Assembly (NCBI RefSeq): GCF_006715785.1
Contig: NZ_VFNX01000001.1
Coordinates: 806,001 to 870,000 of the forward strand
From: Streptomyces puniciscabiei
Lineage (GTDB): Bacteria; Actinomycetota; Actinomycetes; Streptomycetales; Streptomycetaceae
Reading direction: 5' to 3'
Length of the DNA: 64,000 bases
In this document: positions 1-64,000 of the stretch, one piece after another
Numbering within the stretch: the first letter of the stretch is position 1
Layout of the letters: every line of letters begins with the position of its first letter
The notes under the pieces: model-generated
Databases searched by the model: none
Told to the model about the DNA's origin: nothing
Seen by the model: the letters and a program-made list of their open reading frames with translations, nothing else
Translations under genes and position numbers: made by a program

Positions 1-1
1 G

Positions 2-322
2 CTCACCAAGCTGTGCCAGAGCGTCGACCTCGGCGGCACCAACCTGCTCATCACGGCGGGCGGCGGCGCGGACAAGGTGCAGGCAACGGACCTGACCACC
101 GACTCCACCGAGCTGTCCGGCGACGCCGCGTTCAACAACATCGAGATCGGCAACGACGCCAGCACGCTGACCAAGGCGGGCGTGAAGGGCCCGATCGGTG
201 TGTTCAGCCAGCAGGCCGACACCGTGCGCATCGCCAACCTACGGCAGACCAACTACGCGACGACAGCTGGTGTGTTCAAGCTGCCGGGCCTCAAGCTCCG
301 TTTCAGCGGCTCGGGTTGCTGA
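2..322 (+). CDS. DUF6230 family protein, C-terminal part
   Basis: Open from the left edge of the window, so only the last ~106 residues are visible. The reading frame contains short beta-rich phrases such as SVDLGGTNLLITAGGG and ends FKLPGLKLRFSGSGC. I recognise this pattern from the Streptomyces DUF6230 family, usually secreted or cell-envelope proteins of unknown function. It is followed after five bases by a DUF6114 gene; this two-gene order is typical for the pair in Streptomyces and supports the call. The molecular role is unknown. Confidence 0.75.
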   Translation, partial: LTKLCQSVDLGGTNLLITAGGGADKVQATDLTTDSTELSGDAAFNNIEIGNDASTLTKAGVKGPIGVFSQQADTVRIANLRQTNYATTAGVFKLPGLKLRFSGSGC

Positions 323-327
323 TCGCG

Positions 328-798
328 GTGGCCGACCGTCCACGCCCGGGAGCGCGGGCCGCCTTCCGTGGCTGGCGGGCCCGCCGGCCGTTCTGGGGCG
401 GGCTGCTGCTCGCGCTGGCCGGCGGCGAGATCCTGCTCACCGAGAAGGCCTCGCTGAAGGTCGTGATGCACATCGGCATGCAGGGGGCGGCCGGCTACCT
501 GCTGCCGACCCTGATGGCACTGCTGGGCCTGCTGATCCTGTTCAACCCGGCGCAGCGGCTCTTCTACTCCATCACCGGCGTCCTGCTCTCCCTGGGCACC
601 TGGGTCACGTCCAACCTGGGCGGCTTCTTCATCGGCCTCCTGCTGGGCGTCACCGGCAGCTGCCTCGCCTTCGGCTGGCTCCCCGACCAGGAGCCGCGCC
701 TCAGCCGCCGTAAACGCCGTAGGCAGGCGAAGGCGGCGGCACGGGCACGGGCCGAGGGCATCAAGAGTCCGCAGGGGACGAAGGGCCTGGCCGCCTGA
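328..798 (+). CDS. DUF6114 family membrane protein
   Basis: A 156-residue protein starting at GTG 328, five bases after the DUF6230 stop; a TTG at 316 is an alternative start. Three or four hydrophobic segments (roughly residues 20-40, 50-70, 75-95 and 95-120) are followed by a very basic tail (SRRKRRRQAKAAARARAE). This fits the DUF6114 family, small multi-pass membrane proteins encoded beside DUF6230. The pair probably acts together at the cell surface, but no function is established. Translational coupling with the upstream gene is likely from the spacing. Confidence 0.75.
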   Translation: MADRPRPGARAAFRGWRARRPFWGGLLLALAGGEILLTEKASLKVVMHIGMQGAAGYLLPTLMALLGLLILFNPAQRLFYSITGVLLSLGTWVTSNLGGFFIGLLLGVTGSCLAFGWLPDQEPRLSRRKRRRQAKAAARARAEGIKSPQGTKGLAA

Positions 799-1114
799 CG
801 GCACCGGAGGGCGGGCGCGGGTGTCGGCCCGCCGCGTGCGGATCCAGGCAAACCGACGGCCGTCTCCGCCGGTTGCCCGATCAGGCACCGACCACGCGAG
901 CCGCTCCCCCGCTGGGCCCGCGCTCACGGGTGGCTCGGCGGACGCCGCGCGCCCGGTGCTCAACCCCCGCTCACCAGCGGGGCCCGGTGGACACCGCACG
1001 ATCCCGTCACCCGGCCCCCGCTCCGGGCTCCCCCGGACGCCGCGCCGTCTGCGGGGCCGTACGCTCACCCGCCGACGCGCCGGCCTCGCTCACGGGGCAC
1101 GACCTGCGACGGCT
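799..1114. other. Gene-free convergent interval with a small hairpin
   Basis: This interval lies between the DUF6114 stop and the stop of the minus-strand P-type ATPase. The frames that cross it encode Arg/Pro/Ala-rich nonsense and look like GC-bias shadows. A perfect 7-bp inverted repeat with a 4-base loop (CCCCGCT at 965-971, AGCGGGG at 976-982) could help terminate transcription from either side. I see nothing else in it. Confidence 0.5.
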
Positions 1115-3682
1115 TCACGACACGGACCCCTCCGGCCGCCGCCGCGCGGGGTGCTTCGTGGTCATGGTGAGGGCCATGGCGTACAGGCCGAGGACGGCGG
1201 CCAGCAGCAGGTGGTACGGGGCGGGCAGGGCGGTCATGCCGAGCGCGGCGCCCAGCGGGCTGGGCGGTAGGGCGATCCCCACGGCGGCGAGGAAGGCGGC
1301 GGCCCAGCCGACCGGTCCCGACCATCCGCCCCGCGCAAGGCGCCGCCCGTCGCGCAGGAGCAGCATGACCAGCGCCTGGGTGAGCAGGTTCTCGGTGAAC
1401 CAGGCGGAGTGGAAGACGGCCTCGTCGTGCAGCGCGTCGGGGCCGTTCAGGGCGAGCGTGAGGACGCCGAAGGTGGCGAGGTCGGCGAAGGCGTTGAGGA
1501 CGCCGAAGCCGGTGATGAACCGCAGGAAGGCGGCCGGCCGCAGCACGGTCGGCCGACGCAGCTCGCTCGGGGCCGGGCGGTCGTGGGCGAAGGCGAGCTG
1601 GGCGGCGTCGAAGCACAGGTTCTGCGCGAGCACCTGCACGGGGAGCATCGGCAGGAAGGGCAGCAGCAGTCCGGCCGCGAGCATGGCGAGGACGTTGCCC
1701 AGGTTGGAGGAGAGGGTCACCCGCAGATAGGCGGCGATGTTGGCGCTGCTGCGGCGGCCGGCGGTGACGGCGTGTCCGATGGCGGTGAGGTCCTTCTCGC
1801 CCAGCACGACGTCCGCGCTCTCCCGCGCCACCGCCACGGCGCCGCGCGGCGCGATCCCGACGTCGGCGGCGAGCAGCGCGGCCACGTCGTTGACGCCGTC
1901 CCCGAGGAAGCCGACGGTGTGCCCGGCGGCCCGCAGCCCGGCGACGACACGGGCCTTGTCCTCGGGGGTGCACCGGGCGACGACCGTGGTGGTCCCGCCG
2001 GCCCGGCCCGGGCCGTCCCCCTCGCCGGTCCGGGCGGTGCGCACCTCCCCCGGCTCCAGCCCGGCCTCCCGGCAGACACGTGCCGCGGTCGCCGGGTGGT
2101 CGCCGGTGAGGATGTGGACGCCGACGCCGAGGGCGGCGAGGGTGCGCAGGGACTCGGCGGCGCCCGGGGCGAGTTCGTCGCGGAAGGTGACCAGGCCTCG
2201 GAAGGTGAGTCCGCGTTCGTCGGCGGGGGTGTACGGGCGGATGCGGGCGGGTCGTTCGGCGGTGGCGACGGCCAGCACCCGCTGCCCGGTCTCCGCCTCG
2301 CGTGCGGCGAGCGCGAGCAGCCGCTGCCGCTCGGCGTCCGGCAGCGCGCAGCGCGCCAGGACGTCCTCGGCGGCTCCCTTGGTGATCAGCAGGTGGTGGC
2401 CGAACCGGCCGGCGACGACGGCGGTCGCGAGCCGCCGGCCGGGCGCGACGGGCAGCGCGGCGAGCCCGTCGTACTCCTCACCCACTGCCCCGGCGACGTC
2501 GAGCAGCGCCTCGTCCAGGGCGTCGGGGGCGGGCAGTTCGGCGAGGTGCAGGGTCCACCAGGCGCCGGCGGCCGCCCAGCGCAGCACCTCCGGATCGTCC
2601 CGGCCGTCGGGCCCGAGGGAGCGGGCGGCGACCGGCCGGTCCTGGGTGAGGGTGCCGGTCTTGTCCACGCACAATACGTCGATCGCGCCGAGGTCGTGCA
2701 GCGCGGGCAGCCGCCGTACGACGACCCGGCGGGTGCGGGCCAGCAGCGCGGCACTCCGGGCGAGGCACGTGGTGACGATCACCGGGAGCATCTCGGGGGT
2801 GAGCCCGACGGCCACGGACACGACGAACGGCAGCGTCTGCAGGCCCCGGCCGCGCAGCGCCGCGCCCGCCATGAGCACGAGCGGCGGGGTGAGCAGCATG
2901 AACCGGACCAGCACCCGGGCGATGCCGTGCACGGACCGGTCGAAGGCGCTGGGCTCGCGCGGCTCCGGCGTACGCTGCGCGGCCGCGAACCGGGTGCGCG
3001 CCCCGGTGGCCACGACGACCGCGGTGGCGCTGCCCGCGACGACCGCGCTGCCCTGGAAGCACAGCATGGACTCGCCGAGCGGCTCCGGCGGTTCGGCGGC
3101 GGCCTTGGCCACGGGCGCGGACTCGCCGGTGAGCGCGGCCTCGGACACGGTGAGACCGCGGGCGCGCAGCAGCCGTACGTCGGCCGGGACGAGGTCGCCC
3201 GGGCCGAGCCGTACGACGTCACCGGGCACCAGGTCGGCCAACGGGACCTCGTGGGCGCGCGGGGCGGCGGCGTCGTCGGTGCGGCGCAGCACGGTGGCCG
3301 TACCGGCGACGAGTTCGCGCAAGGAGGCGAGCGAGCGGTCGGCGCGGCGCTCGCCGGCCGCGCGCAGCGCGCAGCTGACGGCCACCAGGGCGAGGATCAC
3401 CGTGGCGGTGCCCCAGGAGGCGACGAACGCCGACACCAGGCCGAGGGTGAGGAGGACGGCGGTGAACGGGTCGCGCAGGCCGCGCAGACAGCGCCGGAGC
3501 GCGGAGGGGGTACGCGGGCGGGGCGGGGCGTTCTCGCCGTGGGTGGCGAGCCGGGCGGCGGCCTCGGCGTCGGTGAGTCCGCGCGGGCCGGTGTCGAGGC
3601 GGCGCAGCACCTGGAGCGACGTGCCGCTCGCGCTGCCGGTCCCGGGTCCGCCCACCGGACCCGTCGAGGCCTCAGAGGCCAC
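1115..3682 (-). CDS. P-type cation-transporting ATPase, magnesium-translocating type
   Basis: An 855-residue P-type ATPase. Visible landmarks in order are an N-terminal cation-ATPase segment (LTDAEAAARLATHGEN), the actuator motif TGES, the phosphorylation loop DKTGTLT with Asp about residue 340, and the hinge motif GDGVND at about residues 594-599. About ten membrane segments are expected, with the last group at residues 650-840. Overall layout resembles MgtA/MgtB-type Mg2+ import ATPases more than Cu/Zn P1B pumps, since no CPC motif or metal-binding N-domain is seen. It overlaps the upstream ArsR regulator by 11 bases, so the two are co-transcribed. Substrate is inferred from family only. 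Confidence 0.85.
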   Translation of the reverse strand: MASEASTGPVGGPGTGSASGTSLQVLRRLDTGPRGLTDAEAAARLATHGENAPPRPRTPSALRRCLRGLRDPFTAVLLTLGLVSAFVASWGTATVILALVAVSCALRAAGERRADRSLASLRELVAGTATVLRRTDDAAAPRAHEVPLADLVPGDVVRLGPGDLVPADVRLLRARGLTVSEAALTGESAPVAKAAAEPPEPLGESMLCFQGSAVVAGSATAVVVATGARTRFAAAQRTPEPREPSAFDRSVHGIARVLVRFMLLTPPLVLMAGAALRGRGLQTLPFVVSVAVGLTPEMLPVIVTTCLARSAALLARTRRVVVRRLPALHDLGAIDVLCVDKTGTLTQDRPVAARSLGPDGRDDPEVLRWAAAGAWWTLHLAELPAPDALDEALLDVAGAVGEEYDGLAALPVAPGRRLATAVVAGRFGHHLLITKGAAEDVLARCALPDAERQRLLALAAREAETGQRVLAVATAERPARIRPYTPADERGLTFRGLVTFRDELAPGAAESLRTLAALGVGVHILTGDHPATAARVCREAGLEPGEVRTARTGEGDGPGRAGGTTTVVARCTPEDKARVVAGLRAAGHTVGFLGDGVNDVAALLAADVGIAPRGAVAVARESADVVLGEKDLTAIGHAVTAGRRSSANIAAYLRVTLSSNLGNVLAMLAAGLLLPFLPMLPVQVLAQNLCFDAAQLAFAHDRPAPSELRRPTVLRPAAFLRFITGFGVLNAFADLATFGVLTLALNGPDALHDEAVFHSAWFTENLLTQALVMLLLRDGRRLARGGWSGPVGWAAAFLAAVGIALPPSPLGAALGMTALPAPYHLLLAAVLGLYAMALTMTTKHPARRRPEGSVS

Positions 3683-4040
3683 GGAGGCGGCGGGCGGGGG
3701 CCGGGACGGCCGCGGCCCGTTCGGCGAGCCGGCCGACGAGGAGGCGTACGACGTCGACGACGGCGGCCTGTCCGGCGGCGTCCACGAAGTACACCTGACG
3801 GCGGCCCTCGCGACGGGAGCGGACCAGCCCGGCGAGCTTCAGCTTGGTCAGGTGCTGGCTGACGGCGGGCAGCGCGCCGCCGACCCGCTCGGCCAGCCCG
3901 GTGACATCGCTCTCCCCCTGGATCAGCGCCCAGACGATGTGCAGCCGGGCGGGCGAGGCGAGCAGCCCGAAGGCGGCGGCCGCCTCGGCGAGCACCTCGG
4001 CGGAGGGGTCCTGGTAGCCGGTGCCGGGCGCTGTCGCCAC
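3672..4040 (-). CDS. ArsR-family winged-helix transcriptional regulator
   Basis: A 122-residue protein with a winged helix at residues ~22-95 (LLASPARLHIVWALIQGE, then AVSQHLTKLKLAGLVRSRREG and the wing RRQVYFVDA). The classic ArsR metal box (ELCVCDL) is absent, so metal sensing, if any, must use other residues. Its stop overlaps the start of the P-type ATPase, so it probably autoregulates a regulator-transporter operon. The upstream gap (4041-4216) is shared with the divergent terB gene and should hold both promoters. Confidence 0.85.
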   Translation of the reverse strand: MATAPGTGYQDPSAEVLAEAAAAFGLLASPARLHIVWALIQGESDVTGLAERVGGALPAVSQHLTKLKLAGLVRSRREGRRQVYFVDAAGQAAVVDVVRLLVGRLAERAAAVPAPARRLRGL

Positions 4041-4216
4041 TGTCGCCTTCCCTCCGCGTCGTCCTGTGTGCCGTCTGTTCCGTCCGTGTGCGGCAATTCA
4101 GTCTAGGCGGCGGGAACTTCCCGGCGAGCCCCGGAGTTTCCACGGTGCTGCAGAAGTCTTCGCCGGTGTGCCGGGGAGCGCCCGGGCGTGGATCGCGAGT
4201 GATACGAGGAGTGCGC

Positions 4217-4672
4217 ATGGCACTGTGGGACCGCGTCAAGGAATCGGCGACGCAGATGCAGACCCAGTTGGTGGCGAAGAAGAACGACCTGAAGAGCGGC
4301 GCGTTCCGCGATGCGAGCATGGCGATGTGCGCGCTCGTCGCGGCCGCGGACGGGAGCGTGGATCCGTCGGAGCGCCAGCGGGTGGCCCAGCTCATCGCCA
4401 CGAACGAGGTGTTGCAGAACTTCCCGGCGGACGACCTCAGGCGCCGCTTCGAGGAGAACCTGAACAAGCTGACGACGGACTTCGCCTTCGGCAAGGTGAG
4501 CGTGCTGCAGGAGATCGCCAAGGCGAAGAAGAAGCCGGCCGAGGCGCGGGCCGTGATACAGATCGGCATCGTGATCGGCGGCGCGGACGGCGACTTCGAC
4601 AAGACGGAGCAGGCCGTGGTGCGCGAGGCCTGCTACACGCTGGACCTGCCGCCGCACGAGTTCGACCTCTGA
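4217..4672 (+). CDS. TerB-family tellurite resistance/stress protein
   Basis: A 151-residue protein starting at ATG 4217 behind a purine-rich site (ACGAGGAG). It matches TerB, an all-helical acidic protein that binds divalent metal: an early helix (AMCALVAAADGSVDPSERQ) and a second related Asp-rich loop (IGGADGDFDKTEQ) form the two pseudo-symmetric metal-binding turns. Length is the usual ~150 residues. In Streptomyces such genes occur singly, away from terC/terD, as here. The precise role (envelope stress or metal homeostasis) is not fixed. Confidence 0.85.
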   Translation: MALWDRVKESATQMQTQLVAKKNDLKSGAFRDASMAMCALVAAADGSVDPSERQRVAQLIATNEVLQNFPADDLRRRFEENLNKLTTDFAFGKVSVLQEIAKAKKKPAEARAVIQIGIVIGGADGDFDKTEQAVVREACYTLDLPPHEFDL

Positions 4673-4700
4673 GCCCGTCGGGCCACGCGAGGACGGGGGC

Positions 4701-5705
4701 ATGCTCGACGACCTCGACCGTGCTCTCATCCACGCCCTGCATCTGGACGGCCGGGCGCCGTTCAGCGGGATCGCGGAGGTCCTCGGTGTCTCGGCACAGA
4801 CCGTGGCCCGCCGCTACCGCCGGCTGCGCCACGAGGCCGGGCTGCGCGTGGTGGGCCTCGCCGACCCGCACCGGGCGGGCCGCGCGCAGTGGCTGGTCCG
4901 GCTGACGGCGACGGCACGCTCGGCACAGGACATCGCCGGGGCGCTGGTACGGCGGCCGGACACGTCCTGGGTGAAGCTGACGTCGGGGGGCACCGAGATC
5001 ACCGCGGTGATCCACGCCCCTGCAGAGGACGCCTCGCCCGGCCCCCTCCTGCTGCACGACGTCCCGCGCACCGGCGGCATCACGGCCGTCTCCGCGCACT
5101 GCCTGCTGCACACCTACCTGGGCGGTCCCGCCAACTGGCGACGCAGCGCCCAGGCCCTCGACGAGGAGCAGCAGGCCGCCCTGCGGTACCGGGAGAGCGC
5201 CGAGGGGGTTCGGGAACCGGGGCCCGAGGACGCGGAGTTGCTGGCCGCGCTGGAGCGGGACGGGCGCGCCGGGCAGGGCGAGCTGGCCCGGGCGACCGGC
5301 TGGTCGCCCACGACCGTGGCCCGGCGGCTGGCCGAACTGCGCGCGTCGGGCGCGCTGTTCTTCGACGTGGAGGTGGACGCCGCGCTCTTCGGCGTGCGTA
5401 CCCGGGCCCTGCTGTGGCTGTCGGTGCGGCCGGCCGACCTGGAGCAGGTCGCGCTCGCCCTGGCCGGCCATGACGAGCTGGCGTTCGTGGCCGCGACCAC
5501 CGGCCGCACGAATCTGGTCGCGCAGGCGCTGTGCCGCGATCCGGCCGACCTGCACCGGTATCTGACGCGGCGGCTGGGTGCGCTGCGGGAGATCGACGCG
5601 CTGGAGACGAGCCCGGTGCTGCGTACGTTCAAGGCGGCGAGTCCGGTGCTGACGGATCTGGAAAGGGTGCGGCGTCTCCACACGCCCACCCGGCGGGGCG
5701 GTTGA
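4701..5705 (+). CDS. Lrp/AsnC-family regulator with two tandem HTH-AsnC modules
   Basis: A 334-residue protein, about twice the usual AsnC length. The first helix-turn-helix lies at residues ~5-50 (LDRALIHALHLDGRAPFSGI then VLGVSAQTVARRYRRL). A second lies at ~175-220 (AELLAALERDGRAGQGELA then GWSPTTVARRLAELRASG). Each is followed by a partial ligand-binding (RAM-like) region. Such duplicated AsnC proteins are common in Streptomyces. It starts 28 bases after terB and converges on a DHA2 transporter. The target and effector are unknown. Confidence 0.85.
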   Translation: MLDDLDRALIHALHLDGRAPFSGIAEVLGVSAQTVARRYRRLRHEAGLRVVGLADPHRAGRAQWLVRLTATARSAQDIAGALVRRPDTSWVKLTSGGTEITAVIHAPAEDASPGPLLLHDVPRTGGITAVSAHCLLHTYLGGPANWRRSAQALDEEQQAALRYRESAEGVREPGPEDAELLAALERDGRAGQGELARATGWSPTTVARRLAELRASGALFFDVEVDAALFGVRTRALLWLSVRPADLEQVALALAGHDELAFVAATTGRTNLVAQALCRDPADLHRYLTRRLGALREIDALETSPVLRTFKAASPVLTDLERVRRLHTPTRRGG

Positions 5706-5730
5706 GACCGTGCGCGACTGGGCGTGCGGT

Positions 5731-5780
5731 GTGGCCGGTCGCGCCCACGCGGCGGAGCCGTATGTCGATCCAGCCCCGCG
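5731..5780 (-). repeat. Interspersed Streptomyces repeat, class C (copy 1)
   Basis: Read on the minus strand this holds CGGCTCCGCCGCGTGGGCGC followed by GACCGGCC. The copy at 32849-32900 differs from it at only a few positions over ~45 bases. Both copies are intergenic. I recognise this type as widespread in Streptomyces genomes. Function is unknown. Confidence 0.7.
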
Positions 5781-5840
5781 CCCCATCGGGGCGCTTCCCG
5801 CCGCAGTCTGCGGGCAGTCGTGCCGCTGGGGCGACGGGGC

Positions 5841-5873
5841 CCCCGGTCGAGCGAAGCCGAGAGTGGGGGAGGG
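5841..5873 (+). repeat. Interspersed hairpin repeat, class A (copy 1)
   Basis: The core TCGAGCGAAGCCGAGAG is flanked by C-rich and G-rich arms that can pair into a hairpin. It lies in the convergent gap between the AsnC regulator and the DHA2 transporter, where it could act as a bidirectional terminator. A second copy is at 28955-28987. Confidence 0.75.
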
Positions 5874-5941
5874 TGGGCGCAGGCGGCACCCCGCGAGCGC
5901 GGCCAAGCCAGACCCACCCCGCCCAGCCCGGCACCAGGTGC

Positions 5942-7336
5942 CTAGGAAGCTCCCTCCGCCGCCCCCACCGACCCGCTCGCCACCCAGGCCACGCCCAGCA
6001 GCCCCACCGCCACCCAGCACGCCGCCTGGGGTGCACCCGAGCCCGTTCCCGCCAGGTAGGTGCTGCCGAGGACCGCCACTCCCAGGGTGGCCCCCAGCTG
6101 CTGTACCGCGTTGAGCAGTCCGGCCGCCGAGCCGATCTCCTGCGGACGCAGGGGGTGCAGGGCGAGGGTGAAGAAGGCGGGGGTGAACAGGCCTGCGCCG
6201 AGGCCGACGAGGGCGAGGGCCGGGAGCAGGGCGACCGGGTAGTGGCCCGGCGTGGTCGTGCGGTACGCGGCCACGGCGGCGAGCAGTCCGGTCAGCAGCA
6301 GCCCGAGCCCGTACGGCATGACCCGGCGTCCGTGCCGCCGTACCAGCCGTGAACCCGTCCACCAGGAGGCGAGGGCAAGACCGGCGGACCACGGCAGCAG
6401 GCTCAGTCCGGACGCCAGCACGCCGGTGCCCGTGTCGAGCTGGAGCTGAAGGACGACCACGACGGTGAGGCCGTTGGTCACCGCGAAGAAGGCCGTGGAG
6501 GTGACGAGGGCGGCCGGGAAGCCGCGGTGGGTGAACAGACCGGGCTCCAGCAGCGGACGGGCCGTGCGCCGCTGGTGCCGGGCGAAGCCGGCGAGCACGA
6601 GGAGTCCGGTGCCGAGCAACACCCAGTCGTATGCGCCCAGTTGGCTGAAGTCGCCGCCGATCAGCGGGTACACCAGGAGCCCGGTGCCGAGTGCGGCCAG
6701 GGCGGTGCCGGGCCAGTCGAGGGCCGGGCGGTGCGGGGCACGGTTCTCCGGCAGGTTCCGGGCGAGGGCCAGCACCAGCGCGGCCACCGGCACGTTCACC
6801 AGGAACGCGGACCGCCAGGACGAGCCGAACAGGTCGGCGTGGGTCAGTACACCGCCGAGGACGGGCCCGCAGACGGCGGCGAGGCCCATCACCGGTCCGA
6901 TGCTGCCCAGCGCCTTCGCGGTCTCCTCCCCCGAGAACATCGCCTTGATCAGCCCGATGGTCTGCGGAATGATCAGCGCCGCCGCTGCGCCCTGCACCGC
7001 CCGGAAGGCGATGAGCAGCCCGGGCGACGGCGCCAGTGCGCAGGCCACGGACGCCGCCGTGAACAGCGTGACGCCGAGGACGAACATGCGGCGCCGGCCG
7101 GCGATGTCCCCGAGCCGTCCGCCGGTGATGAGCAGCACCGCGAACGGCAGGGTGTAGGCGGCGCCGAACCACTGGACGTCCGAGACCGGCCCGCCCAGGT
7201 CGGCGTGGACGGCGGGCGCGGCCACCTGTACGACGGTCGCGTCCAGCAGGTTCATCGCCTCACCGAGCAGCAGGGCGGCCAGGCCGGGCCACCGCCTGCG
7301 GTAGGGGGTGGCGACAGCCACGTGTGCTGTGGTCAT
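5942..7336 (-). CDS. MFS transporter, DHA2 drug:H+ antiporter type
   Basis: A 464-residue membrane protein. I chose ATG 7336 (MTTAHVAVATPYRRR) because the upstream 29 codons are Arg/Pro-rich and a GGAAG site precedes this ATG. About fourteen hydrophobic helices are visible, with the MFS motif-A loop GGRLGDIAGRRRMFV and antiporter motif C-like VMGLAAVCGPVLGG. This is the layout of DHA2 proton-coupled multidrug exporters. It converges with the AsnC regulator, which may or may not control it. The substrate cannot be read from sequence. Confidence 0.88.
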   Translation of the reverse strand: MTTAHVAVATPYRRRWPGLAALLLGEAMNLLDATVVQVAAPAVHADLGGPVSDVQWFGAAYTLPFAVLLITGGRLGDIAGRRRMFVLGVTLFTAASVACALAPSPGLLIAFRAVQGAAAALIIPQTIGLIKAMFSGEETAKALGSIGPVMGLAAVCGPVLGGVLTHADLFGSSWRSAFLVNVPVAALVLALARNLPENRAPHRPALDWPGTALAALGTGLLVYPLIGGDFSQLGAYDWVLLGTGLLVLAGFARHQRRTARPLLEPGLFTHRGFPAALVTSTAFFAVTNGLTVVVVLQLQLDTGTGVLASGLSLLPWSAGLALASWWTGSRLVRRHGRRVMPYGLGLLLTGLLAAVAAYRTTTPGHYPVALLPALALVGLGAGLFTPAFFTLALHPLRPQEIGSAAGLLNAVQQLGATLGVAVLGSTYLAGTGSGAPQAACWVAVGLLGVAWVASGSVGAAEGAS

Positions 7337-7480
7337 GGGTCTTCCACTGTTCCTCTCGCGCTCACTGCGGGGGCCGGGACCGGCCCCGGGCCAGCGTGCG
7401 GGAGCGCGCGAGACGGGCTCCATCAGGAACGGTGTGGATGCGGATTTCTTCCATCGGCCACGCTGATCCTGCAGAAATAC

Positions 7481-7518
7481 GACGCGGGTGCTCCCGGTCT
7501 CCCGGGGGCACCCGCGTC
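7481..7518. terminator. Intrinsic terminator hairpin after the osmoprotectant operon
   Basis: A perfect 11-bp inverted repeat (GACGCGGGTGC at 7481-7491 and GCACCCGCGTC at 7508-7518) lies just beyond the stop of the minus-strand substrate-binding protein. No long U-tract follows, as is usual in Streptomyces. Confidence 0.75.
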
Positions 7519-7529
7519 GGTGACGGCCG

Positions 7530-8492
7530 TCAGGCGAGGCCGGCGGTCTTCAGCCAGGCCCGGGCCACGTCCAGCGGGTCCTTGCCCTGGACCTGTACCT
7601 GGGTGTCCAGGTCCAGCAGGGTCGCGGTGTCGAGCTTGGCCGAGACCGCGTCGAGCGCGTCCACGCCCTTCTGGGACAGGGCGCCCTTGTGGACGAGCGG
7701 CTGGACGTTCTCGAAGCCGAAGAGGTTCTTCGGGTCCTGCAGGACGACGAACTTCTCCTTCGAGATGGTGGGGTCCGTGGTGAAGATGTCCGCGGCCTGC
7801 ACGGCGTTCTTCTGCAGGGCGGCCTGGGTGAGCGGGCCGCCCGCGTCGAGCGCCTTGAACGACTTGAACTGAAGGCCGTAGACCGACTTCAGGCCCACCA
7901 GCCCCTGCTGCCGGGTCTGGAACTCCGGCGAGGCGCCGATGACCAGGTCCTTCGCGATGTCCTTCAGGTCGGCGACGGTCGACTTCTCGGTGAGGTGGTA
8001 CTTCTTCGCAGTGGCCGCGTTGAGCGTCACCGAGTCCTTCGACTGCGCCGCCGCGGGCTTCAGCAGGGTCAGCTCGGAGCCCAGCTTGGCCTCGATGGCC
8101 GTCGTCGTGGCCTCGGCCGTCGTCGGCCTGGCCTTCGGGTCGAGGTAGGCCAGCAGCGCGCCGTTGTACTCGGGCAGCACCTTGATGGCGCCGTTCTTGA
8201 TCAGCCCGTAGGTGGTCTCGCGGCTGCCGATGTTCGGCTTGTAACCGACCTTGATTCCCTTGGCCTTGAGGGCCTCGCCGTAGATGTCGGCGAGCAGGGT
8301 GCTCTCGGGGAAGTTGTTGGATCCGACGACCACGGTGTCGCCGCTCGCCTGGCTGTCCGTCAGCGGGTTGCCGCCGGACTTGCCGCCGTTGGAGGAACAG
8401 CCCGCCAGCAGGGCCGTCGCCGCCGCGAGGGCGACCACCGCCGCGCCTCGGTTCCTCCGGATGGACCTGCTGATGCGGTTGATGGAAGTCAC
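7530..8492 (-). CDS. Glycine betaine/choline-type ABC transporter substrate-binding lipoprotein
   Basis: A 320-residue lipoprotein. GTG 8492 is the best start because it places a basic n-region and hydrophobic stretch before the lipobox LAGC (Cys32); the longer frame adds a 42-residue leader unlike a signal peptide. The mature part has the OpuAC-type fold features VVVGSNNFPESTLLADIYGE and LPEYNGALLAYL, where aromatic residues bind quaternary amines. It is the last gene of a four-gene minus-strand operon (ATPase, permease, permease, binding protein), so its role is capture of compatible solutes for osmoprotection. A terminator follows at once. Confidence 0.9.
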   Translation of the reverse strand: MTSINRISRSIRRNRGAAVVALAAATALLAGCSSNGGKSGGNPLTDSQASGDTVVVGSNNFPESTLLADIYGEALKAKGIKVGYKPNIGSRETTYGLIKNGAIKVLPEYNGALLAYLDPKARPTTAEATTTAIEAKLGSELTLLKPAAAQSKDSVTLNAATAKKYHLTEKSTVADLKDIAKDLVIGASPEFQTRQQGLVGLKSVYGLQFKSFKALDAGGPLTQAALQKNAVQAADIFTTDPTISKEKFVVLQDPKNLFGFENVQPLVHKGALSQKGVDALDAVSAKLDTATLLDLDTQVQVQGKDPLDVARAWLKTAGLA

Positions 8493-8621
8493 CCGCCGAT
8501 CCAATCCAGCCGGTTCTCGGTCAGTCAAGTGCCGCGAATCTCCGATTCGACTCGATCTGCGGGCACTTGTGAGCATCGAGCACCTGCCTTGTAACGGATT
8601 CTTGATGAACGGAAACAAACG

Positions 8622-9290
8622 TCAGCCGCTCCGTCGTACCCCCGGCGAGACCGTGATGCGGGAGGCCGCCCAGAACAACGCGAGGGTGACCAGGGCGAGC
8701 CCGGCGACCAGGGTGGCGCCGCCGACGACCTTCTCGTAGTCCCGCTGGTAGAGACCGTCGATGATGTAGCGGCCGAGTCCGCCGAGGCTGACGTACGCGG
8801 CGATGGTGGCGGTGGAGACGATCTGGATGGCCGCGGTGCGCAGACCGCTCAGGACGAGGGGCAGCGCGACCGGCAGCTCGACCTGGAACAGCACCCTGGC
8901 CTCGGGCATGCCCATGCCCCGGGCGGCGTCCACGGGCGAGGGGTCGACGGAGCGGATCGCCTCGTAGGTGGTGACCAGGATGGGCGGTACGGCGAGCACG
9001 ACCAGCGGGATCATCACCGGCACCAGCCCGAATCCGATCCAGATGAACATCAGGACCAGCAGACCGAAGCTGGGCAGCGCCCGGCCCGCCGTGGCGATCA
9101 GGGCGAGGGCGTTGCCGCCGCGGCCGTAGTGGCCGGTGACCAGGCCGACGGGCAGTCCGATCAGGGCGGCGAGCAGCAGTGCTTCCAGGGAGTACTTGAC
9201 GTGCTCGGCGAGCCGGGTGGGGATGCCGTCGTAGCCGTGCCAGTGGGCGCTGTCGCTGAAGAAGGCGTGCGCGAAGTTCAGGACGTTCAC
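8622..9290 (-). CDS. Osmoprotectant ABC transporter permease (second)
   Basis: A 222-residue inner-membrane permease with about five to six hydrophobic helices and the cytoplasmic coupling (EAA) loop ARGMGMPEARVLFQVELPVA. It resembles OpuCB/ProW-type subunits. Its ATG overlaps the stop of the other permease by four bases (ATGA), which implies translational coupling. It would form a heterodimeric channel with the 9287-9940 product and be powered by the ATPase upstream. A 129-base gap separates it from the binding-protein gene. Confidence 0.9.
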   Translation of the reverse strand: MNVLNFAHAFFSDSAHWHGYDGIPTRLAEHVKYSLEALLLAALIGLPVGLVTGHYGRGGNALALIATAGRALPSFGLLVLMFIWIGFGLVPVMIPLVVLAVPPILVTTYEAIRSVDPSPVDAARGMGMPEARVLFQVELPVALPLVLSGLRTAAIQIVSTATIAAYVSLGGLGRYIIDGLYQRDYEKVVGGATLVAGLALVTLALFWAASRITVSPGVRRSG

Positions 9291-9940
9291 CGGGTGGCAC
9301 CCTTCCTCGGCATCCAGGGGGTGAGCAGGCGGCGCAGCAGCACCAGCAGCGCGTCGGCGAGGATGCCCAGCAGCGCCGTCGTCAGGACCGAGTTCACGGC
9401 CAGGGCGGGCCGGTGGTAGGTGGTGGCGTCGTTGAGCATGTTGCCGAGCGCGCCCTGGTTACCGATGAGCATGCCGACGCTGACCAGGGAGAAGCTGGAG
9501 ACGACCGCCACCCTCAGGCCCGCGATGATCGCGGGTGCGGCGATGGGCAACTGGACCTGGAGATAGCGGCGTACGGGGCCGAAGCCCATGGCCTGCGCGG
9601 CGGCCAGGGTCTCCTGCGGCACCGAGCGGACGCCGTCCACGATCCCCGGCACCAGCACCACCAGGCTGTAGACCGCGAGCGGGATCATCACCGTGGTCTC
9701 GCTCTGCCCGAAGTAGTCGATGAGTACGACGAAGAAGGCCAGCGACGGGATGGAGTAGAGCACGGTGGTGACGCCGAGGACGGGCGGGTAGACCCAGCGG
9801 AAGCGCACACAGAGCTGGGCCACGGGCAGCGCCACGAGCAGCGCGGCCAGCACCGGAAGCAGTCCCTCGCGCACATGCAGCCCGACGAGCCCGAGGTAGC
9901 TGTGCTGGAGGTCGCTCGGGAGGTCGAAGAAGCCGTTCAT
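9287..9940 (-). CDS. Osmoprotectant ABC transporter permease (first)
   Basis: A 217-residue permease with several hydrophobic helices and the EAA-type coupling loop AQAMGFGPVRRYLQVQLPIA. It overlaps the preceding ATPase gene and the following permease gene by ATGA at both ends, so the three are tightly coupled. It is the partner of the 8622-9290 permease in a glycine betaine/carnitine/choline uptake system of the OpuC type. Confidence 0.9.
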   Translation of the reverse strand: MNGFFDLPSDLQHSYLGLVGLHVREGLLPVLAALLVALPVAQLCVRFRWVYPPVLGVTTVLYSIPSLAFFVVLIDYFGQSETTVMIPLAVYSLVVLVPGIVDGVRSVPQETLAAAQAMGFGPVRRYLQVQLPIAAPAIIAGLRVAVVSSFSLVSVGMLIGNQGALGNMLNDATTYHRPALAVNSVLTTALLGILADALLVLLRRLLTPWMPRKGATR

Positions 9941-11415
9941 GGCGTGGCCTTGAGGTCGGCACCGCCGGTGGCCTGACCGTCGCCGGCATCGGCGCCGTCG
10001 GCCGGCCGGCCCTCTACAGGTCCGGGGCCGTCAGGTGCCTGGTCCCCCACACCGTCGGCACCATCCACGCACTGGCCCCTCGCACCGTCGGCACCATCCA
10101 CGGACTGGTCATCTGCGGCATCGGCGCGGGCGTCTGGCCGGCCATCCCCGACATCGGCACCGCCAAGTGCCTGCCCATCCACACCCCCCGCACCATCCGC
10201 ACCGTCCCCGCCCTGGTCATCCGCGGCGTCGGCGGCGTCGATGGCCTGGTGGTTGGCACCGTCCGCACCGTCCGCACGGTCCGCGGCCCGGTCCTGCTCG
10301 GTGGCAGACGCCGTCGCGGCCCGGCTGTGGGCGGTGCGGATGGCCTCGCCGATGACCTGCTGGGAGACGACGCCCACGGCGCGTCCCTCGTCGTCCACCG
10401 CGACGGCCCAGCCGGTCGGCGAGAGCACCGCCCCGTCGAGCGCGGTGCGCAGCGAGTCCTTGCCGGGCACGAAGGGCCGCCCGTGGTCGAGGAGCCGCTC
10501 CCGGTCGACGGCCCCGGCGGTGAGCCGGTCCGGCTCGCTCCAGCCGAGCGGCCTGCCGTCGGCATCGGTGACGAGGAGGTGGGGGGCGTCGGCGCGGGAG
10601 GCGATCTCGTCGGCGCCGGCGTCGATGCCCACGATCGGCGCGGTCTGCAGCTCCAGGCCGGCGGACGGGAAGAAGGACAGCCGGCGGATGCCGCGGTCGG
10701 CACCGAGGAAGTCCTCCACGAAGGCGTCGGCGGGCGCGCTGAGCAGTTCGGCGGGCGGAGCGAACTGGGCGAGCCGGCCGCCGGTGCGCAGGACGGCGAC
10801 CATCGTGCCGAGCTTGATCGCCTCGTCGATGTCGTGCGTGACGAAGACGATGGTCTTGCCCAGCTCGTCCTGGATGCGCAGCAGTTCGTCCTGCAGCCCC
10901 TTGCGCACCACGGGGTCGACGGCGGAGAACGGCTCGTCCATCAGCAGCACCGGCGGGTCGGCGGCGAGCGCCCTGGCCACGCCGACGCGCTGCTGCTGGC
11001 CGCCGGAGAGCTGGTACGGGTACCGCTTGGCGAGCGCGGCGTCGAGCCCCACCCGCTCCATCAGCTCGGCGGCTCGCGCGCGGGCCTTCCGCTTGCTCCA
11101 GCCGAGCAGCCGGGGCACGGTGGCGATGTTGTCGAGAATGGTGCGGTGCTGGAAGAGCCCGGCGTTCTGGATGACGTAACCCATCGAGCGGCGCAGGGTG
11201 TTGACCGGCTGCCGGCGGATGTCGGTGCCGTCGAGGAGGATGCTGCCCTCGGTGGGCTCCACCATCCGGTTGATCATCCGCAGGGTCGTCGTCTTGCCGC
11301 AGCCGGAGGGCCCGACGAGGACGGTGATCGCGCGGTCCGGTATCTCGAGCGACAGCCGGTCGACCGCGACCGTGCCGTCCGGATACCGCTTCGTGACTGA
11401 CTCTATGCGTATCAA
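9937..11415 (-). CDS. Osmoprotectant ABC transporter ATP-binding protein with CBS region and repetitive tail
   Basis: A 492-residue ATPase starting at TTG 11415, the only start available in frame. The nucleotide-binding domain shows Walker A GPSGCGKTT (residues 35-43), signature LSGGQQQR and Walker B VLLMDEPFSAVD. Residues ~240-365 form a CBS-like regulatory region, as in OpuA/OpuC ATPases that sense ionic strength. From about residue 373 to the end, ~120 residues are a low-complexity Ala/Asp/Gly repeat with an ~11-residue unit (VDGADG...). Such a tail is not part of the usual family. It is the first gene of the operon. Confidence 0.9.
   Translation of the reverse strand: MIRIESVTKRYPDGTVAVDRLSLEIPDRAITVLVGPSGCGKTTTLRMINRMVEPTEGSILLDGTDIRRQPVNTLRRSMGYVIQNAGLFQHRTILDNIATVPRLLGWSKRKARARAAELMERVGLDAALAKRYPYQLSGGQQQRVGVARALAADPPVLLMDEPFSAVDPVVRKGLQDELLRIQDELGKTIVFVTHDIDEAIKLGTMVAVLRTGGRLAQFAPPAELLSAPADAFVEDFLGADRGIRRLSFFPSAGLELQTAPIVGIDAGADEIASRADAPHLLVTDADGRPLGWSEPDRLTAGAVDRERLLDHGRPFVPGKDSLRTALDGAVLSPTGWAVAVDDEGRAVGVVSQQVIGEAIRTAHSRAATASATEQDRAADRADGADGANHQAIDAADAADDQGGDGADGAGGVDGQALGGADVGDGRPDARADAADDQSVDGADGARGQCVDGADGVGDQAPDGPGPVEGRPADGADAGDGQATGGADLKATP
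9975..10290. repeat. Minisatellite-like repeat encoding the ATPase tail
   Basis: The 3' part of the ATPase gene is built of degenerate repeats. The clearest pair is ACCGTCGGCACCATCCACG at 10051-10069 and again at 10084-10102, a 33-base period equal to 11 codons. Further diverged units (GGCACCGTCCGCACCGTCCG) run towards 10280. The period keeps the reading frame, so copy number can change without a frameshift. Confidence 0.75.
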
Positions 11416-11552
11416 AACGCCGAATGCCCTTCGGGTCTGGCGGACTTCCGCCTGCTTTCGGCCACGGTCGTCGCTGCGCAGCCCGTTGCGGGGAGAGTCT
11501 AGACCGCGAGTGTTTCAGCATCCTGTCGCGCGAGTGGCCCCCGTCACCGGCG

Positions 11553-12275
11553 TCAGGCCGCCACCGGCAGGCCCGGGGTGCGCAGCACGCTGCGCGCGGC
11601 ATCGACCGCGAACACCTCGCAGCGGGGGCGGGCGGCGGCCCAGGCCGGCCCGTCGGCGCCCAGCGCGAAGGCGGCCGTGGCGGTCGCGTCCGCCTCGGTC
11701 AGGGTCGGGGCCACCACGGTGAGGCTGAGCAGCCCCGTCGCGGGGCGTCCCGTGCGGCCGTCGAGGATGTGGTCACCGCGCTCGTACCGCCCGGAGGTGG
11801 CCACGGCCGCGTCGGTGACCGCCAGCACGGCACAGAGCCGGTCGGCCTGTTCCGGGTGTCGTATCCCGACCCGCCACGGCCCGCCGGAGACCACCACGTC
11901 ACCGCCGGCGTTGAGGCAGAACCGCCGTGCCCCGGCCGCCGCCAGCAGCCCGGCCGCCCGCTGCACGGACCAGCCCTTGACCACCGCGCAGGGATCGAAG
12001 GCCCGGCCGGGCAGCCGCACGTCGAAGGCACCGCCGGTCGCGGCCCGGTACCGCTCGCACAGGCGGAGGACCTCCCTGAGATCCGCGCTCGGCTCACCGT
12101 CCGCCGGCTCCCCGCGCCCGTAGCGGGACACCTCGCTGTCGGGCTTGAACGGACTGAAACGGGCGTCCACTTGGCGCAGCCAGGCGAAGACCTCGTCCGC
12201 CGCCGCGCCGAAGTCGCCCTCGTCGTCGATCCGCAGCGAGACGGGGAAGCCCATGACGTGCTCGACACGCCGCAC
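11553..12275 (-). CDS. apbE: FAD:protein FMN transferase, ApbE family
   Basis: A 240-residue ApbE-type enzyme, shorter than the usual ~330 and without a lipoprotein signal. The FAD-binding signature is visible (FDPCAVVKGWSVQRA, LNAGGDVVVSGG), as are the Mg2+/catalytic region (ATSGRYERGDHILDGRTG) and TEADATATAAFALG. ApbE attaches FMN covalently to Thr/Ser of FMN-binding-domain proteins. The adjacent upstream gene encodes exactly such a target (12277-12708, one base away), so this is very likely its dedicated flavinylating enzyme. Confidence 0.92.
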   Translation of the reverse strand: MRRVEHVMGFPVSLRIDDEGDFGAAADEVFAWLRQVDARFSPFKPDSEVSRYGRGEPADGEPSADLREVLRLCERYRAATGGAFDVRLPGRAFDPCAVVKGWSVQRAAGLLAAAGARRFCLNAGGDVVVSGGPWRVGIRHPEQADRLCAVLAVTDAAVATSGRYERGDHILDGRTGRPATGLLSLTVVAPTLTEADATATAAFALGADGPAWAAARPRCEVFAVDAARSVLRTPGLPVAA

Positions 12276-12276
12276 G

Positions 12277-12708
12277 TCACGTCCCCTTGGCGTCGATCGC
12301 GGCCTGGAGGGACTCCTTGTACCCCTGGCTCGTGATCGTGGCCCCGGACACCGAGTCGATGTGGGCGCTCTGCGCCTTGAGCGTCTCCGCGACCAGCTCC
12401 GGCACCGCCCACCGGGTCTGCGGATGGTGGGGTGCCTGGAGCATCCGTACGGCGGCGATCCGGTCGCCCCGGAAGGTCACCTCCACCTGGAAGACACCCT
12501 TCGTGGTGCTCACCGCGGTGCCCTGCACGACCCGCGACGAGGACGCGGCGGAGGAGGACGCGGCGGGCGAGGAGGCCGCGGCGGACGGCATGGCGGTCGG
12601 GGTCGACGCCGGCTGGGCGGTGTCGACGGTCCCGGTCGAGGGATGGTATCGCCACACCGGTATCAGGCCGGCGACGGTCAGCACGAAGACGGGAATGGCT
12701 CGCTTCAC
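12277..12708 (-). CDS. FMN-binding domain protein, membrane-anchored
   Basis: A 143-residue protein with an N-terminal hydrophobic anchor (residues 1-18), a Ser/Ala/Pro-rich linker (~30-58) and a C-terminal FMN-binding domain. The flavinylation motif Dxx(S/T)GAT is present as DSVSGAT at residues 118-124, with Thr124 the expected FMN attachment site. It lies between the ferric-reductase-like gene and apbE. The likely role is a one-electron carrier on the outer face of the membrane that accepts electrons from the reductase. Confidence 0.9.
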   Translation of the reverse strand: MKRAIPVFVLTVAGLIPVWRYHPSTGTVDTAQPASTPTAMPSAAASSPAASSSAASSSRVVQGTAVSTTKGVFQVEVTFRGDRIAAVRMLQAPHHPQTRWAVPELVAETLKAQSAHIDSVSGATITSQGYKESLQAAIDAKGT

Positions 12709-12724
12709 GGTCGGTCGCCCTCTC

Positions 12725-14062
12725 TCAGCCCGCGAGGCTGAAGCGCTCGAAGTGGATCTGCCGTTTGGGCACGCCCAGGTCGGCCAGGCTGCGCAGCACG
12801 GCGGTCATCATCCCGGGCGGCCCGCACAGGAAGACGTCCCGCTCCGCGATGTCGGGCACGAGACGTGCCAGTTCGCGGGGGGCGAGCTTGTCGGGGAGGA
12901 CCGGTCCGGTCACCAGGTGGAGCTCGGCGCCCTTGGTGAGGGCGAGCTCGCACAGCTCGTCGTACAGGACGGCGTCGCGGTCGGTGGTCACCCGGTAGAT
13001 GACCACGGCGTGGCCCTGGAGCTCCTCCAGCAGCGCCCGGATGGGCGTGACACCGACGCCGCCGGCGATCAGCACGGACTCCGGGCGGGTGCGGTGGAGT
13101 GTGGTGAAGGCGCCGTAGGGGCCCTCGGCGAAGACGCGGGTGCCGGGCTTGAGGTGCCGCAGGGCGGCGCTGCCGTCGCCGGACGCCTTCGCGGTGAGGC
13201 GCAGGGTGCGGCCGTCGGGGGCGGCGGACAGGGAGAAGGGGTTGGCCTGCCACCAGCGGTCCCGGGTGAGGAACCGCCAGAGGAAGAACTGGCCGGCCCG
13301 CGCGGGCAGCCGGTCCAGGTGGCGGCCGGTGACGTAGACGGAGACGACGTCGTCGGACTCGGGGACGACCGCCGACACCCGCAGCCGATGCCGCAGGTTC
13401 CGCCACAGCGGCAGCACCAGCCGGCCCAGGACGACCGAGCCGAGGGCGACGCCCCACAGCGTGTACCAGTACGTCCGCGCGGCGGGCGAGGAGGTGAAGG
13501 TGGTACCGGCCGCGACCTGGTGGGTGAAGGCGAGGACCACGGCGGCGTAGGTGTACAGGTGGATGAAGTGCCAGGTCTCGTAGGCGAGTCGGCGGCGTGC
13601 CCAGCGGGCCGAGACGGCGCCGGCCACGACGATCAGCGCGAGCGCGACGACGGCGCGCAGCACGCCCTCGACGGTCTCGGCGAGGTTCACCAGCTGGCTC
13701 ACCGGGTCCATCGAGGACGCCTGGGCGTAGCCGAAGGTGATGAAGACCGCATGCGTGAGCAGGGTCCACAGGATGCCGAAGCCGGTCCGGCGGTGCCACG
13801 AGGTCAGCCGGTCCATGCCGATCCGGCGGTCCAGCCAGGGCAGCCGGGCCACCAGCAGCAGTTGGAAGGCCATCAGGAGGGCGCCGTACAGGCCGGCGAG
13901 GCGGCCCAGCACGATCAGCGCGTTGGACGCGAATCCGGCCTGGACGAAGAACCGGGCCACCACGGCCGCGTTGACGGCCAGCAGCAGGTACAGGCCGGTA
14001 CGGGCCACGGCGCGGGGCCGAATGGTCGTGGGGGGTGCGGGACGGGTCTGGAGGGTCGTCAC
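12725..14062 (-). CDS. Ferric-reductase-like transmembrane flavoprotein with FNR domain
   Basis: A 445-residue protein starting at GTG 14062 behind a strong AAGGAG site eight bases upstream. The N-terminal half (~20-220) has about six membrane helices with histidines on helices 3 and 5, typical of the haem-binding ferric-reductase domain. The C-terminal half has an FAD motif (AGQFFLWRFL), NAD(P) segments (VLIAGGVGVTPIRALLEEL) and FLCGPPGMM. It would pass electrons from NAD(P)H through FAD and haem across the membrane, probably to the FMN-binding protein of the same operon. A decayed response regulator lies divergently next to it. Confidence 0.88.
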   Translation of the reverse strand: MTTLQTRPAPPTTIRPRAVARTGLYLLLAVNAAVVARFFVQAGFASNALIVLGRLAGLYGALLMAFQLLLVARLPWLDRRIGMDRLTSWHRRTGFGILWTLLTHAVFITFGYAQASSMDPVSQLVNLAETVEGVLRAVVALALIVVAGAVSARWARRRLAYETWHFIHLYTYAAVVLAFTHQVAAGTTFTSSPAARTYWYTLWGVALGSVVLGRLVLPLWRNLRHRLRVSAVVPESDDVVSVYVTGRHLDRLPARAGQFFLWRFLTRDRWWQANPFSLSAAPDGRTLRLTAKASGDGSAALRHLKPGTRVFAEGPYGAFTTLHRTRPESVLIAGGVGVTPIRALLEELQGHAVVIYRVTTDRDAVLYDELCELALTKGAELHLVTGPVLPDKLAPRELARLVPDIAERDVFLCGPPGMMTAVLRSLADLGVPKRQIHFERFSLAG

Positions 14063-14212
14063 GGACGCGGCTCCTTGATCGGGTCCTGGATGACGAGCTT
14101 CGCCCGGCAACGCTGTCGTTTTTCCTGTCGGACGACTTTCACTTGAGTATCGATGTGGCCCGTGGGGACCGGCAGCTCGGAGGGGTCCGGACGGGTGGCG
14201 CAGGATGGGCGG

Positions 14213-14386
14213 GTGCAGAAAGTACGACTGCTGGTGGTGGACGACGACCCGCCGATCGCCGACCTGGTGGCCACGGTCGCCCGCTACGAGGGCTGGGAGG
14301 CGGTCACCGCGTACTGGGGGGAGGAGGCGCCGGCCCGGGCCGCCGAGTTCGGGCCGGACATCGTCGTCCTGGAGGCGCACCGGGGG
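14213..14386 (+). pseudogene. Remnant of a two-component response regulator (receiver start only)
   Basis: From GTG 14213 the frame reads VQKVRLLVVDDDPPIADLVA, a clear response-regulator receiver beginning with the acidic pocket (DDD). It continues convincingly to FGPDIVVLEAHRGG. There the usual phospho-acceptor context (VLLDVMLPG) is already altered to VLEAHRGG. After about 58 codons similarity stops and the frame runs into a GC-rich hairpin region and a class B repeat. No DNA-binding domain or sensor kinase follows. Divergence from the ferric-reductase operon suggests it once regulated that operon. Confidence 0.75.
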
Positions 14387-14446
14387 GGAGCCCGCGGCTG
14401 GAGCGGGAGTGCGGTGCGACGATATTTACGGTCGGGCTGCCAACCT

Positions 14447-14483
14447 GAAGGGGCGCGGGGAACTGCGCGAGCGACCACCACGG
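14447..14483 (+). repeat. Interspersed Streptomyces repeat, class B (copy 1)
   Basis: Contains GGGGCGCGGGGAACTGCGCG followed by A and a short tail (GCGACCACCACGG). The inverse copy is at 36558-36590. This sequence type is familiar from Streptomyces intergenic DNA. Here it sits exactly where the response-regulator remnant breaks off. Confidence 0.75.
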
Positions 14484-14526
14484 ACGAGCACCCGGCAGAC
14501 CACCCGCACCCCCTACGCCGAGCCCC

Positions 14527-15876
14527 CTATCGGCTGAGCGGCCGGCAGGCGAGCGCGGCGACGTCGTCCTCCGCATGCTCCGCGTCCAGCCGCCGCAGGA
14601 TGATGTCCAGCACGTCGTCCAGCCCCTCCCCGCCGGGAAACCGCACCGCGGCCAGCCGCTCCAGAGACCGGTCGATGTCCTCGCCGCGCCGCTCCACCAG
14701 CCCGTCGGTGAACAGCACCAGCGTCTCCCCCGCGGCCAGCGGATACGTGGCCGACTCATAGCCGCCGAGTCCGGTGCCCAGCGGCGGCCCGACCGGCACC
14801 GGCACCATCGCGGCCTCGCCGCCGGAGGTGATGCGCACGGGCGGCAGATGCCCGGCGCTGGCCAGCGTGACCTGGTGGCGCCCCGGGTCGACGCGGGCGA
14901 GCAGGCAGGTGGCGGGCCTGAGGTCCGCCTCCCGGGAGGCGATGTCGTCCATCTGCCGCAGCACCCGGTGCGGGGGCAGGTCCGCGGAGGCGATGTAGCG
15001 CAGGGAGGAGCGGTAGACGTTCATGTCGACGGCGGCCTCCAGGCCGTGCCCCATGACGTCGCCGACGACCAGCAGGGTCCGCCCGAAGTGCAGCCGTACG
15101 GTCTCGCACCAGTCACCGCCGACCAGCACGCCGCCGCCGGCGGGCAGATAGCGGACGGCGATGTCGAGGTTGGGGTGCGGGCGACCGGGCTCGGAGAGCA
15201 GGGCGCGCTGCAGGTCCCCAGCGGTGCGGTTGACGCTCGCGTGAGCGCGGGCGTGCCGGATGTGGGAGGCGGCGCGCTCGGCGAGGAGGCTGAGCAGCTC
15301 GGCCTCCGCGCGGCTCAGGGGCTGCCCGGAGCGGGCCCACACCAGGACACCGTACGTCTCCTCGCCGCCGGTCAGCGGGGCGCACAGCGCGATCCGGGTC
15401 CGGGGGGCGCCCGGGTACTCCAGCCAGGGCTCCGGCTGTGCGCCGAGGGCCGGTGTCCCGGCCTCGCGGGCCACCGCGGTGGCCCACCGGGCGTCGGGCA
15501 GCGCGTCGGCGTCCCCGGTGATCGCCTCGTATCCGGAGACGGTCTGGCCGGTGCGGCGTATCACGGCGGCCGTGCCACCGGCCAGCCGTACGGCGAGCCG
15601 GGTCAGCTCCGCGCAGGTCGTGCCCTCGTCGAGGGTCGTCCCTATCCCGGCCAGCGCCTCCCGCAGCACGCTCAGCCCCGCGCCGCCGGCCGCCAGGGCA
15701 TCGGCACCCGACACGCCGTCCGCCGCCTCCGCGGAGCCCGCGACGGCAGCGAAGTCCCCGGCCTCCGGGGGCGTCACCGCCTCGTGCCCGCCTTCGTCCG
15801 CACGGTGGCGGCCGCCGTCGGCGGGCACGGGCCTGCGACGGGACTGAATCCAGCGCGCCACACCCAACACCCTCAC
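14527..15876 (-). CDS. GAF domain/SpoIIE-type PP2C serine phosphatase
   Basis: A 449-residue soluble protein. Residues ~70-215 form a GAF-like sensor region (GTTCAELTRLAVRLAGG to ERAASHIRHARAH). Residues ~235-445 form a SpoIIE/PP2C phosphatase with the metal-binding motifs GGDWCETVRL, VGDVMGHGLEAAVDM, SAGHLPPVRI and LFTDGLVERR. Such phosphatases act on anti-sigma-factor antagonists in Streptomyces stress and development pathways. The first ~45 residues are basic and low-complexity and the GTG start at 15876 lacks a good ribosome site, so the true start may be further in. No kinase or antagonist gene is adjacent. Confidence 0.88.
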   Translation of the reverse strand: MRVLGVARWIQSRRRPVPADGGRHRADEGGHEAVTPPEAGDFAAVAGSAEAADGVSGADALAAGGAGLSVLREALAGIGTTLDEGTTCAELTRLAVRLAGGTAAVIRRTGQTVSGYEAITGDADALPDARWATAVAREAGTPALGAQPEPWLEYPGAPRTRIALCAPLTGGEETYGVLVWARSGQPLSRAEAELLSLLAERAASHIRHARAHASVNRTAGDLQRALLSEPGRPHPNLDIAVRYLPAGGGVLVGGDWCETVRLHFGRTLLVVGDVMGHGLEAAVDMNVYRSSLRYIASADLPPHRVLRQMDDIASREADLRPATCLLARVDPGRHQVTLASAGHLPPVRITSGGEAAMVPVPVGPPLGTGLGGYESATYPLAAGETLVLFTDGLVERRGEDIDRSLERLAAVRFPGGEGLDDVLDIILRRLDAEHAEDDVAALACRPLSR

Positions 15877-15967
15877 AGAGTCTCAAACCGGAGCAAGCGG
15901 GGCACCGGCCTCTTCCGTCCCAGCGCCCCCGACAGCCCCGGGCCGCTGTCGATCGTTCGAGGCGGGC

Positions 15968-16375
15968 TCAGTCCTCGGCGGGCGCCAGCCGCAGGGAGAT
16001 GGAGTTGATGCAGTACCGCTGGTCGGTCGGGGTCGGGTACCCCTCCCCCTCGAAGACGTGCCCGAGATGGGAGCCGCAGCGGGCACAGCGCACCTCGGTG
16101 CGGACCATCCCGTGCGACCGGTCCTCGACCAGTTCGACGGCGTCGGTGTCCTTCGGGTCGTAGAAGGACGGCCAGCCGCAGTGCGACGCGAACTTGGTGT
16201 CCGAGGTGAACAGTTCGGCGCCGCAGGCGCGGCAGGAGTAGACGCCCTTGGTCTTGGTGTCGGTGTACTCACCGGTGAAGGCAGGCTCGGTGGCGGCCTG
16301 CCGCAGCACCGCGTACTCGGCCGGTGTCAGCTCCGCGCGCCACTGCTCGTCCGGCTTCTCGACGTCGTACGACAT
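15968..16375 (-). CDS. msrB: Peptide-methionine (R)-S-oxide reductase
   Basis: A 135-residue MsrB. The structural zinc site is complete (C48-x-x-C51 and C97-x-x-C100), the catalytic cysteine is in RYCINS (Cys122), and the substrate-binding region GWPSFYDP plus HLGHVFEGEGYP is intact. The enzyme reduces methionine-R-sulfoxide in proteins using thioredoxin. It starts 14 bases after the murC stop on the same strand, so the two genes are probably co-transcribed. Confidence 0.96.
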   Translation of the reverse strand: MSYDVEKPDEQWRAELTPAEYAVLRQAATEPAFTGEYTDTKTKGVYSCRACGAELFTSDTKFASHCGWPSFYDPKDTDAVELVEDRSHGMVRTEVRCARCGSHLGHVFEGEGYPTPTDQRYCINSISLRLAPAED

Positions 16376-16389
16376 GAGCCTCAGCCCCT

Positions 16390-17778
16390 TTACTGCGACA
16401 GGCGGTCCAGGATGAGCGGGCCCAGGTCGGTCACGTCGCCCGCGCCCATGGTGAGAACGAGATCGCCGGGCTTCGCCATTCCCGCGATCACCTCGGGGAT
16501 CCGGGCCTTGTCGTGCACGGCGGTGACGTCGGCACCGGCGGCGCGCGCGGCCTCGATGATCAGCTCGCTGGTCACGCCCGGGATCGGGTCCTCACGGGCC
16601 GGGTAGATGTCGAGGACGGCCGAGGCGTCGGCGAGCGCCAGCGACTGCCCCATCTCCTTGCCGAGCTCCTGGGTGCGGGAGAACAGGTGCGGCTGGAAGA
16701 CGACGAGGATGCGGGAGTCACCGGCGGCGGCGCGCATGGCCTCCAGGTCGGCGGTCATCTCGGTGGGGTGGTGGGCGTAGGAGTCGATGACCTGCACCCC
16801 GGCGGCCTCGCCCTTGAGCTGCAGGCGCCGCTTGACGCCGGTGTAGGCGGCGAGCGCGGGCGCGAGCCCGTCGGCCGGGATGCCGAGGGCGGCCCCGGCG
16901 GTGAGCGCGGCGACGGCGTTGAGGGCGTAGTGGCGGCCGGGCACGGAGACCGTGAAGGTCAGCTCCTGCCCGTCGAGGACCACGGTGACCCGGCTCTTCA
17001 GCCCCTGGGGGACGATCGACAGCACGCGCACGTCGGCGTCCTCGGCCTCGCCGTACGTCACCGTCCGCACCGACCCCGCGAGCCGCCGGGTCAGCTCCCG
17101 CGCGCCCTCGTGGTCGGCGGAGATCACCAGGGTGCCGCCAGGGACGATCTTCCCGGCGAAGGTCTCGAAGGACTCGTAGATCTCGTCCATCGAGGCGTAG
17201 TTGGCGTGGTGGTCGAGTTCGACGTTGAGGACGATGGCGACCTCGGGCGCGTACGTGTGGAAGCTGCGGTCCGATTCGTCCGCCTCGGCGACGAAGACCT
17301 CGCCCTCGCCGTGCAGCGCGTTGGAGCCGGGCGCGTCCAGGTCGCCGCCGATGGCGTACGACGGGTTCAGACCCAGCTCGGTGAGGGAGACGGCCAGCAT
17401 CGAGGTGGTCGTGGTCTTGCCGTGGGTACCGGCCACCGCGATCGGGCGCAGCCCCTCCATCAGCGCGGCGAGCGCGTCGGAGCGGTGCACCACCGGGATG
17501 CCCAGCTCGGCGGCGCGGGCCAGCTCGGGGTTGTCCTGGCGGATCGCCGAGGACACGACGACACAGCTCGCGTCGTCGGCGAGGTGCTCGGCGGCGTGCC
17601 CGATGTGCACGGTGGCACCGAGGGCCCGCAGCGCCTCGGCGGTCGCCGACTCCTTGGCGTCACTGCCGGCCACCTTCGCCCCGCGCTGTGCGAGGATCTT
17701 GGCGATTCCCGACATCCCGGCGCCGCCGATGCCGATGAAGTGCGGTCGGTCCATGGCGGCAGGAAGGCCGGGTGCCAT
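16390..17778 (-). CDS. murC: UDP-N-acetylmuramate--L-alanine ligase
   Basis: A 462-residue Mur ligase catalysing ATP-dependent addition of L-Ala to UDP-MurNAc in peptidoglycan synthesis. The N-terminal UMP-binding glycine motif HFIGIGGAGMSGIA is at residues 13-26 and the ATP P-loop GTHGKTTT at 117-124. The central EADESDRSF and the C-terminal domain (YAHHPTEM, FQPHLFSRT) are all present. Length is normal. It lies outside the main division/cell-wall cluster, as in other Streptomyces, and precedes msrB. Confidence 0.96.
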   Translation of the reverse strand: MAPGLPAAMDRPHFIGIGGAGMSGIAKILAQRGAKVAGSDAKESATAEALRALGATVHIGHAAEHLADDASCVVVSSAIRQDNPELARAAELGIPVVHRSDALAALMEGLRPIAVAGTHGKTTTTSMLAVSLTELGLNPSYAIGGDLDAPGSNALHGEGEVFVAEADESDRSFHTYAPEVAIVLNVELDHHANYASMDEIYESFETFAGKIVPGGTLVISADHEGARELTRRLAGSVRTVTYGEAEDADVRVLSIVPQGLKSRVTVVLDGQELTFTVSVPGRHYALNAVAALTAGAALGIPADGLAPALAAYTGVKRRLQLKGEAAGVQVIDSYAHHPTEMTADLEAMRAAAGDSRILVVFQPHLFSRTQELGKEMGQSLALADASAVLDIYPAREDPIPGVTSELIIEAARAAGADVTAVHDKARIPEVIAGMAKPGDLVLTMGAGDVTDLGPLILDRLSQ

Positions 17779-18097
17779 GTGGTTCTCCCCAAGTTTCCGG
17801 TACGACGCTGAGCGGGCCCTAGCCTATGCGCTCGGGCGCCGGGGCCCGTGCAAGGGGCGGGCCGGCCCTGCGGTGGAGGGGGCGGCGCAGCGTCGTGGCC
17901 GTGCGCATGCCGGTGGCCGTGGCGTTGGCCTCCACGCGGGTGTCGGTGGTCCCCAGCAGTTCCTGGGCGCGGCGGACCCGCTGGTCGGCAGCCATCGCAG
18001 CGGGGCGGTGCCGGTCACGGGCCCTGCAGCGGCGGCTGAGGTTGCACGCGCTCCTGCTCGCCCGGCGGGCCGGCTCCTCGGCCGTGTGGGCGAAGCC
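17779..18097. other. Interval with no convincing gene
   Basis: This is the upstream region of murC on the minus strand and the downstream region of the 18098-18571 gene. A 58-codon minus-strand frame (17995 to 17819, beginning MAADQRVRRAQELLG) exists, but it lacks a ribosome-binding site and turns into Arg/Pro-rich sequence, so I do not call it. I see no repeat or RNA gene. Confidence 0.45.
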
Positions 18098-18571
18098 CTA
18101 TGCCTTGCTGTGCGAGAACAGCTTCAGCACCGGCACCCCCACCTTGTGCCGGGCCCGGGAGGCCCAGTCCCGGTGGAAGAACTCCTCCACGTAGTGGGGG
18201 TCGGTGAGCACGATCACCTCGTCCGCGTCCACCTCGGCGACCAGGGACTTCAGCGCTTCGAGGGGGTGGTCCTCCACCAGCTGCCCCGCGGCCTGGCTCC
18301 CGGAGGCCCGCAGCGCCTGCACCGACACGTCCAGGGCCTGCTGTCCGACGCTTCGGGCGTCCTCCCCCTCGGGCGTCTCGTGTTCGCGGACCGCCTCGTC
18401 GAGTTCGCCGAGCGCGATGTCGTCGATGGCCCGCAGCAGGCGGTCCGCCTGGTCGCCGCGCGGCTGGAGGAGCACGTGGAACGCGACCGGCTCGTCTCCG
18501 TGCAAGGTGGTGACGAACTCCACGTCGGCGGACGTCAGAGCCTTCTCGATCATCAGAACGCTGGTGAACAC
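18098..18571 (-). CDS. Conserved Streptomyces protein, universal-stress-like fold possible
   Basis: A 157-residue soluble protein starting MFTSVLMIEKALTSADVEFV. The beta-alpha pattern and the C-terminal strand-turn DADEVIVLTDPHYVEEF resemble USP/nucleotide-binding folds, but the G-2x-G-9x-G(S/T) ATP motif is not seen. I recall homologues carrying the legacy name indole-3-glycerol phosphate synthase; nothing in the sequence supports that TIM-barrel enzyme, which is over 250 residues. It is a single gene between murC and a pyrimidine reductase-like gene. Function unknown. Confidence 0.7.
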   Translation of the reverse strand: MFTSVLMIEKALTSADVEFVTTLHGDEPVAFHVLLQPRGDQADRLLRAIDDIALGELDEAVREHETPEGEDARSVGQQALDVSVQALRASGSQAAGQLVEDHPLEALKSLVAEVDADEVIVLTDPHYVEEFFHRDWASRARHKVGVPVLKLFSHSKA

Positions 18572-18701
18572 CGAACGCCTCTTCTCCTCCGTGGGCCGGA
18601 CAAGGCCCCTGCGGAAACCATCCTGCCCGTGATCGCACGAGTTCTGCCGGTACCCAAGTCTGCCCTGCGGGAGCTAAACGGAACGGCACATTCCGCTGAT
18701 T

Positions 18702-19580
18702 TCAGGACCGGCGGTAGCGGCCGAACAGGAATCCGGCGTCCTCCAGGAGGGACACGAGCTCGAACCGGTGCGGCACGGCGACCGGCGGTCCCCCGGCGAT
18801 GCGCTGCGCGTCGCCCGCGGTGAGCATGGGCGACAGGGTCAGGCACAGCTCGTCCAGCACCTCGGCGGCGACCAGCTGGCCGAGCAGCCGGGGACCGCCC
18901 TCGGTGAGCAGCCGGGTGTGGCCGAGGCCGGCCAGGGCACGCACCGCCCGTGCGGGGTCGACACCGCCGCCCTCACCGGCGATCACCACCTTGGCGCCGG
19001 CCTTCTCGGCCGCGGCGACACGGTCGGGGGCGGCCGCGGATCCGGTGAGCACCAGGGTGGGCACCAGGGGCGAGGTGAACAGCGGGAGCGAGAAGTCCAG
19101 GTCCAGGCTCGCGCTGACGACCGCGATCGCCGGCGCCGGGCCCTGTCCGGCGGCCTCCCGCGCCTCGGCGAACTCCGCACGCGCGCGTGCGGGGCGGTAC
19201 CCCTCCTGGCGCACCGTTTCCGCGCCCACCACGATCACGTCCGCGAGCGCCCGCAGCGTGCCGAAGATCCGCATGTCGGCGGCGCTGGAGATGGGCTGGG
19301 AGCGCCCCTCGTGCTGGGCGGCCCCGTCGAGCGTGGACACCATGTTGGCCCGCAGCCACGGCCGCGGGGCGCCGGGCGGCTCCGGGTAGGCGTAGGCGGC
19401 GGCCAGCTCATCGAGACTCCACTCACGGTCGACGTGGGCGTCGTGGTCGACATGGCCGCCGGTACCACCGGGCCCATGGGCCACCAAAGTCCCGGCAACC
19501 CCCCTCGCCCCCTCCCTCTCGGCCACCCCGCCGGAGGCCTGGGCTGCTGTTTCGTCGGTCACAGGGAACAGGCGTCGCAT
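18702..19580 (-). CDS. Pyrimidine reductase family protein (RibD C-terminal domain-like)
   Basis: A 292-residue protein. ATG 19580 (MRRLFPVTDE) is chosen because upstream codons look random and it leaves a 37-base divergent gap to zapE. After a variable, acidic N-terminus (~1-50), the RibD_C/dihydrofolate-reductase-like core shows RANMVSTLDGAAQ, DVIVVGAETVRQEGY, LLTEGGPRLLGQL and TLSPMLTAGDAQRI. Such stand-alone reductase domains use NADPH on pyrimidine or pterin-like substrates. It is not in a riboflavin operon, so the substrate is uncertain. Confidence 0.85.
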   Translation of the reverse strand: MRRLFPVTDETAAQASGGVAEREGARGVAGTLVAHGPGGTGGHVDHDAHVDREWSLDELAAAYAYPEPPGAPRPWLRANMVSTLDGAAQHEGRSQPISSAADMRIFGTLRALADVIVVGAETVRQEGYRPARARAEFAEAREAAGQGPAPAIAVVSASLDLDFSLPLFTSPLVPTLVLTGSAAAPDRVAAAEKAGAKVVIAGEGGGVDPARAVRALAGLGHTRLLTEGGPRLLGQLVAAEVLDELCLTLSPMLTAGDAQRIAGGPPVAVPHRFELVSLLEDAGFLFGRYRRS

Positions 19581-19617
19581 GTCGTGCAGTGTGACACGGC
19601 GCTTAGCATGGATAACC

Positions 19618-20721
19618 GTGTCGTCCTCCACCACCGCCCCCGGATCCAGCCCTCTGACCGAAGCGGGCCCGCTGTCCCTGTGCGCCCGCGAGCCGCACGT
19701 CCCCGCGGACCGGCTGGTCGCCGAGATGGTGCCGCCCCCACGCTTCGACTCGGTCCGCTTCTCGACGTACATACCGGACCCGAACCAGCCCAGCCAGACC
19801 GAGGCCGTGCGGGTGCTCGAGGGCTTCGCGGGCGGGCTCGGCGGGGCGCACGCCTCCGGCGCCGGCCGGCGCGGCTTCCTCGGCCTCGGCAGGGCCAGGG
19901 CGCCCAAGGTCCCGGCCGGCCCTCGCGGGGTCTACCTGGACGGCGGCTACGGCGTCGGCAAGACCCATCTGCTCGCCTCCCTGTGGCACGCCACCCCGGC
20001 CGAGCCCGCACTGAAGGCGTTCGGCACCTTCGTGGAGCTGACCAACCTGGTCGGCGCCCTCGGCTTCCAGCAGACCGTGCAGACCCTCTCCGGGCACCGC
20101 CTGCTGTGCATCGACGAGTTCGAGCTGGACGACCCGGGCGACACGGTCCTCGTGTCGACCCTGCTCGGCAAGCTGGTCGAGGCGGGCGTGGCGCTCGCCG
20201 CCACCTCCAACACGCTGCCGGGCAAGCTGGGCGAGGGCCGGTTCGCCGCCGCCGACTTCCTGCGCGAGATCCAGGGCCTGTCGGCCCACTTCCGCACCCT
20301 GCGCATCGACGGCGAGGACTACCGCCACCGCGGCCTGCCCGAGGCACCGCGGCCCTTCACCGACGAAGAGGTGACGAAGGCGGCCTACGCCACCGTGGGC
20401 GCCTCGCTGGACGACTTCCCGCATCTGCTGGCGCACCTGGCCAAGGTGCACCCGAGCCGCTACGGCGCGCTGACCGACGGGGTGAAGGCGGTGTGCCTCA
20501 CCGATGTGGCACCGGTGCCGGACCAGTCGACGGCGCTGCGGCTCGTGGTGCTCGCGGACCGCCTCTACGACCGCGAGGTCCCGGTGCTGGCCTCGGGGCT
20601 GCCGTTCGACAGGCTGTTCAGCGAGGAGATGCTGAACGGCGGCTACCGCAAGAAGTACTTCCGCGCGATATCCCGGCTCACCGCGCTCGCGCGCGACGCG
20701 AAGGGGCTCGTCGGCTCGTAG
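19618..20721 (+). CDS. zapE: Cell division protein ZapE / AFG1-like ATPase
   Basis: A 367-residue P-loop ATPase starting at GTG 19618. Walker A GGYGVGKTHLLASLWH and Walker B LLCIDEFELDDPGD are present, with the sensor-like ATSNTLPGKLGEGRF and the C-terminal FDRLFSEEMLNGGYRKKYFR. These are hallmarks of the AFG1/ZapE family, which in Proteobacteria binds FtsZ; the role in actinomycetes is unproven. It is transcribed divergently from the pyrimidine reductase-like gene with only 37 bases between starts, and a strong hairpin follows its stop. Confidence 0.88.
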   Translation: MSSSTTAPGSSPLTEAGPLSLCAREPHVPADRLVAEMVPPPRFDSVRFSTYIPDPNQPSQTEAVRVLEGFAGGLGGAHASGAGRRGFLGLGRARAPKVPAGPRGVYLDGGYGVGKTHLLASLWHATPAEPALKAFGTFVELTNLVGALGFQQTVQTLSGHRLLCIDEFELDDPGDTVLVSTLLGKLVEAGVALAATSNTLPGKLGEGRFAAADFLREIQGLSAHFRTLRIDGEDYRHRGLPEAPRPFTDEEVTKAAYATVGASLDDFPHLLAHLAKVHPSRYGALTDGVKAVCLTDVAPVPDQSTALRLVVLADRLYDREVPVLASGLPFDRLFSEEMLNGGYRKKYFRAISRLTALARDAKGLVGS

Positions 20722-20785
20722 TCAGGGGCCGGATCCAGCCACGCGAACGGCACTTTTCACGCTCTCTTGCGCTCTTAACGCGCAG

Positions 20786-20815
20786 TTAACCCTGCAAAGG
20801 ACTTTGCAGGGTTAA
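20786..20815. terminator. Perfect 14-bp inverted repeat with 2-base centre
   Basis: TTAACCCTGCAAAG (20786-20799), centre GA, then CTTTGCAGGGTTAA (20802-20815), followed by TCTGTTTCTT. It lies 65 bases after the zapE stop. A T-rich tail favours an intrinsic terminator, but the A/T-rich arms and near-zero loop also fit a protein-binding palindrome upstream of the next gene. Confidence 0.7.
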
Positions 20816-20886
20816 TCTGTTTCTTGACCATCCATTGACCAGTGTTTGGTGCACGCGAGAGACGTGAAACGAGGGAGGGAGGGTGC

Positions 20887-21225
20887 ATGTTCCGAGGTAC
20901 GACGGCCCGGACCGTGCTCGCCTCCCTCGCCGTCGTCCTGCTCGCCCTGCTCTTCTCCGCATCCCCGGAAACCTTCACACCTGCGCACACGCTCAGTGAA
21001 GCAACGGCCAAGGCCGAGACCGGAACCACGCCGTCCGAACAGCCGGTGGGCGACCAGGCGGACGTGTTCCGCGGCTGCGCCTCCCGCCGCGCGCGGCAGC
21101 ACCCCCTCATACCCGGCCGGGCAGCCGGCGCCGGCCCCTCACCCATGCCCGGCACCGCGCACGTCCCGGCCACCGGAGCCTCCAGAGCCCACACCCCGGC
21201 AGCGCTTCAGGTCTTCCGCTGCTGA
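20887..21225 (+). CDS. Small secreted or membrane-anchored protein upstream of carbonic anhydrase
   Basis: A 112-residue protein starting at ATG 20887 behind a GGGAGG-rich site. An N-terminal hydrophobic segment (TVLASLAVVLLALLFSASPE, residues ~9-28) is a signal peptide or anchor. The rest is polar with two or three cysteines (FRGCASRR near residue 62, terminal FRC) and no recognised domain. It precedes the carbonic anhydrase and SulP genes on the same strand, so it may belong with that bicarbonate/sulfate system. Function unknown. Confidence 0.65.
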   Translation: MFRGTTARTVLASLAVVLLALLFSASPETFTPAHTLSEATAKAETGTTPSEQPVGDQADVFRGCASRRARQHPLIPGRAAGAGPSPMPGTAHVPATGASRAHTPAALQVFRC

Positions 21226-21305
21226 CAGGCGCTCAACTCCCCCCCCCACAACTGTTGTTCAAGTCCGACGCGCCCGTGCAGGCGCGCCAGGAGGAACCCA
21301 CACAT

Positions 21306-21884
21306 ATGCAGCCCCTCATCGACAACGCCCGTACCTTCGGACAGCGCCCTGAGGAGTTCGCCGAGCTCGCCGAAGGCCAGTCCCCGCAGGTGCTGTTCAT
21401 CACCTGCTCCGATTCCCGGGTCGTCCCGGCCCTGATCACGGGCGCGCGCCCCGGCCAGCTCTTCGAGCTGCGCACCGCGGGCAACATCGTCCCGCCCCAC
21501 ACCTCGCAGCACCCCACCAGCGAGGCCGCCACCATCGAGTACGCCGTGGAGGTGCTCGGCGTCCGCGACATCGTGGTCTGCGGCCACTCGCACTGCGGTG
21601 CCGTCGGCGCGCTGGTGCGCGGCGACGACCTGACCGCCGTACCCGCCGTGCGCGACTGGCTCGCCCACGCCACCCCGCGTCCGGCCGGCCAGGCCGAGGA
21701 CCCGGAGGTCGCCGAGGGCGTGCAGGCCCATGTGCTGACCCAGCTGCTGCGGCTGCGCTCGTACCCGTGTGTCGAACGCAGACTGACGGAGGGTCAACTC
21801 GCCCTGCACGCCTGGTACTACGAGGTGCACACCGGCGCCGTACGGGTGCACCGCCCGCAGACCGACACCTTCGAGTCCCTGTGA
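21306..21884 (+). CDS. Beta-class carbonic anhydrase
   Basis: A 192-residue enzyme interconverting CO2 and bicarbonate. I chose ATG 21306, nine bases after GAGGAA. The zinc ligands are visible: Cys and Asp in ITCSDSRVVP, and His and Cys in CGHSHCGAVGAL. The family motif ELRTAGNIVPP is also present. Its stop overlaps the start of the SulP gene (GTGA), so the pair is translationally coupled. The pairing suggests bicarbonate supplied to or taken from the transporter. Confidence 0.95.
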   Translation: MQPLIDNARTFGQRPEEFAELAEGQSPQVLFITCSDSRVVPALITGARPGQLFELRTAGNIVPPHTSQHPTSEAATIEYAVEVLGVRDIVVCGHSHCGAVGALVRGDDLTAVPAVRDWLAHATPRPAGQAEDPEVAEGVQAHVLTQLLRLRSYPCVERRLTEGQLALHAWYYEVHTGAVRVHRPQTDTFESL

Positions 21885-23377
21885 GCGCGCCGATGACCAG
21901 CAAGAACCTCATATCCCGGTTCCCTTGTCTGCGGCAGGACTTCGCCGCTTCCCTCGTCGTCTTCCTGGTCGCGCTGCCGCTGTGCGTGGGCGTGGCCGTC
22001 GCCTCCGGGGTTCCGGCCGAACTCGGCCTGGTCACCGGCATCGTGGGCGGGCTCGTCACCGGGCTGATGCGCGGCAGCAGCCTGCAGGTGTCGGGTCCGG
22101 CGGCCGGACTGACCGTGCTCGTCTTCGAGGCGGTCAAGGAGTTCGGGCTGCCGGCACTCGGCGTGATCGTGCTCGCCACCGGGCTCCTCCAGGTGGCGAT
22201 GGGCCTGCTGAAGCTGGGCCGCTACTTCCGCGCCATCTCGGTCTCGGTCGTCGAGGGCATGCTGGCCGGAATCGGACTGGTGCTCATCGCCGGGCAGTTG
22301 TACCCGGCGCTGGCCGCCAAGGCCCCCGACTCCGGCCTCGGCAAGATCGCCGGGCTGCCGGGGGCGTTCCTGGACGCCCTCGGCGACGGCAGGGCGGTGG
22401 CCTCGCTCGCCGTGTGCGCGGGCACGATCGCGGTGCTGCTGCTGTGGAGGCACGTCCCGGCGAAGGTCCGCACGCTGCCCGGCCCGCTGGCCGCGGTCGG
22501 CCTCGCCACGGTGGCCGCGTTCGCGCTGGACCTGCCGGTGGCCACGGTGGAGGTGCACGGTCTGCTGGGCTCGGTCCAGCCGCCGCCGCTGAGCGCGTTC
22601 GGCGAGCTGGCGGGCGTGGGGCTGCTCGGCACGATCGTGGCCTTCACGCTGATCGCCTCCGCCGAGTCGCTGTTCAGCGCGGCCGCCGTGGACCGACTGC
22701 ACTCCGGGCCGCGCACCGCGTACGACAAGGAGCTGCTCGCGCAGGGTGCCGGCAACACGGTGTGCGGGCTGCTGGGCGCGCTGCCGATGACCGCGGTGAT
22801 CGTGCGCAGCGCGGCCAACGTCCAGGCGGGCGCCCGCACCAAGGCCTCCCGCGTGCTGCACGGCGTGTGGCTGCTGCTGTTCGCCGCGCTGCTGCCGGGC
22901 GTGCTCGCCCACATCCCGGTCCCGGCGCTCGCCGGCATCCTGATCCACTCCGGTGCCAAGCTGGTCCCGGTCCGTGCGCTGGCCGTGCTGTGGCGCGAGC
23001 ACCGGGGCGAGGCGCTGATCCTGGCCGTGACGGCGGTGTCGATCGTGGCGGTCAGCATGTTCGAGGGCGTGCTGATCGGCCTGGCGCTGGCGGTGGTCAA
23101 AACGGCCTGGCAGGCCTCGCACATCAAGCTGGAGGTCATCGACAAGGGCGCGGGCCCGGTCGACGCCCACCTGACGGGCAACGCGACCTTCCTGCGGCTG
23201 CCGAAGATCCTGGACAGCCTGGAGTCGCTGCCCCAGGACCGCCCGGTCCGCCTGGACCTGTCCGGCCTGCACCACCTGGACCACGCCTGCCGTACGGCGT
23301 TGGAGAACTGGGCCGAGCGGCACAGCGCGGTGGGGACGGAGCCGGTGAGGCTGATGGCTCCCGCGCCGGCGGGCTGA
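21881..23377 (+). CDS. SulP family inorganic anion transporter with C-terminal STAS-like domain
   Basis: A 498-residue protein starting at GTG 21881, which overlaps the carbonic anhydrase stop; ATG 21893 is an alternative. Residues ~20-405 hold 10-14 membrane helices with the SulP features LVVFLVALPLCVGVAVASG and GSSLQVSGPAAGLTVLVFE. The last ~90 residues form a short STAS-like domain (VRLDLSGLHHLDHACRTAL). Fusion or pairing of SulP with beta-carbonic anhydrase is typical of bicarbonate-transporting members, so bicarbonate is the favoured substrate, with sulfate possible. Confidence 0.92.
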   Translation: MSAPMTSKNLISRFPCLRQDFAASLVVFLVALPLCVGVAVASGVPAELGLVTGIVGGLVTGLMRGSSLQVSGPAAGLTVLVFEAVKEFGLPALGVIVLATGLLQVAMGLLKLGRYFRAISVSVVEGMLAGIGLVLIAGQLYPALAAKAPDSGLGKIAGLPGAFLDALGDGRAVASLAVCAGTIAVLLLWRHVPAKVRTLPGPLAAVGLATVAAFALDLPVATVEVHGLLGSVQPPPLSAFGELAGVGLLGTIVAFTLIASAESLFSAAAVDRLHSGPRTAYDKELLAQGAGNTVCGLLGALPMTAVIVRSAANVQAGARTKASRVLHGVWLLLFAALLPGVLAHIPVPALAGILIHSGAKLVPVRALAVLWREHRGEALILAVTAVSIVAVSMFEGVLIGLALAVVKTAWQASHIKLEVIDKGAGPVDAHLTGNATFLRLPKILDSLESLPQDRPVRLDLSGLHHLDHACRTALENWAERHSAVGTEPVRLMAPAPAG

Positions 23378-23392
23378 GGCAGCTCCGGTCGG

Positions 23393-23422
23393 CCGAGTCG
23401 GGAGGTACCCCCTCCGACTCGG
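23393..23422. terminator. Terminator hairpin after sulP
   Basis: CCGAGTCGG (23393-23401) pairs with CCGACTCGG (23414-23422), and the inner bases GAGG/CCTC extend the stem with a bulge. It lies 15 bases after the SulP stop and before the SPFH gene promoter region. Confidence 0.65.
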
Positions 23423-23488
23423 TCGGCCCCGAAGTGGCATATCGTTACAGCAGCGGACAAAAACGGGCCTCTTGGTGAGGAGGTCACC

Positions 23489-24340
23489 ATGGTCCAGGAA
23501 CTGCTGGGAGCGATCGCCGCGGCGGGCTGCGCCGGTCTGGTGTACCTGGCGATGGCGGCCCGCGTGGTCAAGCAGTACGAACGGGGCGTGCTGTTCCGCC
23601 TCGGGCGCGTCGCGGGTGACGTACGGCCGCCGGGCCTGACGCTGATCATCCCCTTCGTGGACCGGCTGCAGAAGGTCAACATGCAGATCGTGACGCTGCC
23701 GGTACCCGCCCAGGAGGGCATCACCCGGGACAACGTCACCGTCCGCGTGGACGCGGTCGTCTACTTCCGGGTGGTCGACGCGGAGAGCGCGCTGGTGCGG
23801 GTGGAGGACTACAAGTTCGCGGTCTCGCAGATGGCCCAGACCTCCCTCCGGTCGATCATCGGCAAGAGCGACCTGGACGATCTTCTCTCCAACCGCGAGA
23901 AGCTCAACCAGGGCCTGGAACTGATGATCGACAGCCCCGCCGTCGGCTGGGGCGTCCAGGTCGACCGCGTCGAGATCAAGGACGTCTCGCTGCCGGACAC
24001 GATGAAGCGGTCCATGGCCCGCCAGGCCGAGGCGGACCGGGAACGCCGGGCCCGGATCATCAACGCGGACGCCGAGTACCAGGCCTCCAAGAAGCTGGCC
24101 GAGGCCGCCCAGCAGATGGCCGACACCCCCGCCGCCCTCCAGCTGCGGCTGCTGCAGACCGTGATGGCGGTGTCCGCCGAGAAGAACTCCACACTGGTCC
24201 TGCCCATCCCGGTGGAGCTGCTGCACTTCCTGGAGCGGGGCAACCGGCAGGCCGCGCCGGACGGCGACGGGGAGCTCCGCCTGGAGAGCGGCGACCGGCA
24301 GACCGCGCCGAACGACGACAAGGAGCTCCGGTCCGGATAG
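23489..24340 (+). CDS. SPFH/Band 7 (slipin/stomatin-like) membrane protein
   Basis: A 283-residue protein starting at ATG 23489 behind GAGGAGG. One N-terminal hydrophobic helix (~5-24) is followed by a Band 7 domain (YERGVLFRLGRVAGDVRPPG, YFRVVDAESALVRVEDY, DRVEIKDVSLPDTMKRSMA). A charged coiled coil (AEADRERRARIINADAEYQ) follows. Slipins form ring-shaped scaffolds in membranes. The tail has an imperfect duplication (GNRQAAPDGDGELR then GDRQTAPNDDKELR), apparently specific to this copy. No NfeD partner gene is adjacent. Confidence 0.92.
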   Translation: MVQELLGAIAAAGCAGLVYLAMAARVVKQYERGVLFRLGRVAGDVRPPGLTLIIPFVDRLQKVNMQIVTLPVPAQEGITRDNVTVRVDAVVYFRVVDAESALVRVEDYKFAVSQMAQTSLRSIIGKSDLDDLLSNREKLNQGLELMIDSPAVGWGVQVDRVEIKDVSLPDTMKRSMARQAEADRERRARIINADAEYQASKKLAEAAQQMADTPAALQLRLLQTVMAVSAEKNSTLVLPIPVELLHFLERGNRQAAPDGDGELRLESGDRQTAPNDDKELRSG

Positions 24341-24350
24341 CGTGCCGGGC

Positions 24351-24911
24351 ATGCGCAGGAGCTGGGTGATCGCCGTGGCCGCGATGGCCGTGACGGCGGG
24401 CTGCGGGGGCGGCGGGCCGGCTGCCGCCCCCTCCCCGACGGCCCCCTCCCCGACCGCCGTCCACCGGCTGACCGTCAGCAGTACGGCCTTCCCCGACGGC
24501 GGCACCATCCCCCGCCGGAACACCTGCGACGGCGCCGACGTCTCGCCTCCGCTCACTCTCGGCGCCGTACCCGCGCACACGGCCTCGCTGGCCCTGCTGC
24601 TGCGGGATTCCGACGCCGCGCACGGCACGTTCACCCACTGGCTGGTGTGGAACATTGCCGCGCACACCACGCGACTGGCGGCGGGCGAGCATCCGCGGGG
24701 CGCGACCGAGGGCCGCAACGACTTCGGGAGGACGGGGTACGGCGGGCCCTGTCCGCCGCGTGGGGACCGGCCGCATCGCTATGTCCTCACGGTGTACGCC
24801 GTCGACCGGCGGGTCTCGCTGGGCGCCGGGGCCACGCCGGCCGGTCTGCTGCGGGCGCTTTCCGGGCACACGCTTGCTGTGGGCACGGTGACGGGCCGGT
24901 ACGGACGCTGA
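24351..24911 (+). CDS. YbhB/YbcL-type PEBP (Raf kinase inhibitor-like) lipoprotein
   Basis: A 186-residue protein. I prefer ATG 24351 (MRRSWVIAVAA) because it gives a clean lipoprotein signal ending VTAGC; GTG 24342 adds three residues. After a Pro/Ser/Thr linker the PEBP fold follows: TCDGADVSPPLTL (ligand-pocket DGxDxSPP motif), DSDAAHGTFTHWLVWNI and a C-terminal YVLTVYAVD strand. These bacterial proteins are phosphatidylethanolamine-binding-like with unknown ligand. It follows the SPFH gene by only ten bases. Confidence 0.88.
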   Translation: MRRSWVIAVAAMAVTAGCGGGGPAAAPSPTAPSPTAVHRLTVSSTAFPDGGTIPRRNTCDGADVSPPLTLGAVPAHTASLALLLRDSDAAHGTFTHWLVWNIAAHTTRLAAGEHPRGATEGRNDFGRTGYGGPCPPRGDRPHRYVLTVYAVDRRVSLGAGATPAGLLRALSGHTLAVGTVTGRYGR

Positions 24912-24981
24912 GTCGTTCGGCTGCGGCAGCGTCGCGAGGCGCCCGAACGCCATCCGGACATCAGGAACCAAAGGGGCGTCC

Positions 24982-25839
24982 GTGACCAGGAAAAGCGCCA
25001 AGGACCTGCGGGAACTGCTCCGTCTCCCGCCCGGTGAGCCCGTCGAGCTGTCCGCCTGCGACACCCGGGCCACCCCCGGTGCCCCCGGTGGGAAACGGGC
25101 GACCAAGGAGGACACCGAGCGCACGGGGAAGCGGCTGGCCCGGCTGCAGGAGCGGCTGTGGGCGGCGAGTACGGCGGGGGACCGGCGGCGGGTGCTGGTG
25201 GTACTGCAGGGCATGGACACCAGCGGCAAGGGCGGCACGGTCAAGCACGTCATCGGCCAGCTCAACCCGGCGGGCTGCCGGATCCAGGCCTTCAAGGCGC
25301 CCACGGAGGAGGAGCGGCGGCACGACTTCCTGTGGCGGGTGCGTCCGGCCCTGCCCCGGCCGGGCGAGATCGGCATCTTCGATCGCTCGCACTACGAGGA
25401 CGTCCTCATCGCCCGCGTCCGGCACCTCGCCCGGCCCGCCGAGATCGGCAGCCGCTACGGCCTCGTCAACGACTTCGAGCGGTCCCTCGCCGAGGACGGC
25501 GTGACCCTCGTCAAGTGCTTCCTCCACATCTCCCGGGACGAGCAGAGACGCCGGCTGCTACGCCGTCTGGACCGCCCGGACAAGCACTGGAAGTTCGATC
25601 CCGGCGACATCGACGAGCGCGCGCTGTGGCCCGCCTACCAGGAGGCGTACCAGCTGGCCCTGGAGCGCTGCGCGGCGCCGTACGCACCCTGGTACCTGAT
25701 CCCGGCGGACCGCAAGTGGTACCGGAACTGGGCGATCAGCCGCCTGCTGCTGGAGCACCTGCAGGAGCTGGACCCGCAGTACCCGGCAGGCGACTTCGAG
25801 GTGGCTCAGTGCCGGGAACGGCTGCTGAAGGGCGACTGA
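24982..25839 (+). CDS. ppk2: Polyphosphate kinase 2 family protein
   Basis: A 285-residue PPK2 enzyme starting at GTG 24982. It carries the Walker A variant GMDTSGKGG (residues 77-85), Walker B-like FDRSHYEDV, the lid module arginines (RRRLLRRLDRPDKHWKF) and RKWYRNWAIS. PPK2 transfers phosphate between polyphosphate and nucleotides; subclass I members of this length phosphorylate NDPs. Subclass cannot be fixed by eye. It is monocistronic by spacing, with no ppx or ppk1 beside it. Confidence 0.93.
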   Translation: MTRKSAKDLRELLRLPPGEPVELSACDTRATPGAPGGKRATKEDTERTGKRLARLQERLWAASTAGDRRRVLVVLQGMDTSGKGGTVKHVIGQLNPAGCRIQAFKAPTEEERRHDFLWRVRPALPRPGEIGIFDRSHYEDVLIARVRHLARPAEIGSRYGLVNDFERSLAEDGVTLVKCFLHISRDEQRRRLLRRLDRPDKHWKFDPGDIDERALWPAYQEAYQLALERCAAPYAPWYLIPADRKWYRNWAISRLLLEHLQELDPQYPAGDFEVAQCRERLLKGD

Positions 25840-25947
25840 AAACCGGCGCGTCGCTGCCCGATACGGGATATTTTCACACTAATCTCCGTGACTGTAAGCG
25901 GTCGATCCATTACGCACCGCATCCACACTCACACCCATGGAGATGAC

Positions 25948-26226
25948 ATGCGCAGACTTCGCAAGGCCGCCGTCCTGCTCGCGGCGCTCGGCAGCGTGAG
26001 CCTCCTGCCCGCCGGCACCGCGTACGCCGGCGGGCACGACGACGAGGGCAAGGTCTTGCAGAGCTCCAACTGCAAGGACCACGACCTGAACCTCGACGTC
26101 CTGGGCGAGGTCGGCATCCTCAACGGCCTGCTGGGCAACGGGCTCAACGGCGAGGGCGACCCGGGCGCCCAGGGCACCCACATCGGCTCGACCATGGGCT
26201 GCAACAACAGCGCCGGCGGCAGGTAA
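25948..26226 (+). CDS. Small secreted Streptomyces protein with conserved Cys pair
   Basis: A 92-residue protein starting at ATG 25948 (GGAG five bases upstream). Residues 1-27 form a typical Sec signal ending AYAGG. The mature ~65 residues contain two cysteines (SSNCKDHDLNLDV and STMGCNNSAGG), likely a disulfide, and a Gly/Asn-rich hydrophobic middle (GEVGILNGLLGNGLNGEG). I recall similar short secreted proteins in Streptomyces, loosely reminiscent of chaplin-like surface peptides but without the chaplin signature. The upstream region is unusually A/T-rich and may hold a regulated promoter. Function unknown. Confidence 0.75.
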   Translation: MRRLRKAAVLLAALGSVSLLPAGTAYAGGHDDEGKVLQSSNCKDHDLNLDVLGEVGILNGLLGNGLNGEGDPGAQGTHIGSTMGCNNSAGGR

Positions 26227-26319
26227 CAGGCCGGTTCGGACCCCATGCCGGCGGGCAGCGGTGGCAGGCCGGTCTTCCGGTGGGCCGGCCGCCCTACCCA
26301 CCGCCGGCATGGAAGGCGT

Positions 26320-26381
26320 GGCGACCTCACGCGCGCACGGGCACGCAGCATGGCGAGACCGTCAGCGCGCGTGAGGTCGCC
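26320..26381. repeat. 17-bp perfect inverted repeat with 28-base spacer
   Basis: GGCGACCTCACGCGCGC (26320-26336) and GCGCGCGTGAGGTCGCC (26365-26381) are exact inverse copies. They lie downstream of the small secreted protein and 79 bases before the Rieske oxidoreductase start. It could be a large terminator hairpin or paired operator half-sites. Confidence 0.7.
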
Positions 26382-26459
26382 GCGCCCGTGCACCACCCCG
26401 CCCCCCACGGCGCCGCGCCCGCACGGTGAGCGGCGCGCCCGGGCGGGTACCCGGCGGCC

Positions 26460-27983
26460 ATGCACAAGCAGCGGCACGTCACCGACTCGTACTGGCTCCG
26501 GACCGCACCGGGGCCGTCCCGTCCCGCGCTGAGCGAGGACCTGGACGTGGAGGTGGCCGTCGTCGGCGCGGGCATCGCCGGGCTGAGCACCGCGCACGAA
26601 CTGGCCCGGGCCGGGCTGCGGGTGGCGGTGCTGGAGGCCGGACGGGCGGCGGCCGGGGTCACCGGCTGTACCACGGCCAAACTGACCGCCCAGCACACCC
26701 TGGTCTACGACCGGCTGCGGCGCACCCGCGGCCCCGAGGGGGCCCGGCTGTACGCGCGCTCCCAGTCGGAGGCGATCGAGCACGCGGCGGCGCTCGTGGA
26801 CGAGCTGGGCATCGACTGCGACTGGGAGACCCGGGACGCGTACACGTATGTGCGCGACCGGGCGCGCGTGGACGAGCTGCGGGCGGAGGCGGAGGCGGCG
26901 CGGGACGCGGGACTGCCGGCCTCGTTCACCACGGAGACCGGACTGCCGTTCCCGGTGGCGGGCGCGGTCCGGGTGACCGGGCAGGCGCAGTTCCACCCGG
27001 TCAGGTACCTGCGGGCGATCACCGAGGACCTCGTGGCGCGCGGCGGGCTGCTGTACGAGGGGACACGGGTCGTCGGGCTGCAGGAGGGCGGAGAGCCCTG
27101 CCGGCTGACCACCGAGTCGGGCCACACGGTCAGCGCCCGGGACGTCGTGATCGCCACCCACTACCCGGTGTTCGACCGGGCACTGCTGTTCGCCCGGCTG
27201 TCGCCGCGCCGCGAGCTGGTGGTGGCGGGCCCGCTGGGCGCGGGCCCGGACCCGGAGGGCATGTACATCACCCCGGAGGAGAACACCCGCTCGGTGCGCA
27301 CCGCGCCGTACGGCACGGACGGGCAGCGGCTGCTGATCGTCACCGGGGAGCACTTCACGCCGGGCACCGGCGACGTACCGGCCGGCTTCGACGGCCTCGC
27401 CGACTGGGCCGAGGAGCACTTCCCCGGTGTGGCCCTGGACCACGCCTGGGCCACCCAGGACAACGACTCCACCGACACCGTGCCGCTGGTCGGGCCCTTC
27501 CACCCGGCCGCCCGGCACACCTGGGTCGCCACCGGTTTCGGCGGCTGGGGACTGAGCGGCGGGATCATGGCCGGGCTGCTGCTGACCGCGCTGATCACCG
27601 GGCGGGACTGCGCCTGGCGCGAGCTGTACGACCCGCGGCGGCTGAAGTCGGTGGTGCGCGAGGCGCCGTCGCTGTTGAAGACGCAGGCGGAGGTGGCCCG
27701 GCACTTCGTCGGCGACCGCCTGAAACCACCTGGCTCGGTGGACGACCTGGCGCCCGGCGACGGCGCGGTGGTCCGTGCGGCCGGCGGCCGGCTCGCGGTG
27801 CACCGGGACGAGGAGGGCGCCCTGCACGCGGTCTCGGCCCGCTGCACCCACCTGGGCTGTCTGGTCGCCTTCAACCGGGCCGAACGCGCCTGGGAATGCC
27901 CCTGCCACGGCTCACGCTTCGACGTCGACGGCGCGGTGATCCAGGGGCCGGCGGTACGGCCGCTGGAGCAGCGGGAGATCTGA
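26460..27983 (+). CDS. FAD-dependent oxidoreductase (DAO family) with C-terminal Rieske [2Fe-2S] domain
   Basis: A 507-residue fusion protein. The FAD Rossmann motif VAVVGAGIAGLSTAHELA is at about residues 32-50, and the C-terminal flavin contact GFGGWGLSGGIMAGLL is near residue 365. The last ~80 residues form a Rieske domain with both iron-sulfur motifs (CTHLGC and CPCHGSRFD). Such single-chain FAD-Rieske proteins occur in many Streptomyces but their substrate is not established. It starts after a long inverted repeat and stands alone, with no oxygenase partner nearby. Confidence 0.9.
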   Translation: MHKQRHVTDSYWLRTAPGPSRPALSEDLDVEVAVVGAGIAGLSTAHELARAGLRVAVLEAGRAAAGVTGCTTAKLTAQHTLVYDRLRRTRGPEGARLYARSQSEAIEHAAALVDELGIDCDWETRDAYTYVRDRARVDELRAEAEAARDAGLPASFTTETGLPFPVAGAVRVTGQAQFHPVRYLRAITEDLVARGGLLYEGTRVVGLQEGGEPCRLTTESGHTVSARDVVIATHYPVFDRALLFARLSPRRELVVAGPLGAGPDPEGMYITPEENTRSVRTAPYGTDGQRLLIVTGEHFTPGTGDVPAGFDGLADWAEEHFPGVALDHAWATQDNDSTDTVPLVGPFHPAARHTWVATGFGGWGLSGGIMAGLLLTALITGRDCAWRELYDPRRLKSVVREAPSLLKTQAEVARHFVGDRLKPPGSVDDLAPGDGAVVRAAGGRLAVHRDEEGALHAVSARCTHLGCLVAFNRAERAWECPCHGSRFDVDGAVIQGPAVRPLEQREI

Positions 27984-28065
27984 GGGCCACCACGCGGGTG
28001 ACCGCGGCACCGCGCCACGCGGGTATATCGCCATACAAGCGGACATCCAGCCCTACGTTCATACG

Positions 28066-28923
28066 GTGACCCCACGAGTACGCCGTATCACCGCCGTCTG
28101 TGTTCTGGGCGCGGCTCTCGCCGCCTGTGGCGGCGCGGGCTCCACGGGCAGTGCCCGTCCGGCCCCCGCCGAGCGCTCCCCCGTCTCCGCCTCCCCGTCC
28201 GCCTCGCGTCCGCCCGTACTGGCGCCCGGCCCCGGCGGCCTGACCCCGGTCTTCGAGCACGGCCCGCGCACCCTGGGCAGGACGGTCGCGCTGACCTTCG
28301 ACGCCGACATGACCGCCGACCAGGGGCCCCGCGCCGCCGCCGGCGAGCACTTCGACAACCCGGGCCTCATCGGCACCCTGCACGCGCTGAAGGTGCCGGC
28401 GACGATCTTCATGACCGGCCGCTGGGCCGACGAGTACCCGACCGAGGCCCGCAGCCTCGGCCACGACCCGCAGTTCGAGGTCGCCAACCACTCCTACAGC
28501 CACTACGCGTTCACGGGCGACTGCTACGGCCTGCCGACCGTCGGCGCCGGCAGGATGCGCTCGGAGGTGGAACGGGCGTACGCCTCCCTGCGCAAGGCGG
28601 GTGTGCCGCATCCGCTGCCGTACTTCCGCTTCCCCGGCGGCTGTTACGACCGGCGGGCGCTGCGCGCCCTCAGCGGGCTCGGGGTGACCGCGGTGCAGTG
28701 GGACGTGGTGAGCGGCGACGCGTTCGCCACCGACGCCGCCGCCGTCACCAAGCAGGTGCTGGACGGGGTCAAGCCCGGCTCGGTGGTCGTCATGCACTGC
28801 ACCCGCAGCGCCGCCCCGACCACCGAACGGGTCGTCCGCGCGGTCGTGCCGCAGCTGCGGGGGCGCGGCTACCGGTTCGTGAAGGTCTCCGAGCTGATCG
28901 GCGAGACCGGCGGACACCGCTGA
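28066..28923 (+). CDS. Polysaccharide deacetylase (NodB domain) lipoprotein
   Basis: A 285-residue exported protein from GTG 28066 with signal VLGAALAAC (lipobox AAC, Cys ~19) and a Ser/Pro-rich linker. The carbohydrate esterase 4 domain follows: TFDADMT (residues 77-83, catalytic Asp79 and metal Asp81), the zinc motif NHSYSHYAF, RFPGGCYD and the closing VVMHC. It would deacetylate GlcNAc-containing polymers such as peptidoglycan at the cell surface. The second Asp of the usual TFDDG is shifted (DAD), a variant also seen in other CE4 proteins. Confidence 0.9.
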   Translation: MTPRVRRITAVCVLGAALAACGGAGSTGSARPAPAERSPVSASPSASRPPVLAPGPGGLTPVFEHGPRTLGRTVALTFDADMTADQGPRAAAGEHFDNPGLIGTLHALKVPATIFMTGRWADEYPTEARSLGHDPQFEVANHSYSHYAFTGDCYGLPTVGAGRMRSEVERAYASLRKAGVPHPLPYFRFPGGCYDRRALRALSGLGVTAVQWDVVSGDAFATDAAAVTKQVLDGVKPGSVVVMHCTRSAAPTTERVVRAVVPQLRGRGYRFVKVSELIGETGGHR

Positions 28924-28954
28924 CGGCCGACGGTCCGCCGTACGCGATGGCGGT

Positions 28955-28987
28955 CCCCCCGCTCGAGCGAAGCCGAGAGCGGGGGGG
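28955..28987 (+). repeat. Interspersed hairpin repeat, class A (copy 2)
   Basis: The core GCTCGAGCGAAGCCGAGAGC is flanked by C-runs and G-runs that pair. It matches the copy at 5841-5873. Here it lies between convergent genes (deacetylase and ABC permease), which suggests a terminator-like role. Confidence 0.75.
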
Positions 28988-29014
28988 AGGCTGGAGGGGC
29001 AGCGCACCGCCTGC

Positions 29015-29686
29015 TCAGGGTGACCGGCGGGAGGCGAGCCGGGCGGCCACGGCGAAGGCCGCGGCCGTGAGCAGGGCCGCGGCGGCCGGCGGCAGCACCG
29101 GCAGCGGGACGCGGCCGGTCTGCGAACCGGTGACCAGGCCGCTGACCGCGGCCTGCGCCGGGGAGCCGGTGACCACCACCGCCAGCAGCGCGCCCAGCAG
29201 CATCGCGGGTACGGCGCGGCCGGTGGAGCGCAGCAGCGGCCGGTTGGTGAGCGCGCCGACGGCCGCGCCGAGCAGCGCGCAGGTGAGCACGGCCGGCAGC
29301 GCGGCCGCGGCGGCCCCCAGCGGGGCCACACGGACCCGGTGGCCGTTGCTCGCCGGGTCGCTGATCAGCGTCACCACCACGGTCGCCACCACTCCGAGCG
29401 TCACCGACGCGAGCAGTGCCGTCAGCAGACAGGCCAGGTGCGCCCGGGCGGGGCCGCGCGCGGCGGCGGCACAGGCCCGGGCCGCGTCCGGCTCGCCGGT
29501 GACACAGATCCGCACCAGCCAGGCGGCCACCGGGAGCAGACCGGCGGCCGTGTAGCCGAGCGAGTCGAGTACCGGCTGGCCGCCCTGCACACCGATCCCG
29601 AGGAACGCGGCGTACAGGATCACCGGCGGCAGCCAGCGCTGGGAGCGCACCAGCAGGTCGGCCTGGTAGCGCAGGAGTGCGGTCAT
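29015..29686 (-). CDS. ABC transporter permease, six-helix type
   Basis: A 223-residue hydrophobic protein starting at ATG 29686, overlapping the ATPase stop by four bases. About six membrane helices are visible (for example PPVILYAAFLGIGVQGG, ACLLTALLASVTLGVVATVV). No EAA loop or extracytoplasmic binding protein is present, so this is an ABC-2-like exporter subunit. The substrate is unknown. It pairs with the 29683-30561 ATPase in a two-gene minus-strand operon. Confidence 0.85.
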   Translation of the reverse strand: MTALLRYQADLLVRSQRWLPPVILYAAFLGIGVQGGQPVLDSLGYTAAGLLPVAAWLVRICVTGEPDAARACAAAARGPARAHLACLLTALLASVTLGVVATVVVTLISDPASNGHRVRVAPLGAAAAALPAVLTCALLGAAVGALTNRPLLRSTGRAVPAMLLGALLAVVVTGSPAQAAVSGLVTGSQTGRVPLPVLPPAAAALLTAAAFAVAARLASRRSP

Positions 29687-30561
29687 GGGCGGCTTCCGGG
29701 GGTCGGTACGGGATCGTCCGGGGGCGGGGTGACGCTCACGACGTGCCAGGACGGGCGGGCCGTGAGCAGGGCGCGCAGGACGACGTCGGAGTGGGAGGCG
29801 GGTACGGCGAGGCGGTAGCGGCCGGGAGCGGTCTCCTCGGCCAAGGCGGCGGGCGGGGCGGCTTCGGGCGGCAGCCGCGCCCCTGCCGGGCCGCGCACGG
29901 TGACCAGGGTGAGCGCTCCGCCCGGTGAACTGCCGCTGCCGGTACGGCACTTGAGACCGCCGTCGAGCACGGTGTACGTCGCGTCCGGTGCCCCGGCCAG
30001 CCGGCGTGGGTCGTGGTCCACGAACACCACGGCGCCCCCTGCGGCGGTGCGCTCGGCCACCGCCCGCTCCAGCTCCTCCCGCGCCGCCGCGTCCAGCCCC
30101 GTCCAGGCCTCGTCCAGCACCAGCAGCTCCGGTTCTGCGAGCAGGGCCTGCGCCACCGCCACCTTCTGGCTGCCGCCCTTGGACAGCCGGGCCATGGGCG
30201 TACCGGCGTACGCCGCAGCGCCGAAGCGCTCCAGCCAGGTGGCCGCGGCCTGTACGGCGGCCCTGCGGCCGAGGCCGTGGACGGCGCCGAGGCGGGTCAG
30301 ATAACCGAGGGCCGTGAAGGGAAGCGCCGAGGGGAAACGCTCCGGTACGTACGCCGTGCGGGGGCGGCCGGTGACACGGCCCTCCGTCGGTGCGTCCAGG
30401 CGGGCGAGGAGGCGGAGCAGAGTGGACTTTCCGGTGCCGTTCGCCCCTTCTATGCGGGTGAGGGTTCCGGGGGTGAGGGTGAGGTCGACGCCTCTCAACA
30501 CCCAGGGTCCGCGCAGGCCGTAGCGGCGGCCCACCCCTGCCAGCCGTAGATCACGTCGCAT
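29683..30561 (-). CDS. ABC transporter ATP-binding protein with C-terminal extension
   Basis: A 292-residue ATPase. I chose ATG 30561 (MRRDLRLAGVGRRYG) over longer, Arg-rich starts. Motifs are Walker A EGANGTGKSTLLR, signature LSKGGSQKVAVAQ and Walker B LLVLDEAWTGLD. After residue ~205 there is an ~85-residue extension ending in Pro-rich sequence, longer than a minimal ABC ATPase. It drives the adjacent six-helix permease, probably for export. It diverges from the peptidyl-tRNA hydrolase gene 53 bases away. Confidence 0.88.
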   Translation of the reverse strand: MRRDLRLAGVGRRYGLRGPWVLRGVDLTLTPGTLTRIEGANGTGKSTLLRLLARLDAPTEGRVTGRPRTAYVPERFPSALPFTALGYLTRLGAVHGLGRRAAVQAAATWLERFGAAAYAGTPMARLSKGGSQKVAVAQALLAEPELLVLDEAWTGLDAAAREELERAVAERTAAGGAVVFVDHDPRRLAGAPDATYTVLDGGLKCRTGSGSSPGGALTLVTVRGPAGARLPPEAAPPAALAEETAPGRYRLAVPASHSDVVLRALLTARPSWHVVSVTPPPDDPVPTPGSRP

Positions 30562-30614
30562 GGAGGCATTGTGGCGCTGCGTCGACACTGCCCACCCCCT
30601 TAAGGTTGGCTCGT

Positions 30615-31340
30615 GTGAGCCAGAGTCTGACGTCCCCCGGAGACAGTCCCTTCCAGCCCTTCCAGGCCGAGCGCAACCCGCGCGACGCGGCACCCCAGTT
30701 CGTGCTGCCCCTCGTCGTGCGGATCGAGAAGAGCGCGCCGCCCGCCCGCACCGACGCGCTGGAGACGGCCGCGCGGGCGGTGCTGGTGCTGCTGGGGGAC
30801 GAACGGGCGCACGGGGACGGCGCGTGGGCCGAGGCGGTGCGGAGCTGGGAGGACGCGCGGATCCGCAAGGTCGTCCGGCGGGCCAGGGGCGCCGAGTGGC
30901 GGCGGGCCGAGGCGCTGCCGGGGATCACGGTGACCGGCAAGTCCGTGGAGGTACGGGTGTTCCCGCCGGTTCCGCTCGACGGCTGGCCCAAGGACCTGGC
31001 CAAGCTCCAGGTGTCCGGCACCGAGCTGGACGACCCCGAGCCGCCCGTCCCCGCCGGGCCGGCCCAGCCGGTGCTGTGGCTGAACCCCGGGCTGGAGATG
31101 TCGGCCGGGAAGGCCATGGCGCAGGCGGGGCACGGTGCCCAGCTGGCCTGGTGGGCGCTGTCCGACACGGAGCGCGGCGCCTGGCGGGACGCGGGCTACG
31201 CCCTGGCCGTCCGTACGGCCGACCCCGCCGACTGGGCCCGGCTGACCGGCAGCGGGCTGCCGGTCGTCCGCGACGCCGGTTTCACGGAGATCGCACCGGG
31301 CAGCTGCACGGTCGTCGCCGACCACCCGGCGCTGCGCTAG
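30615..31340 (+). CDS. Peptidyl-tRNA hydrolase II (Pth2-like) domain protein
   Basis: A 241-residue protein from GTG 30615 ([11 protein letters not shown]). The C-terminal ~115 residues match the archaeal/eukaryotic Pth2 fold: [21 protein letters not shown] is the catalytic Lys/His/Gln region, followed by [10 protein letters not shown] and [18 protein letters not shown]. The N-terminal ~120 residues are actinobacteria-specific and unassigned. Pth2 enzymes release tRNA from peptidyl-tRNA. Bacteria also have the unrelated Pth1, so this is likely an accessory or altered-specificity hydrolase. Confidence 0.82.
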
Positions 31341-31485
31341 ACGACAGGGCCCAGGAGCTGCGGGGCCGTGGCCCCGGGTGCGGGCACCTGGCCGAAGCTC
31401 AAATATTGCTCTGAACACGACAGAGCGGGGATTCGGGGCCCAGCGCGTGGGCGATACCTCCGTCATTCGCACGAGGGGAGGGGCC

Positions 31486-32805
31486 ATGCGACGACTGGGC
31501 ACGGGCATCGGCTGGCGGCCGGAGATCGCGGACGCCGTGGAGCGCATGCCGGGCATCGACTGGGTGGAGGTCGTGGCGGAGAACGTCTGCCCCGGCCACC
31601 TTCCCGCGTCGCTGCTGCGGCTGCGCGAGCGCGGCGTGACCGTGATCCCGCACGGCGTCTCGCTCGGCCTCGGCGGCGCCGACCGCCCCGACGAGGCCCG
31701 GCTGGCGGCGCTGGCGGAGCGCGCCGAGGCCCTCGGTTCCCCGCTGGTCACCGAGCACATCGCGTTCGTCCGCGCGGGCGGCCCGCTCACCGCCTCCCCG
31801 CGGCTGGAGGCCGGGCACCTGCTGCCGGTGCCGCGCACCAGGGACGCCCTGGACGTGCTCTGCGAGAACGTCCGCATCGCCCAGGACGCCCTTCCCGTGC
31901 CGCTGGCCCTCGAGAACATCGCCGCGCTGTTCTCCTGGCCGGGCGAGGAGCTGACCGAGGGGGAATTCCTGTCCGAGCTGGTCGAGCGCACCGGCGTCCG
32001 GCTGCTGATCGACGTGGCCAACCTGCACACCAACCACGTCAACCGGGGCGAGGACCCGGCCGAGGCGCTGGCCGCGCTGCCCGTGGAGGCGATCGCCTAC
32101 GTCCATGTCGCGGGCGGCTTCGAGCGGGACGGCGTCTGGCACGACAGCCACGCCCACCCCGTGCCACGCCCGGTCCTCGACATCCTGACCGGCCTCGCCG
32201 CCCGCACCGCACCGCCCGGCGTCCTTCTGGAACGGGACGAGAACTTTCCCGAACCGGCCGAGCTGGAGCGGGAGTTGACGATGATCCGGGACGCGGTGGC
32301 GGCTGGGCGTGCGCGGGCCGACGAGAGTGCGGCACCCGGTGCCCCCGGTGGCTCGGCGGGCGGCGGTGTCGCCGTCCTGGCGCGGCCCGCGGTCCGCACG
32401 CGGGAGCGGCTCGCGGTCGCCCAGGCCGCCGTACTGTCCTCGCTGGTGGCCGGTACGCCGGTGCCCGAGGGGTTCGACCGGGTGCGGCTGGCCGTGCAGG
32501 CACGGGCGCTCGCCGCCAAGCGGGCGGACGTAGTGGCGAAGGTCGCACCCGAGCTGCCGGCCATCCTCGGCGACGGGTACCGGACGGCGTTCCTGGAGTA
32601 CGCGCGGGTACGGCCGATGAGCGGGGGCTACCGACGGGACGCGCTGGACTTCGCCGGATACCTGCTGCGGTCGGGACAACCCGAGGACCCGGCTGCCCGC
32701 CGACAGCTCCAGGAGTGGTGGCTGGACCGCGCGGGTCCGGCCCCCAGGTCCGCAAGGCGATTGGCTCGTACTGCGCGCAGGGTGTTCTCGCGGCACTCGG
32801 GGTGA
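31486..32805 (+). CDS. DUF692 family multinuclear-iron enzyme with C-terminal partner-like domain
   Basis: A 439-residue protein starting at ATG 31486 behind GGGGAGGGG. Residues ~1-285 form a DUF692 TIM barrel, the family of MbnB, TglH and ChrH, which use two or three iron ions to modify cysteines in peptides. All expected ligand motifs are visible: HGVSLG (H56), TEHIAF (H91), LENI (E143), DVANLHTNH (D176, H181), HVAGG (H207), DSHAHPV (D220, H222, H224) and ERDEN (E249). The last ~130 residues (from [18 protein letters not shown]) resemble the short helical partner proteins often encoded beside DUF692 genes, here fused. A DUF4142 and a TIGR04222 gene follow. Confidence 0.85.
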
Positions 32806-32848
32806 ACCGGCTGCCCGTCGACGACGACGGCGCCGAGCGCCCGGTCAG

Positions 32849-32900
32849 GGCTGCGGGGCCGTGTCGATACGCGGCTCCGCCCCGTGGGCGCGACCAGCCC
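32849..32900 (+). repeat. Interspersed Streptomyces repeat, class C (copy 2)
   Basis: Contains GCGGGGCCGTGTCGATACGC followed by GGCTCCGCCCCGTGGGCGCG and ACCAGCC. It matches the minus-strand copy at 5731-5780 with a few substitutions. It lies in the 236-base gap between the DUF692 and DUF4142 genes and interrupts what might otherwise be one operon. Confidence 0.7.
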
Positions 32901-33041
32901 CGGCGTACCCACGGCCACCGACGCTCCGTAGCCCCGTCACGCCCATGCGTAGCCAGCCGAAATCCCGAACGGAGCCGAGTAATATGCCGCCCGCACCCCA
33001 CCCCCCTGCACACTCGCGTGCGGTGCGCTACAGGAGGCGTC

Positions 33042-33815
33042 ATGCGACCCCGACCCCCGATCAAGGGCCGAGGCATATTCAGCGGCACGGGCCTCGTCAT
33101 CGCGGCCCTCGCGGCGACCGCGGCGGCGCTGCTCTGCCCGCTCTGGTTCTACGCCGACCGCCCGAGCCCGGCGTCCGGTGCGACCGTCCTGAGCGCCGAG
33201 ACCGTGACGACCCCCTACGGCCCCCTGTCCGCGCAGGACCGGGACTTCATCACCAAGGTGCGGCTGGCCGGGCTCTGGGAGCTGCCGGCCGGCGAGCTGG
33301 CGGAGCGGAAGGGCACCACGGCGGCCGTCCGCACGGCGGGCCAGCACCTGGTCGACGGGCACACCTCGCTGGACGCCCATGTGCGCACCGTCGCCGCCCA
33401 GCTCGGCGTACCCCTGCCGAACGAGCCGAACGCACAGCAGCGGCAGTGGCTCGACACCCTGAGGACCGCGCAGGGACAGGACTTCGACCGGCAGTTCGCG
33501 GGCCTCGTCCGGCTGGCCCACGGCCGGGTGTTCGCCCTGGTCGCCGAGGTCCGGGCCGGCACCCAGAACTCCCTGGTACGCGACCTCGCCGACGACGCGA
33601 ACGCGACCGTCCTGGACCACATCAGGGTGCTGGAGGCGACGGGATACGTCGACTTCGCCGCGCTCGCGCGAGACCTGGCCGCCTCCCCCACCCCCGTACC
33701 GACCCCGCCCGCGGTCGACCCCGGCGCGGCCGTGCCGGTCACCCCCTCGCCGGCCGAGTCGTACTCCATGCCGCCCGCCACCACCAGCCCGCCGCCGGTG
33801 ACGAGCGGGTCCTGA
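33042..33815 (+). CDS. DUF4142 (ferritin-like helical) exported protein
   Basis: A 257-residue protein from ATG 33042 behind AGGAGG. A membrane anchor or signal lies at residues ~15-40. A four-helix DUF4142 domain follows (DRDFITKVRLAGLWELPAGEL, AGQHLVDGHTSLDAHVRTVA, and late DDANATVLDHIRVLEATG). The C-terminus is a Pro/Ser/Thr-rich tail. The DUF4142 fold is related to ferritin-like bundles, but the two-metal Glu/His pattern is not obvious. It sits between the DUF692 enzyme and the TIGR04222 membrane protein. Function unknown. Confidence 0.85.
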   Translation: MRPRPPIKGRGIFSGTGLVIAALAATAAALLCPLWFYADRPSPASGATVLSAETVTTPYGPLSAQDRDFITKVRLAGLWELPAGELAERKGTTAAVRTAGQHLVDGHTSLDAHVRTVAAQLGVPLPNEPNAQQRQWLDTLRTAQGQDFDRQFAGLVRLAHGRVFALVAEVRAGTQNSLVRDLADDANATVLDHIRVLEATGYVDFAALARDLAASPTPVPTPPAVDPGAAVPVTPSPAESYSMPPATTSPPPVTSGS

Positions 33816-33921
33816 CACCCTGACCTGGGCGGGGAAACGGAACGTCACAGACCTCTAACACTGTGTCCATATGGTGAACAGGGCATGGCGTTCACCCAGG
33901 ACTCTGGCATAGAAACACGTC

Positions 33922-34701
33922 ATGTTCTGGGTCCTTCTCCTGCTCCTGGCCTGGGCTTTCGCCGGTACGGCGTGCACCCGGCTGTGCCTGGCGGCCGTCC
34001 GCGCGGCAGCCCTGGACGCGGATGCCGCGACGGCGGACCGGGAGCACGATCTGACGCTGTACGAGGCGGCCTTCCTCTCCGGCGGCCCGGCCCGGGTCGC
34101 CGATGTGACGATGGTCTCCATGGCCCGCCAGCGGCGCCTGCTGCTCGCGCACACCGGCTGGGCCACGGTGGTGGACCCCGAGGGCCGCGACGAGATGGAG
34201 CGGTCCGTCATAGGGGCCATAGGTCCCCAGGGGCAGTCGCGCATCGCCCCCGCGCGGGCCCGGGCGGCCGGCGCCGAGGCGGTACGGCGGCTCGCCGACC
34301 GGCTGGTGCGTGCCGGTCTCGCCGTCCCCGACGGCGCCGGCGCGACCGTGGGCGCCGCGGTCCGCCAGGTGCGCGCCGCCGCGGCGGCCGTGGCGGCGCT
34401 CGGGGTGAGCGCGCTGCTGCTGCCCATCCAGACCGGCACGCCCCGGCTCCTGGTCGGGCTCTGGTTCGCGCTGCCCCTCGCCCTGTCGCTGAGCTGCCTG
34501 GCCATCGCCCGGTTCGAGGTGCATCCGTACTCGCGCTGGGCCTCGCCGGCCGGGCAGCGGCTGCTGGGCGCGCTGGTGCGCAGGCCCGCCGGTGACGAGC
34601 GGTCGTTCCTGACCTCGGTCGCCGTACGCGGGGTCCGCGCGATCGGCGAGCCGCAGCTGCGCGCCGCCTTCACCCACCGCGACCAGCCCTGGCGGGAATG
34701 A
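33922..34701 (+). CDS. TIGR04222 domain membrane protein
   Basis: A 259-residue protein from ATG 33922. Membrane helices lie at residues ~1-18 (FWVLLLLLAWAFAGTAC) and ~150-195 (a pair: AVAALGVSALLLP and LVGLWFALPLALSLSCLAI). Between them is a conserved soluble part typical of the TIGR04222 family (YEAAFLSGGPARVADVTMVS, RQRRLLLAHTGWATV). Many family members end in a Gly/Cys-rich tail and are encoded near DUF692 genes. This copy ends HRDQPWRE with no such tail. The role is unknown; context suggests a membrane partner of the DUF692 enzyme. Confidence 0.82.
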   Translation: MFWVLLLLLAWAFAGTACTRLCLAAVRAAALDADAATADREHDLTLYEAAFLSGGPARVADVTMVSMARQRRLLLAHTGWATVVDPEGRDEMERSVIGAIGPQGQSRIAPARARAAGAEAVRRLADRLVRAGLAVPDGAGATVGAAVRQVRAAAAAVAALGVSALLLPIQTGTPRLLVGLWFALPLALSLSCLAIARFEVHPYSRWASPAGQRLLGALVRRPAGDERSFLTSVAVRGVRAIGEPQLRAAFTHRDQPWRE

Positions 34702-34869
34702 GGGCGCCCGCGACGTCCCCTACGGGGGCGGCGAGGGGCGCATAGGGGGCATTGGCGGCGACACCGGCCGGATGGTGCTTGCCTTCACCGACCGCCAAAC
34801 GAAATATCCCTTCTGTTGTCGCCGGGGCGTGGCCGCCGTGCCCTCGCCGCCGCACCGAAGGGATACGCG

Positions 34870-36507
34870 ATGAGAGCTGCCGCCCTGTACTCGGCCGCCG
34901 GATCCTTGCTCCTGACCACTCTGGCCTTCGCCCCGGCGGGCGGTGCGGCCGGGGCGCCCGCCGTCCCCGGCACAGCCGAGCTGCGCGGCACCGAGGTGGC
35001 CGTGTCCCGCGCCCGGGCGGCCGGCATCGACTTCGGTGCGTGTGCGACCGCCGACGTGCCGAAGGCGCCGAGGGGGCTGCGGTGCGGCACGGTGACCGTC
35101 CCCCTCGACTACGCCCACCCGGACGGCACGCAGATCAAACTGACCGTCAGCCGGATGCCGGCGACGCAGAAGGACCCCCGCAACAGCAAGCGGAAGGTCC
35201 CCCGGCAGGGCGCCCTCGTCTACAACCCGGGCGGCCCGGGCGCCTCCAGCATGCTGTTCCCGCTGCTCGGCGCGCTCCCGCAGTGGCAGCGGATCGCCTC
35301 CGCCTACGACCTGGTCGGCTACTCCCCGCGCGGCGTGGGCCGCTCCGCGCCGCTGTCCTGCGAGGACCCGCAGCGCTTCGTCAAGGGGCCCACCGCGTCG
35401 CCGGCGCACCCCTCGGAGGGGTACAAGCGGCAGCGCATCGCCCAGGCGAAGGCGTACGCCCGCGGCTGCTCCCGGCGCGCCGGGAGCAGGCTGCGCTTCT
35501 ACACCTCGCTGAACAACGCCCGGGACCTGGACGTGCTGCGGGCCGCGCTGGGCGAGGACCGGCTGACCTTCATGGGGGCGTCGTACGGCACCTACTTCGG
35601 CGCGCTGTACGCGACGATGTTCCCCTCGCACGTACGGCGCATGGTGCTGGACTCGGCGGTGGACCCCGCCCCGGAGAAGATCTGGTACCGGAACAACCTC
35701 GACCAGTCGGCGGCGTTCGAGGAGCGCTGGGCGGACTTCCGGGACTGGATCGCCCGCCACAACGACGTGTACAAGCTCGGTGACACCCCCGAGAAGGTGC
35801 AGCGCAGCTACGACACCGCCCGGGAGCGGCTGGCCGGGAAGGCGGCCGGCGAGAAGGTCGGTCCGGGCCAGCTGCAGAGCGCGTTCCTGCAGGCCGGGTA
35901 CAGCGACACCTACTGGCCGAGCCGGGCCGCGGCTCTGTCGGCCTATCTGCACGGCGATCCGAAGCAACTGGTCCGGCTGGCCGCACCGGACGCGGCGGAG
36001 GCCGCGGAGGACGAGAACCTCAACGCGGTCTACACGGCCGTGGAGTGCAACGACGCGCCCTGGCCGACGGACTGGAAGGTCTGGGACCGGGACAACACCC
36101 GGCTTGCCCGGCTGGCACCGTTCGAGACCTGGGACAACGCGTGGATGAACCTGCCCTGCGCGTACTGGCGGGCTCCCCGGCAGCAGCCGCTGGACGTGCG
36201 CACGGGGCAGGGCGAACTGCCGACGGTGCTGATCCTGGCGGCCGAGCGGGACGCGGCGACGCCGTACCCGGGCGCGCTGGAGATGAACCGGCGGCTGGCG
36301 GGCTCGGCCCTGGTGACCGAGCGGGACGCGGGGACGCACGGGATCGGGGGCGGGCCCAACGTGTGCGTCAACGGGCACCTCGAGGCGTATCTGCTGGAGG
36401 GCCGGGTTTCCGGGCGGCGCGCTTCGTGCGCGCCGCACCGGTTGCCTCCGGCGGTCGGGCCGGGGAAAGAGACCAAGCGAGGCTCTCTGAAGAGTGGCCG
36501 GCGCTGA
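34870..36507 (+). CDS. Secreted alpha/beta-hydrolase, tripeptidyl aminopeptidase (TAP) family
   Basis: A 545-residue exported hydrolase starting at ATG 34870 (GAAGGGA upstream). The signal sequence is at residues ~1-28. The fold shows the oxyanion strand LVYNPGGPGASS, the nucleophile elbow GASYGT (Ser238), Asp461 in LAAERDAATP and His490 in DAGTHGIGG, plus the TAP C-terminal domain. Such enzymes remove tripeptides from N-termini or process secreted proteins in Streptomyces. The last ~35 residues (RASCAPHRLPP to the Lys/Arg-rich end) are an unusual basic extension beyond the domain. Confidence 0.9.
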   Translation: MRAAALYSAAGSLLLTTLAFAPAGGAAGAPAVPGTAELRGTEVAVSRARAAGIDFGACATADVPKAPRGLRCGTVTVPLDYAHPDGTQIKLTVSRMPATQKDPRNSKRKVPRQGALVYNPGGPGASSMLFPLLGALPQWQRIASAYDLVGYSPRGVGRSAPLSCEDPQRFVKGPTASPAHPSEGYKRQRIAQAKAYARGCSRRAGSRLRFYTSLNNARDLDVLRAALGEDRLTFMGASYGTYFGALYATMFPSHVRRMVLDSAVDPAPEKIWYRNNLDQSAAFEERWADFRDWIARHNDVYKLGDTPEKVQRSYDTARERLAGKAAGEKVGPGQLQSAFLQAGYSDTYWPSRAAALSAYLHGDPKQLVRLAAPDAAEAAEDENLNAVYTAVECNDAPWPTDWKVWDRDNTRLARLAPFETWDNAWMNLPCAYWRAPRQQPLDVRTGQGELPTVLILAAERDAATPYPGALEMNRRLAGSALVTERDAGTHGIGGGPNVCVNGHLEAYLLEGRVSGRRASCAPHRLPPAVGPGKETKRGSLKSGRR

Positions 36508-36557
36508 GTGCCCCTAATGGGGTGCCGCGTTGCCCCGTCGGGGGGCTGCGGGTCCGT

Positions 36558-36590
36558 TGTGGCTGATCGCGCAGTTCCCCGCGCCCCTTT
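36558..36590 (-). repeat. Interspersed Streptomyces repeat, class B (copy 2)
   Basis: Read on the minus strand this holds GGGGCGCGGGGAACTGCGCG followed by A, identical in the core to the copy at 14447-14483. It lies in the convergent gap between the TAP hydrolase and hemQ, beside further short GGGGC/GCCCC inverted repeats, so it may end transcription from both sides. Confidence 0.75.
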
Positions 36591-36616
36591 CGGGGCGCTG
36601 CCCCTCAGGGAACTGG

Positions 36617-37348
36617 TCAGGCCAGGCCTGCCACCAGGTCCCCGATGTCCTTGCGGCGGCCCGTGAAGAACGGGATCTCCTCGCGGACGTGCCGGCGGGC
36701 CTCGGAGCCGCGCAGGTGGCGCATGAGGTCGACGATGCGGTGGAGCTCGTCGGCCTCGAAGGCCAGGATCCACTCGTAGTCGCCGAGGGAGAACGAGGCG
36801 ACCGTGTTGGCGCGCACGTCCGGGTAGCCGCGGGCCATCTTGCCGTGGTCGGCGAGCATGCGGCGGCGGTCCTCGTCGGGCAGCAGGTACCAGTCGTAGG
36901 AGCGCACGAACGGGTAGACGCTGACGTAGTTGCGGGGCGTCTCGTCGGCGAGGAAGGCCGGGATGTGCGAGCGGTTGAACTCGGCCGGGCGGTGCAGCGC
37001 CATGTTCGACCAGACCGGCTCCAGCGCGCGGCCGAGCTTCGTACGGCGGAAGAGGTTGTACGCCTCCTGCAGCTGGTCGCTGGTCTCGGCGTGCCACCAG
37101 ATCATCAGGTCGGCGTCGGCGCGCAGACCGGAGACGTCGTAGGTGCCGCGGATCGTCACGTCCTTGGCGGCGAGCTGGTCGAACAGTTCCTGGACCTCGT
37201 CGGCGTAACCCGCGCGGTCCTCCGGCAGCACGTCCTTGAGCTTGAAGACCGACCAGAGGGTGTAGCGGATGACCTCGTTGAGGTCCTTGGCCAGCTTGCC
37301 CTTGTTCGGGATCCTGCCGGACTCGGTGGTGGGGGCGTCGTCACTCAT
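36617..37348 (-). CDS. hemQ: Coproheme decarboxylase (chlorite dismutase-like)
   Basis: A 243-residue HemQ from ATG 37348. It catalyses H2O2-dependent decarboxylation of coproheme III to haem b, the last step of the coproporphyrin-dependent pathway of Gram-positive bacteria. The catalytic tyrosine is in [13 protein letters not shown] (Tyr145) and the proximal haem His in [12 protein letters not shown] (His168). It starts five bases after the cgoX stop, so the two form an operon in which adjacent pathway enzymes are co-made. Confidence 0.95.
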
Positions 37349-37353
37349 GGTCC

Positions 37354-38808
37354 CTATTCTCCCGCTCCGCCGTGGAGGCTCTGCACCGGGTTGGCCGTGA
37401 GCTCCCGGACTGCGCTCAGGTCGCCGCCGAGCTGGTCGACGGCCGCGTACGCGCTCGCGATGCACGCCGGGATGCCGACGCCGTCGTACTGCGCGCCGCA
37501 CACCGCGAGGCCCGGCAGCTTGGCGACATGCTCGCGGATGCGGGCCACGCGCGCCTGATGCCCGACCGGGTACTGCGGCAGGCCGTCGGTCCAGCGGGTG
37601 ACCCGGGTCTGCAGGGGCACGGCGTCCAGACCGGTGGCCTCCCGCAGGTCGCGCCGGGAGATCTCGACCAGGGCGGCGTCGTCCCGCTGGAGGATCTCCG
37701 TCTCACCGTGGCGGCCCACGGAGGTGCGCAGCACGACCACGTCCGGGTCCTCCTCGGCGATCCAGCCCCACTTGTGCGAGGCGAACGTGGACGCCTTGAT
37801 GGTGCGGCCGTCGACGGGCGGGACCAGGAAGCCGCTGCCCTCGGGGAGACGCGCGTCCGCGCGGCGGTAGGCGAGGGTGACCAGCGCCATCGAGGCGTAC
37901 TCGACGGCGGCCAGCTCGGCGGCGGCCTCCGGGGACTCGGCGCGCAGCAGCCGTGCGGCGGCCGGGGCGGGTACGGCGACGATCACCGCATCGGCGCTCA
38001 ACACGCGGTCCCCGGCGGTGATCCGCCAGCCGCCGGAGGCCTCGCGGCGCAGCTCGGTGACCGGCGTGCCGGTCAGGATCTCGCCGCCGCGTGCCCGGAC
38101 GGTGCCGGCGACCGCGAGCGGCAGGGTGCCGACGCCGCCCTCGATGCCCATGAAGACCGGGCCGGTCTGCTGGTTCGCGGCCGCCCTGGCCTGGATCTCG
38201 CGGACTCCCTCCGTGAGGGAGGTGTGGGTGCGGGCGGCCTGGAAGAGCTGGGGGACGGCCGAGCGCATCGAGATGCGGTAGGCGTCGCCCGCGTACACGC
38301 CGCCGAGCAGGGGCTCGACCAGTCGGTCGACCACCTCGCGGCCGAGGCGCGCGGCCACGAACTCCCCCACGGCCACATCGTCGCCGATCTCGGTGCGCGG
38401 CAGGTCGGCGTCGCGCTCGATACGGGCCACACCCTCGTCGGAGAGCACGCCGGAGAGCGCGGCGGCGGTGCCGGGGACGCCCATCACATGGCCCTTGGGC
38501 ATGGGGCGCAGGGCGCCGCGGGTCCAGATCGAGGCGGTCGCGGTGGCCGGTGGCTGGAGCCGCTCGGCCAGGCCCACCTCGCGGGCGAGAGCCACGGCCT
38601 CGGGGCGGCGGGCGAGCATCGACTCGGCGCCCAGGTCGACCCGCACGCCCGCGATCTCGCCGGGCAGCAGCTTGCCGCCGACCCGGTCCGCGGCCTCCAG
38701 CACGGTCACGCGGGTGCCGCGCCCGAGCAGCCGGTGGGCGGCGGCCAGCCCGGCGACACCGGCTCCGATGACGACGACATGCCCGGTACACGTACCCGTT
38801 GCGTTCAT
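37354..38808 (-). CDS. cgoX: Coproporphyrinogen III oxidase (HemY/HemG-type, CgoX)
   Basis: A 484-residue FAD enzyme. ATG 38808 ([15 protein letters not shown]) is chosen since upstream codons look non-coding. It has the dinucleotide fold [20 protein letters not shown], followed by [12 protein letters not shown], and the C-terminal FAD contact [20 protein letters not shown]. In Gram-positives this family oxidises coproporphyrinogen III to coproporphyrin III, consistent with the immediately downstream hemQ. Annotators often label it hemG or hemY protoporphyrinogen oxidase; the hemQ pairing argues for the copro substrate. Confidence 0.93.
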
Positions 38809-38987
38809 GTCCCCCACTCTCTCAGACCCCCCTGACACTCCCGCCGGGGCCCGGGGCCACCGCGCCGGCGGCCCGTTGTCCGCGCCGAGTCCGGACCGTG
38901 ACCGCTCCGGAACCGCACGGCACCAACGTTTCGGCGCCCCCCGGCGTCGAAGGAGCGTCATCGCTGTCGGCCACGGGGGTACCGCCC

Positions 38988-39956
38988 ATGCGCACATCAC
39001 GTTCCGCACGACCCGCACGCCCGGTCCGGGCCCTGGCGGGGATCCTGCTCGCCGTATCCCTCGCCCTCGCCGGGTGCAGCAGTGCCGGTGACTCCGGCAG
39101 CGGCGCCTCGGCGAAGGGCGCGGCGAAGGGCGCCGACGCGGCCGCCGGACCGGGCACGGCCGACAGCACGAAGCCGGCTCCGAAGACTCCCCGGCTCGCC
39201 CAGAGCGCGATCATCCGCACGGCGTCCCTCACCCTCCAGGTGAAGGACGTCCCCAAGGCCCTGGACCAGGCCCGGACCACCGCGGAGGACGCGGGCGGTT
39301 ACGTCGGCAGGGAGAGCACGGGCCGGGACGCCGACGGCCATGAGCACACCCAGGTGGTGCTGCGCGTGCCGAGCGCGCGGTACGACACCGTGCTGGCCGG
39401 GCTCCAGGGCACGGGCAGGCTGATCGACCGCACGGCCAAGGCCGAGGACGTCACCGACCAGGTCGTCGACGTGGACAGCCGGGTCAAGTCGCAACGAGCC
39501 AGCGTGGACCGGATCCGCGCACTGATGGACCGGGCGACCAGGCTGAGCGATGTCGTCGCGCTGGAAGGCGAGTTGAGCACCCGTCAGGCCGACCTGGAGT
39601 CGCTGCTGGCCCAGCAGGCGTCCCTGAAGGACCGCACGAGCTTCGCCACCATCACGCTGTCGCTGTCCGAGACGCCGGTGAGGAAGGCGGCCGGTGACCA
39701 CTCCCCCGGCGTCGTCGACGCCCTGTCGGGCGGCTGGCACGTGTTCGTGACCATCCTGCGCTGGATCGTCCTTGCGCTCGGCGCCGCCCTGCCGTTCCTG
39801 GCGTGCGCGGCCCTGGTGACGTTGCTGTGGCTGCGGGTCGTACGGCCGCGGCTGCCGCGCCGGGCGGAGCCCGCGCCCGCGATGACCACGCTGGGCCCGC
39901 TGCCGTCGGCCCGCCCGGCGCCGGAACCCTCCGAGGAGCGGCCGGAGAGGGACTGA
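38988..39956 (+). CDS. DUF4349 lipoprotein with coiled coil and C-terminal membrane helix
   Basis: A 322-residue envelope protein from ATG 38988. The signal ends at a lipobox LALAGC. A charged low-complexity linker is followed by the DUF4349 domain (AIIRTASLTLQVKDVPKAL, ...VTDQVVDVDSRVKSQRASV). A coiled coil follows (VALEGELSTRQADLESLLAQQ), then one C-terminal membrane helix (~residues 255-285) and a short basic tail. The lipid anchor plus C-terminal helix would tether both ends to the membrane. The function of the family is unknown. It diverges from cgoX. Confidence 0.85.
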   Translation: MRTSRSARPARPVRALAGILLAVSLALAGCSSAGDSGSGASAKGAAKGADAAAGPGTADSTKPAPKTPRLAQSAIIRTASLTLQVKDVPKALDQARTTAEDAGGYVGRESTGRDADGHEHTQVVLRVPSARYDTVLAGLQGTGRLIDRTAKAEDVTDQVVDVDSRVKSQRASVDRIRALMDRATRLSDVVALEGELSTRQADLESLLAQQASLKDRTSFATITLSLSETPVRKAAGDHSPGVVDALSGGWHVFVTILRWIVLALGAALPFLACAALVTLLWLRVVRPRLPRRAEPAPAMTTLGPLPSARPAPEPSEERPERD

Positions 39957-39983
39957 AATGCCCACGCCCCGTAGCGTGTTCCC

Positions 39984-41378
39984 ATGAGCATGGGCGACGT
40001 ACGGGGCGGGACGGAACGACTGGTCGTGATCGGCGGTGACGCCGCGGGCATGTCCGCGGCGTCACAGGCACGCCGGCTGAAGGGGCCCGGAGAGCTGGAG
40101 ATCGTGGCCTTCGAACGCGGCCACTTCACCTCCTTCTCGGCGTGCGGCATCCCGTACTGGGTGGGCGGCGACGTCCCCGAACGCGACGCCCTGATCGCCC
40201 GTGCCCCCGAGGAGCACCGGGCGCGCGGGATCGATCTGCGGCTGCGCACCGAGGTCACGGAGATCGACGTGGCCGGACAGCGGGTACGCGCGCGTGACGT
40301 CGATTCCGGTGCCGAGTCCTGGACGTCGTACGACCGGCTCGTCATCGCGACCGGCGCCCGCCCGGTCCGCCCCGACCTGCCCGGCGCGGACGCCCCCGGG
40401 GTGCACGGCGTGCAGACCCTGGACGACGGCCAGGCCCTGCTGGACACGCTGGCACGCACGCGTGGCCGCCGTGCGGTGGTCGTCGGCGCCGGCTACATCG
40501 GCGTGGAGATGGCGGAGGCGCTGATCAACCGCGGTTTCGAGGTGACGGTCGTCAACCGCGGCAGGGAGCCGATGTCGACGCTCGACCCGGACATGGGCCG
40601 CCTGGTGCACCGGGCCATGGAGGGCCTCGGCATCACCATGGTCAACGACGCCGAGGTCACCAAGATCCTCACCGGAGACGACGGCCGGGCCTGCGCGGTG
40701 GCCACGGAGGACGCCGAGTACCCGGCGGACGTGGTGGTCCTCGGCATCGGGGTCCGCCCCGAGACCGCTCTCGCCGAGGCCGCGGGGCTCCCCCTCGGCG
40801 CCCATGGCGGCCTGCTCACCGACCTCGCGATGCGGGTGCGCGGCCACGGGAACATCTGGGCGGGCGGCGACTGTGTGGAGGTGCTGAACCTGGTCTCCGG
40901 CCAGGACCAGTACGTCCCGCTGGGCACTCACGCCAACAAGCACGGCCAGGTCATCGGCACCAACGCCGGCGGCGGTTACGCCACGTTCCCGGGTGTGGTC
41001 GGCACGGCGGTCAGCAAGGTGTGCGACCTGGAGATCGCCCGCACCGGTCTGCGCGAGAAGGACGCCGACCGGGTGGGCCTGCGGTACGAGACGGTCACCA
41101 TCGAGTCCACCAGCCGCGCCGGCTACTACCCCGGCGCCTCCCCGATGACGGTCAAGATGCTCGCCGAACGCCGTACGGGCCGGCTGCTCGGCGTCCAGAT
41201 CGTCGGCAGGGAGGGCGCGGCCAAGCGGGTCGACATCGCCGCGGTGGCGCTGACCGCGCGGATGACGGTGGAACAGATGACGGCCCTGGACCTGGGCTAC
41301 GCCCCGCCTTTCTCACCGGTGTGGGACCCGGTCCTGGTGGCGGCGAGAAAGGCGACGGCGAAGGTACGCGTTTCCTAG
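39984..41378 (+). CDS. FAD-dependent pyridine nucleotide-disulfide oxidoreductase (CoA-disulfide reductase/NADH oxidase-like)
   Basis: A 464-residue enzyme starting at ATG 39984, 27 bases after the DUF4349 gene. It has the FAD motif VVIGGDAAGMSAASQARR, the single redox cysteine SACGIPYW (Cys54), the NAD motif AVVVGAGYIGVEMAEAL, GNIWAGGDCVEV and a C-terminal dimerisation domain. The single active-site Cys, rather than CxxxxC, places it with CoA-disulfide reductases and NADH oxidases. Physiological substrate is uncertain: actinomycetes use mycothiol, so a persulfide or CoA-linked disulfide is possible. Confidence 0.9.
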   Translation: MSMGDVRGGTERLVVIGGDAAGMSAASQARRLKGPGELEIVAFERGHFTSFSACGIPYWVGGDVPERDALIARAPEEHRARGIDLRLRTEVTEIDVAGQRVRARDVDSGAESWTSYDRLVIATGARPVRPDLPGADAPGVHGVQTLDDGQALLDTLARTRGRRAVVVGAGYIGVEMAEALINRGFEVTVVNRGREPMSTLDPDMGRLVHRAMEGLGITMVNDAEVTKILTGDDGRACAVATEDAEYPADVVVLGIGVRPETALAEAAGLPLGAHGGLLTDLAMRVRGHGNIWAGGDCVEVLNLVSGQDQYVPLGTHANKHGQVIGTNAGGGYATFPGVVGTAVSKVCDLEIARTGLREKDADRVGLRYETVTIESTSRAGYYPGASPMTVKMLAERRTGRLLGVQIVGREGAAKRVDIAAVALTARMTVEQMTALDLGYAPPFSPVWDPVLVAARKATAKVRVS

Positions 41379-41644
41379 GCCGTTCCGCTGATGCGTGGCA
41401 GAGCGGAGACCGCGGCCGGTGGTTGCTCCCCGGCGGGTTTCGCGTGTGTCGCCGTCGGACGGGTGGACCGCAGCCGGTAGCTCACCGCTTCGTCCAGCGT
41501 CACGGGCCGCTGCATCTGCGAGGCGAGCCGCCCCGCTTCCTGGCCGAGGCGTGCGACGTCCTCCCAGGGGAGGCGTACGGTCAGAGAGATCTCCGCCTCG
41601 CCGTCGGGCAGAGCGTGCATCGGAGGAGTCATTCGTTCACTCAT
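41375..41644 (-). CDS. Small conserved protein, possible ribbon-helix-helix
   Basis: An 89-residue protein whose stop overlaps the convergent flavoenzyme stop by four bases. The core EISLTVRLPWEDVARLGQEA followed by QRPVTLDEAVSYRLRS has the strand-helix-helix pattern of RHH DNA-binding proteins. The N-terminus and C-terminus are low complexity. I recall close relatives in other Streptomyces, so it is probably real. No toxin partner is next to it. Whether it binds DNA is untested. Confidence 0.65.
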   Translation of the reverse strand: MSERMTPPMHALPDGEAEISLTVRLPWEDVARLGQEAGRLASQMQRPVTLDEAVSYRLRSTRPTATHAKPAGEQPPAAVSALPRISGTA

Positions 41645-41735
41645 CGCCTGTCCTCACGTCGGTTGAGAACAGATACGCAGACCCGCCCGGCGCCGTTCAC
41701 CGATTCGCCCGGCGCATCCCGGGCACTACTTCTGT

Positions 41736-42560
41736 GTGGTCATACCCGTCCATGACGTGAACCCGGTGCGCCGCACCCCCTGGGTGACGTACGCCCTCAT
41801 CGCCGCGAACGTCCTGGTGTTCGTCGGCATGCCCGGCACAGCAGGTTCCGTGGCCGGCGGCAGCGACCTGGCGCAGCTGTGCCATCTGCAGGCCTTCATG
41901 GACCACTACGCGGCGGTGCCCAGGGAGCTGATCCACCATCAGATGCCGGGGCTGGTCCCGACGGGCGGCGTCGGTGTGGGCCCGCGCGGCCCGGGCTGCG
42001 TGGTGGCGCCGCCGAGCTACGACAAGTCGCCGCCGCTGTCGGTCCTCACGGCGATGTTCCTGCACGGCAGCTGGCTGCACCTGCTCGGCAACATGCTCTT
42101 CCTGCTGATCTTCGGCAACAACGTCGAGGACCGGATGGGCCACATCCGCTTCCTCCTCTTCTACGTCGTCTGCGGTTACGCGGCCGGATACGGTTTCGCG
42201 CTGCTCAACGACACCTCGGGCGACCCGCTGATCGGCGCGTCCGGCGCGATCGCGGGGGTGCTCGGCGCCTACATCGTGCTGTGGCCGAGGGCGCGGGTGT
42301 GGGTCCTCGTGCCGTTCCTGGTCTTCCTGCCGCTCCGGCTGCCCGCCTGGCTGGTGCTGGGCCTCTGGTTCGCGCTGCAGGCGGTGTACTCGTCCGGGCA
42401 CGCGGTCACCGGCGCGGGCACCGTGGCGTACGCGGCGCACGTGGTCGGCTTCCTGGCCGGCATGCTGCTCGCCTGGCCGCTCAAGCCCGGCACGCCGCCC
42501 CCGCCGGAGCCGCGCGGCCTGCTGTTCGGCAGGCGGGCGCGGCCCCGTTACACGTGGTGA
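41736..42560 (+). CDS. Rhomboid family intramembrane serine protease
   Basis: A 274-residue membrane protease from GTG 41736. The catalytic dyad is visible: Ser169 in IGASGAIAG and His235 in YAAHVVGFLAG. The L1-loop and first-helix region (TAMFLHGSWLHLLGNMLFLL, a rhomboid HxxxN-type motif) is intact. About six helices are present, with a 60-residue periplasmic loop containing Cys pairs after helix 1. It would cleave transmembrane substrates within the bilayer. The start lies 91 bases from the divergent small RHH-like gene. Confidence 0.92.
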   Translation: MVIPVHDVNPVRRTPWVTYALIAANVLVFVGMPGTAGSVAGGSDLAQLCHLQAFMDHYAAVPRELIHHQMPGLVPTGGVGVGPRGPGCVVAPPSYDKSPPLSVLTAMFLHGSWLHLLGNMLFLLIFGNNVEDRMGHIRFLLFYVVCGYAAGYGFALLNDTSGDPLIGASGAIAGVLGAYIVLWPRARVWVLVPFLVFLPLRLPAWLVLGLWFALQAVYSSGHAVTGAGTVAYAAHVVGFLAGMLLAWPLKPGTPPPPEPRGLLFGRRARPRYTW

Positions 42561-42561
42561 G

Positions 42562-43620
42562 TCAGCGTGCGGTGGCGGTGTGGACGTAGTCCGCGAGCCG
42601 GGTCAGCGCGTCCGGGTCGGTGTTCGGCATGACGCCGTGGCCGAGGTTGAAGACATGGCCCTCCAGGCCGGCGGCCGCGTCCAGCACCTCGCGGGTCCGG
42701 GCCTCGACGGTGTCCTTGTCGGTGAACAGGACCGTCGGGTCGAGGTTGCCCTGGAGCGCCTTGCCGGGGCCGACGCGGCGCTGCGCCTCGTCCAGCGGGA
42801 CGCGCCAGTCGACACCGACGACGTCCGCGCCGGCCTCGCCCATGAGCTTCAGCAGTTCACCGGAGCCGACACCGAAGTGGATGCGCGGGACGCCGTAGCC
42901 GGAGACGGCCTCGAAGACCTTCGCGGAGGCGGGCATGACCGAGCGCCGGTAGTCCGCCGGGGCGAGGGCGCCGACCCAGGAGTCGAACAGCTGGACCGCG
43001 CTCGCGCCGGCCTCGATCTGCACCTTCAGGAAGGCGGCCGTGAGGTCGGCGAGGCGGTCCAGCAGGTCGGCCCACAGCTCGGGGTCGCCGTACATCATCG
43101 CCTTGGCGTTCTCGAACGTGCGCGAGGGACCGCCCTCGACCAGGTAGCTCGCGAGGGTGAAAGGCGCGCCCGCGAAACCGATCAGCGGGGTGCTGCCCAG
43201 CTCCTTGGTCAGCAGGCCGATCGCCTCGGTGACGTAGGGGACGTCCTCGGGGGTGAGGTCGCGCAGCCGGGCCAGGTCGGCGCGGGTGCGGATGGGGTCG
43301 TCGACGACCGGGCCGACGCCCGGCTTGATGTCGAGGCCGAGGCCGATCGCCTTCAGCGGGACGACGATGTCGCTGTAGTAGATCGCCGCGTCCACGTGGT
43401 GCCGGCGCACCGGCTGCAGCGTGATCTCGGTGACCAGCTCGGGCCGCGTGCAGGACTCCAGCATCGGGATGCCCTCGCGCACCTTGAGGTACTCGGGCAG
43501 GGAGCGGCCGGCCTGGCGCATGAACCACACCGGGGTGTGCGGCACGGGTTCGCGCCTGCACGCCTTGAGGAAGGCGCTGTCGTACGTCGCTGTCGGCTGC
43601 ATGCTGGTGTTGGCGGTCAC
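42562..43620 (-). CDS. hemE: Uroporphyrinogen decarboxylase
   Basis: A 352-residue enzyme converting uroporphyrinogen III to coproporphyrinogen III, feeding the CgoX/HemQ branch encoded 4 kb away. It carries the family signature PVWFMRQAGRSLPEY and the second motif GFAGAPFTLASYLVEGG, with IHFGVGSGELL and NLDPTVLF. I used GTG 43620 (VTANTSMQPT); ATG 43602 or 43641 are possible. The stop is one base from the convergent rhomboid stop. The gene is separate from the other haem genes, as in S. coelicolor. Confidence 0.95.
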   Translation of the reverse strand: MTANTSMQPTATYDSAFLKACRREPVPHTPVWFMRQAGRSLPEYLKVREGIPMLESCTRPELVTEITLQPVRRHHVDAAIYYSDIVVPLKAIGLGLDIKPGVGPVVDDPIRTRADLARLRDLTPEDVPYVTEAIGLLTKELGSTPLIGFAGAPFTLASYLVEGGPSRTFENAKAMMYGDPELWADLLDRLADLTAAFLKVQIEAGASAVQLFDSWVGALAPADYRRSVMPASAKVFEAVSGYGVPRIHFGVGSGELLKLMGEAGADVVGVDWRVPLDEAQRRVGPGKALQGNLDPTVLFTDKDTVEARTREVLDAAAGLEGHVFNLGHGVMPNTDPDALTRLADYVHTATAR

Positions 43621-43831
43621 GGGCCCAGTTTCGCATGCCACGGGATCGGCTCTCGCCCGGTGTCACGGTCGCCGCGGGGCGGGGCCGCCGGGCCGCGGTG
43701 CCGGCGCGGTCCGGGCAAGCCCTCGGGCGCCTCCGCACGGCGCGACTGCCCGCGTCCACCTGCTGTGTCTTGCCCTGCACAAAGCCGCGCTTCCCCTTAC
43801 TCTTCCCGGCATGGCTGCGGCTCACGGACGA

Positions 43832-44488
43832 ATGTCGGACAGCGCTGACGGAATGGACGACGTGAAGGACACCGAGGAGGCGGACCGGCACTCCGGTGAT
43901 CCGGGCCCGCCGGCGTTCCGGGCCGCGGTCGACGCCCTGCGCAGCAGCCGGCTGCGGCCGCAGGTCGAGGTGGAGCCCACGCCGGCCCCGCAGCGGCTCG
44001 CTCCGTACGCGTACGCGCTGGAGGCCGTGGTGGTCGACGGCGAGCAGGAGCTGGCCGACGGACGACTGGTGCTGCTGCACGACCCGGCGGGCCACGACGC
44101 CTGGCAGGGGACCTTCCGGCTGGTGACGCTGGTGCGCGCGGAGCTGGAGGCGGAGATGGCCACCGATCCGCTGCTGCCCGAGGTGTGCTGGTCGTGGCTG
44201 ACCGGGGCGCTGCAGGCGCGCGGGCTCGGCTACGGCGAGCCGAGCGGGACGATCACGCGCGCGAGCTCGCACTACTTCGGCGGGCTGGCCGAGCGGCCGG
44301 CGGCCTCGCAGATCGAGATCCGGGCGTCCTGGACGCCCCGCGAGGGTCTCGGCGGAGTGCCGGACACGGCGTCCCACCTGGCCTCCTGGTGCGATCTGCT
44401 GGCCCAGGTCGCCGGGCTGCCGCCGGCCGGTCCGGGCGATGCCTCGGTGGTGACGCTGCCGCAGCGCAGGGGCCCGCAGTCACGGTGA
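43832..44488 (+). CDS. DUF3000 family protein
   Basis: A 218-residue soluble actinobacterial protein. ATG 43832 (MSDSADGMDD) is preferred; ATG 43811 adds seven residues. The conserved core includes PPAFRAAVDALRSSRLRP, LAPYAYALEAVV, DGRLVLLHDPAGHDAWQG and SWLTGALQARG, ending with a conserved SHLASWCDLLAQVAGLPP. DUF3000 genes lie beside hemE and whiI across Streptomyces. Function is unknown. Confidence 0.88.
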   Translation: MSDSADGMDDVKDTEEADRHSGDPGPPAFRAAVDALRSSRLRPQVEVEPTPAPQRLAPYAYALEAVVVDGEQELADGRLVLLHDPAGHDAWQGTFRLVTLVRAELEAEMATDPLLPEVCWSWLTGALQARGLGYGEPSGTITRASSHYFGGLAERPAASQIEIRASWTPREGLGGVPDTASHLASWCDLLAQVAGLPPAGPGDASVVTLPQRRGPQSR

Positions 44489-44663
44489 CCGAAGCGGTCG
44501 TACCGGCGGTTTCATCCGCATGGGCGCCTTATTGACCATCTCTTTGTCGATACGGCCACTTTCCGACCCCGAATGGCATCCGCTCGAACCGATTCGATCT
44601 TCGGATGATCGATCGCGTGTCCGAATTGCACAGATTGTTACTCACTAGATCGTGATCATTCTC
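44489..44663. other. A/T-rich upstream regulatory region of whiI
   Basis: Together with the promoter below, this forms the 280-base gap before whiI. It is markedly richer in A/T than the rest of the window. It contains an imperfect inverted element TCACTAGATCGTGA around 44641-44656 and several GATC-rich steps. It is a plausible site for developmental regulators, but no specific binding site can be assigned by eye. Confidence 0.45.
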
Positions 44664-44691
44664 TAAAGGCGGACGAGTTTGCTGCCGAAGA
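44664..44691 (+). promoter_or_regulatory. Candidate sigma-WhiG-dependent promoter of whiI
   Basis: TAAA at 44664-44667 and GCCGAAGA at 44684-44691 are separated by 16 bases. This closely matches the motility/sporulation sigma (WhiG) consensus TAAA-N15/16-GCCGATAA. In S. coelicolor whiI is a known direct target of sigma-WhiG. It lies 77 bases upstream of the chosen whiI start. Confidence 0.75.
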
Positions 44692-44768
44692 CGACTGTGA
44701 CCTTGAAAGCACGGTTCGTCCCGGCTTCCTCCCCAAAGCCGGCCCCGTCCCCCCACCCAGGAGGCCTG

Positions 44769-45425
44769 GTGTCCGTTCTCCTCGAGCAGCCCGCAAGCCT
44801 GGTCGCCTACCGCCCGAACAAGCCGACCGCCATGGTGGTCGTGGCCGACCCGCGCGTCCGTTCCACCGTCACCCGCCATCTGTGGGCCCTCGGAGTGCGC
44901 GATGTCATCGAGGCCTCGTCCATCGCGGAGGCTCGTCCCCGCATCGGCAACCCGCGCGACATCTGCGTCGCCGACGTCCACCTGCCCGACGGCTCGGGCC
45001 TGACCCTGCTGTCCGAGACCCGCGCCGCGGGCTGGCCCAACGGGCTGGCGCTGTCCGCCGCCGACGACATCGGCGCGGTGCGCAACGCCCTGGCCGGCGG
45101 GGTCAAGGGGTACGTCGTCACCGGCACCCGCACCAACCTCGGCCTGCCCACCCGGCCCGGCGCCGCTCCCCTCGGCGCCGCCCGGATGCACCGCCGCCCC
45201 CCGGGTGCCCCGAGCCACCCGGGCGGCTACCGCGAGCTGTCCGGCCGCGAGGTGGAGGTGCTGCGGCTGGTCGCGGAGGGCCAGTCGAACAAGGCGATCG
45301 GCGTCTCCATGGGCCTGTCCGCCCTGACCGTCAAGAGCCACCTCGCCCGCATCGCGCGCAAGCTGGGCACGGGCGACCGGGCCGGCATGGTGGCCGTGGC
45401 CCTGCGCACGGGGATCATCCACTGA
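44769..45425 (+). CDS. whiI: Sporulation regulator WhiI, atypical response regulator
   Basis: A 218-residue protein from GTG 44769 behind CAGGAGG. It has a receiver domain (~20-130) and a C-terminal LuxR-type HTH (ELSGREVEVLRLVAEGQSNK, then SALTVKSHLARIARKL). I recognise the sequence as WhiI, needed for late aerial-hypha septation and sporulation. The acidic pocket is incomplete: the first aspartate of the usual pair is Ala26 (VVVADPR), though Asp69 (VADVHLPDGSG) and the Lys in GVKGYVV remain. No partner kinase is adjacent. It is probably regulated by sigma-WhiG at 44664 rather than by phosphorylation alone. Confidence 0.93.
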   Translation: MSVLLEQPASLVAYRPNKPTAMVVVADPRVRSTVTRHLWALGVRDVIEASSIAEARPRIGNPRDICVADVHLPDGSGLTLLSETRAAGWPNGLALSAADDIGAVRNALAGGVKGYVVTGTRTNLGLPTRPGAAPLGAARMHRRPPGAPSHPGGYRELSGREVEVLRLVAEGQSNKAIGVSMGLSALTVKSHLARIARKLGTGDRAGMVAVALRTGIIH

Positions 45426-45492
45426 GCCGGCCGGCGAACGGTTCACTCGCGTGAACCGCAGCTTTCACCGACCTGACTGGTTTACGACCCTC

Positions 45493-45530
45493 CGGCGCCC
45501 GTCGACGGAACGTTCCGTCGACGGGCGCCG
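45493..45530. terminator. Perfect 38-bp palindrome between whiI and rnd
   Basis: CGGCGCCCGTCGACGGAACG (45493-45512) is followed by its exact inverse completion TTCCGTCGACGGGCGCCG (45513-45530), giving 19-bp arms with no spacer. It lies 67 bases after the whiI stop and 24 bases before the rnd start. As RNA it would form a very stable hairpin, so a whiI terminator is likely; a DNA operator for rnd is the alternative. Confidence 0.7.
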
Positions 45531-45554
45531 TCGACACACGGATACCCTTGACAG

Positions 45555-46844
45555 GTGACCGACGCCCAAGACACCGCAGCAGACAGCACCCGGCGCATCT
45601 GCGGAGGCACCCCTCCGGACGACGCCGGATCTTCTGTGATGGGGGCGCCGACACCGCTGCTCGAACCCCGCGAGGGCATTCCGCCCGTCGTCGCCGACGC
45701 CGGCACGCTCGCCGAGGTTGTCGCCGCCTTCGCCGCGGGCTCCGGCCCGGTCGCCGTCGACGCCGAGCGCGCCTCCGGCTACCGCTACGGCCAGCGCGCC
45801 TACCTGGTGCAGCTGCGCCGGGAGGGCGCCGGAACCGCGCTGATCGACCCCGTGGCCTGCCCCGACCTGTCCAAGCTCGGCGAGGCCCTGTCCGGCGTCG
45901 AATGGGTGCTGCACGCCGCCACGCAGGACCTGCCCTGCCTGCGCGAAATAGGTATGGTGCCGACCCGGCTGTTCGACACCGAGCTGGCCGGCCGGCTCGC
46001 CGGGTTCCCCCGCGTCGGACTCGGCGCCATGGTCGAGAACGTGCTCGGCTTCGTCCTGGAGAAGGGCCACTCCGCCGTCGACTGGTCGACCCGGCCGCTG
46101 CCCGAGCCGTGGCTCCGGTACGCCGCGCTCGACGTGGAACTCCTCGTCGACCTGCGCGACGCCCTGGAGAAGGAGCTGGACCGGCAGGGCAAGCTGGAGT
46201 GGGCCCTGCAGGAGTTCGACGCCATCGCCACCGCGCCACCGGCCGAGCCGAGGAAGGACCCGTGGCGTCGTACGTCCGGGATGCACAAGGTGCGCAGGCG
46301 CCGGCAGCTCGGTGTCGTACGGGAGCTGTGGGAGATGCGGGACCGGATCGCGCAGAAGCGGGACGTGTCGCCGGGCAAGGTGCTCAGTGACGCCGCCATC
46401 GTGGAGGCGGCGCTCGCTCTTCCGGCAGGCGTCCACGCGCTCGCGGCGCTGAACGGGTTCGGGCACCGGATGGGGCGGCGTCAGCTGGAGCAGTGGCAGG
46501 CGGCGGTCGACCGGGCCAAGGCCCTGCCGGAGGCCGCGCTGCCGCAGCCGGGTCAGCCGGTGACGGGTCCCCCGCCGCCGCGGGCCTGGGCCGACAAGGA
46601 TCCCGCCGCCGCGGCGCGGCTGTCCGCGGCGCGGGCGGGGGTCACCGCGCTTGCCGAGCGGCTCAACATGCCCCAGGAGAACGTGGTGTCGCCGGACACC
46701 GTGCGGCGCATCTGCTGGGAGCCGCCGAAGGTCGTGGACACCGGGTCCGTGGAGCGTGCCCTCGCGGGGTACGGCGCGCGCGCGTGGCAGGTGGAACTGG
46801 TGACGCCGGTACTGGTGAGTGCGCTGTCGGCGACGGGGGACTGA
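45555..46844 (+). CDS. rnd: Ribonuclease D family 3'-5' exonuclease with HRDC domain
   Basis: A 429-residue RNase D-like protein from GTG 45555. The DEDD exonuclease motifs are visible: VAVDAERASGYRY (D, E), WVLHAATQDLPCLREIG (D) and PWLRYAALDVELLVDL (Tyr and last D). A HRDC region follows (~residues 235-330), then an actinobacterial C-terminal domain (WEPPKVVDTGSVERALAGYG). RNase D trims tRNA and other small RNA 3' ends. The start is close to a perfect 38-bp palindrome and has little room for a leader. Confidence 0.92.
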   Translation: MTDAQDTAADSTRRICGGTPPDDAGSSVMGAPTPLLEPREGIPPVVADAGTLAEVVAAFAAGSGPVAVDAERASGYRYGQRAYLVQLRREGAGTALIDPVACPDLSKLGEALSGVEWVLHAATQDLPCLREIGMVPTRLFDTELAGRLAGFPRVGLGAMVENVLGFVLEKGHSAVDWSTRPLPEPWLRYAALDVELLVDLRDALEKELDRQGKLEWALQEFDAIATAPPAEPRKDPWRRTSGMHKVRRRRQLGVVRELWEMRDRIAQKRDVSPGKVLSDAAIVEAALALPAGVHALAALNGFGHRMGRRQLEQWQAAVDRAKALPEAALPQPGQPVTGPPPPRAWADKDPAAAARLSAARAGVTALAERLNMPQENVVSPDTVRRICWEPPKVVDTGSVERALAGYGARAWQVELVTPVLVSALSATGD

Positions 46845-46977
46845 GCCAGGGAGGTCGAGATCGCGCCAAGATCCGGCACCTTCCGGCAGCCGGGATCGCC
46901 GCCAGGCCGATCCGGTACGACGGCTCCACCCACGGTGTGACGTTCACCGCTCCACCGGGCAGGACTGTGCAGCTACG

Positions 46978-47014
46978 TTACTCATAAGTAGCATGGGGCC
47001 TGAGCGCGCGCTCA
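46978..47014. promoter_or_regulatory. Candidate operators upstream of fadA
   Basis: Two symmetrical elements lie 43-79 bases before the fadA start. One is the near-palindrome TTACT-CATA-AGTAG (46978-46991), overlapping a possible -10 region. The other is the perfect 14-bp palindrome TGAGCGCGCGCTCA (47001-47014). Position and symmetry suit TetR- or GntR-type control by acyl-CoA-responsive regulators. No regulator gene is adjacent. Confidence 0.5.
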
Positions 47015-47056
47015 GCGCAACGCAGCAGTGCCATCCCGCACAGGAGGAGAGCCATC

Positions 47057-48274
47057 GTGCCTCGTACCGTCAGGGACGTCGTCTTCGTCGACGGCGTCCG
47101 CACCCCGTTCGGCAAGGCGGGCCCGAAGGGCATCTACCACGAGACCCGCGCCGACGACCTTGTCGTGAAGGCGATCCGGGAGCTGCTGCGCCGCAACCCC
47201 GGCCTGGACCCGAAGAAGATCGACGAGGTCGCCATCGCCGCGACCACGCAGATCGGTGACCAGGGTCTGACCCTGGGCCGTACGGCCGGCATCCTCGCGG
47301 GTCTGCCGCAGTCCGTGCCCGGCTACTCGATCGACCGCATGTGCGCCGGCGCCCTGACCGCCGTGACGACCACCGCCGGTTCGATCGCGTTCGGCGCCTA
47401 CGACGCCGTCATCGCCGGTGGCGTGGAGCACATGGGCCGCCACCCGATGGGCGAGGGCGTGGACCCGAACCCGCGGTTCGTCTCCGAGAAGCTGGTCGAC
47501 GAGTCGGCCCTGTTCATGGGCATGACCGCGGAGAACCTGCACGACCGCTACCCGCAGATCACCAAGCTGCGTGCCGACGAATACGCGGTGCGCTCGCAGG
47601 AGAAGGCCGCCAAGGCGTACGCCAACGGCAAGATCCAGCAGGACCTGGTGCCGATCTCGGTGCGCCGCACCAACGCGGAGGCCGGGGAGACGGGCTGGGG
47701 CCTGGTCACCGCCGACGAGCCGATGCGCCCGGGCACCACCCTGGAGAACCTGTCCGGCCTGAAGACCCCGTTCCGTGTGCACGGCCGGGTCACCGCCGGC
47801 AACGCGGCCGGTCTGAACGACGGCGCCACCGCCTCGATCATCGCTTCCGAGGACTTCGCCCGCGAGAACGGCCTGCCGGTCAAGATGCGCCTCGTCTCCT
47901 ACGCCTTCGCGGGCGTGGAGCCGGAGGTCATGGGTTACGGCCCGATCCCGGCGACCGAGAAGGCGCTCGCCAAGGCGGGTCTGTCCATCTCCGACATCGG
48001 CCTGTTCGAGATCAACGAGGCCTTCGCCGTCCAGGTCCTGGCCTTCCTCGACCACTACGGCATCGCGGACGACGACGAGCGCGTCAACCAGTACGGCGGC
48101 GCCATCGCCTTCGGTCACCCGCTGGCCTCCTCCGGCGTCCGCCTGATGACCCAGCTGGCCCGCCAGTTCGAGGAGCAGCCGCACGTCCGCTACGGCCTGA
48201 CCACCATGTGCGTCGGCTTCGGCATGGGCGCGACGGTCATCTGGGAGAACCCGCACTTCGAGGGGGACAAGTGA
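47057..48274 (+). CDS. fadA: Acetyl-CoA acyltransferase (thiolase), beta-oxidation
   Basis: A 405-residue thiolase from GTG 47057 behind AGGAGGAG. The catalytic residues are all present: Cys96 in DRMCAGAL, His354 in AFGHPLASSG and Cys385 in TTMCVGFGMG. It cleaves 3-ketoacyl-CoA to acetyl-CoA and shortened acyl-CoA. Its stop overlaps the fadB start (GTGA), so the two subunits of the fatty-acid oxidation complex are translationally coupled. The promoter region carries palindromes at 46978-47014. Confidence 0.95.
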   Translation: MPRTVRDVVFVDGVRTPFGKAGPKGIYHETRADDLVVKAIRELLRRNPGLDPKKIDEVAIAATTQIGDQGLTLGRTAGILAGLPQSVPGYSIDRMCAGALTAVTTTAGSIAFGAYDAVIAGGVEHMGRHPMGEGVDPNPRFVSEKLVDESALFMGMTAENLHDRYPQITKLRADEYAVRSQEKAAKAYANGKIQQDLVPISVRRTNAEAGETGWGLVTADEPMRPGTTLENLSGLKTPFRVHGRVTAGNAAGLNDGATASIIASEDFARENGLPVKMRLVSYAFAGVEPEVMGYGPIPATEKALAKAGLSISDIGLFEINEAFAVQVLAFLDHYGIADDDERVNQYGGAIAFGHPLASSGVRLMTQLARQFEEQPHVRYGLTTMCVGFGMGATVIWENPHFEGDK

Positions 48275-50400
48275 GCACCACCGCCGAGCTTCTGAAGCAG
48301 GCCTCCGAACTGTTCCCGGACGAGGTCGTCACCAGTGCGCACGTACGCCACTTCGACCTGCCGTCCGGCGCGGGCCGCTTCGCGCTGATCACGCTGGACA
48401 ACGGCTTCGACCACACCAAGCCGACCACCTTCGGCCCCGGCTCGCTGGCGAACCTGAACGCCGCCATCGACCAGGTCGAGAAGGAGGCGGCGGACGGCGA
48501 GATCGTCGGCGTCGGCATCACCGGCAAGCCGTTCATCTTCGCGGTCGGCGCCGACCTCAAGGGCGTGGAGATCCTCAAGGAGCACGAGCACGCGCTGGCC
48601 ATCGGCAAGGGCGGCCACGACGTCTTCAAGCGCCTGTCCCAGCTGGCCGTGCCGACCTTCGCCTACTACAACGGCGCGGCGATGGGCGGTGGCGTCGAGG
48701 TCGGTCTGCACTGCACCTACCGGACCGTCTCCAAGGCGATCCCGGCGTTCTCGCTGCCCGAGGTCTTCCTCGGCCTGGTTCCCGGCTGGGGCGGCTGCAC
48801 CCTGCTGCCGAACCTGATCGGCGCCGACAAGGCCGTCTCGGTCGTCATCGAGAACTCGCTGAACCAGAACAAGCAGCTCAAGGGCAAGCAGGTCTTCGAG
48901 CTGGGCATCGCCGACGCGCTCTTCGAGGGCGCGGACTTCCTGGAGCAGTCGCTGATCTGGACCGCGCAGGTCCTCAAGGGCGACATCGAGGTCGAGCGCC
49001 CGGTGATCGACCGTGGCGAGGCCTGGGACCAGGCGGTCGCCAAGGGCCGCTTCATCGCGGACTCCAAGGTGCACGGCGCGGCCCCGGCCGCCTACCGCGC
49101 CCTCGACATCATCGCGGCCGCCAAGAACGGCGACCTGCAGCAGGGCTACGACGCCGAGGACCAGGCCCTCGCCGACCTGATCATGGGTGGCGAACTGCGC
49201 GCCGGTATCTACGCGTTCAACCTCGTCCAGAAGCGCGGCAAGCGTCCCGCCGGCGCCCCGGACAAGAGCCTGGCCCGCCCGGTCACCAAGGTCGGTGTCG
49301 TCGGCGCCGGTCTGATGGCCTCGCAGCTCGCGCTGCTCTTCCTGCGCCGCCTGGAGGTGCCGGTCGTGCTGACCGACATCGACCAGGAGCGCGTCGACAA
49401 GGGTGTGGGCTACGTCCACGCCGAGATCGACAAGCTGCTCGGCAAGGGCCGCATCAACCAGGACAAGGCCAACCGCCTCAAGGCGCTGGTGACCGGTGTC
49501 CTGGACAAGGCGGAGGGCTTCTCGGACGCCGACTTCGTCATCGAAGCGGTCTTCGAGGAGATCGGCGTCAAGCAGCAGGTGTTCGCGGAGGTCGAGGCGG
49601 TCGCCCCGGCGCACGCGATCCTCGCGACCAACACCTCCTCGCTGTCGGTGTCGGAGATGGCGTCGAAGCTGAAGCACCCCGAGCGGGTCGTCGGCTTCCA
49701 CTTCTTCAACCCGGTCGCGGTGCTGCCGCTGCTGGAGATCGTCCGCGGTGAGAAGACCGACGACGCCTCCCTCGCGACCGCGTTCGCCGTCGCCAAGAAG
49801 CTGAAGAAGACCGCGGTGCTCGTGAAGGACGCCCCGGCGTTCGTCGTGAACCGCATCCTGACCCGCTTCATGGGCGAGATCCAGAACGTCATCGACGAGG
49901 GCACCCCGGTCGAGGTCGCCGAGAAGGCCGTCGAGCCGCTCGGTCTGCCGATGTCCCCGCTGGTGCTGCTGGAGCTGGTCGGCCCGGCGATCGGCCTGCA
50001 CGTCTCGGAGACCCTGCACGGGGCCTTCCCGGACCGCTTCAAGGTCTCCCCGAACCTCAAGGCGGTCGTGGAGGCGGGCAAGCGTGGCTTCTACGTCTAC
50101 GACAGCGGCAAGCCGGAGCTGGACCCGGAGGTCGCCGCGCTGCTGAAGCAGGGTGATGTCGTGCTGACGGAGGAGCAGGTCCGCGCCCGTGTCCTGGACG
50201 CGGTGGCGCAGGAGATCGGTCTGATGCTGGACGAGGGCGTCGTCGCCGAGGCCCAGGACATCGACCTCTGCCTCATCACCGGCGCCGGCTGGCCCTTCCA
50301 CCTGGGCGGCATCACGCCGTACCTGGACCGTGAGGGCGTCTCCGAGCGCGTGAACGGCAAGAAGTTCCTGGCCCCGGGCGTGGCGAGCGTCCCGGCGTAA
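48271..50400 (+). CDS. fadB: Bifunctional enoyl-CoA hydratase/3-hydroxyacyl-CoA dehydrogenase
   Basis: A 709-residue multifunctional enzyme. The N-terminal crotonase domain shows FAVGADLKGVEIL and NGAAMGGGVEVGL, with the oxyanion-hole glycines, and EVFLGLVPGWGG with the catalytic-Glu region. The dehydrogenase part starts near residue 345 with VGVVGAGLMASQLALLF, then NTSSLSVSEMA, HFFNPVAVLPLLEIV and AFVVNRILTRFMGEI. It performs the hydration and NAD-dependent oxidation steps of beta-oxidation ahead of FadA. A strong hairpin follows the stop. Confidence 0.95.
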   Translation: MSTTAELLKQASELFPDEVVTSAHVRHFDLPSGAGRFALITLDNGFDHTKPTTFGPGSLANLNAAIDQVEKEAADGEIVGVGITGKPFIFAVGADLKGVEILKEHEHALAIGKGGHDVFKRLSQLAVPTFAYYNGAAMGGGVEVGLHCTYRTVSKAIPAFSLPEVFLGLVPGWGGCTLLPNLIGADKAVSVVIENSLNQNKQLKGKQVFELGIADALFEGADFLEQSLIWTAQVLKGDIEVERPVIDRGEAWDQAVAKGRFIADSKVHGAAPAAYRALDIIAAAKNGDLQQGYDAEDQALADLIMGGELRAGIYAFNLVQKRGKRPAGAPDKSLARPVTKVGVVGAGLMASQLALLFLRRLEVPVVLTDIDQERVDKGVGYVHAEIDKLLGKGRINQDKANRLKALVTGVLDKAEGFSDADFVIEAVFEEIGVKQQVFAEVEAVAPAHAILATNTSSLSVSEMASKLKHPERVVGFHFFNPVAVLPLLEIVRGEKTDDASLATAFAVAKKLKKTAVLVKDAPAFVVNRILTRFMGEIQNVIDEGTPVEVAEKAVEPLGLPMSPLVLLELVGPAIGLHVSETLHGAFPDRFKVSPNLKAVVEAGKRGFYVYDSGKPELDPEVAALLKQGDVVLTEEQVRARVLDAVAQEIGLMLDEGVVAEAQDIDLCLITGAGWPFHLGGITPYLDREGVSERVNGKKFLAPGVASVPA

Positions 50401-50420
50401 GGCACCGCGTACGGTCGTAC

Positions 50421-50452
50421 GATGCCCGGCACATTGGGGTGTGCCGGGCATC
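50421..50452. terminator. Bidirectional terminator between fadB and the pgs gene group
   Basis: GATGCCCGGCACA (50421-50433) and TGTGCCGGGCATC (50440-50452) form a perfect 13-bp stem with a 6-base loop. It lies between the convergent stops of fadB and the 50476-50871 gene. Confidence 0.85.
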
Positions 50453-50475
50453 GGCGTGTTCAGGCCTCGGCGTGC

Positions 50476-50871
50476 TCAGGCCTCGGCCGGGCGGTCGTCC
50501 TCGACGTGGACGACGTGCAGCTCCGTGCCGTCCCGGTCGCGCCGGGAGCGTCCCAGGATGCCGACGGCCAGGTGTGAGGGATCGGCGGAGTCGTCCAGCG
50601 GGACGAAGGTGACGACGTCCGGGTGATGGCCCGTCACCAGCCAGCCCTCGCCGTTCTTCAGTTCGAGCACACGGAAGTCGCCCGCCGGACCGCCCACGTG
50701 CACGGGGCCGTACGCGCGCAGGATCTCGGTGGCGCGGTCGGCGAGCCCTCCGCCGGCCTCCTCCAGCACCACGCACGTGCCGTGCTCGAACAGCACCCAT
50801 GGTTTTCCGGATCCGGCGAGGAGACGCCGCCAGGCGTCGATGAGGGTCTCGGTGTCCACGCCGGCCATCAT
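50476..50871 (-). CDS. Conserved hypothetical protein at the 3' end of the pgs operon
   Basis: A 131-residue soluble protein with ATG at 50871, seven bases after the stop of the propeller-like gene; ATG 50868 is equally possible. It contains LLAGSGKPWVLFEHGTCVVL, AYGPVHVGGPAGDF and a tandem LNG/ENGEGWLVTGHHPDVV-type segment. There is no signal or membrane helix. I do not recognise a domain. Position as the last gene in a tightly spaced minus-strand group suggests a supporting role in that system, or chance co-transcription. Confidence 0.7.
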   Translation of the reverse strand: MMAGVDTETLIDAWRRLLAGSGKPWVLFEHGTCVVLEEAGGGLADRATEILRAYGPVHVGGPAGDFRVLELKNGEGWLVTGHHPDVVTFVPLDDSADPSHLAVGILGRSRRDRDGTELHVVHVEDDRPAEA

Positions 50872-50878
50872 GCCGTAC

Positions 50879-51946
50879 TCAGACCTGTCGCCACGCCTCC
50901 AGGGCAAGGCCCGGCTCGGCCTTGCGGCGGGTCAGCAGGAGCACGCCGGTGGACGGGGACAACGTTGCCGCCACGACCCGGTCGTCCTGGTCCGTGGCCA
51001 GGCAGACCCGTGCGTCCACCGGCAGCCGCGGGCCCGACTCGGTCCACCAGGCGCCCGCCGACTCCACTTCGGCGGGGTAGGCGGCGAAGGCGACGCGGCC
51101 GCTCGCCGCGCGCTGGGCGAGCAGGGTGCAGTCGTGGCCGTCGAGCTCGCAGCGGACCGCCGAGACCGGGCCGGAACCGGCACTGGGCAGGAGGACGGCC
51201 GGTTCGCCGCCGGGGCGCCAGGCGCACAGGTCGCCGCCCGTGTCGGTGTAGTAGAGGGTCGTGCTGCCGGGCGAGGTGGCGAGGGCGTGGAGGGTGCCCG
51301 GGCGGACCGGGGTGCGCAGGGTCTGCGTCAGGACCGGCTCGGCACCCGGCTCCTCCTGGCGCCAGTGGAGGATCCCGTCGGACGCGGCCGCGTACAGCTT
51401 GACACGGCCGGACTCCCCCGTGACCGCCGCCGGCCCGTCTTGTACCCCGCTGCCCTTCAGGTCCCGCCAGGCCTCCCAGCCGCCCTTCTCCTTCTGCGCG
51501 AGCAGCCGCACCCCGCCCCGCCCGTCGGGCACGAAGACATGGGCGCGGCCCTGGGCGTCGACGGCGACCGCGGGCGTGCCCGTGCGGTCGCCCTTCTTCA
51601 GCGGGTGGCCGAGCGGCTGCCAGTCCAGGGCCGCGAGGCGCGGGCGGAAGTGGGTGGAGTGGACGAGTCCCGACTCACCCATGCCGGTGGGCCGCCAGGA
51701 GACCAGGTGGGCGTAGCCGTCGTCGCCCTGACCGATCGCGAGGACGGGGTGCAGCTTCTGGTCGCCGCCTACGGTGCGCGGGGCGGTCCAGGGGCCGCCG
51801 GGCTCGCGCTCCGCCCGGCACAGCACGGCGTCGCCCGACAGCTGGTGGACACTGAGCCGGCCGTCGCGGCCGCGCAGAAGCCAGTCGCCGTTCACCGGTT
51901 CACTCCAGCCGCGGGCCGCACCTGCGCCCTCGCCGCCCCTGGTCAC
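50879..51946 (-). CDS. Beta-propeller-like protein of the pgs locus
   Basis: A 355-residue protein. GTG 51946 overlaps the NlpC/P60 stop (GTGA), which fixes the start. Repeated blade-like phrases are visible (GDWLLRGRDGRLSVHQL, GYAHLVSWRPTG, GRAHVFVPDGRGGVRLLAQK, KLYAAASDGILHWRQ, TTLYYTDTGGDLCAWRP, GRVAFAAYPAEV). This pattern suits a 6-7-bladed propeller of the tachylectin/PLL type that often binds sugars or polymers. No signal peptide is seen, so it is probably cytoplasmic unless exported unusually. Function unknown; context links it to surface-polymer synthesis. Confidence 0.7.
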   Translation of the reverse strand: MTRGGEGAGAARGWSEPVNGDWLLRGRDGRLSVHQLSGDAVLCRAEREPGGPWTAPRTVGGDQKLHPVLAIGQGDDGYAHLVSWRPTGMGESGLVHSTHFRPRLAALDWQPLGHPLKKGDRTGTPAVAVDAQGRAHVFVPDGRGGVRLLAQKEKGGWEAWRDLKGSGVQDGPAAVTGESGRVKLYAAASDGILHWRQEEPGAEPVLTQTLRTPVRPGTLHALATSPGSTTLYYTDTGGDLCAWRPGGEPAVLLPSAGSGPVSAVRCELDGHDCTLLAQRAASGRVAFAAYPAEVESAGAWWTESGPRLPVDARVCLATDQDDRVVAATLSPSTGVLLLTRRKAEPGLALEAWRQV

Positions 51947-52995
51947 AGCCGCTTCGCGCTGCGGAACAGCTTGGCGTAGAAACCGTTTCCGTCGAGGCGT
52001 GAGACACCGCCCTGGTCGCCGATCGTGGGGCCGTTCTGCTCCTTGCGGCTGGAGATGAAGACCTTGTGGCCCTCGGTGTCCGGGCCGAGGTAGATCGCCG
52101 AGTGGTCCATGTGGTTGCCGGTGCGGTGGTCCATCTTGAAGAACAGCAGGTCCCCGGGCTGGAGGACGTCGATGTTCTGCGGCCGCACGTACCAGGGGCT
52201 CGGGCCCTGGATCTTGATGATGTCCACGCCCTCCTTGCCGCGGGCCATGCCGTCGGCGGTGCGCGGCAGCCCGTCGCCGTGGTCGTTGTCCGACATCAGC
52301 GGGTAGCGGGCCCGGTAGCCGTAGACCAGGCGCAGATAGCCGGAGCAGTCCACGGCGCGCAGGCGGTCCTGCTGCGGATACTTGGTGACGCCGTCCCGGA
52401 AGGTGTACGGGATGCCCAGGTAGTCGTAGAAATCGGTCTGTTCGTAGCGGTCGACGCCGTCGGCCTTCAGGGGGCCGTAGGTGGCGTGCCCCGCGTACTG
52501 GATGCCCTGGTCGTCCTTCTTGGCCGGCGCGCCCACGATGTACTGGAAGGCGAACGCGAAGACGTCGTCCTCCTCGCTGCCGTAGTACTGCTTGAACCAG
52601 TCCTTGAACCACTGCTGCTTCTCGGAACCCTTGGTCCAGGTCTCCGGCATCAGGCGGACCCAGTCGTCGGTGACCACCTTGGTGGTGGTGTTGGCGGGTT
52701 CGCTGAAGGTGCGGGTCGGGCCCTTGAGGGTGGCGGTGCGGGCGCCGTCCGTGAAGGTGGCGATGACCGCGCCCTTGCCGTCGCGCAGCACCGAGCGCGC
52801 CGGGTTGTTCAGCCGTTCCCAGGTCTGCTTGCCGGTCGCCCCGCCCGAGCCGTGCAGGTTCTCGGTGATGGTCTGGGCGGCCGGGAGCTTCGCCTTCTCG
52901 TCCTGGCGCAGTGCGTAGGTGAAGTAGGCGCTGCCCGCGAGCAGCGCCAGGACCGTCACCGTGTGGACGACGGGGCGGCCTTTGCGCTTCGGCAT
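51943..52995 (-). CDS. NlpC/P60 (C40) family hydrolase, membrane-anchored
   Basis: A 350-residue exported protein from ATG 52995. A signal anchor lies at residues ~8-28 (VVHTVTVLALLAGSAYFTYA). The NlpC/P60 domain has the nucleophile in DCSGYLRLVYG (Cys217) and the base in HMDHSAIYLG (His298). The N-terminal ~190 residues are unassigned. The family cleaves gamma-D-glutamyl bonds in peptidoglycan, and in Bacillus the PGA depolymerase PgdS belongs to it. Its place 36 bases after pgsC suggests trimming, release or anchoring of the polymer. Confidence 0.85.
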   Translation of the reverse strand: MPKRKGRPVVHTVTVLALLAGSAYFTYALRQDEKAKLPAAQTITENLHGSGGATGKQTWERLNNPARSVLRDGKGAVIATFTDGARTATLKGPTRTFSEPANTTTKVVTDDWVRLMPETWTKGSEKQQWFKDWFKQYYGSEEDDVFAFAFQYIVGAPAKKDDQGIQYAGHATYGPLKADGVDRYEQTDFYDYLGIPYTFRDGVTKYPQQDRLRAVDCSGYLRLVYGYRARYPLMSDNDHGDGLPRTADGMARGKEGVDIIKIQGPSPWYVRPQNIDVLQPGDLLFFKMDHRTGNHMDHSAIYLGPDTEGHKVFISSRKEQNGPTIGDQGGVSRLDGNGFYAKLFRSAKRL

Positions 52996-53031
52996 GGTGG
53001 GGGCTCCAGGAATGCGTCGGGTAGGGGCGGT

Positions 53032-53514
53032 TCAGGCGGACGGCATGGCGCCCAGGAGGATGCCGGCTGTCAGCACCACATAGGTGGCGAGGGTGACCGT
53101 GCCCACGGACAGCAGGGTCGCGCCCTTGGGCTGGCGCACCAGCTGGTAGCCGACCAGGCCCGGGACGATGAAGCCGAGCGTCTGGTTGGCGTACAGCAGC
53201 GGGAACTCCATCTGCAGCACGATGATCACGGTGGCCTGGATCAGCACACCGCTGAGCACCACGGCCGCGAAGAGCCGCTTGCCGTACAGGATCACGAACT
53301 TCTGCATGAGCAGCGTGGCGAGGTACGTCAGCACGGTCACGCCGACGACGAGCGCGGCGCGCTGGAGGTCCTCGATGAGCGTGAGCGCGAGCCAGCCCGG
53401 AGTGATCATGCCGCCCGGCGACAGGTTGGTCGTCAGGTAGCACATGAGCGAGAACATCAGGCCCAGGCCGATGCCGATCGCGGCGATCTCGGGGGTGAGG
53501 ACGGAGGGGATCAA
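53032..53514 (-). CDS. pgsC: Poly-gamma-glutamate synthesis protein PgsC/CapC
   Basis: A 160-residue membrane protein. I place the start at TTG 53514 (LIPSVLTPEIAAIG): it overlaps the pgsB stop (TTGA) and has AGGAG seven bases upstream, whereas longer frames do not. About four to five helices are visible with the family phrases GMITPGWLALTLI, QKFVILYGKRLF and TLGFIVPGLVGYQLVRQ. PgsC partners PgsB in the membrane synthase that ligates glutamate through the gamma-carboxyl. The pairing is the strongest evidence for polymer synthesis here. Confidence 0.88.
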   Translation of the reverse strand: MIPSVLTPEIAAIGIGLGLMFSLMCYLTTNLSPGGMITPGWLALTLIEDLQRAALVVGVTVLTYLATLLMQKFVILYGKRLFAAVVLSGVLIQATVIIVLQMEFPLLYANQTLGFIVPGLVGYQLVRQPKGATLLSVGTVTLATYVVLTAGILLGAMPSA

Positions 53515-55058
53515 CGCTGTTCTCCTGGGCTGTGCCACTGCTGGCTGTCGTCGGCGGAAGGCTGGGGCGGGCGGCTGGGCTCGAACAGCCCGCGGGACGG
53601 GGCCTGTTCGGCCGCCCGGCCGCTGTCGGCGGGCGCCTGCGGCAGGGCGGGGACGGGCGGGCCGCCGTGCTCCGGCCGCGGTTCGGTCCAGGTGTCGTAC
53701 CCGTACGGCTGCTGCTGTTGCTGGGGCGCGTAGCGCGCCTCGTACGCCTCCGGATAGTGCTGGTACGGGTCGATGCGGGGCGCGTACAGCTGCATGGTCT
53801 CCGAGGAGTCGAACGCGGCGGGTGCCGGCTCGGTCCGGCCGGCCGGGGCCGTGGCGGCCACCGGTTCGTCGGCGCTCTCGTCCGGCGGCAGTTCGGCGAG
53901 GTGCTCCAGCAGGATCTCGCCCTGGCCGTGGATGTTGCCGATCGCGACCATCGACGAGTCCGGGCCGAGCATGTCCAGCATCCGGCCCATGAACTCCTCG
54001 GGGTCGCGCTTGTCGCCGCCGAGGTCGACGGCGCGCGAGCGGAACTCGGCCGGGATGGCGTCGATGGCGGACTTGGCCGGGTGGCCGATGACGAAGACGC
54101 GCTCGGGGTCGAGGTCGGGGATGATCTCGCCCATCTGACCGTTGCGTTCGACGCGGTCGGGGCGGCAGTTGATGACCACGTTGAGCGGGCGGTGGATGGC
54201 GCCGAGGTCGAGCAGCTGGTTGATGTTCATCAGCGTCGACTCGGGGTCGTTGGCGGCGAACACGTTGGCGAAGCGCAGCTTCTTGCCCTCGTGCGTCAGA
54301 TAGCGCTCGACGGAGAGGACACCGGGGTCCGGCGGGGCGTCGTACATGCCCTTCAGGGCCGTCTCCCGGTCCACGCCGAGGAGTTCGGCGACGGTGAGGG
54401 CGATGGCCACGTTCTCCTTGAAGGTGAACCAGCTGAAGCCGCGCAGCTCCTCGTCGGTCACCGTCTCCGGGTCGGCGTAGATCAGCTTGCAGTTCCGGGC
54501 GTCCGCCTCCTCCTGGAGGATGGGGAAGCGGTCCTTCTCGGCGGTGACGCAGATGCCGTCCTCGGGCATCGAGCGGGACAGCGAGCGGGCCACGTCGTCC
54601 AGGGTGGGGCCCATCTCGGCGAGGTGGTCCTCACGGACGTTGCACAGCACGCCGATGGTGGAGCGGATCAGCTTGGACTGGTTGATCTCCTGCAGGGCCG
54701 GCATGACGGCCATGCACTCGATGACCAGCGCGTCCGGCTGGTACGCGGCGGCGCGCCGCACGATGCCGATCTGCTCGACCACGTTGGCGATGCCGAACTT
54801 GCGGTAGACCGGCTCCTCGGTGGCGTCCGGATGGATGAACCGGGCGGCGGTGCCGGTGGTCTTGGCGACGGTGACCAGTCCGCCGCCGCGCAGGGCGCCC
54901 GCGCACAGCCGGGTGATGGAGGACTTGCCGCGGATGCCGTTGACCAGGACGCGGGTGGGGATGTGGTCCAGGTTGGTGAAGTGCCGCCGCTGCTCGACGA
55001 CGCCCGCGGCGAGCAGTATCGCGCAACAGACCAGCAGCACGGTGTAGAGGAAGAGCAC
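53511..55058 (-). CDS. pgsB: Poly-gamma-glutamate synthase PgsB/CapB (Mur-ligase-like)
   Basis: A 515-residue protein from GTG 55058. One N-terminal membrane helix (1-20) precedes a Mur-ligase-type ATPase: P-loop NGIRGKSSITR (41-47), the acidic motif VIECMAVMPALQEINQ and the downstream NCRPDRVERNGQM. These are diagnostic for PgsB/CapB amide ligases that extend poly-gamma-glutamate. Compared with Bacillus PgsB (~390 residues), about 120 residues are added at the C-terminus, rich in Pro, Gln and Tyr (YAPQQQQQPYGYD). That tail is not needed for catalysis and may mediate assembly. Confidence 0.9.
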   Translation of the reverse strand: MLFLYTVLLVCCAILLAAGVVEQRRHFTNLDHIPTRVLVNGIRGKSSITRLCAGALRGGGLVTVAKTTGTAARFIHPDATEEPVYRKFGIANVVEQIGIVRRAAAYQPDALVIECMAVMPALQEINQSKLIRSTIGVLCNVREDHLAEMGPTLDDVARSLSRSMPEDGICVTAEKDRFPILQEEADARNCKLIYADPETVTDEELRGFSWFTFKENVAIALTVAELLGVDRETALKGMYDAPPDPGVLSVERYLTHEGKKLRFANVFAANDPESTLMNINQLLDLGAIHRPLNVVINCRPDRVERNGQMGEIIPDLDPERVFVIGHPAKSAIDAIPAEFRSRAVDLGGDKRDPEEFMGRMLDMLGPDSSMVAIGNIHGQGEILLEHLAELPPDESADEPVAATAPAGRTEPAPAAFDSSETMQLYAPRIDPYQHYPEAYEARYAPQQQQQPYGYDTWTEPRPEHGGPPVPALPQAPADSGRAAEQAPSRGLFEPSRPPQPSADDSQQWHSPGEQR

Positions 55059-55062
55059 GGGT

Positions 55063-55086
55063 GATCAGTTCCTTGATCAGTTCCTT
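55063..55086. repeat. 12-bp tandem duplication at the pgsB translation start
   Basis: GATCAGTTCCTT occurs twice in direct tandem (55063-55074 and 55075-55086). On the coding strand this duplicates AAGGAACTGATC: one copy ends the sensor gene and the other supplies the pgsB ribosome-binding site. Confidence 0.85.
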
Positions 55087-57353
55087 GTGTACTGCTGGGG
55101 CGGGTTCTGCCGCGGTGCCGGGGGCTGGGGCGGCGGGGTGTGGCGGGGCTGCTGCCGGCGCTGGTCCTGCAGCTGCTGCCGGATGAGTTCCAGGGAGCGG
55201 GTGACGGCGCCGACCTCGTCGTGGTGCTGCGGGTAGAGCACGCTCTTGCGGTCGCCCGCGGCCAGCGCCTCGGCCCGGTCGGCGAGGGTGCGCAGCGGCC
55301 GGGCCACCACGATGTGCAGCCAGCCCAGGCAGGCGACGGCCGCGGCGGCGCCGAGCAGACCGGCGAGGACGGTGCGGTTCTGGGTGTCGTACTCCGGGAG
55401 CGCGAGCCGGTCGACGGGCTCCCAGCTGACGACGCTGAAGTGGAGGGACTCGGCCGAACCGCCGCCGGAGAACGGCGAGGCGGCGGCGATCCGCAGCCCG
55501 TTGTCCCGGTACAGCACCCCGTTGGACCGCGGTTTCTTGCCGAGCCGCTGGGCGCTGGCCGCGACCAGGTCCTGGAGGTGCTGGTCGGGCAGCGACTGAA
55601 AGGCGAGGAAGCCGGTGTTGCCGGCGATGACCTTGTGCCGCTCGTCCACGAGCCGGACCACGCCGAGGCCGGGCCGGCTCAGCAGGGCGTTGAGGAACTC
55701 CACGCGGAACTCGCCGACCAGCTGGGCCCCGTTCCGGCCGGGTATCTCGGCGGCGGCGACGACCACCGGCTCCTTGCCGCCCTGGCCCAGCAGGCGCAGG
55801 GGCCTGCCGGACACCCGGTTCCGCTGAATCACCTTGGGCTTCTTGCCCTCGCGGACCTGGATCGCGCCGTGGGAGTCGACGACGTAGAGGGAGCGGTAGC
55901 GCTTGTTCTCGTTGTAGGTGCGCTCCAGGACCGTCTCCATGGCCTCGGGTGAGGTCTTGTCGCCGATCAGGGAGGCGACCGACTGCAGGTCGGCGTCGCC
56001 CTCGTTGAGCGCGCGGCGCACCCGGTCGCTGAGCGTATGGGTGCGTTCGCGCTGGTCGTTGACGAGCTGCCGGGGTATCTCGGCCGCGTTGTCGGCCCGG
56101 TTGACCAGCAGCATCAGCGGTGCGGCCCAGGCCAGCAGCAGCACGGCGCAGACCGCGAGGAAGGCGCTGGCGCCCACCTTGCGCAGCCCCTGGGGGCGTT
56201 CGGGCCGCCCGGTGGCCTCGGCGCTCTCTCCGAGCAGCTGCCGGCGCAGCCGTTCCAGGGCGCCGCCGATGCGGTGCGCCTCGCCGTAGCCGGGGACGGT
56301 GACGGGCCGGGTCAGGTCGCCGCGGGTGAGCCGGCGCGACTCCAGGAACAGCCGGATGAGCGGACGCTGCACGGTGCCCAGCAGCACCCCCACGGCAAGG
56401 GCGCCGACGAGCAGCAGGGCGGCGCCCGCCGCCAGTCCGAACACCGGGGACTTCGTCCCGCCGGAGTGCTCGGTCACCTTGACCATGGCGACGACGGAGA
56501 GGCCGAGCCCGCCGGCGGTGGTGGTCTCGCCGGGGTCGGCTGCGGCGAGCGTGGCGTATCCGGCGACGGACCGGTCGCCCTGCAGCTTGCCGCCGAGAAG
56601 GCTGCCGCTGACGCCCTGGTAGCCGCCGCTGCCCGGTTCCTTGCTGCTGCGCGGATCCTGCTGTGCGCGGCGGGCGGCCTGCTGGGCGAAGGCCTTCAGC
56701 TGCGTGCGGGAGGCCGTGATGTCCTTGCGGTCGACGCTGTTGCGCGCGGACTCCGGTTCGGCGATGCCGTCGCTGCTGAGGATCGTGCCGCCGGAGTCGA
56801 CCACGGCGATGGAGCGGAAGTGGCCGAGGCTGATGCCGGGGAACTTCAGGTTCCGGGAGGCCACGAGCAGCAGCTGCGGCTTGCCCGGCCAGGTCAGCAG
56901 CCCGAAGGACAGCAGGCGTACCTCGCCGTTCTTCTGCCGGACCATGCGCGGGACCAGTCCGTCCTGGCCGCTGAGCGAGGACAGGTCCACGGAGGTCAGC
57001 GGCACCGTCTCACCGCGGGCCGCGACCAGTTTGCCGGTGCGCACCTCCACGACGGCGGTGCCCATCCACTTCTCGTAGGTGCTGCCGAGCTTGTCGAGGA
57101 CGGCATCGCCGGAGACCGGCTGCCCGGCGCTGAACAGCGCGGCGGAGCGGGTGACGTCCTTGACGGACTCGTCGATGGAGGCGCGCAGCGCGATGGCGCC
57201 GTCCTCCGCGAAGTGCTGCTGGGACGTCAGCACCGCCCGCGGCACGCCGGAGCCGTCGACACGGCCCAGTACCAGCGCCGTGATGCTGGACAGCGTCAGC
57301 AGCAGCGCCGAGAGGACCGCGATCGGCGGGCGGATGCCTCCGATGAGCGACAT
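55077..57353 (-). CDS. Membrane protein with two tandem sensor-HAMP modules and no output domain
   Basis: A 758-residue protein with ATG 57353 (MSLIGGIRPPIAVL). Two similar halves are visible: helix, extracytoplasmic sensor-like region, helix, HAMP linker. The first HAMP follows GLAAGAALLLVGALAVGVLL (…RRLTRGDLTRPVTVPGYGE). The second follows LLGAAAAVACLGWLHIVV (…RPLRTLADRAEALAAGDR). The extracellular parts resemble dCache-type domains (SLYVVDSHGAIQVREGKK). No histidine kinase, cyclase or phosphatase follows; the C-terminus is a Gln/Pro-rich tail. It lies between pgsA and pgsB, 18 bases from pgsB, so it may regulate or scaffold the synthase. Confidence 0.85.
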   Translation of the reverse strand: MSLIGGIRPPIAVLSALLLTLSSITALVLGRVDGSGVPRAVLTSQQHFAEDGAIALRASIDESVKDVTRSAALFSAGQPVSGDAVLDKLGSTYEKWMGTAVVEVRTGKLVAARGETVPLTSVDLSSLSGQDGLVPRMVRQKNGEVRLLSFGLLTWPGKPQLLLVASRNLKFPGISLGHFRSIAVVDSGGTILSSDGIAEPESARNSVDRKDITASRTQLKAFAQQAARRAQQDPRSSKEPGSGGYQGVSGSLLGGKLQGDRSVAGYATLAAADPGETTTAGGLGLSVVAMVKVTEHSGGTKSPVFGLAAGAALLLVGALAVGVLLGTVQRPLIRLFLESRRLTRGDLTRPVTVPGYGEAHRIGGALERLRRQLLGESAEATGRPERPQGLRKVGASAFLAVCAVLLLAWAAPLMLLVNRADNAAEIPRQLVNDQRERTHTLSDRVRRALNEGDADLQSVASLIGDKTSPEAMETVLERTYNENKRYRSLYVVDSHGAIQVREGKKPKVIQRNRVSGRPLRLLGQGGKEPVVVAAAEIPGRNGAQLVGEFRVEFLNALLSRPGLGVVRLVDERHKVIAGNTGFLAFQSLPDQHLQDLVAASAQRLGKKPRSNGVLYRDNGLRIAAASPFSGGGSAESLHFSVVSWEPVDRLALPEYDTQNRTVLAGLLGAAAAVACLGWLHIVVARPLRTLADRAEALAAGDRKSVLYPQHHDEVGAVTRSLELIRQQLQDQRRQQPRHTPPPQPPAPRQNPPQQYTRN

Positions 57354-57583
57354 GTCGGCTCGACGGCGGGCTCGGTGCTGCCGCGCCGGGGGCGGTGACG
57401 CCACAGATGGGTCCTCTCGTGCATGCGGGTTCCGGGCGTGCCGACAGTAAGAGCCCGCCCGGAAACCTCAGACAGACAAGAGCGGCGTTAAGTTGCAGTA
57501 AGCCCCACGTGATCTGCGCAACATCGAGCAACCGTCGGACAAGGTCGGACAAATACCCTGCCCATGGGGGGCATTTCGGGTAT
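57354..57583. other. 230-base gap between pgsA and the sensor gene
   Basis: This interval splits the pgs group and probably holds a promoter for the sensor-pgsB-pgsC part. It contains a direct repeat GTCGGACAAG/GTCGGACAAA at about 57534-57553, which read on the minus strand gives two TTGTCCGAC boxes 10 bases apart. No gene is visible. Confidence 0.45.
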
Positions 57584-58804
57584 CTACTCGGGCAGGGGCA
57601 TGAGCGGCTTCAGCCCGTCCTGGGCCGCGCCGCGGTTCAGCAGGGTGCCCTCGGTGCGCTCGAAGGCCAGCCGCAGCCGGGCCCGCTGGGCCTCGGTGAG
57701 GCCGTGGCCGTCACGGAGCGCGGCCGGCACGTCCAGCAGGCGGTAGTCCCGTACGTCGTCGTTCGTGTAGTCGGCGGTTCCGCCGTCCCGGACGTTCACG
57801 GTGTCCGGCGGGATGGTCAGCAGCGTCGGCTCGAAGCGCGGCTGGACGTCCCAGTGGCCCTTGCCGCGCTCGGTGAAGGTGAACCAGGCGATCACGCCCT
57901 CCTCGGTCAGGCCCGTGGGCTGCTCGTGCCGGGCGATCTGGTTGCCGAGGCCGTAGGAGATCCAGGTCCCGTCGACCTTCTCCATCGGCTCCACGACGTG
58001 CGCGTGATGGCCGATGACCAGGTTGACGCCGGTGTTCCGGGCGATCTGCCGGGCGAAGGAGAGCTGCCCGGCCGACGGCTCCGGATGGTGCTCACGGCCC
58101 CAGTGCAGGGACAGGATCACCACCTCGGCACCGGCCTCGCGGGCCCGTCGCTCGGCCGCCCTGATCCGGCCGAGGTCCTGCTGGTTGGCCAGCCACGGCT
58201 TGTCCTTCGGGAGCTTGTGCGGCTCGTTGAAGCCGTAGGCGAAGGAGATCTGCGCGACCTTGACGCCCTTGACGTCCATGATCAGCGGGGTGCCGGCCTC
58301 TTTCTCGGTGCGGGCGGAACCGGTGTGCTTCAGCCCGGCGGCGTCCAGTGCGTCCAGGGTGCGCTTCACGCCCTCGTAGCCGTGGTCGAGGGTGTGGTTG
58401 GAGGCGGTGGAACAGGTGTCGTAACCGATGTCCTTGATGGTCTTCGCCTCCTGCGGCGGCACCTGGAAGTCCGGGAAGCCCTCGAAGGGCCCCCGGGCCG
58501 GGCCCATCACCGGCTCGAAGTGGCAGATCGCCAGGTCGGCCTTGCTGATGAGCGGCTCGATGCCGGCCATCATCGGCCCGAAGTCCATTCCGTCCACGCC
58601 CTTGCCGGTGCGCCCCGCGTCCTTGCGCGCCTGGTCGACCAGTTCGGGGTGCATGAGGATGTCCCCGGCGGCCGCGACGGTGAAGGAGCGCCCGCCCCCC
58701 TGGGCTCCGGCGTCGTCGGAGAGGAGCCCGCAGCCGGAGACGGCGGCGAGGAGGGAGAGCGGGGGCAGCAGGGACAGCAGGGTCCGGCCGAGGCGTCTGT
58801 TCAC
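57584..58804 (-). CDS. pgsA: CapA/PgsA family poly-gamma-glutamate synthesis lipoprotein
   Basis: A 406-residue protein. GTG 58804 (VNRRLGRTLLSLL) gives a clean lipoprotein signal with lipobox VSGC (Cys25); a longer GTG 58834 start is possible. The CapA metallophosphatase-like fold is recognisable: FTVAAAGDILMHPELV, CHFEPVMGPA, SNHTLDHGYEGV, VILSLHWGREHHPEP and VIGHHAHVVEPME, supplying the Asp/His/Asn metal ligands. PgsA/CapA is needed for PGA synthesis or export in Bacillus. It diverges from 58825-59835 with just 20 bases between starts. Confidence 0.9.
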   Translation of the reverse strand: MNRRLGRTLLSLLPPLSLLAAVSGCGLLSDDAGAQGGGRSFTVAAAGDILMHPELVDQARKDAGRTGKGVDGMDFGPMMAGIEPLISKADLAICHFEPVMGPARGPFEGFPDFQVPPQEAKTIKDIGYDTCSTASNHTLDHGYEGVKRTLDALDAAGLKHTGSARTEKEAGTPLIMDVKGVKVAQISFAYGFNEPHKLPKDKPWLANQQDLGRIRAAERRAREAGAEVVILSLHWGREHHPEPSAGQLSFARQIARNTGVNLVIGHHAHVVEPMEKVDGTWISYGLGNQIARHEQPTGLTEEGVIAWFTFTERGKGHWDVQPRFEPTLLTIPPDTVNVRDGGTADYTNDDVRDYRLLDVPAALRDGHGLTEAQRARLRLAFERTEGTLLNRGAAQDGLKPLMPLPE

Positions 58805-58824
58805 CGGGATATCTTGATACAACC

Positions 58825-59835
58825 ATGAGAGCACATCGCTCGCGCGTCATGACGATCGCGACAGTCCTGCTGGTGATCACCGGTCTCGCGGCCGGTCTCG
58901 CCGCCCTCCTCCGCACCCCGGACGGCACCGCGGACCACACCCCGGGCGGCCCCCGCCGGCCTGCCCCGAAGGGGGCCGCGCAGATCGACCTGGCGCGCGA
59001 GGTGGCGGACTACACCGGCCGGTTCGGCCCCGGGCAGGGCTATCTGCCGCCCGGCCCGGCGGACCGCGAGGACATCGCCGCGGCCATCGGCCAGTTGCTC
59101 GACGGTCACCGCGCACAGGCGGAACAGCGGCTCTCGCAAAGGGACTTCACCGTGCGCACGGTCTTCGACCGGCCCTCCGGGCACCGCTATGCCGAGGTGG
59201 CCGACCGCACCGACTCCGGCGTGGCCCCGCGCGGCTGGGGACGGGTCTACCTCGATCTGGACCACCGCCCGAGCTGGTCGGTGCAGGTCCCGCATCCCGG
59301 CTTCGACCTCGGCACCGAGCAGCTGGGGGTGCGGGTGCTGCGCGGCTCGCCCGGCGGGATCCTGGTGATCGCGGGAGCCCATCGCAAGGCCGGGGTCGGC
59401 AATTCCGCGGACGTGGCGCACCGGCGGGACACCGTTTTCCACGCCATCTGCGCCGAACTGGCCCGCCGCGGGATGCCCGCGATCCAGTTGCACGGCTTCG
59501 CCGCCTCCGCCGCGCCCGATTTCGACGTGGTCGCCTCCACCGGTGCCGGGTCGGCGGGCCGGCAGGACGGCCGCGACCTGGCCGACTCCCTGCGCGGACA
59601 CGGCTTCCGGGTGTGCCGGGCCTGGGCGCGGTCCTGTCCGCTGGAGGGCCGGACCAACGTGCAGGGCCAGGTGGCCGACGCCGACCGTGTGCCCTTCCTG
59701 CACGTCGAGTTCGCCCCCGTGGTGCGCGCGGGCGGACGTCCCGCCGAGCGCGCCGCCGCCGCGATCGCCGCGATCACGGGCCGGTGGGCCGGGAAACCAG
59801 GGCGGACCGAGTCCCCGCAACCCGTGACACACTGA
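58825..59835 (+). CDS. Membrane-anchored protein of unknown function, possible metal-dependent hydrolase
   Basis: A 336-residue protein with an N-terminal anchor (residues ~8-29). The core has histidine-rich conserved-looking motifs: VPHPGFDLGTEQLG (His157, Asp161, Glu165), VIAGAHRKAG (His186), ADVAHRRDTVFHAI (His199, His206) and IQLHGF (His223), followed by PFLHVEFAPVV. The H-x-x-E-type layout recalls zinc carboxypeptidase-like folds, which include phage poly-gamma-glutamate hydrolases, but I cannot assign a family. Its start is 20 bases from that of pgsA on the other strand, so shared regulation and a role in polymer turnover are reasonable inferences. Confidence 0.65.
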   Translation: MRAHRSRVMTIATVLLVITGLAAGLAALLRTPDGTADHTPGGPRRPAPKGAAQIDLAREVADYTGRFGPGQGYLPPGPADREDIAAAIGQLLDGHRAQAEQRLSQRDFTVRTVFDRPSGHRYAEVADRTDSGVAPRGWGRVYLDLDHRPSWSVQVPHPGFDLGTEQLGVRVLRGSPGGILVIAGAHRKAGVGNSADVAHRRDTVFHAICAELARRGMPAIQLHGFAASAAPDFDVVASTGAGSAGRQDGRDLADSLRGHGFRVCRAWARSCPLEGRTNVQGQVADADRVPFLHVEFAPVVRAGGRPAERAAAAIAAITGRWAGKPGRTESPQPVTH

Positions 59836-59873
59836 GCCCGCCAGGAGCACGCAGAGCCAAGGCGGTTACCGAC

Positions 59874-60278
59874 ATGACCGACACCTCGGGCGCCTCGCAC
59901 GAGCCCCTCCCCCTCCCCCTGCTCGTGGTCGATGGTGCGAACGTCGTCGGGTCGGTGCCCGACGGCTGGTGGCGCGACCGCCGGGGTGCCGCCGAGCGCC
60001 TGCGCGACCGGCTGGCACCCCTCGCCCGGACCGGCGTGCCCGGCCTGCCCGGTCCGCTGGAGCTGGTCCTGGTGGTGGAGGGGGCGGCCCGGGGCGTGGC
60101 CTCGGTGCCCGGGGTGCGCGTGGAGGACGCGCCCGGCAGCGGCGACGACCACATCGTGGACCTCACCGCGGCGGCCGGCGACCGCCCGTGCCTCGTCGTC
60201 ACGGCCGACCGGGAACTGCGCCGCCGGGTCCGGGCACACGGCGCACAGGTCGCGGGGCCCCGGACGGTACTGGGCTGA
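59874..60278 (+). CDS. NYN/PIN-like domain protein
   Basis: A 134-residue protein from ATG 59874 (AAGGCGG upstream), 38 bases after the preceding gene. It opens with LLVVDGANVVGSVPDGWWRD, the DGAN motif of YacP-like NYN/PIN nucleases. GDDHIVDLTAAAGDRP and VVTADRELRRRVRAHGAQV supply the further acidic positions. Such proteins are predicted ribonucleases. Automated annotation sometimes calls relatives NTP pyrophosphohydrolase; the motifs do not support that. Probably unrelated to the pgs locus despite proximity. Confidence 0.78.
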   Translation: MTDTSGASHEPLPLPLLVVDGANVVGSVPDGWWRDRRGAAERLRDRLAPLARTGVPGLPGPLELVLVVEGAARGVASVPGVRVEDAPGSGDDHIVDLTAAAGDRPCLVVTADRELRRRVRAHGAQVAGPRTVLG

Positions 60279-60371
60279 GACCGGCGCGGGAGGAGTGAGG
60301 GCTGCGTCCGGCGCGCGCACGACACCGGGCCCGGACCGGCGTACGGCCTCGGCGCTGCCCGGCGAAGACGG

Positions 60372-61895
60372 TTACGGAGCGTTTCCGGTGGGCGGTTGGC
60401 GGGGCTCTTCGGTGGGGGTCCGGACGCCCGGGGCCAGCCGGCTGTGGGTGCGGCCGTAGAAGAAGTAGACGGCGAAACCGATCACCATCCAGATGGCGAA
60501 CCGCAGCCAGGTCTCGGCCGGCAGGTTGAGCATCAGCCAGAGCGACGCGCACACCGACAGCAGGGGGATGACCGGCACCCACGGGGTGCGGAAGGCGCGC
60601 GGCAGGTCCGGCCGGGTGCGGCGCAGGATGATCACGCTGATCGCGACGACGACGAACGCGAAGAGCGTGCCGATGTTCACCAGCTCGGCCAGTTCGCTGA
60701 GGCTGGTGAAACCGGCGACGATGGCGATGATCACGCCGAGCAGGATGGTCGGCCGGTGCGGGGTGCGGAAGCGCGGGTGGACGCGGGAGAAGAAGCGTGG
60801 CAGCAGTCCGTCGCGGCTCATCGCGAAGAACACCCGGGTCTGGCCGAGGAGGAGGATCATGCAGACCGTGGTCAGGCCGACGGCGGCGCCGAAGCTGATC
60901 ACGCCCGCGTACCAGGGGTGCCCGATGGCCTTGAAGGCGTCGGCGAGCGGGGCCTCCACGGACAGCTTGGAGTACTTCTCCATGCCGGTGACGACGATGG
61001 AGACGGCCACGTACAGCACGGTGCAGATCAGGAGCGAACCGAGGATGCCGCGCGGCATGTCCCGCTGCGGGTTGCGGGTCTCCTCGGCGGCCGTGGCCAC
61101 GATGTCGAAGCCGATGAACGCGAAGAACACCACCGAGGCGGCGGTGAAGATGCCCATCACTCCGAAGTTGGCGGGCGCCCAGCCGAAGATCAGCTGGATC
61201 AGCGGGGCCTTCAGGTTGCCGCCGGCCGGCACCGGCTGGGCCTTGGGGATGAACGGCGAGTAGTTCGCCGACGTGATGAAGAAGGCCCCGGCGACGATCA
61301 CGATGAGGACGACGACCACCTTGATGGCGACGACGAGCGAGGTGATCCGGGCCGACAGCTTCATGCCGAGGACGAGGATGCCGGTGAGCACCAGCACCAG
61401 GGCGGCGGCGAGGATGTCGAAGCCGAAACCGGAGGCGGTGTCCCGGCTGGCCAGATAGTCCGGCAGATGCCAGCCGACGTTGTCCATCAGGGAGCGGATG
61501 TACCCCGACCAGCCGACCGCCACCACCGCCGTACCGAGCGCGAACTCCAGGACCAGGTCCCAGCCGATGATCCAGGCCGGCAGCTCGCCCAGGGAGGCGT
61601 AACTGAACGTGTACGCCGAGCCCGCCACGGGGACCGTGGACGCGAACTCGGCGTAGCAGAGGGCGGCGAGCGCGCAGACCACGCCGGCCACCACGAAGGC
61701 CAGGGACACCGCCGGGCCGGCGTTGTTCTTGGCGACCTGTCCGGTGAGGACGAAGATGCCGGTGCCGATGATGACCCCGACGCCGAAGACGGTCAGGTCG
61801 AGCGCGGAGAGGGACTTCTTGAGCGAATGCTCCGGTTCCTCGGTGTCCTGGATGGACTGCTCGACGTTCTTCGTCCTGAACAGCGCGCTGCTCAC
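60372..61895 (-). CDS. APC superfamily amino acid permease
   Basis: A 507-residue transporter starting at GTG 61895, preceded by GGGAGG at seven bases; the upstream GTG 61910 lacks a site. About twelve to fourteen helices are visible. The first carries the substrate-binding motif GVGVIIGTGIFVLTG, and helix 6 has FFAFIGFDIVATAAEE, both typical of YfnA/CAT-type cationic or broad amino acid permeases. It would import amino acids by proton symport. It converges with the NYN gene and sits downstream of dxs, separated by a terminator. Confidence 0.92.
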   Translation of the reverse strand: MSSALFRTKNVEQSIQDTEEPEHSLKKSLSALDLTVFGVGVIIGTGIFVLTGQVAKNNAGPAVSLAFVVAGVVCALAALCYAEFASTVPVAGSAYTFSYASLGELPAWIIGWDLVLEFALGTAVVAVGWSGYIRSLMDNVGWHLPDYLASRDTASGFGFDILAAALVLVLTGILVLGMKLSARITSLVVAIKVVVVLIVIVAGAFFITSANYSPFIPKAQPVPAGGNLKAPLIQLIFGWAPANFGVMGIFTAASVVFFAFIGFDIVATAAEETRNPQRDMPRGILGSLLICTVLYVAVSIVVTGMEKYSKLSVEAPLADAFKAIGHPWYAGVISFGAAVGLTTVCMILLLGQTRVFFAMSRDGLLPRFFSRVHPRFRTPHRPTILLGVIIAIVAGFTSLSELAELVNIGTLFAFVVVAISVIILRRTRPDLPRAFRTPWVPVIPLLSVCASLWLMLNLPAETWLRFAIWMVIGFAVYFFYGRTHSRLAPGVRTPTEEPRQPPTGNAP

Positions 61896-61990
61896 GTGCC
61901 TGCCTCCCACGCTTGGGGACCTCGCCGTGGCCCGTCATGATCGAGAGGGTCGGGATCCGTATGCCCCGGCACAGGCAGGTTCACGCAAAC

Positions 61991-62030
61991 GGGCCGGTTC
62001 CGCCACCGCAAGGAGTGGCGGAACCGGCCC
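61991..62030. terminator. Strong terminator after dxs
   Basis: GGGCCGGTTCCGCCAC (61991-62006) and GTGGCGGAACCGGCCC (62015-62030) form a perfect 16-bp stem with an 8-base loop, 20 bases beyond the dxs stop on the minus strand, followed there by GTTTGCG. Confidence 0.88.
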
Positions 62031-62049
62031 CTGAAAGGCGCGTTTCGCG

Positions 62050-63978
62050 TCAGTCGCGCGCGGGCTCGACCGAGTCCACCTCGTCGGCCGTACGGTCGAA
62101 CCGGCCGTCCAGCCTGGCGACCAGCCCGGTGACCTGGCGGGCGATGTCCGGGGCGGTCAGGCCGATCTCGGCGAGGACCTCGGCGCGGGAGGCGTGGTCC
62201 AGGAAGCGCGGCGGGATGCCGAAGTCGCGCAGCGGCACGTCCACGCCCGCGTCGCGCAGGGCCTGGGCGACGGCGGAGCCGACACCGCCGACGCGGCTGT
62301 TGTCCTCGACGGTGACGACGACGCGGTGCCGCTCGGCGAGCGGTGCCATGGCCTCGTCGACGGGCTTGACCCAGCGCGGGTCGACCACAGTGGTGGAGAT
62401 GCCCTGCTTGTCGAGCAGACCGGCGATCTCCAGGCACATCGGGGCGAGGGCGCCCACGGAGACGAGCAGCACGTCCGGCCGGTCGGTGCCGGGCTCGCGC
62501 AGCACGTCCATGCCGCCGATCCGGCCCACGGCGGGTACGGCGGGTCCGACGGCGCCCTTGGAGAAGCGCACCACGGTCGGCGCGTCGTCCACCGCGACGG
62601 CCTCCCGCAGCTGGGCCCGCACCTGCTCGGCATCCCGCGGGGCCGCCAGCCTGAGGCCCGGCACGACCTGCAGGATCGACATGTCCCACATGCCGTTGTG
62701 CGAGGCACCGTCCGTTCCGGTGACACCGGCCCGGTCCAGCACGAAGGTCACCCCGCACTTGTGCAGGGCCACGTCCATGAGGACCTGGTCGAAGGCGCGG
62801 TTGAGGAAGGTGGCGTAGACGGCGAAGACGGGGTGCAGCCCGGCGTACGCGAGGCCCGCCGCGGAGACGGCGCCGTGCTGCTCTGCGATGCCGACGTCGT
62901 ACACCCGCTCGGGGAACCGCTTGGCGAACCTGTCCAGGCCGACCGGCTGGAGCATGGCCGCCGTGATGGCGACGATGTCCTCCCGCTCCTCGCCCAGCTT
63001 GACCATCTCGTCCCCGAAGACGGAGGTCCAGTCGGCGCCGGAGGAGGCGATGGGCAGGCCGGTGTCCGGGTGGATCTTGCCGACGGCGTGGAAGCGGTCC
63101 GCCTCGTCCTGGAGGGCGGGCTGGTAGCCGCGGCCCTTCTCGGTGAGGCAGTGCACGATGACCGGCCCGCCGAACCGCTTGGCGCGGGCCAGCGCGGACT
63201 CCAGCGCCTCGATGTCGTGGCCGTCGATCGGGCCGACGTACTTCAGGCCCAGGTCCTCGAACATGCCCTGCGGTGCGATGAAGTCCTTGAAGCCCTTCTT
63301 CGCCCCGTGCAAGGTCTCGTACAGCGGCCTGCCGACGACCGGGGTGCGCTCCAGGAGTTCCTTGGTCCGGGCGAGGAACCGCTCGTAGCCGTCCGTCGTG
63401 CGCAGGGTCGCCAGGTGGTTGGCGAGACCGCCGATGGTGGGGGCGTACGACCGCTCGTTGTCGTTGACGACGATGACCAGGGGGCGGTCCTTGGCGTCGG
63501 CGATGTTGTTGAGGGCCTCCCAGGCCATACCGCCCGTGAGGGCGCCGTCACCGATGACGGCGACGACATGGCTGTCCCGTTTCCTCAGCTGGTTGGCCTT
63601 GGCGATGCCGTCGGCCCAGCCGAGCACGGTGGAGGCGTGGCTGTTCTCGATGACGTCGTGCTCGGACTCCGCCTGCGAGGGGTAGCCCGACAGGCCGCCC
63701 TTCATCTTGAGCCTGGAGAAGTCCTGCCGGCCGGTGAGCAGCTTGTGCACGTAGGACTGGTGGCCGGTGTCCCAGAGCACCTTGTCCTTCGGCGAGTCGA
63801 AGACCCGGTGCAGGGCGATGGTCAGCTCCACCACACCGAGGTTGGGGCCCAGGTGCCCGCCGGTCTTGGAGACCTCCTGGACGAGGAAGCCCCGGATCTC
63901 CTCCGCCAGCTGGTCCAGCTCCTCCAGGCTGAGCCGGTCCAGATCGCGCGGTCCCGTGATGCGGGTCAGCAGCGCCAC
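62050..63978 (-). CDS. dxs: 1-deoxy-D-xylulose-5-phosphate synthase
   Basis: A 642-residue thiamine-diphosphate enzyme, the first step of the MEP isoprenoid pathway (pyruvate plus glyceraldehyde 3-phosphate). It starts at GTG 63978 with AAGGAGG five bases upstream. The conserved features are [18 protein letters not shown], the TPP/Mg motif [17 protein letters not shown], the catalytic Glu in [30 protein letters not shown] and a C-terminal transketolase domain. Full family length. From memory S. coelicolor has two dxs genes; this corresponds by context to the one near the fad genes. Confidence 0.97.
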
Positions 63979-64000
63979 CCGTGCCTCCTTGCAGTAGAGC
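63979..64000 (-). promoter_or_regulatory. dxs ribosome-binding site at the window edge
   Basis: On the minus strand CTGCAAGGAGGCACGG precedes the GTG start, giving a near-consensus AAGGAGG. Any promoter lies beyond the right edge. Confidence 0.8.

Follow-up and report, generated by a model that had tools for sequence, protein, structure and literature searches.

The window analysed in this study is the whole stretch of 64,000 nt of Streptomyces puniciscabiei DNA (NZ_VFNX01000001.1, positions 806,001-870,000 of the forward strand; GCF_006715785.1). Between positions 50,476 and 59,835, gene calling and family searches found all eight reading frames listed in an earlier sequence-only reading, on the strands given there. 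The homologues of pgsA/CapA, pgsB/CapB and pgsC/CapC lie in one minus-strand group, as that reading had it, and were recognised by matches to PF09587, TIGR04012 and PF14102. The features are collected in Table 1.

Table 1. Features of the polyglutamate-type locus and its immediate flank (positions in the window)
Feature	Position	Strand	Basis or remark
Cassette	approx. 51915..59872		Delimited by comparison with an empty site
nlpC, NlpC/P60 protein, 350 aa	51943..52995	-	PF00877, 26.2 bits
pgsC/CapC membrane subunit, 160 aa	53032..53514	-	PF14102, 110.6 bits; 4-bp overlap with pgsB
pgsB/CapB ATP-dependent amide ligase, 515 aa	53511..55058	-	TIGR04012, 385.7 bits
Double dCache-HAMP membrane sensor, 758 aa	55077..57353	-	Two HAMP stretches
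pgsA-sensor intergenic gap	57354..57583	-	Block conserved in 12 aligned close relatives
pgsA/CapA probable lipoprotein, 406 aa	57584..58804	-	PF09587, 222.9 bits; start by gene calling
Divergent exported protein, gamma-PGA-hydrolase fold, 328 aa	58849..59835	+	Structure model
Propeller-like gene, outside cassette	50879..51895	-	Same flanks in pgs-less genomes
Small protein gene, 131 aa, outside cassette	50476..50871	-	1/59 loci

The extent of the cassette was read from genomes that have the same flanking genes. At the empty site L182, in a genome without pgsB, the alignment with the window breaks off after 51,914 and continues from 59,873, so that 56 bp stand in place of 7,958, a difference compatible with insertion or loss in any single lineage. 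The alignments of L185 and L188 placed the edges at 51,904 and 59,904-59,906. According to the L182 alignment, the cassette consists of nlpC, pgsC, pgsB, the sensor gene, pgsA and the divergent gene, all six intact in the window; the propeller-like and small genes lie outside the cassette. The proposal of one system made up of all eight genes was therefore rejected, as both excluded genes occur at sites without pgs genes and the propeller-like gene was matched in 152 of 199 genomes (E <= 1e-25), with 67 listed rows of at least 63% identity over nearly the full length. We inspected its surroundings in ten genomes lacking pgsB and in two (G201 and G128) that carry pgsB elsewhere. No pgs genes were found in any of these 12 regions; an amino-acid permease gene and dxs followed within a few genes in all of them, and in eight the next gene was directly the one found after the cassette in the window. 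At 4 of the 12 pgs-less sites, the small gene adjoins fadB. The start of the propeller-like gene had been placed in an overlap with nlpC; its probable start is at 51,895 (338 aa), as in most called orthologues.

The 199 Streptomyces genomes of the genus sample were used to ask which genes accompany pgsB. A pgsB match was found in 55 genomes and the sensor in the same 55 (Fisher p ~2e-50, kinship ignored), while the divergent protein was present in 47, 45 of them also with pgsB. The NlpC protein was found in 71 genomes; of its 55 full-length rows, 54 are at pgsB loci and one is at another place. The sample gave 59 pgsB loci including the window; L028, a weak PgsB match under the cut-off from outside Streptomyces, was left out. 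In a six-frame search with profiles of family members within 6.5 kb of pgsB, 59 loci had the sensor, 58 pgsC, 54 nlpC, 45 the divergent gene and 13 the propeller-like gene; some contigs, such as that of L049, break off within the locus. The counts of 33 for pgsA and 1 for the small gene may miss distant copies, the pgsA profiles coming from these same loci and the small-gene profile from a single sequence. The genes are grouped far beyond chance. The expectation that the accessory genes would co-occur with pgsB thus held for the sensor, the NlpC/P60 gene and the divergent gene, and failed for the propeller-like and small genes.

The core of the cassette resembles a known synthase. PgsB scored far above the NCBIfam equivalog cut-off of 222.7 bits for TIGR04012, and in the genus listing its core identity ranged from 70 to 95%, with the exception of three rows that were higher or partial. 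The positions N40-G41-x-R43-G44-K45-S46, E114-C115-M116-A117 and N140...D144-H145, which we take to be the P-loop and the Mur-ligase-type acidic and His positions, did not vary among 11 aligned proteins, which came from Streptomyces, other Actinomycetota, Cetobacterium and Corynebacterium. A loss of catalytic residues, which would have spoken against the earlier proposal, is therefore not indicated. At the C terminus, the Streptomyces PgsB proteins have in addition a variable tail rich in Pro and Gln, which is absent from the other actinomycetotal PgsB proteins in the alignment. PgsC passed the Pfam CapC cut-off of 27 bits and stayed under the TIGR04011 equivalog cut-off (68.5 vs 96.45 bits), so it was filed as a CapC-family protein and not as a PgsC equivalog. 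A lipobox-like LAAVSGC can be read in CapA. Sequence searches against solved structures yielded no usable match for PgsB or for the divergent protein. The genome has a second gene of the CapA family (PF09587), at G000:C2:505,538-506,383, a long way from pgsB. The gene model for PGA capsules in PMC5542703 has CapB and CapC present and CapA/CapE as accessory, and the window holds the genes that it requires.

Two candidate hydrolases are encoded in the cassette. The NlpC/P60 protein is barely above the PF00877 cut-off of 23 bits. Cys217 was found in 21 and His298 in all of 24 aligned proteins, the window included; the three proteins in which Ser replaces the catalytic Cys (L027, L031 and L052) belong to the three antiporter loci. 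The third catalytic position, usually His in NlpC/P60 proteins, is Ser. The structurally solved relatives are wall hydrolases, and we consider this protein to be probably a gamma-glutamyl or peptidoglycan endopeptidase acting outside the membrane. The later part of the NlpC profile also matched longer Streptomyces proteins (23 rows, ORFs of about 590-1130 aa), mostly in genomes lacking pgsB.

Neither the divergent protein nor the propeller-like and small proteins reached the curated cut-off of any Pfam or NCBIfam family. The model of the divergent protein (pLDDT 85.9, pTM 0.82) showed a PghP-type hydrolase fold, which bears out the earlier suggestion that this His-rich protein may be a hydrolase; an alternative ATG start lies at 58,825. 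Its best structural matches, obtained with the second look of VIA-align 2, were PghP (14.4), the N-formylglutamate amidohydrolase 2q7s (14.0), the phage PM1 PGA hydrolase and PghL; the top five include two phage gamma-PGA hydrolases as well as PghL, which was crystallised with gamma-PGA, and wall amidases scored about 12. The residues H149, D153, H191, H215 and E287 were invariant in 26 of 26 proteins. When paired by order, H149, D153, H215 and E287 would correspond to the zinc-binding His, Glu and His and the catalytic Glu of PghP, with Asp in place of the Glu ligand, although E157 instead of D153 may be the residue at the metal. PghP and PghL (YndL) belong to PF05908 and are encoded by phages or prophages, whereas the divergent protein shares their fold, is encoded inside a synthesis cassette and could not be placed in PF05908: neither this protein nor any other in its own genome matched the profile at E <= 0.01, and the comparison with ten PF05908 proteins (10 of 11 loci, L200 left out) was weak, with a probability of 13%. 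The family has 751 members at E <= 1e-5, mostly named hypothetical in the databases; a few UniProt names read N-formylglutamate amidohydrolase or N-acetylmuramoyl-L-alanine amidase. A 507-aa protein encoded at L159:8137-9660 (G098, without pgsB) matched the family profile at E 1.6e-21 and has an Amidase_6 domain at 334-477.

In the sensor, only HAMP was above the Pfam cut-off, and the Pfam and NCBIfam searches revealed no kinase or methyl-accepting output domain; the kinase-family NCBIfam matches covered the HAMP or sensor part only and were far under their cut-offs. Its dCache fold resembles the ligand-binding domains of chemoreceptors. Compared with the dCache domains of the amino-acid chemoreceptors PctA, CtaA and Mlp24/37 and with KinD, however, the cassette protein has two tandem sensor-HAMP units and no signalling output domain that we could find. 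Over shared loci, the sensor distances correlated with those of pgsA (0.957), nlpC (0.953) and pgsB (0.850); the flanking fadB reached 0.795 within the fad/dxs context, so part of these correlations reflects shared descent. The gap between pgsA and the sensor gene is probably the promoter of sensor-pgsB-pgsC-nlpC. A riboswitch upstream of the sensor was rejected, as no Rfam family reached its gathering score in the whole window, and the weak sub-threshold matches were to eukaryotic or unrelated families. The motif GATCAC, 8-14 bases, CAACTT upstream of the sensor was found at only 7 of the 59 loci; the own genome has six matches, and the one inspected among the other five lies inside a coding sequence. 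In the conserved block of close relatives, an inverted GTTGC...GCAAC pair flanks GATCAC (window 57,480-57,530, minus strand).

The 59 loci fell into 27 contexts by shared flanking genes. The largest, with 16 loci, is the fad/dxs site of the window, and 21 contexts are singletons, some perhaps caused by contig ends. The accessory genes also differ among the loci. The divergent gene occurs with pgsA at 33 loci and alone at 12, a glycosyltransferase-like gene with a PAF-acetylhydrolase-like gene at 10 or with an antiporter gene at two, the antiporter gene alone at one, and one locus has none of these. The divergent gene and the glycosyltransferase-like gene were together at none of the 59 loci (Fisher p 8e-11, descent ignored). 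The genomes G170, G114 and G119 each have two or three pgsB loci, which differ in accessory type. Two apparent remnants were seen: L194 (G009:C1 near 9,180,599), with the glycosyltransferase-like gene, nlpC and a partial pgsC but no called pgsB, and G148:C1:1,117,080-1,117,672, with fragments of the sensor gene and nlpC.

Across the phylum, pgsB was detected at E <= 1e-20 in 15 of 296 genomes, three of which are Streptomyces; 11 loci from the other 12 were examined, the one in G388 being too short. These loci have the core enzymes in common with the Streptomyces cassette, but the sensor gene was found at none of the 11. The pgsA gene adjoins pgsC in ten, a gene of 570-612 aa follows pgsA in eight (the only one tested, from L147, is a gamma-glutamyltransferase), and a divergent NlpC/P60-like gene stands beside pgsB in three (L149, L150 and L152). 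In L157, homologues of the divergent and glycosyltransferase-like proteins adjoin pgsB-pgsC-pgsA, which gives independent support for the link with polyglutamate. A Cetobacterium plasmid carries a gene annotated as succinylglutamate desuccinylase followed by pgsB-pgsC-pgsW, and a Corynebacterium plasmid carries pgsB-pgsC-GGT but lacks CapA. Among 84,980 species genomes scanned, 256 places coding for sensor relatives were found, and the best 80 of these were all from Streptomyces except one Actinacidiphila and one actinomycete MAG. They contained the sensor at all 80, pgsB at 79, pgsC at 77, nlpC and the divergent gene at 76 each, pgsA at 55, the propeller-like gene at 26 and the small gene at two; as selection by resemblance to the sensor favoured loci of the window type, the counts were not used as frequencies. 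One of the 80, L121, has pgsA and the sensor without pgsB, and the same strain has the complete locus L115. The PgsBCA(E) system of Bacillus subtilis and the related CapBCADE capsule system share with the cassette the grouped PgsB, PgsC and CapA homologues (CapA only at the 33 loci), whereas the cassette adds the double dCache-HAMP, NlpC/P60 and PghP-like proteins in the locus. As a further difference, it includes no gamma-glutamyltransferase gene, and the two GGT genes of the own genome lie more than 0.4 Mb away.

Based on the computed gene identities, conserved motifs, co-occurrence, cassette boundaries and folds, we infer, at a probability of roughly 0.6, that the cassette serves to make, sense and cut a surface poly-gamma-glutamate. 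The pair PgsB and PgsC would polymerise glutamate and pass it through the membrane, with CapA, where present, assisting outside. The dCache-HAMP protein would detect a ligand outside the cell, which might be glutamate, fragments of the polymer or wall peptides. As it has no kinase or other output domain, it would most likely set synthase activity through direct contact with the PgsB-PgsC complex. The exported divergent protein and the NlpC/P60 protein may trim or release the polymer. We put forward only tentatively a wider model with two parts: the synthase would be under direct ligand control, the sensor being a stable PgsB-PgsC partner that switches synthesis across the membrane without phosphorylation or transcription, and interchangeable finishing modules (CapA with the PghP-like hydrolase, the glycosyltransferase with the PAF-acetylhydrolase-like protein, or the antiporter) would give different surface polymers among Streptomyces.

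It is possible, but in our view doubtful, that the dCache-HAMP protein serves the synthase as a structural or assembly subunit, replacing functions of PgsA/PgsE, and is not a ligand-driven regulator. Its constancy beside a variable pgsA, its lack of a detected output domain and the tight correlation of its sequence distances with those of the outside proteins (0.95 for nlpC and pgsA) would suit such a role, although two HAMP stretches and a chemoreceptor-like dCache fold exceed what a scaffold needs, and pgsA often accompanies the sensor that would replace it. The product itself may differ, and we regard as unlikely another gamma-amide product (made of a different amino acid or of short chains, or a glutamylated wall component) on which the divergent protein would act as an N-formylglutamate-type or peptidoglycan amidohydrolase. 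The near tie of 2q7s with PghP, the scores of the wall amidases, the few amidohydrolase and amidase names in UniProt, the PgsC score under TIGR04011 and the wall hydrolases related to NlpC/P60 point in that direction, whereas the PgsB score and the gamma-PGA hydrolases among the top structural matches argue for polyglutamate.

A decaying or silent acquisition that at present has no function in this strain seems highly improbable. The patchy presence in the genus, the many flanking contexts and the remnants in G148 and G009 could be seen as its traces, but the six genes of the window are intact, core PgsB identity is high and the catalytic positions are invariant.

The preferred reading, a cassette that makes, senses and cuts surface poly-gamma-glutamate, would define the genes behind a polyglutamate-type surface layer of filamentous soil bacteria. 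The literature searched, largely open-access papers, listed no pgs system in such bacteria. The core enzymes are already known; as far as this literature goes, new findings are the dCache-HAMP protein as a constant partner, the occurrence of the PghP-like family at synthesis loci, the precise make-up of the cassette and the alternation of its accessory sets. The divergent family gains a predicted function, and the sensor suggests that HAMP relays may control an enzyme complex directly. Genes for PgsB were also found on other Streptomyces plasmids, where RefSeq already names them pgsB. The megaplasmid of S. clavuligerus ATCC 27064, a laboratory and industrial strain, carries the cassette with all six genes by profile. 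To judge by PMC8743545, editing that yields a strain free of pSCL4, probably the plasmid recorded as pCLA1, seems to have been carried out. The presence of the cassette in S. clavuligerus makes it accessible to experiment.
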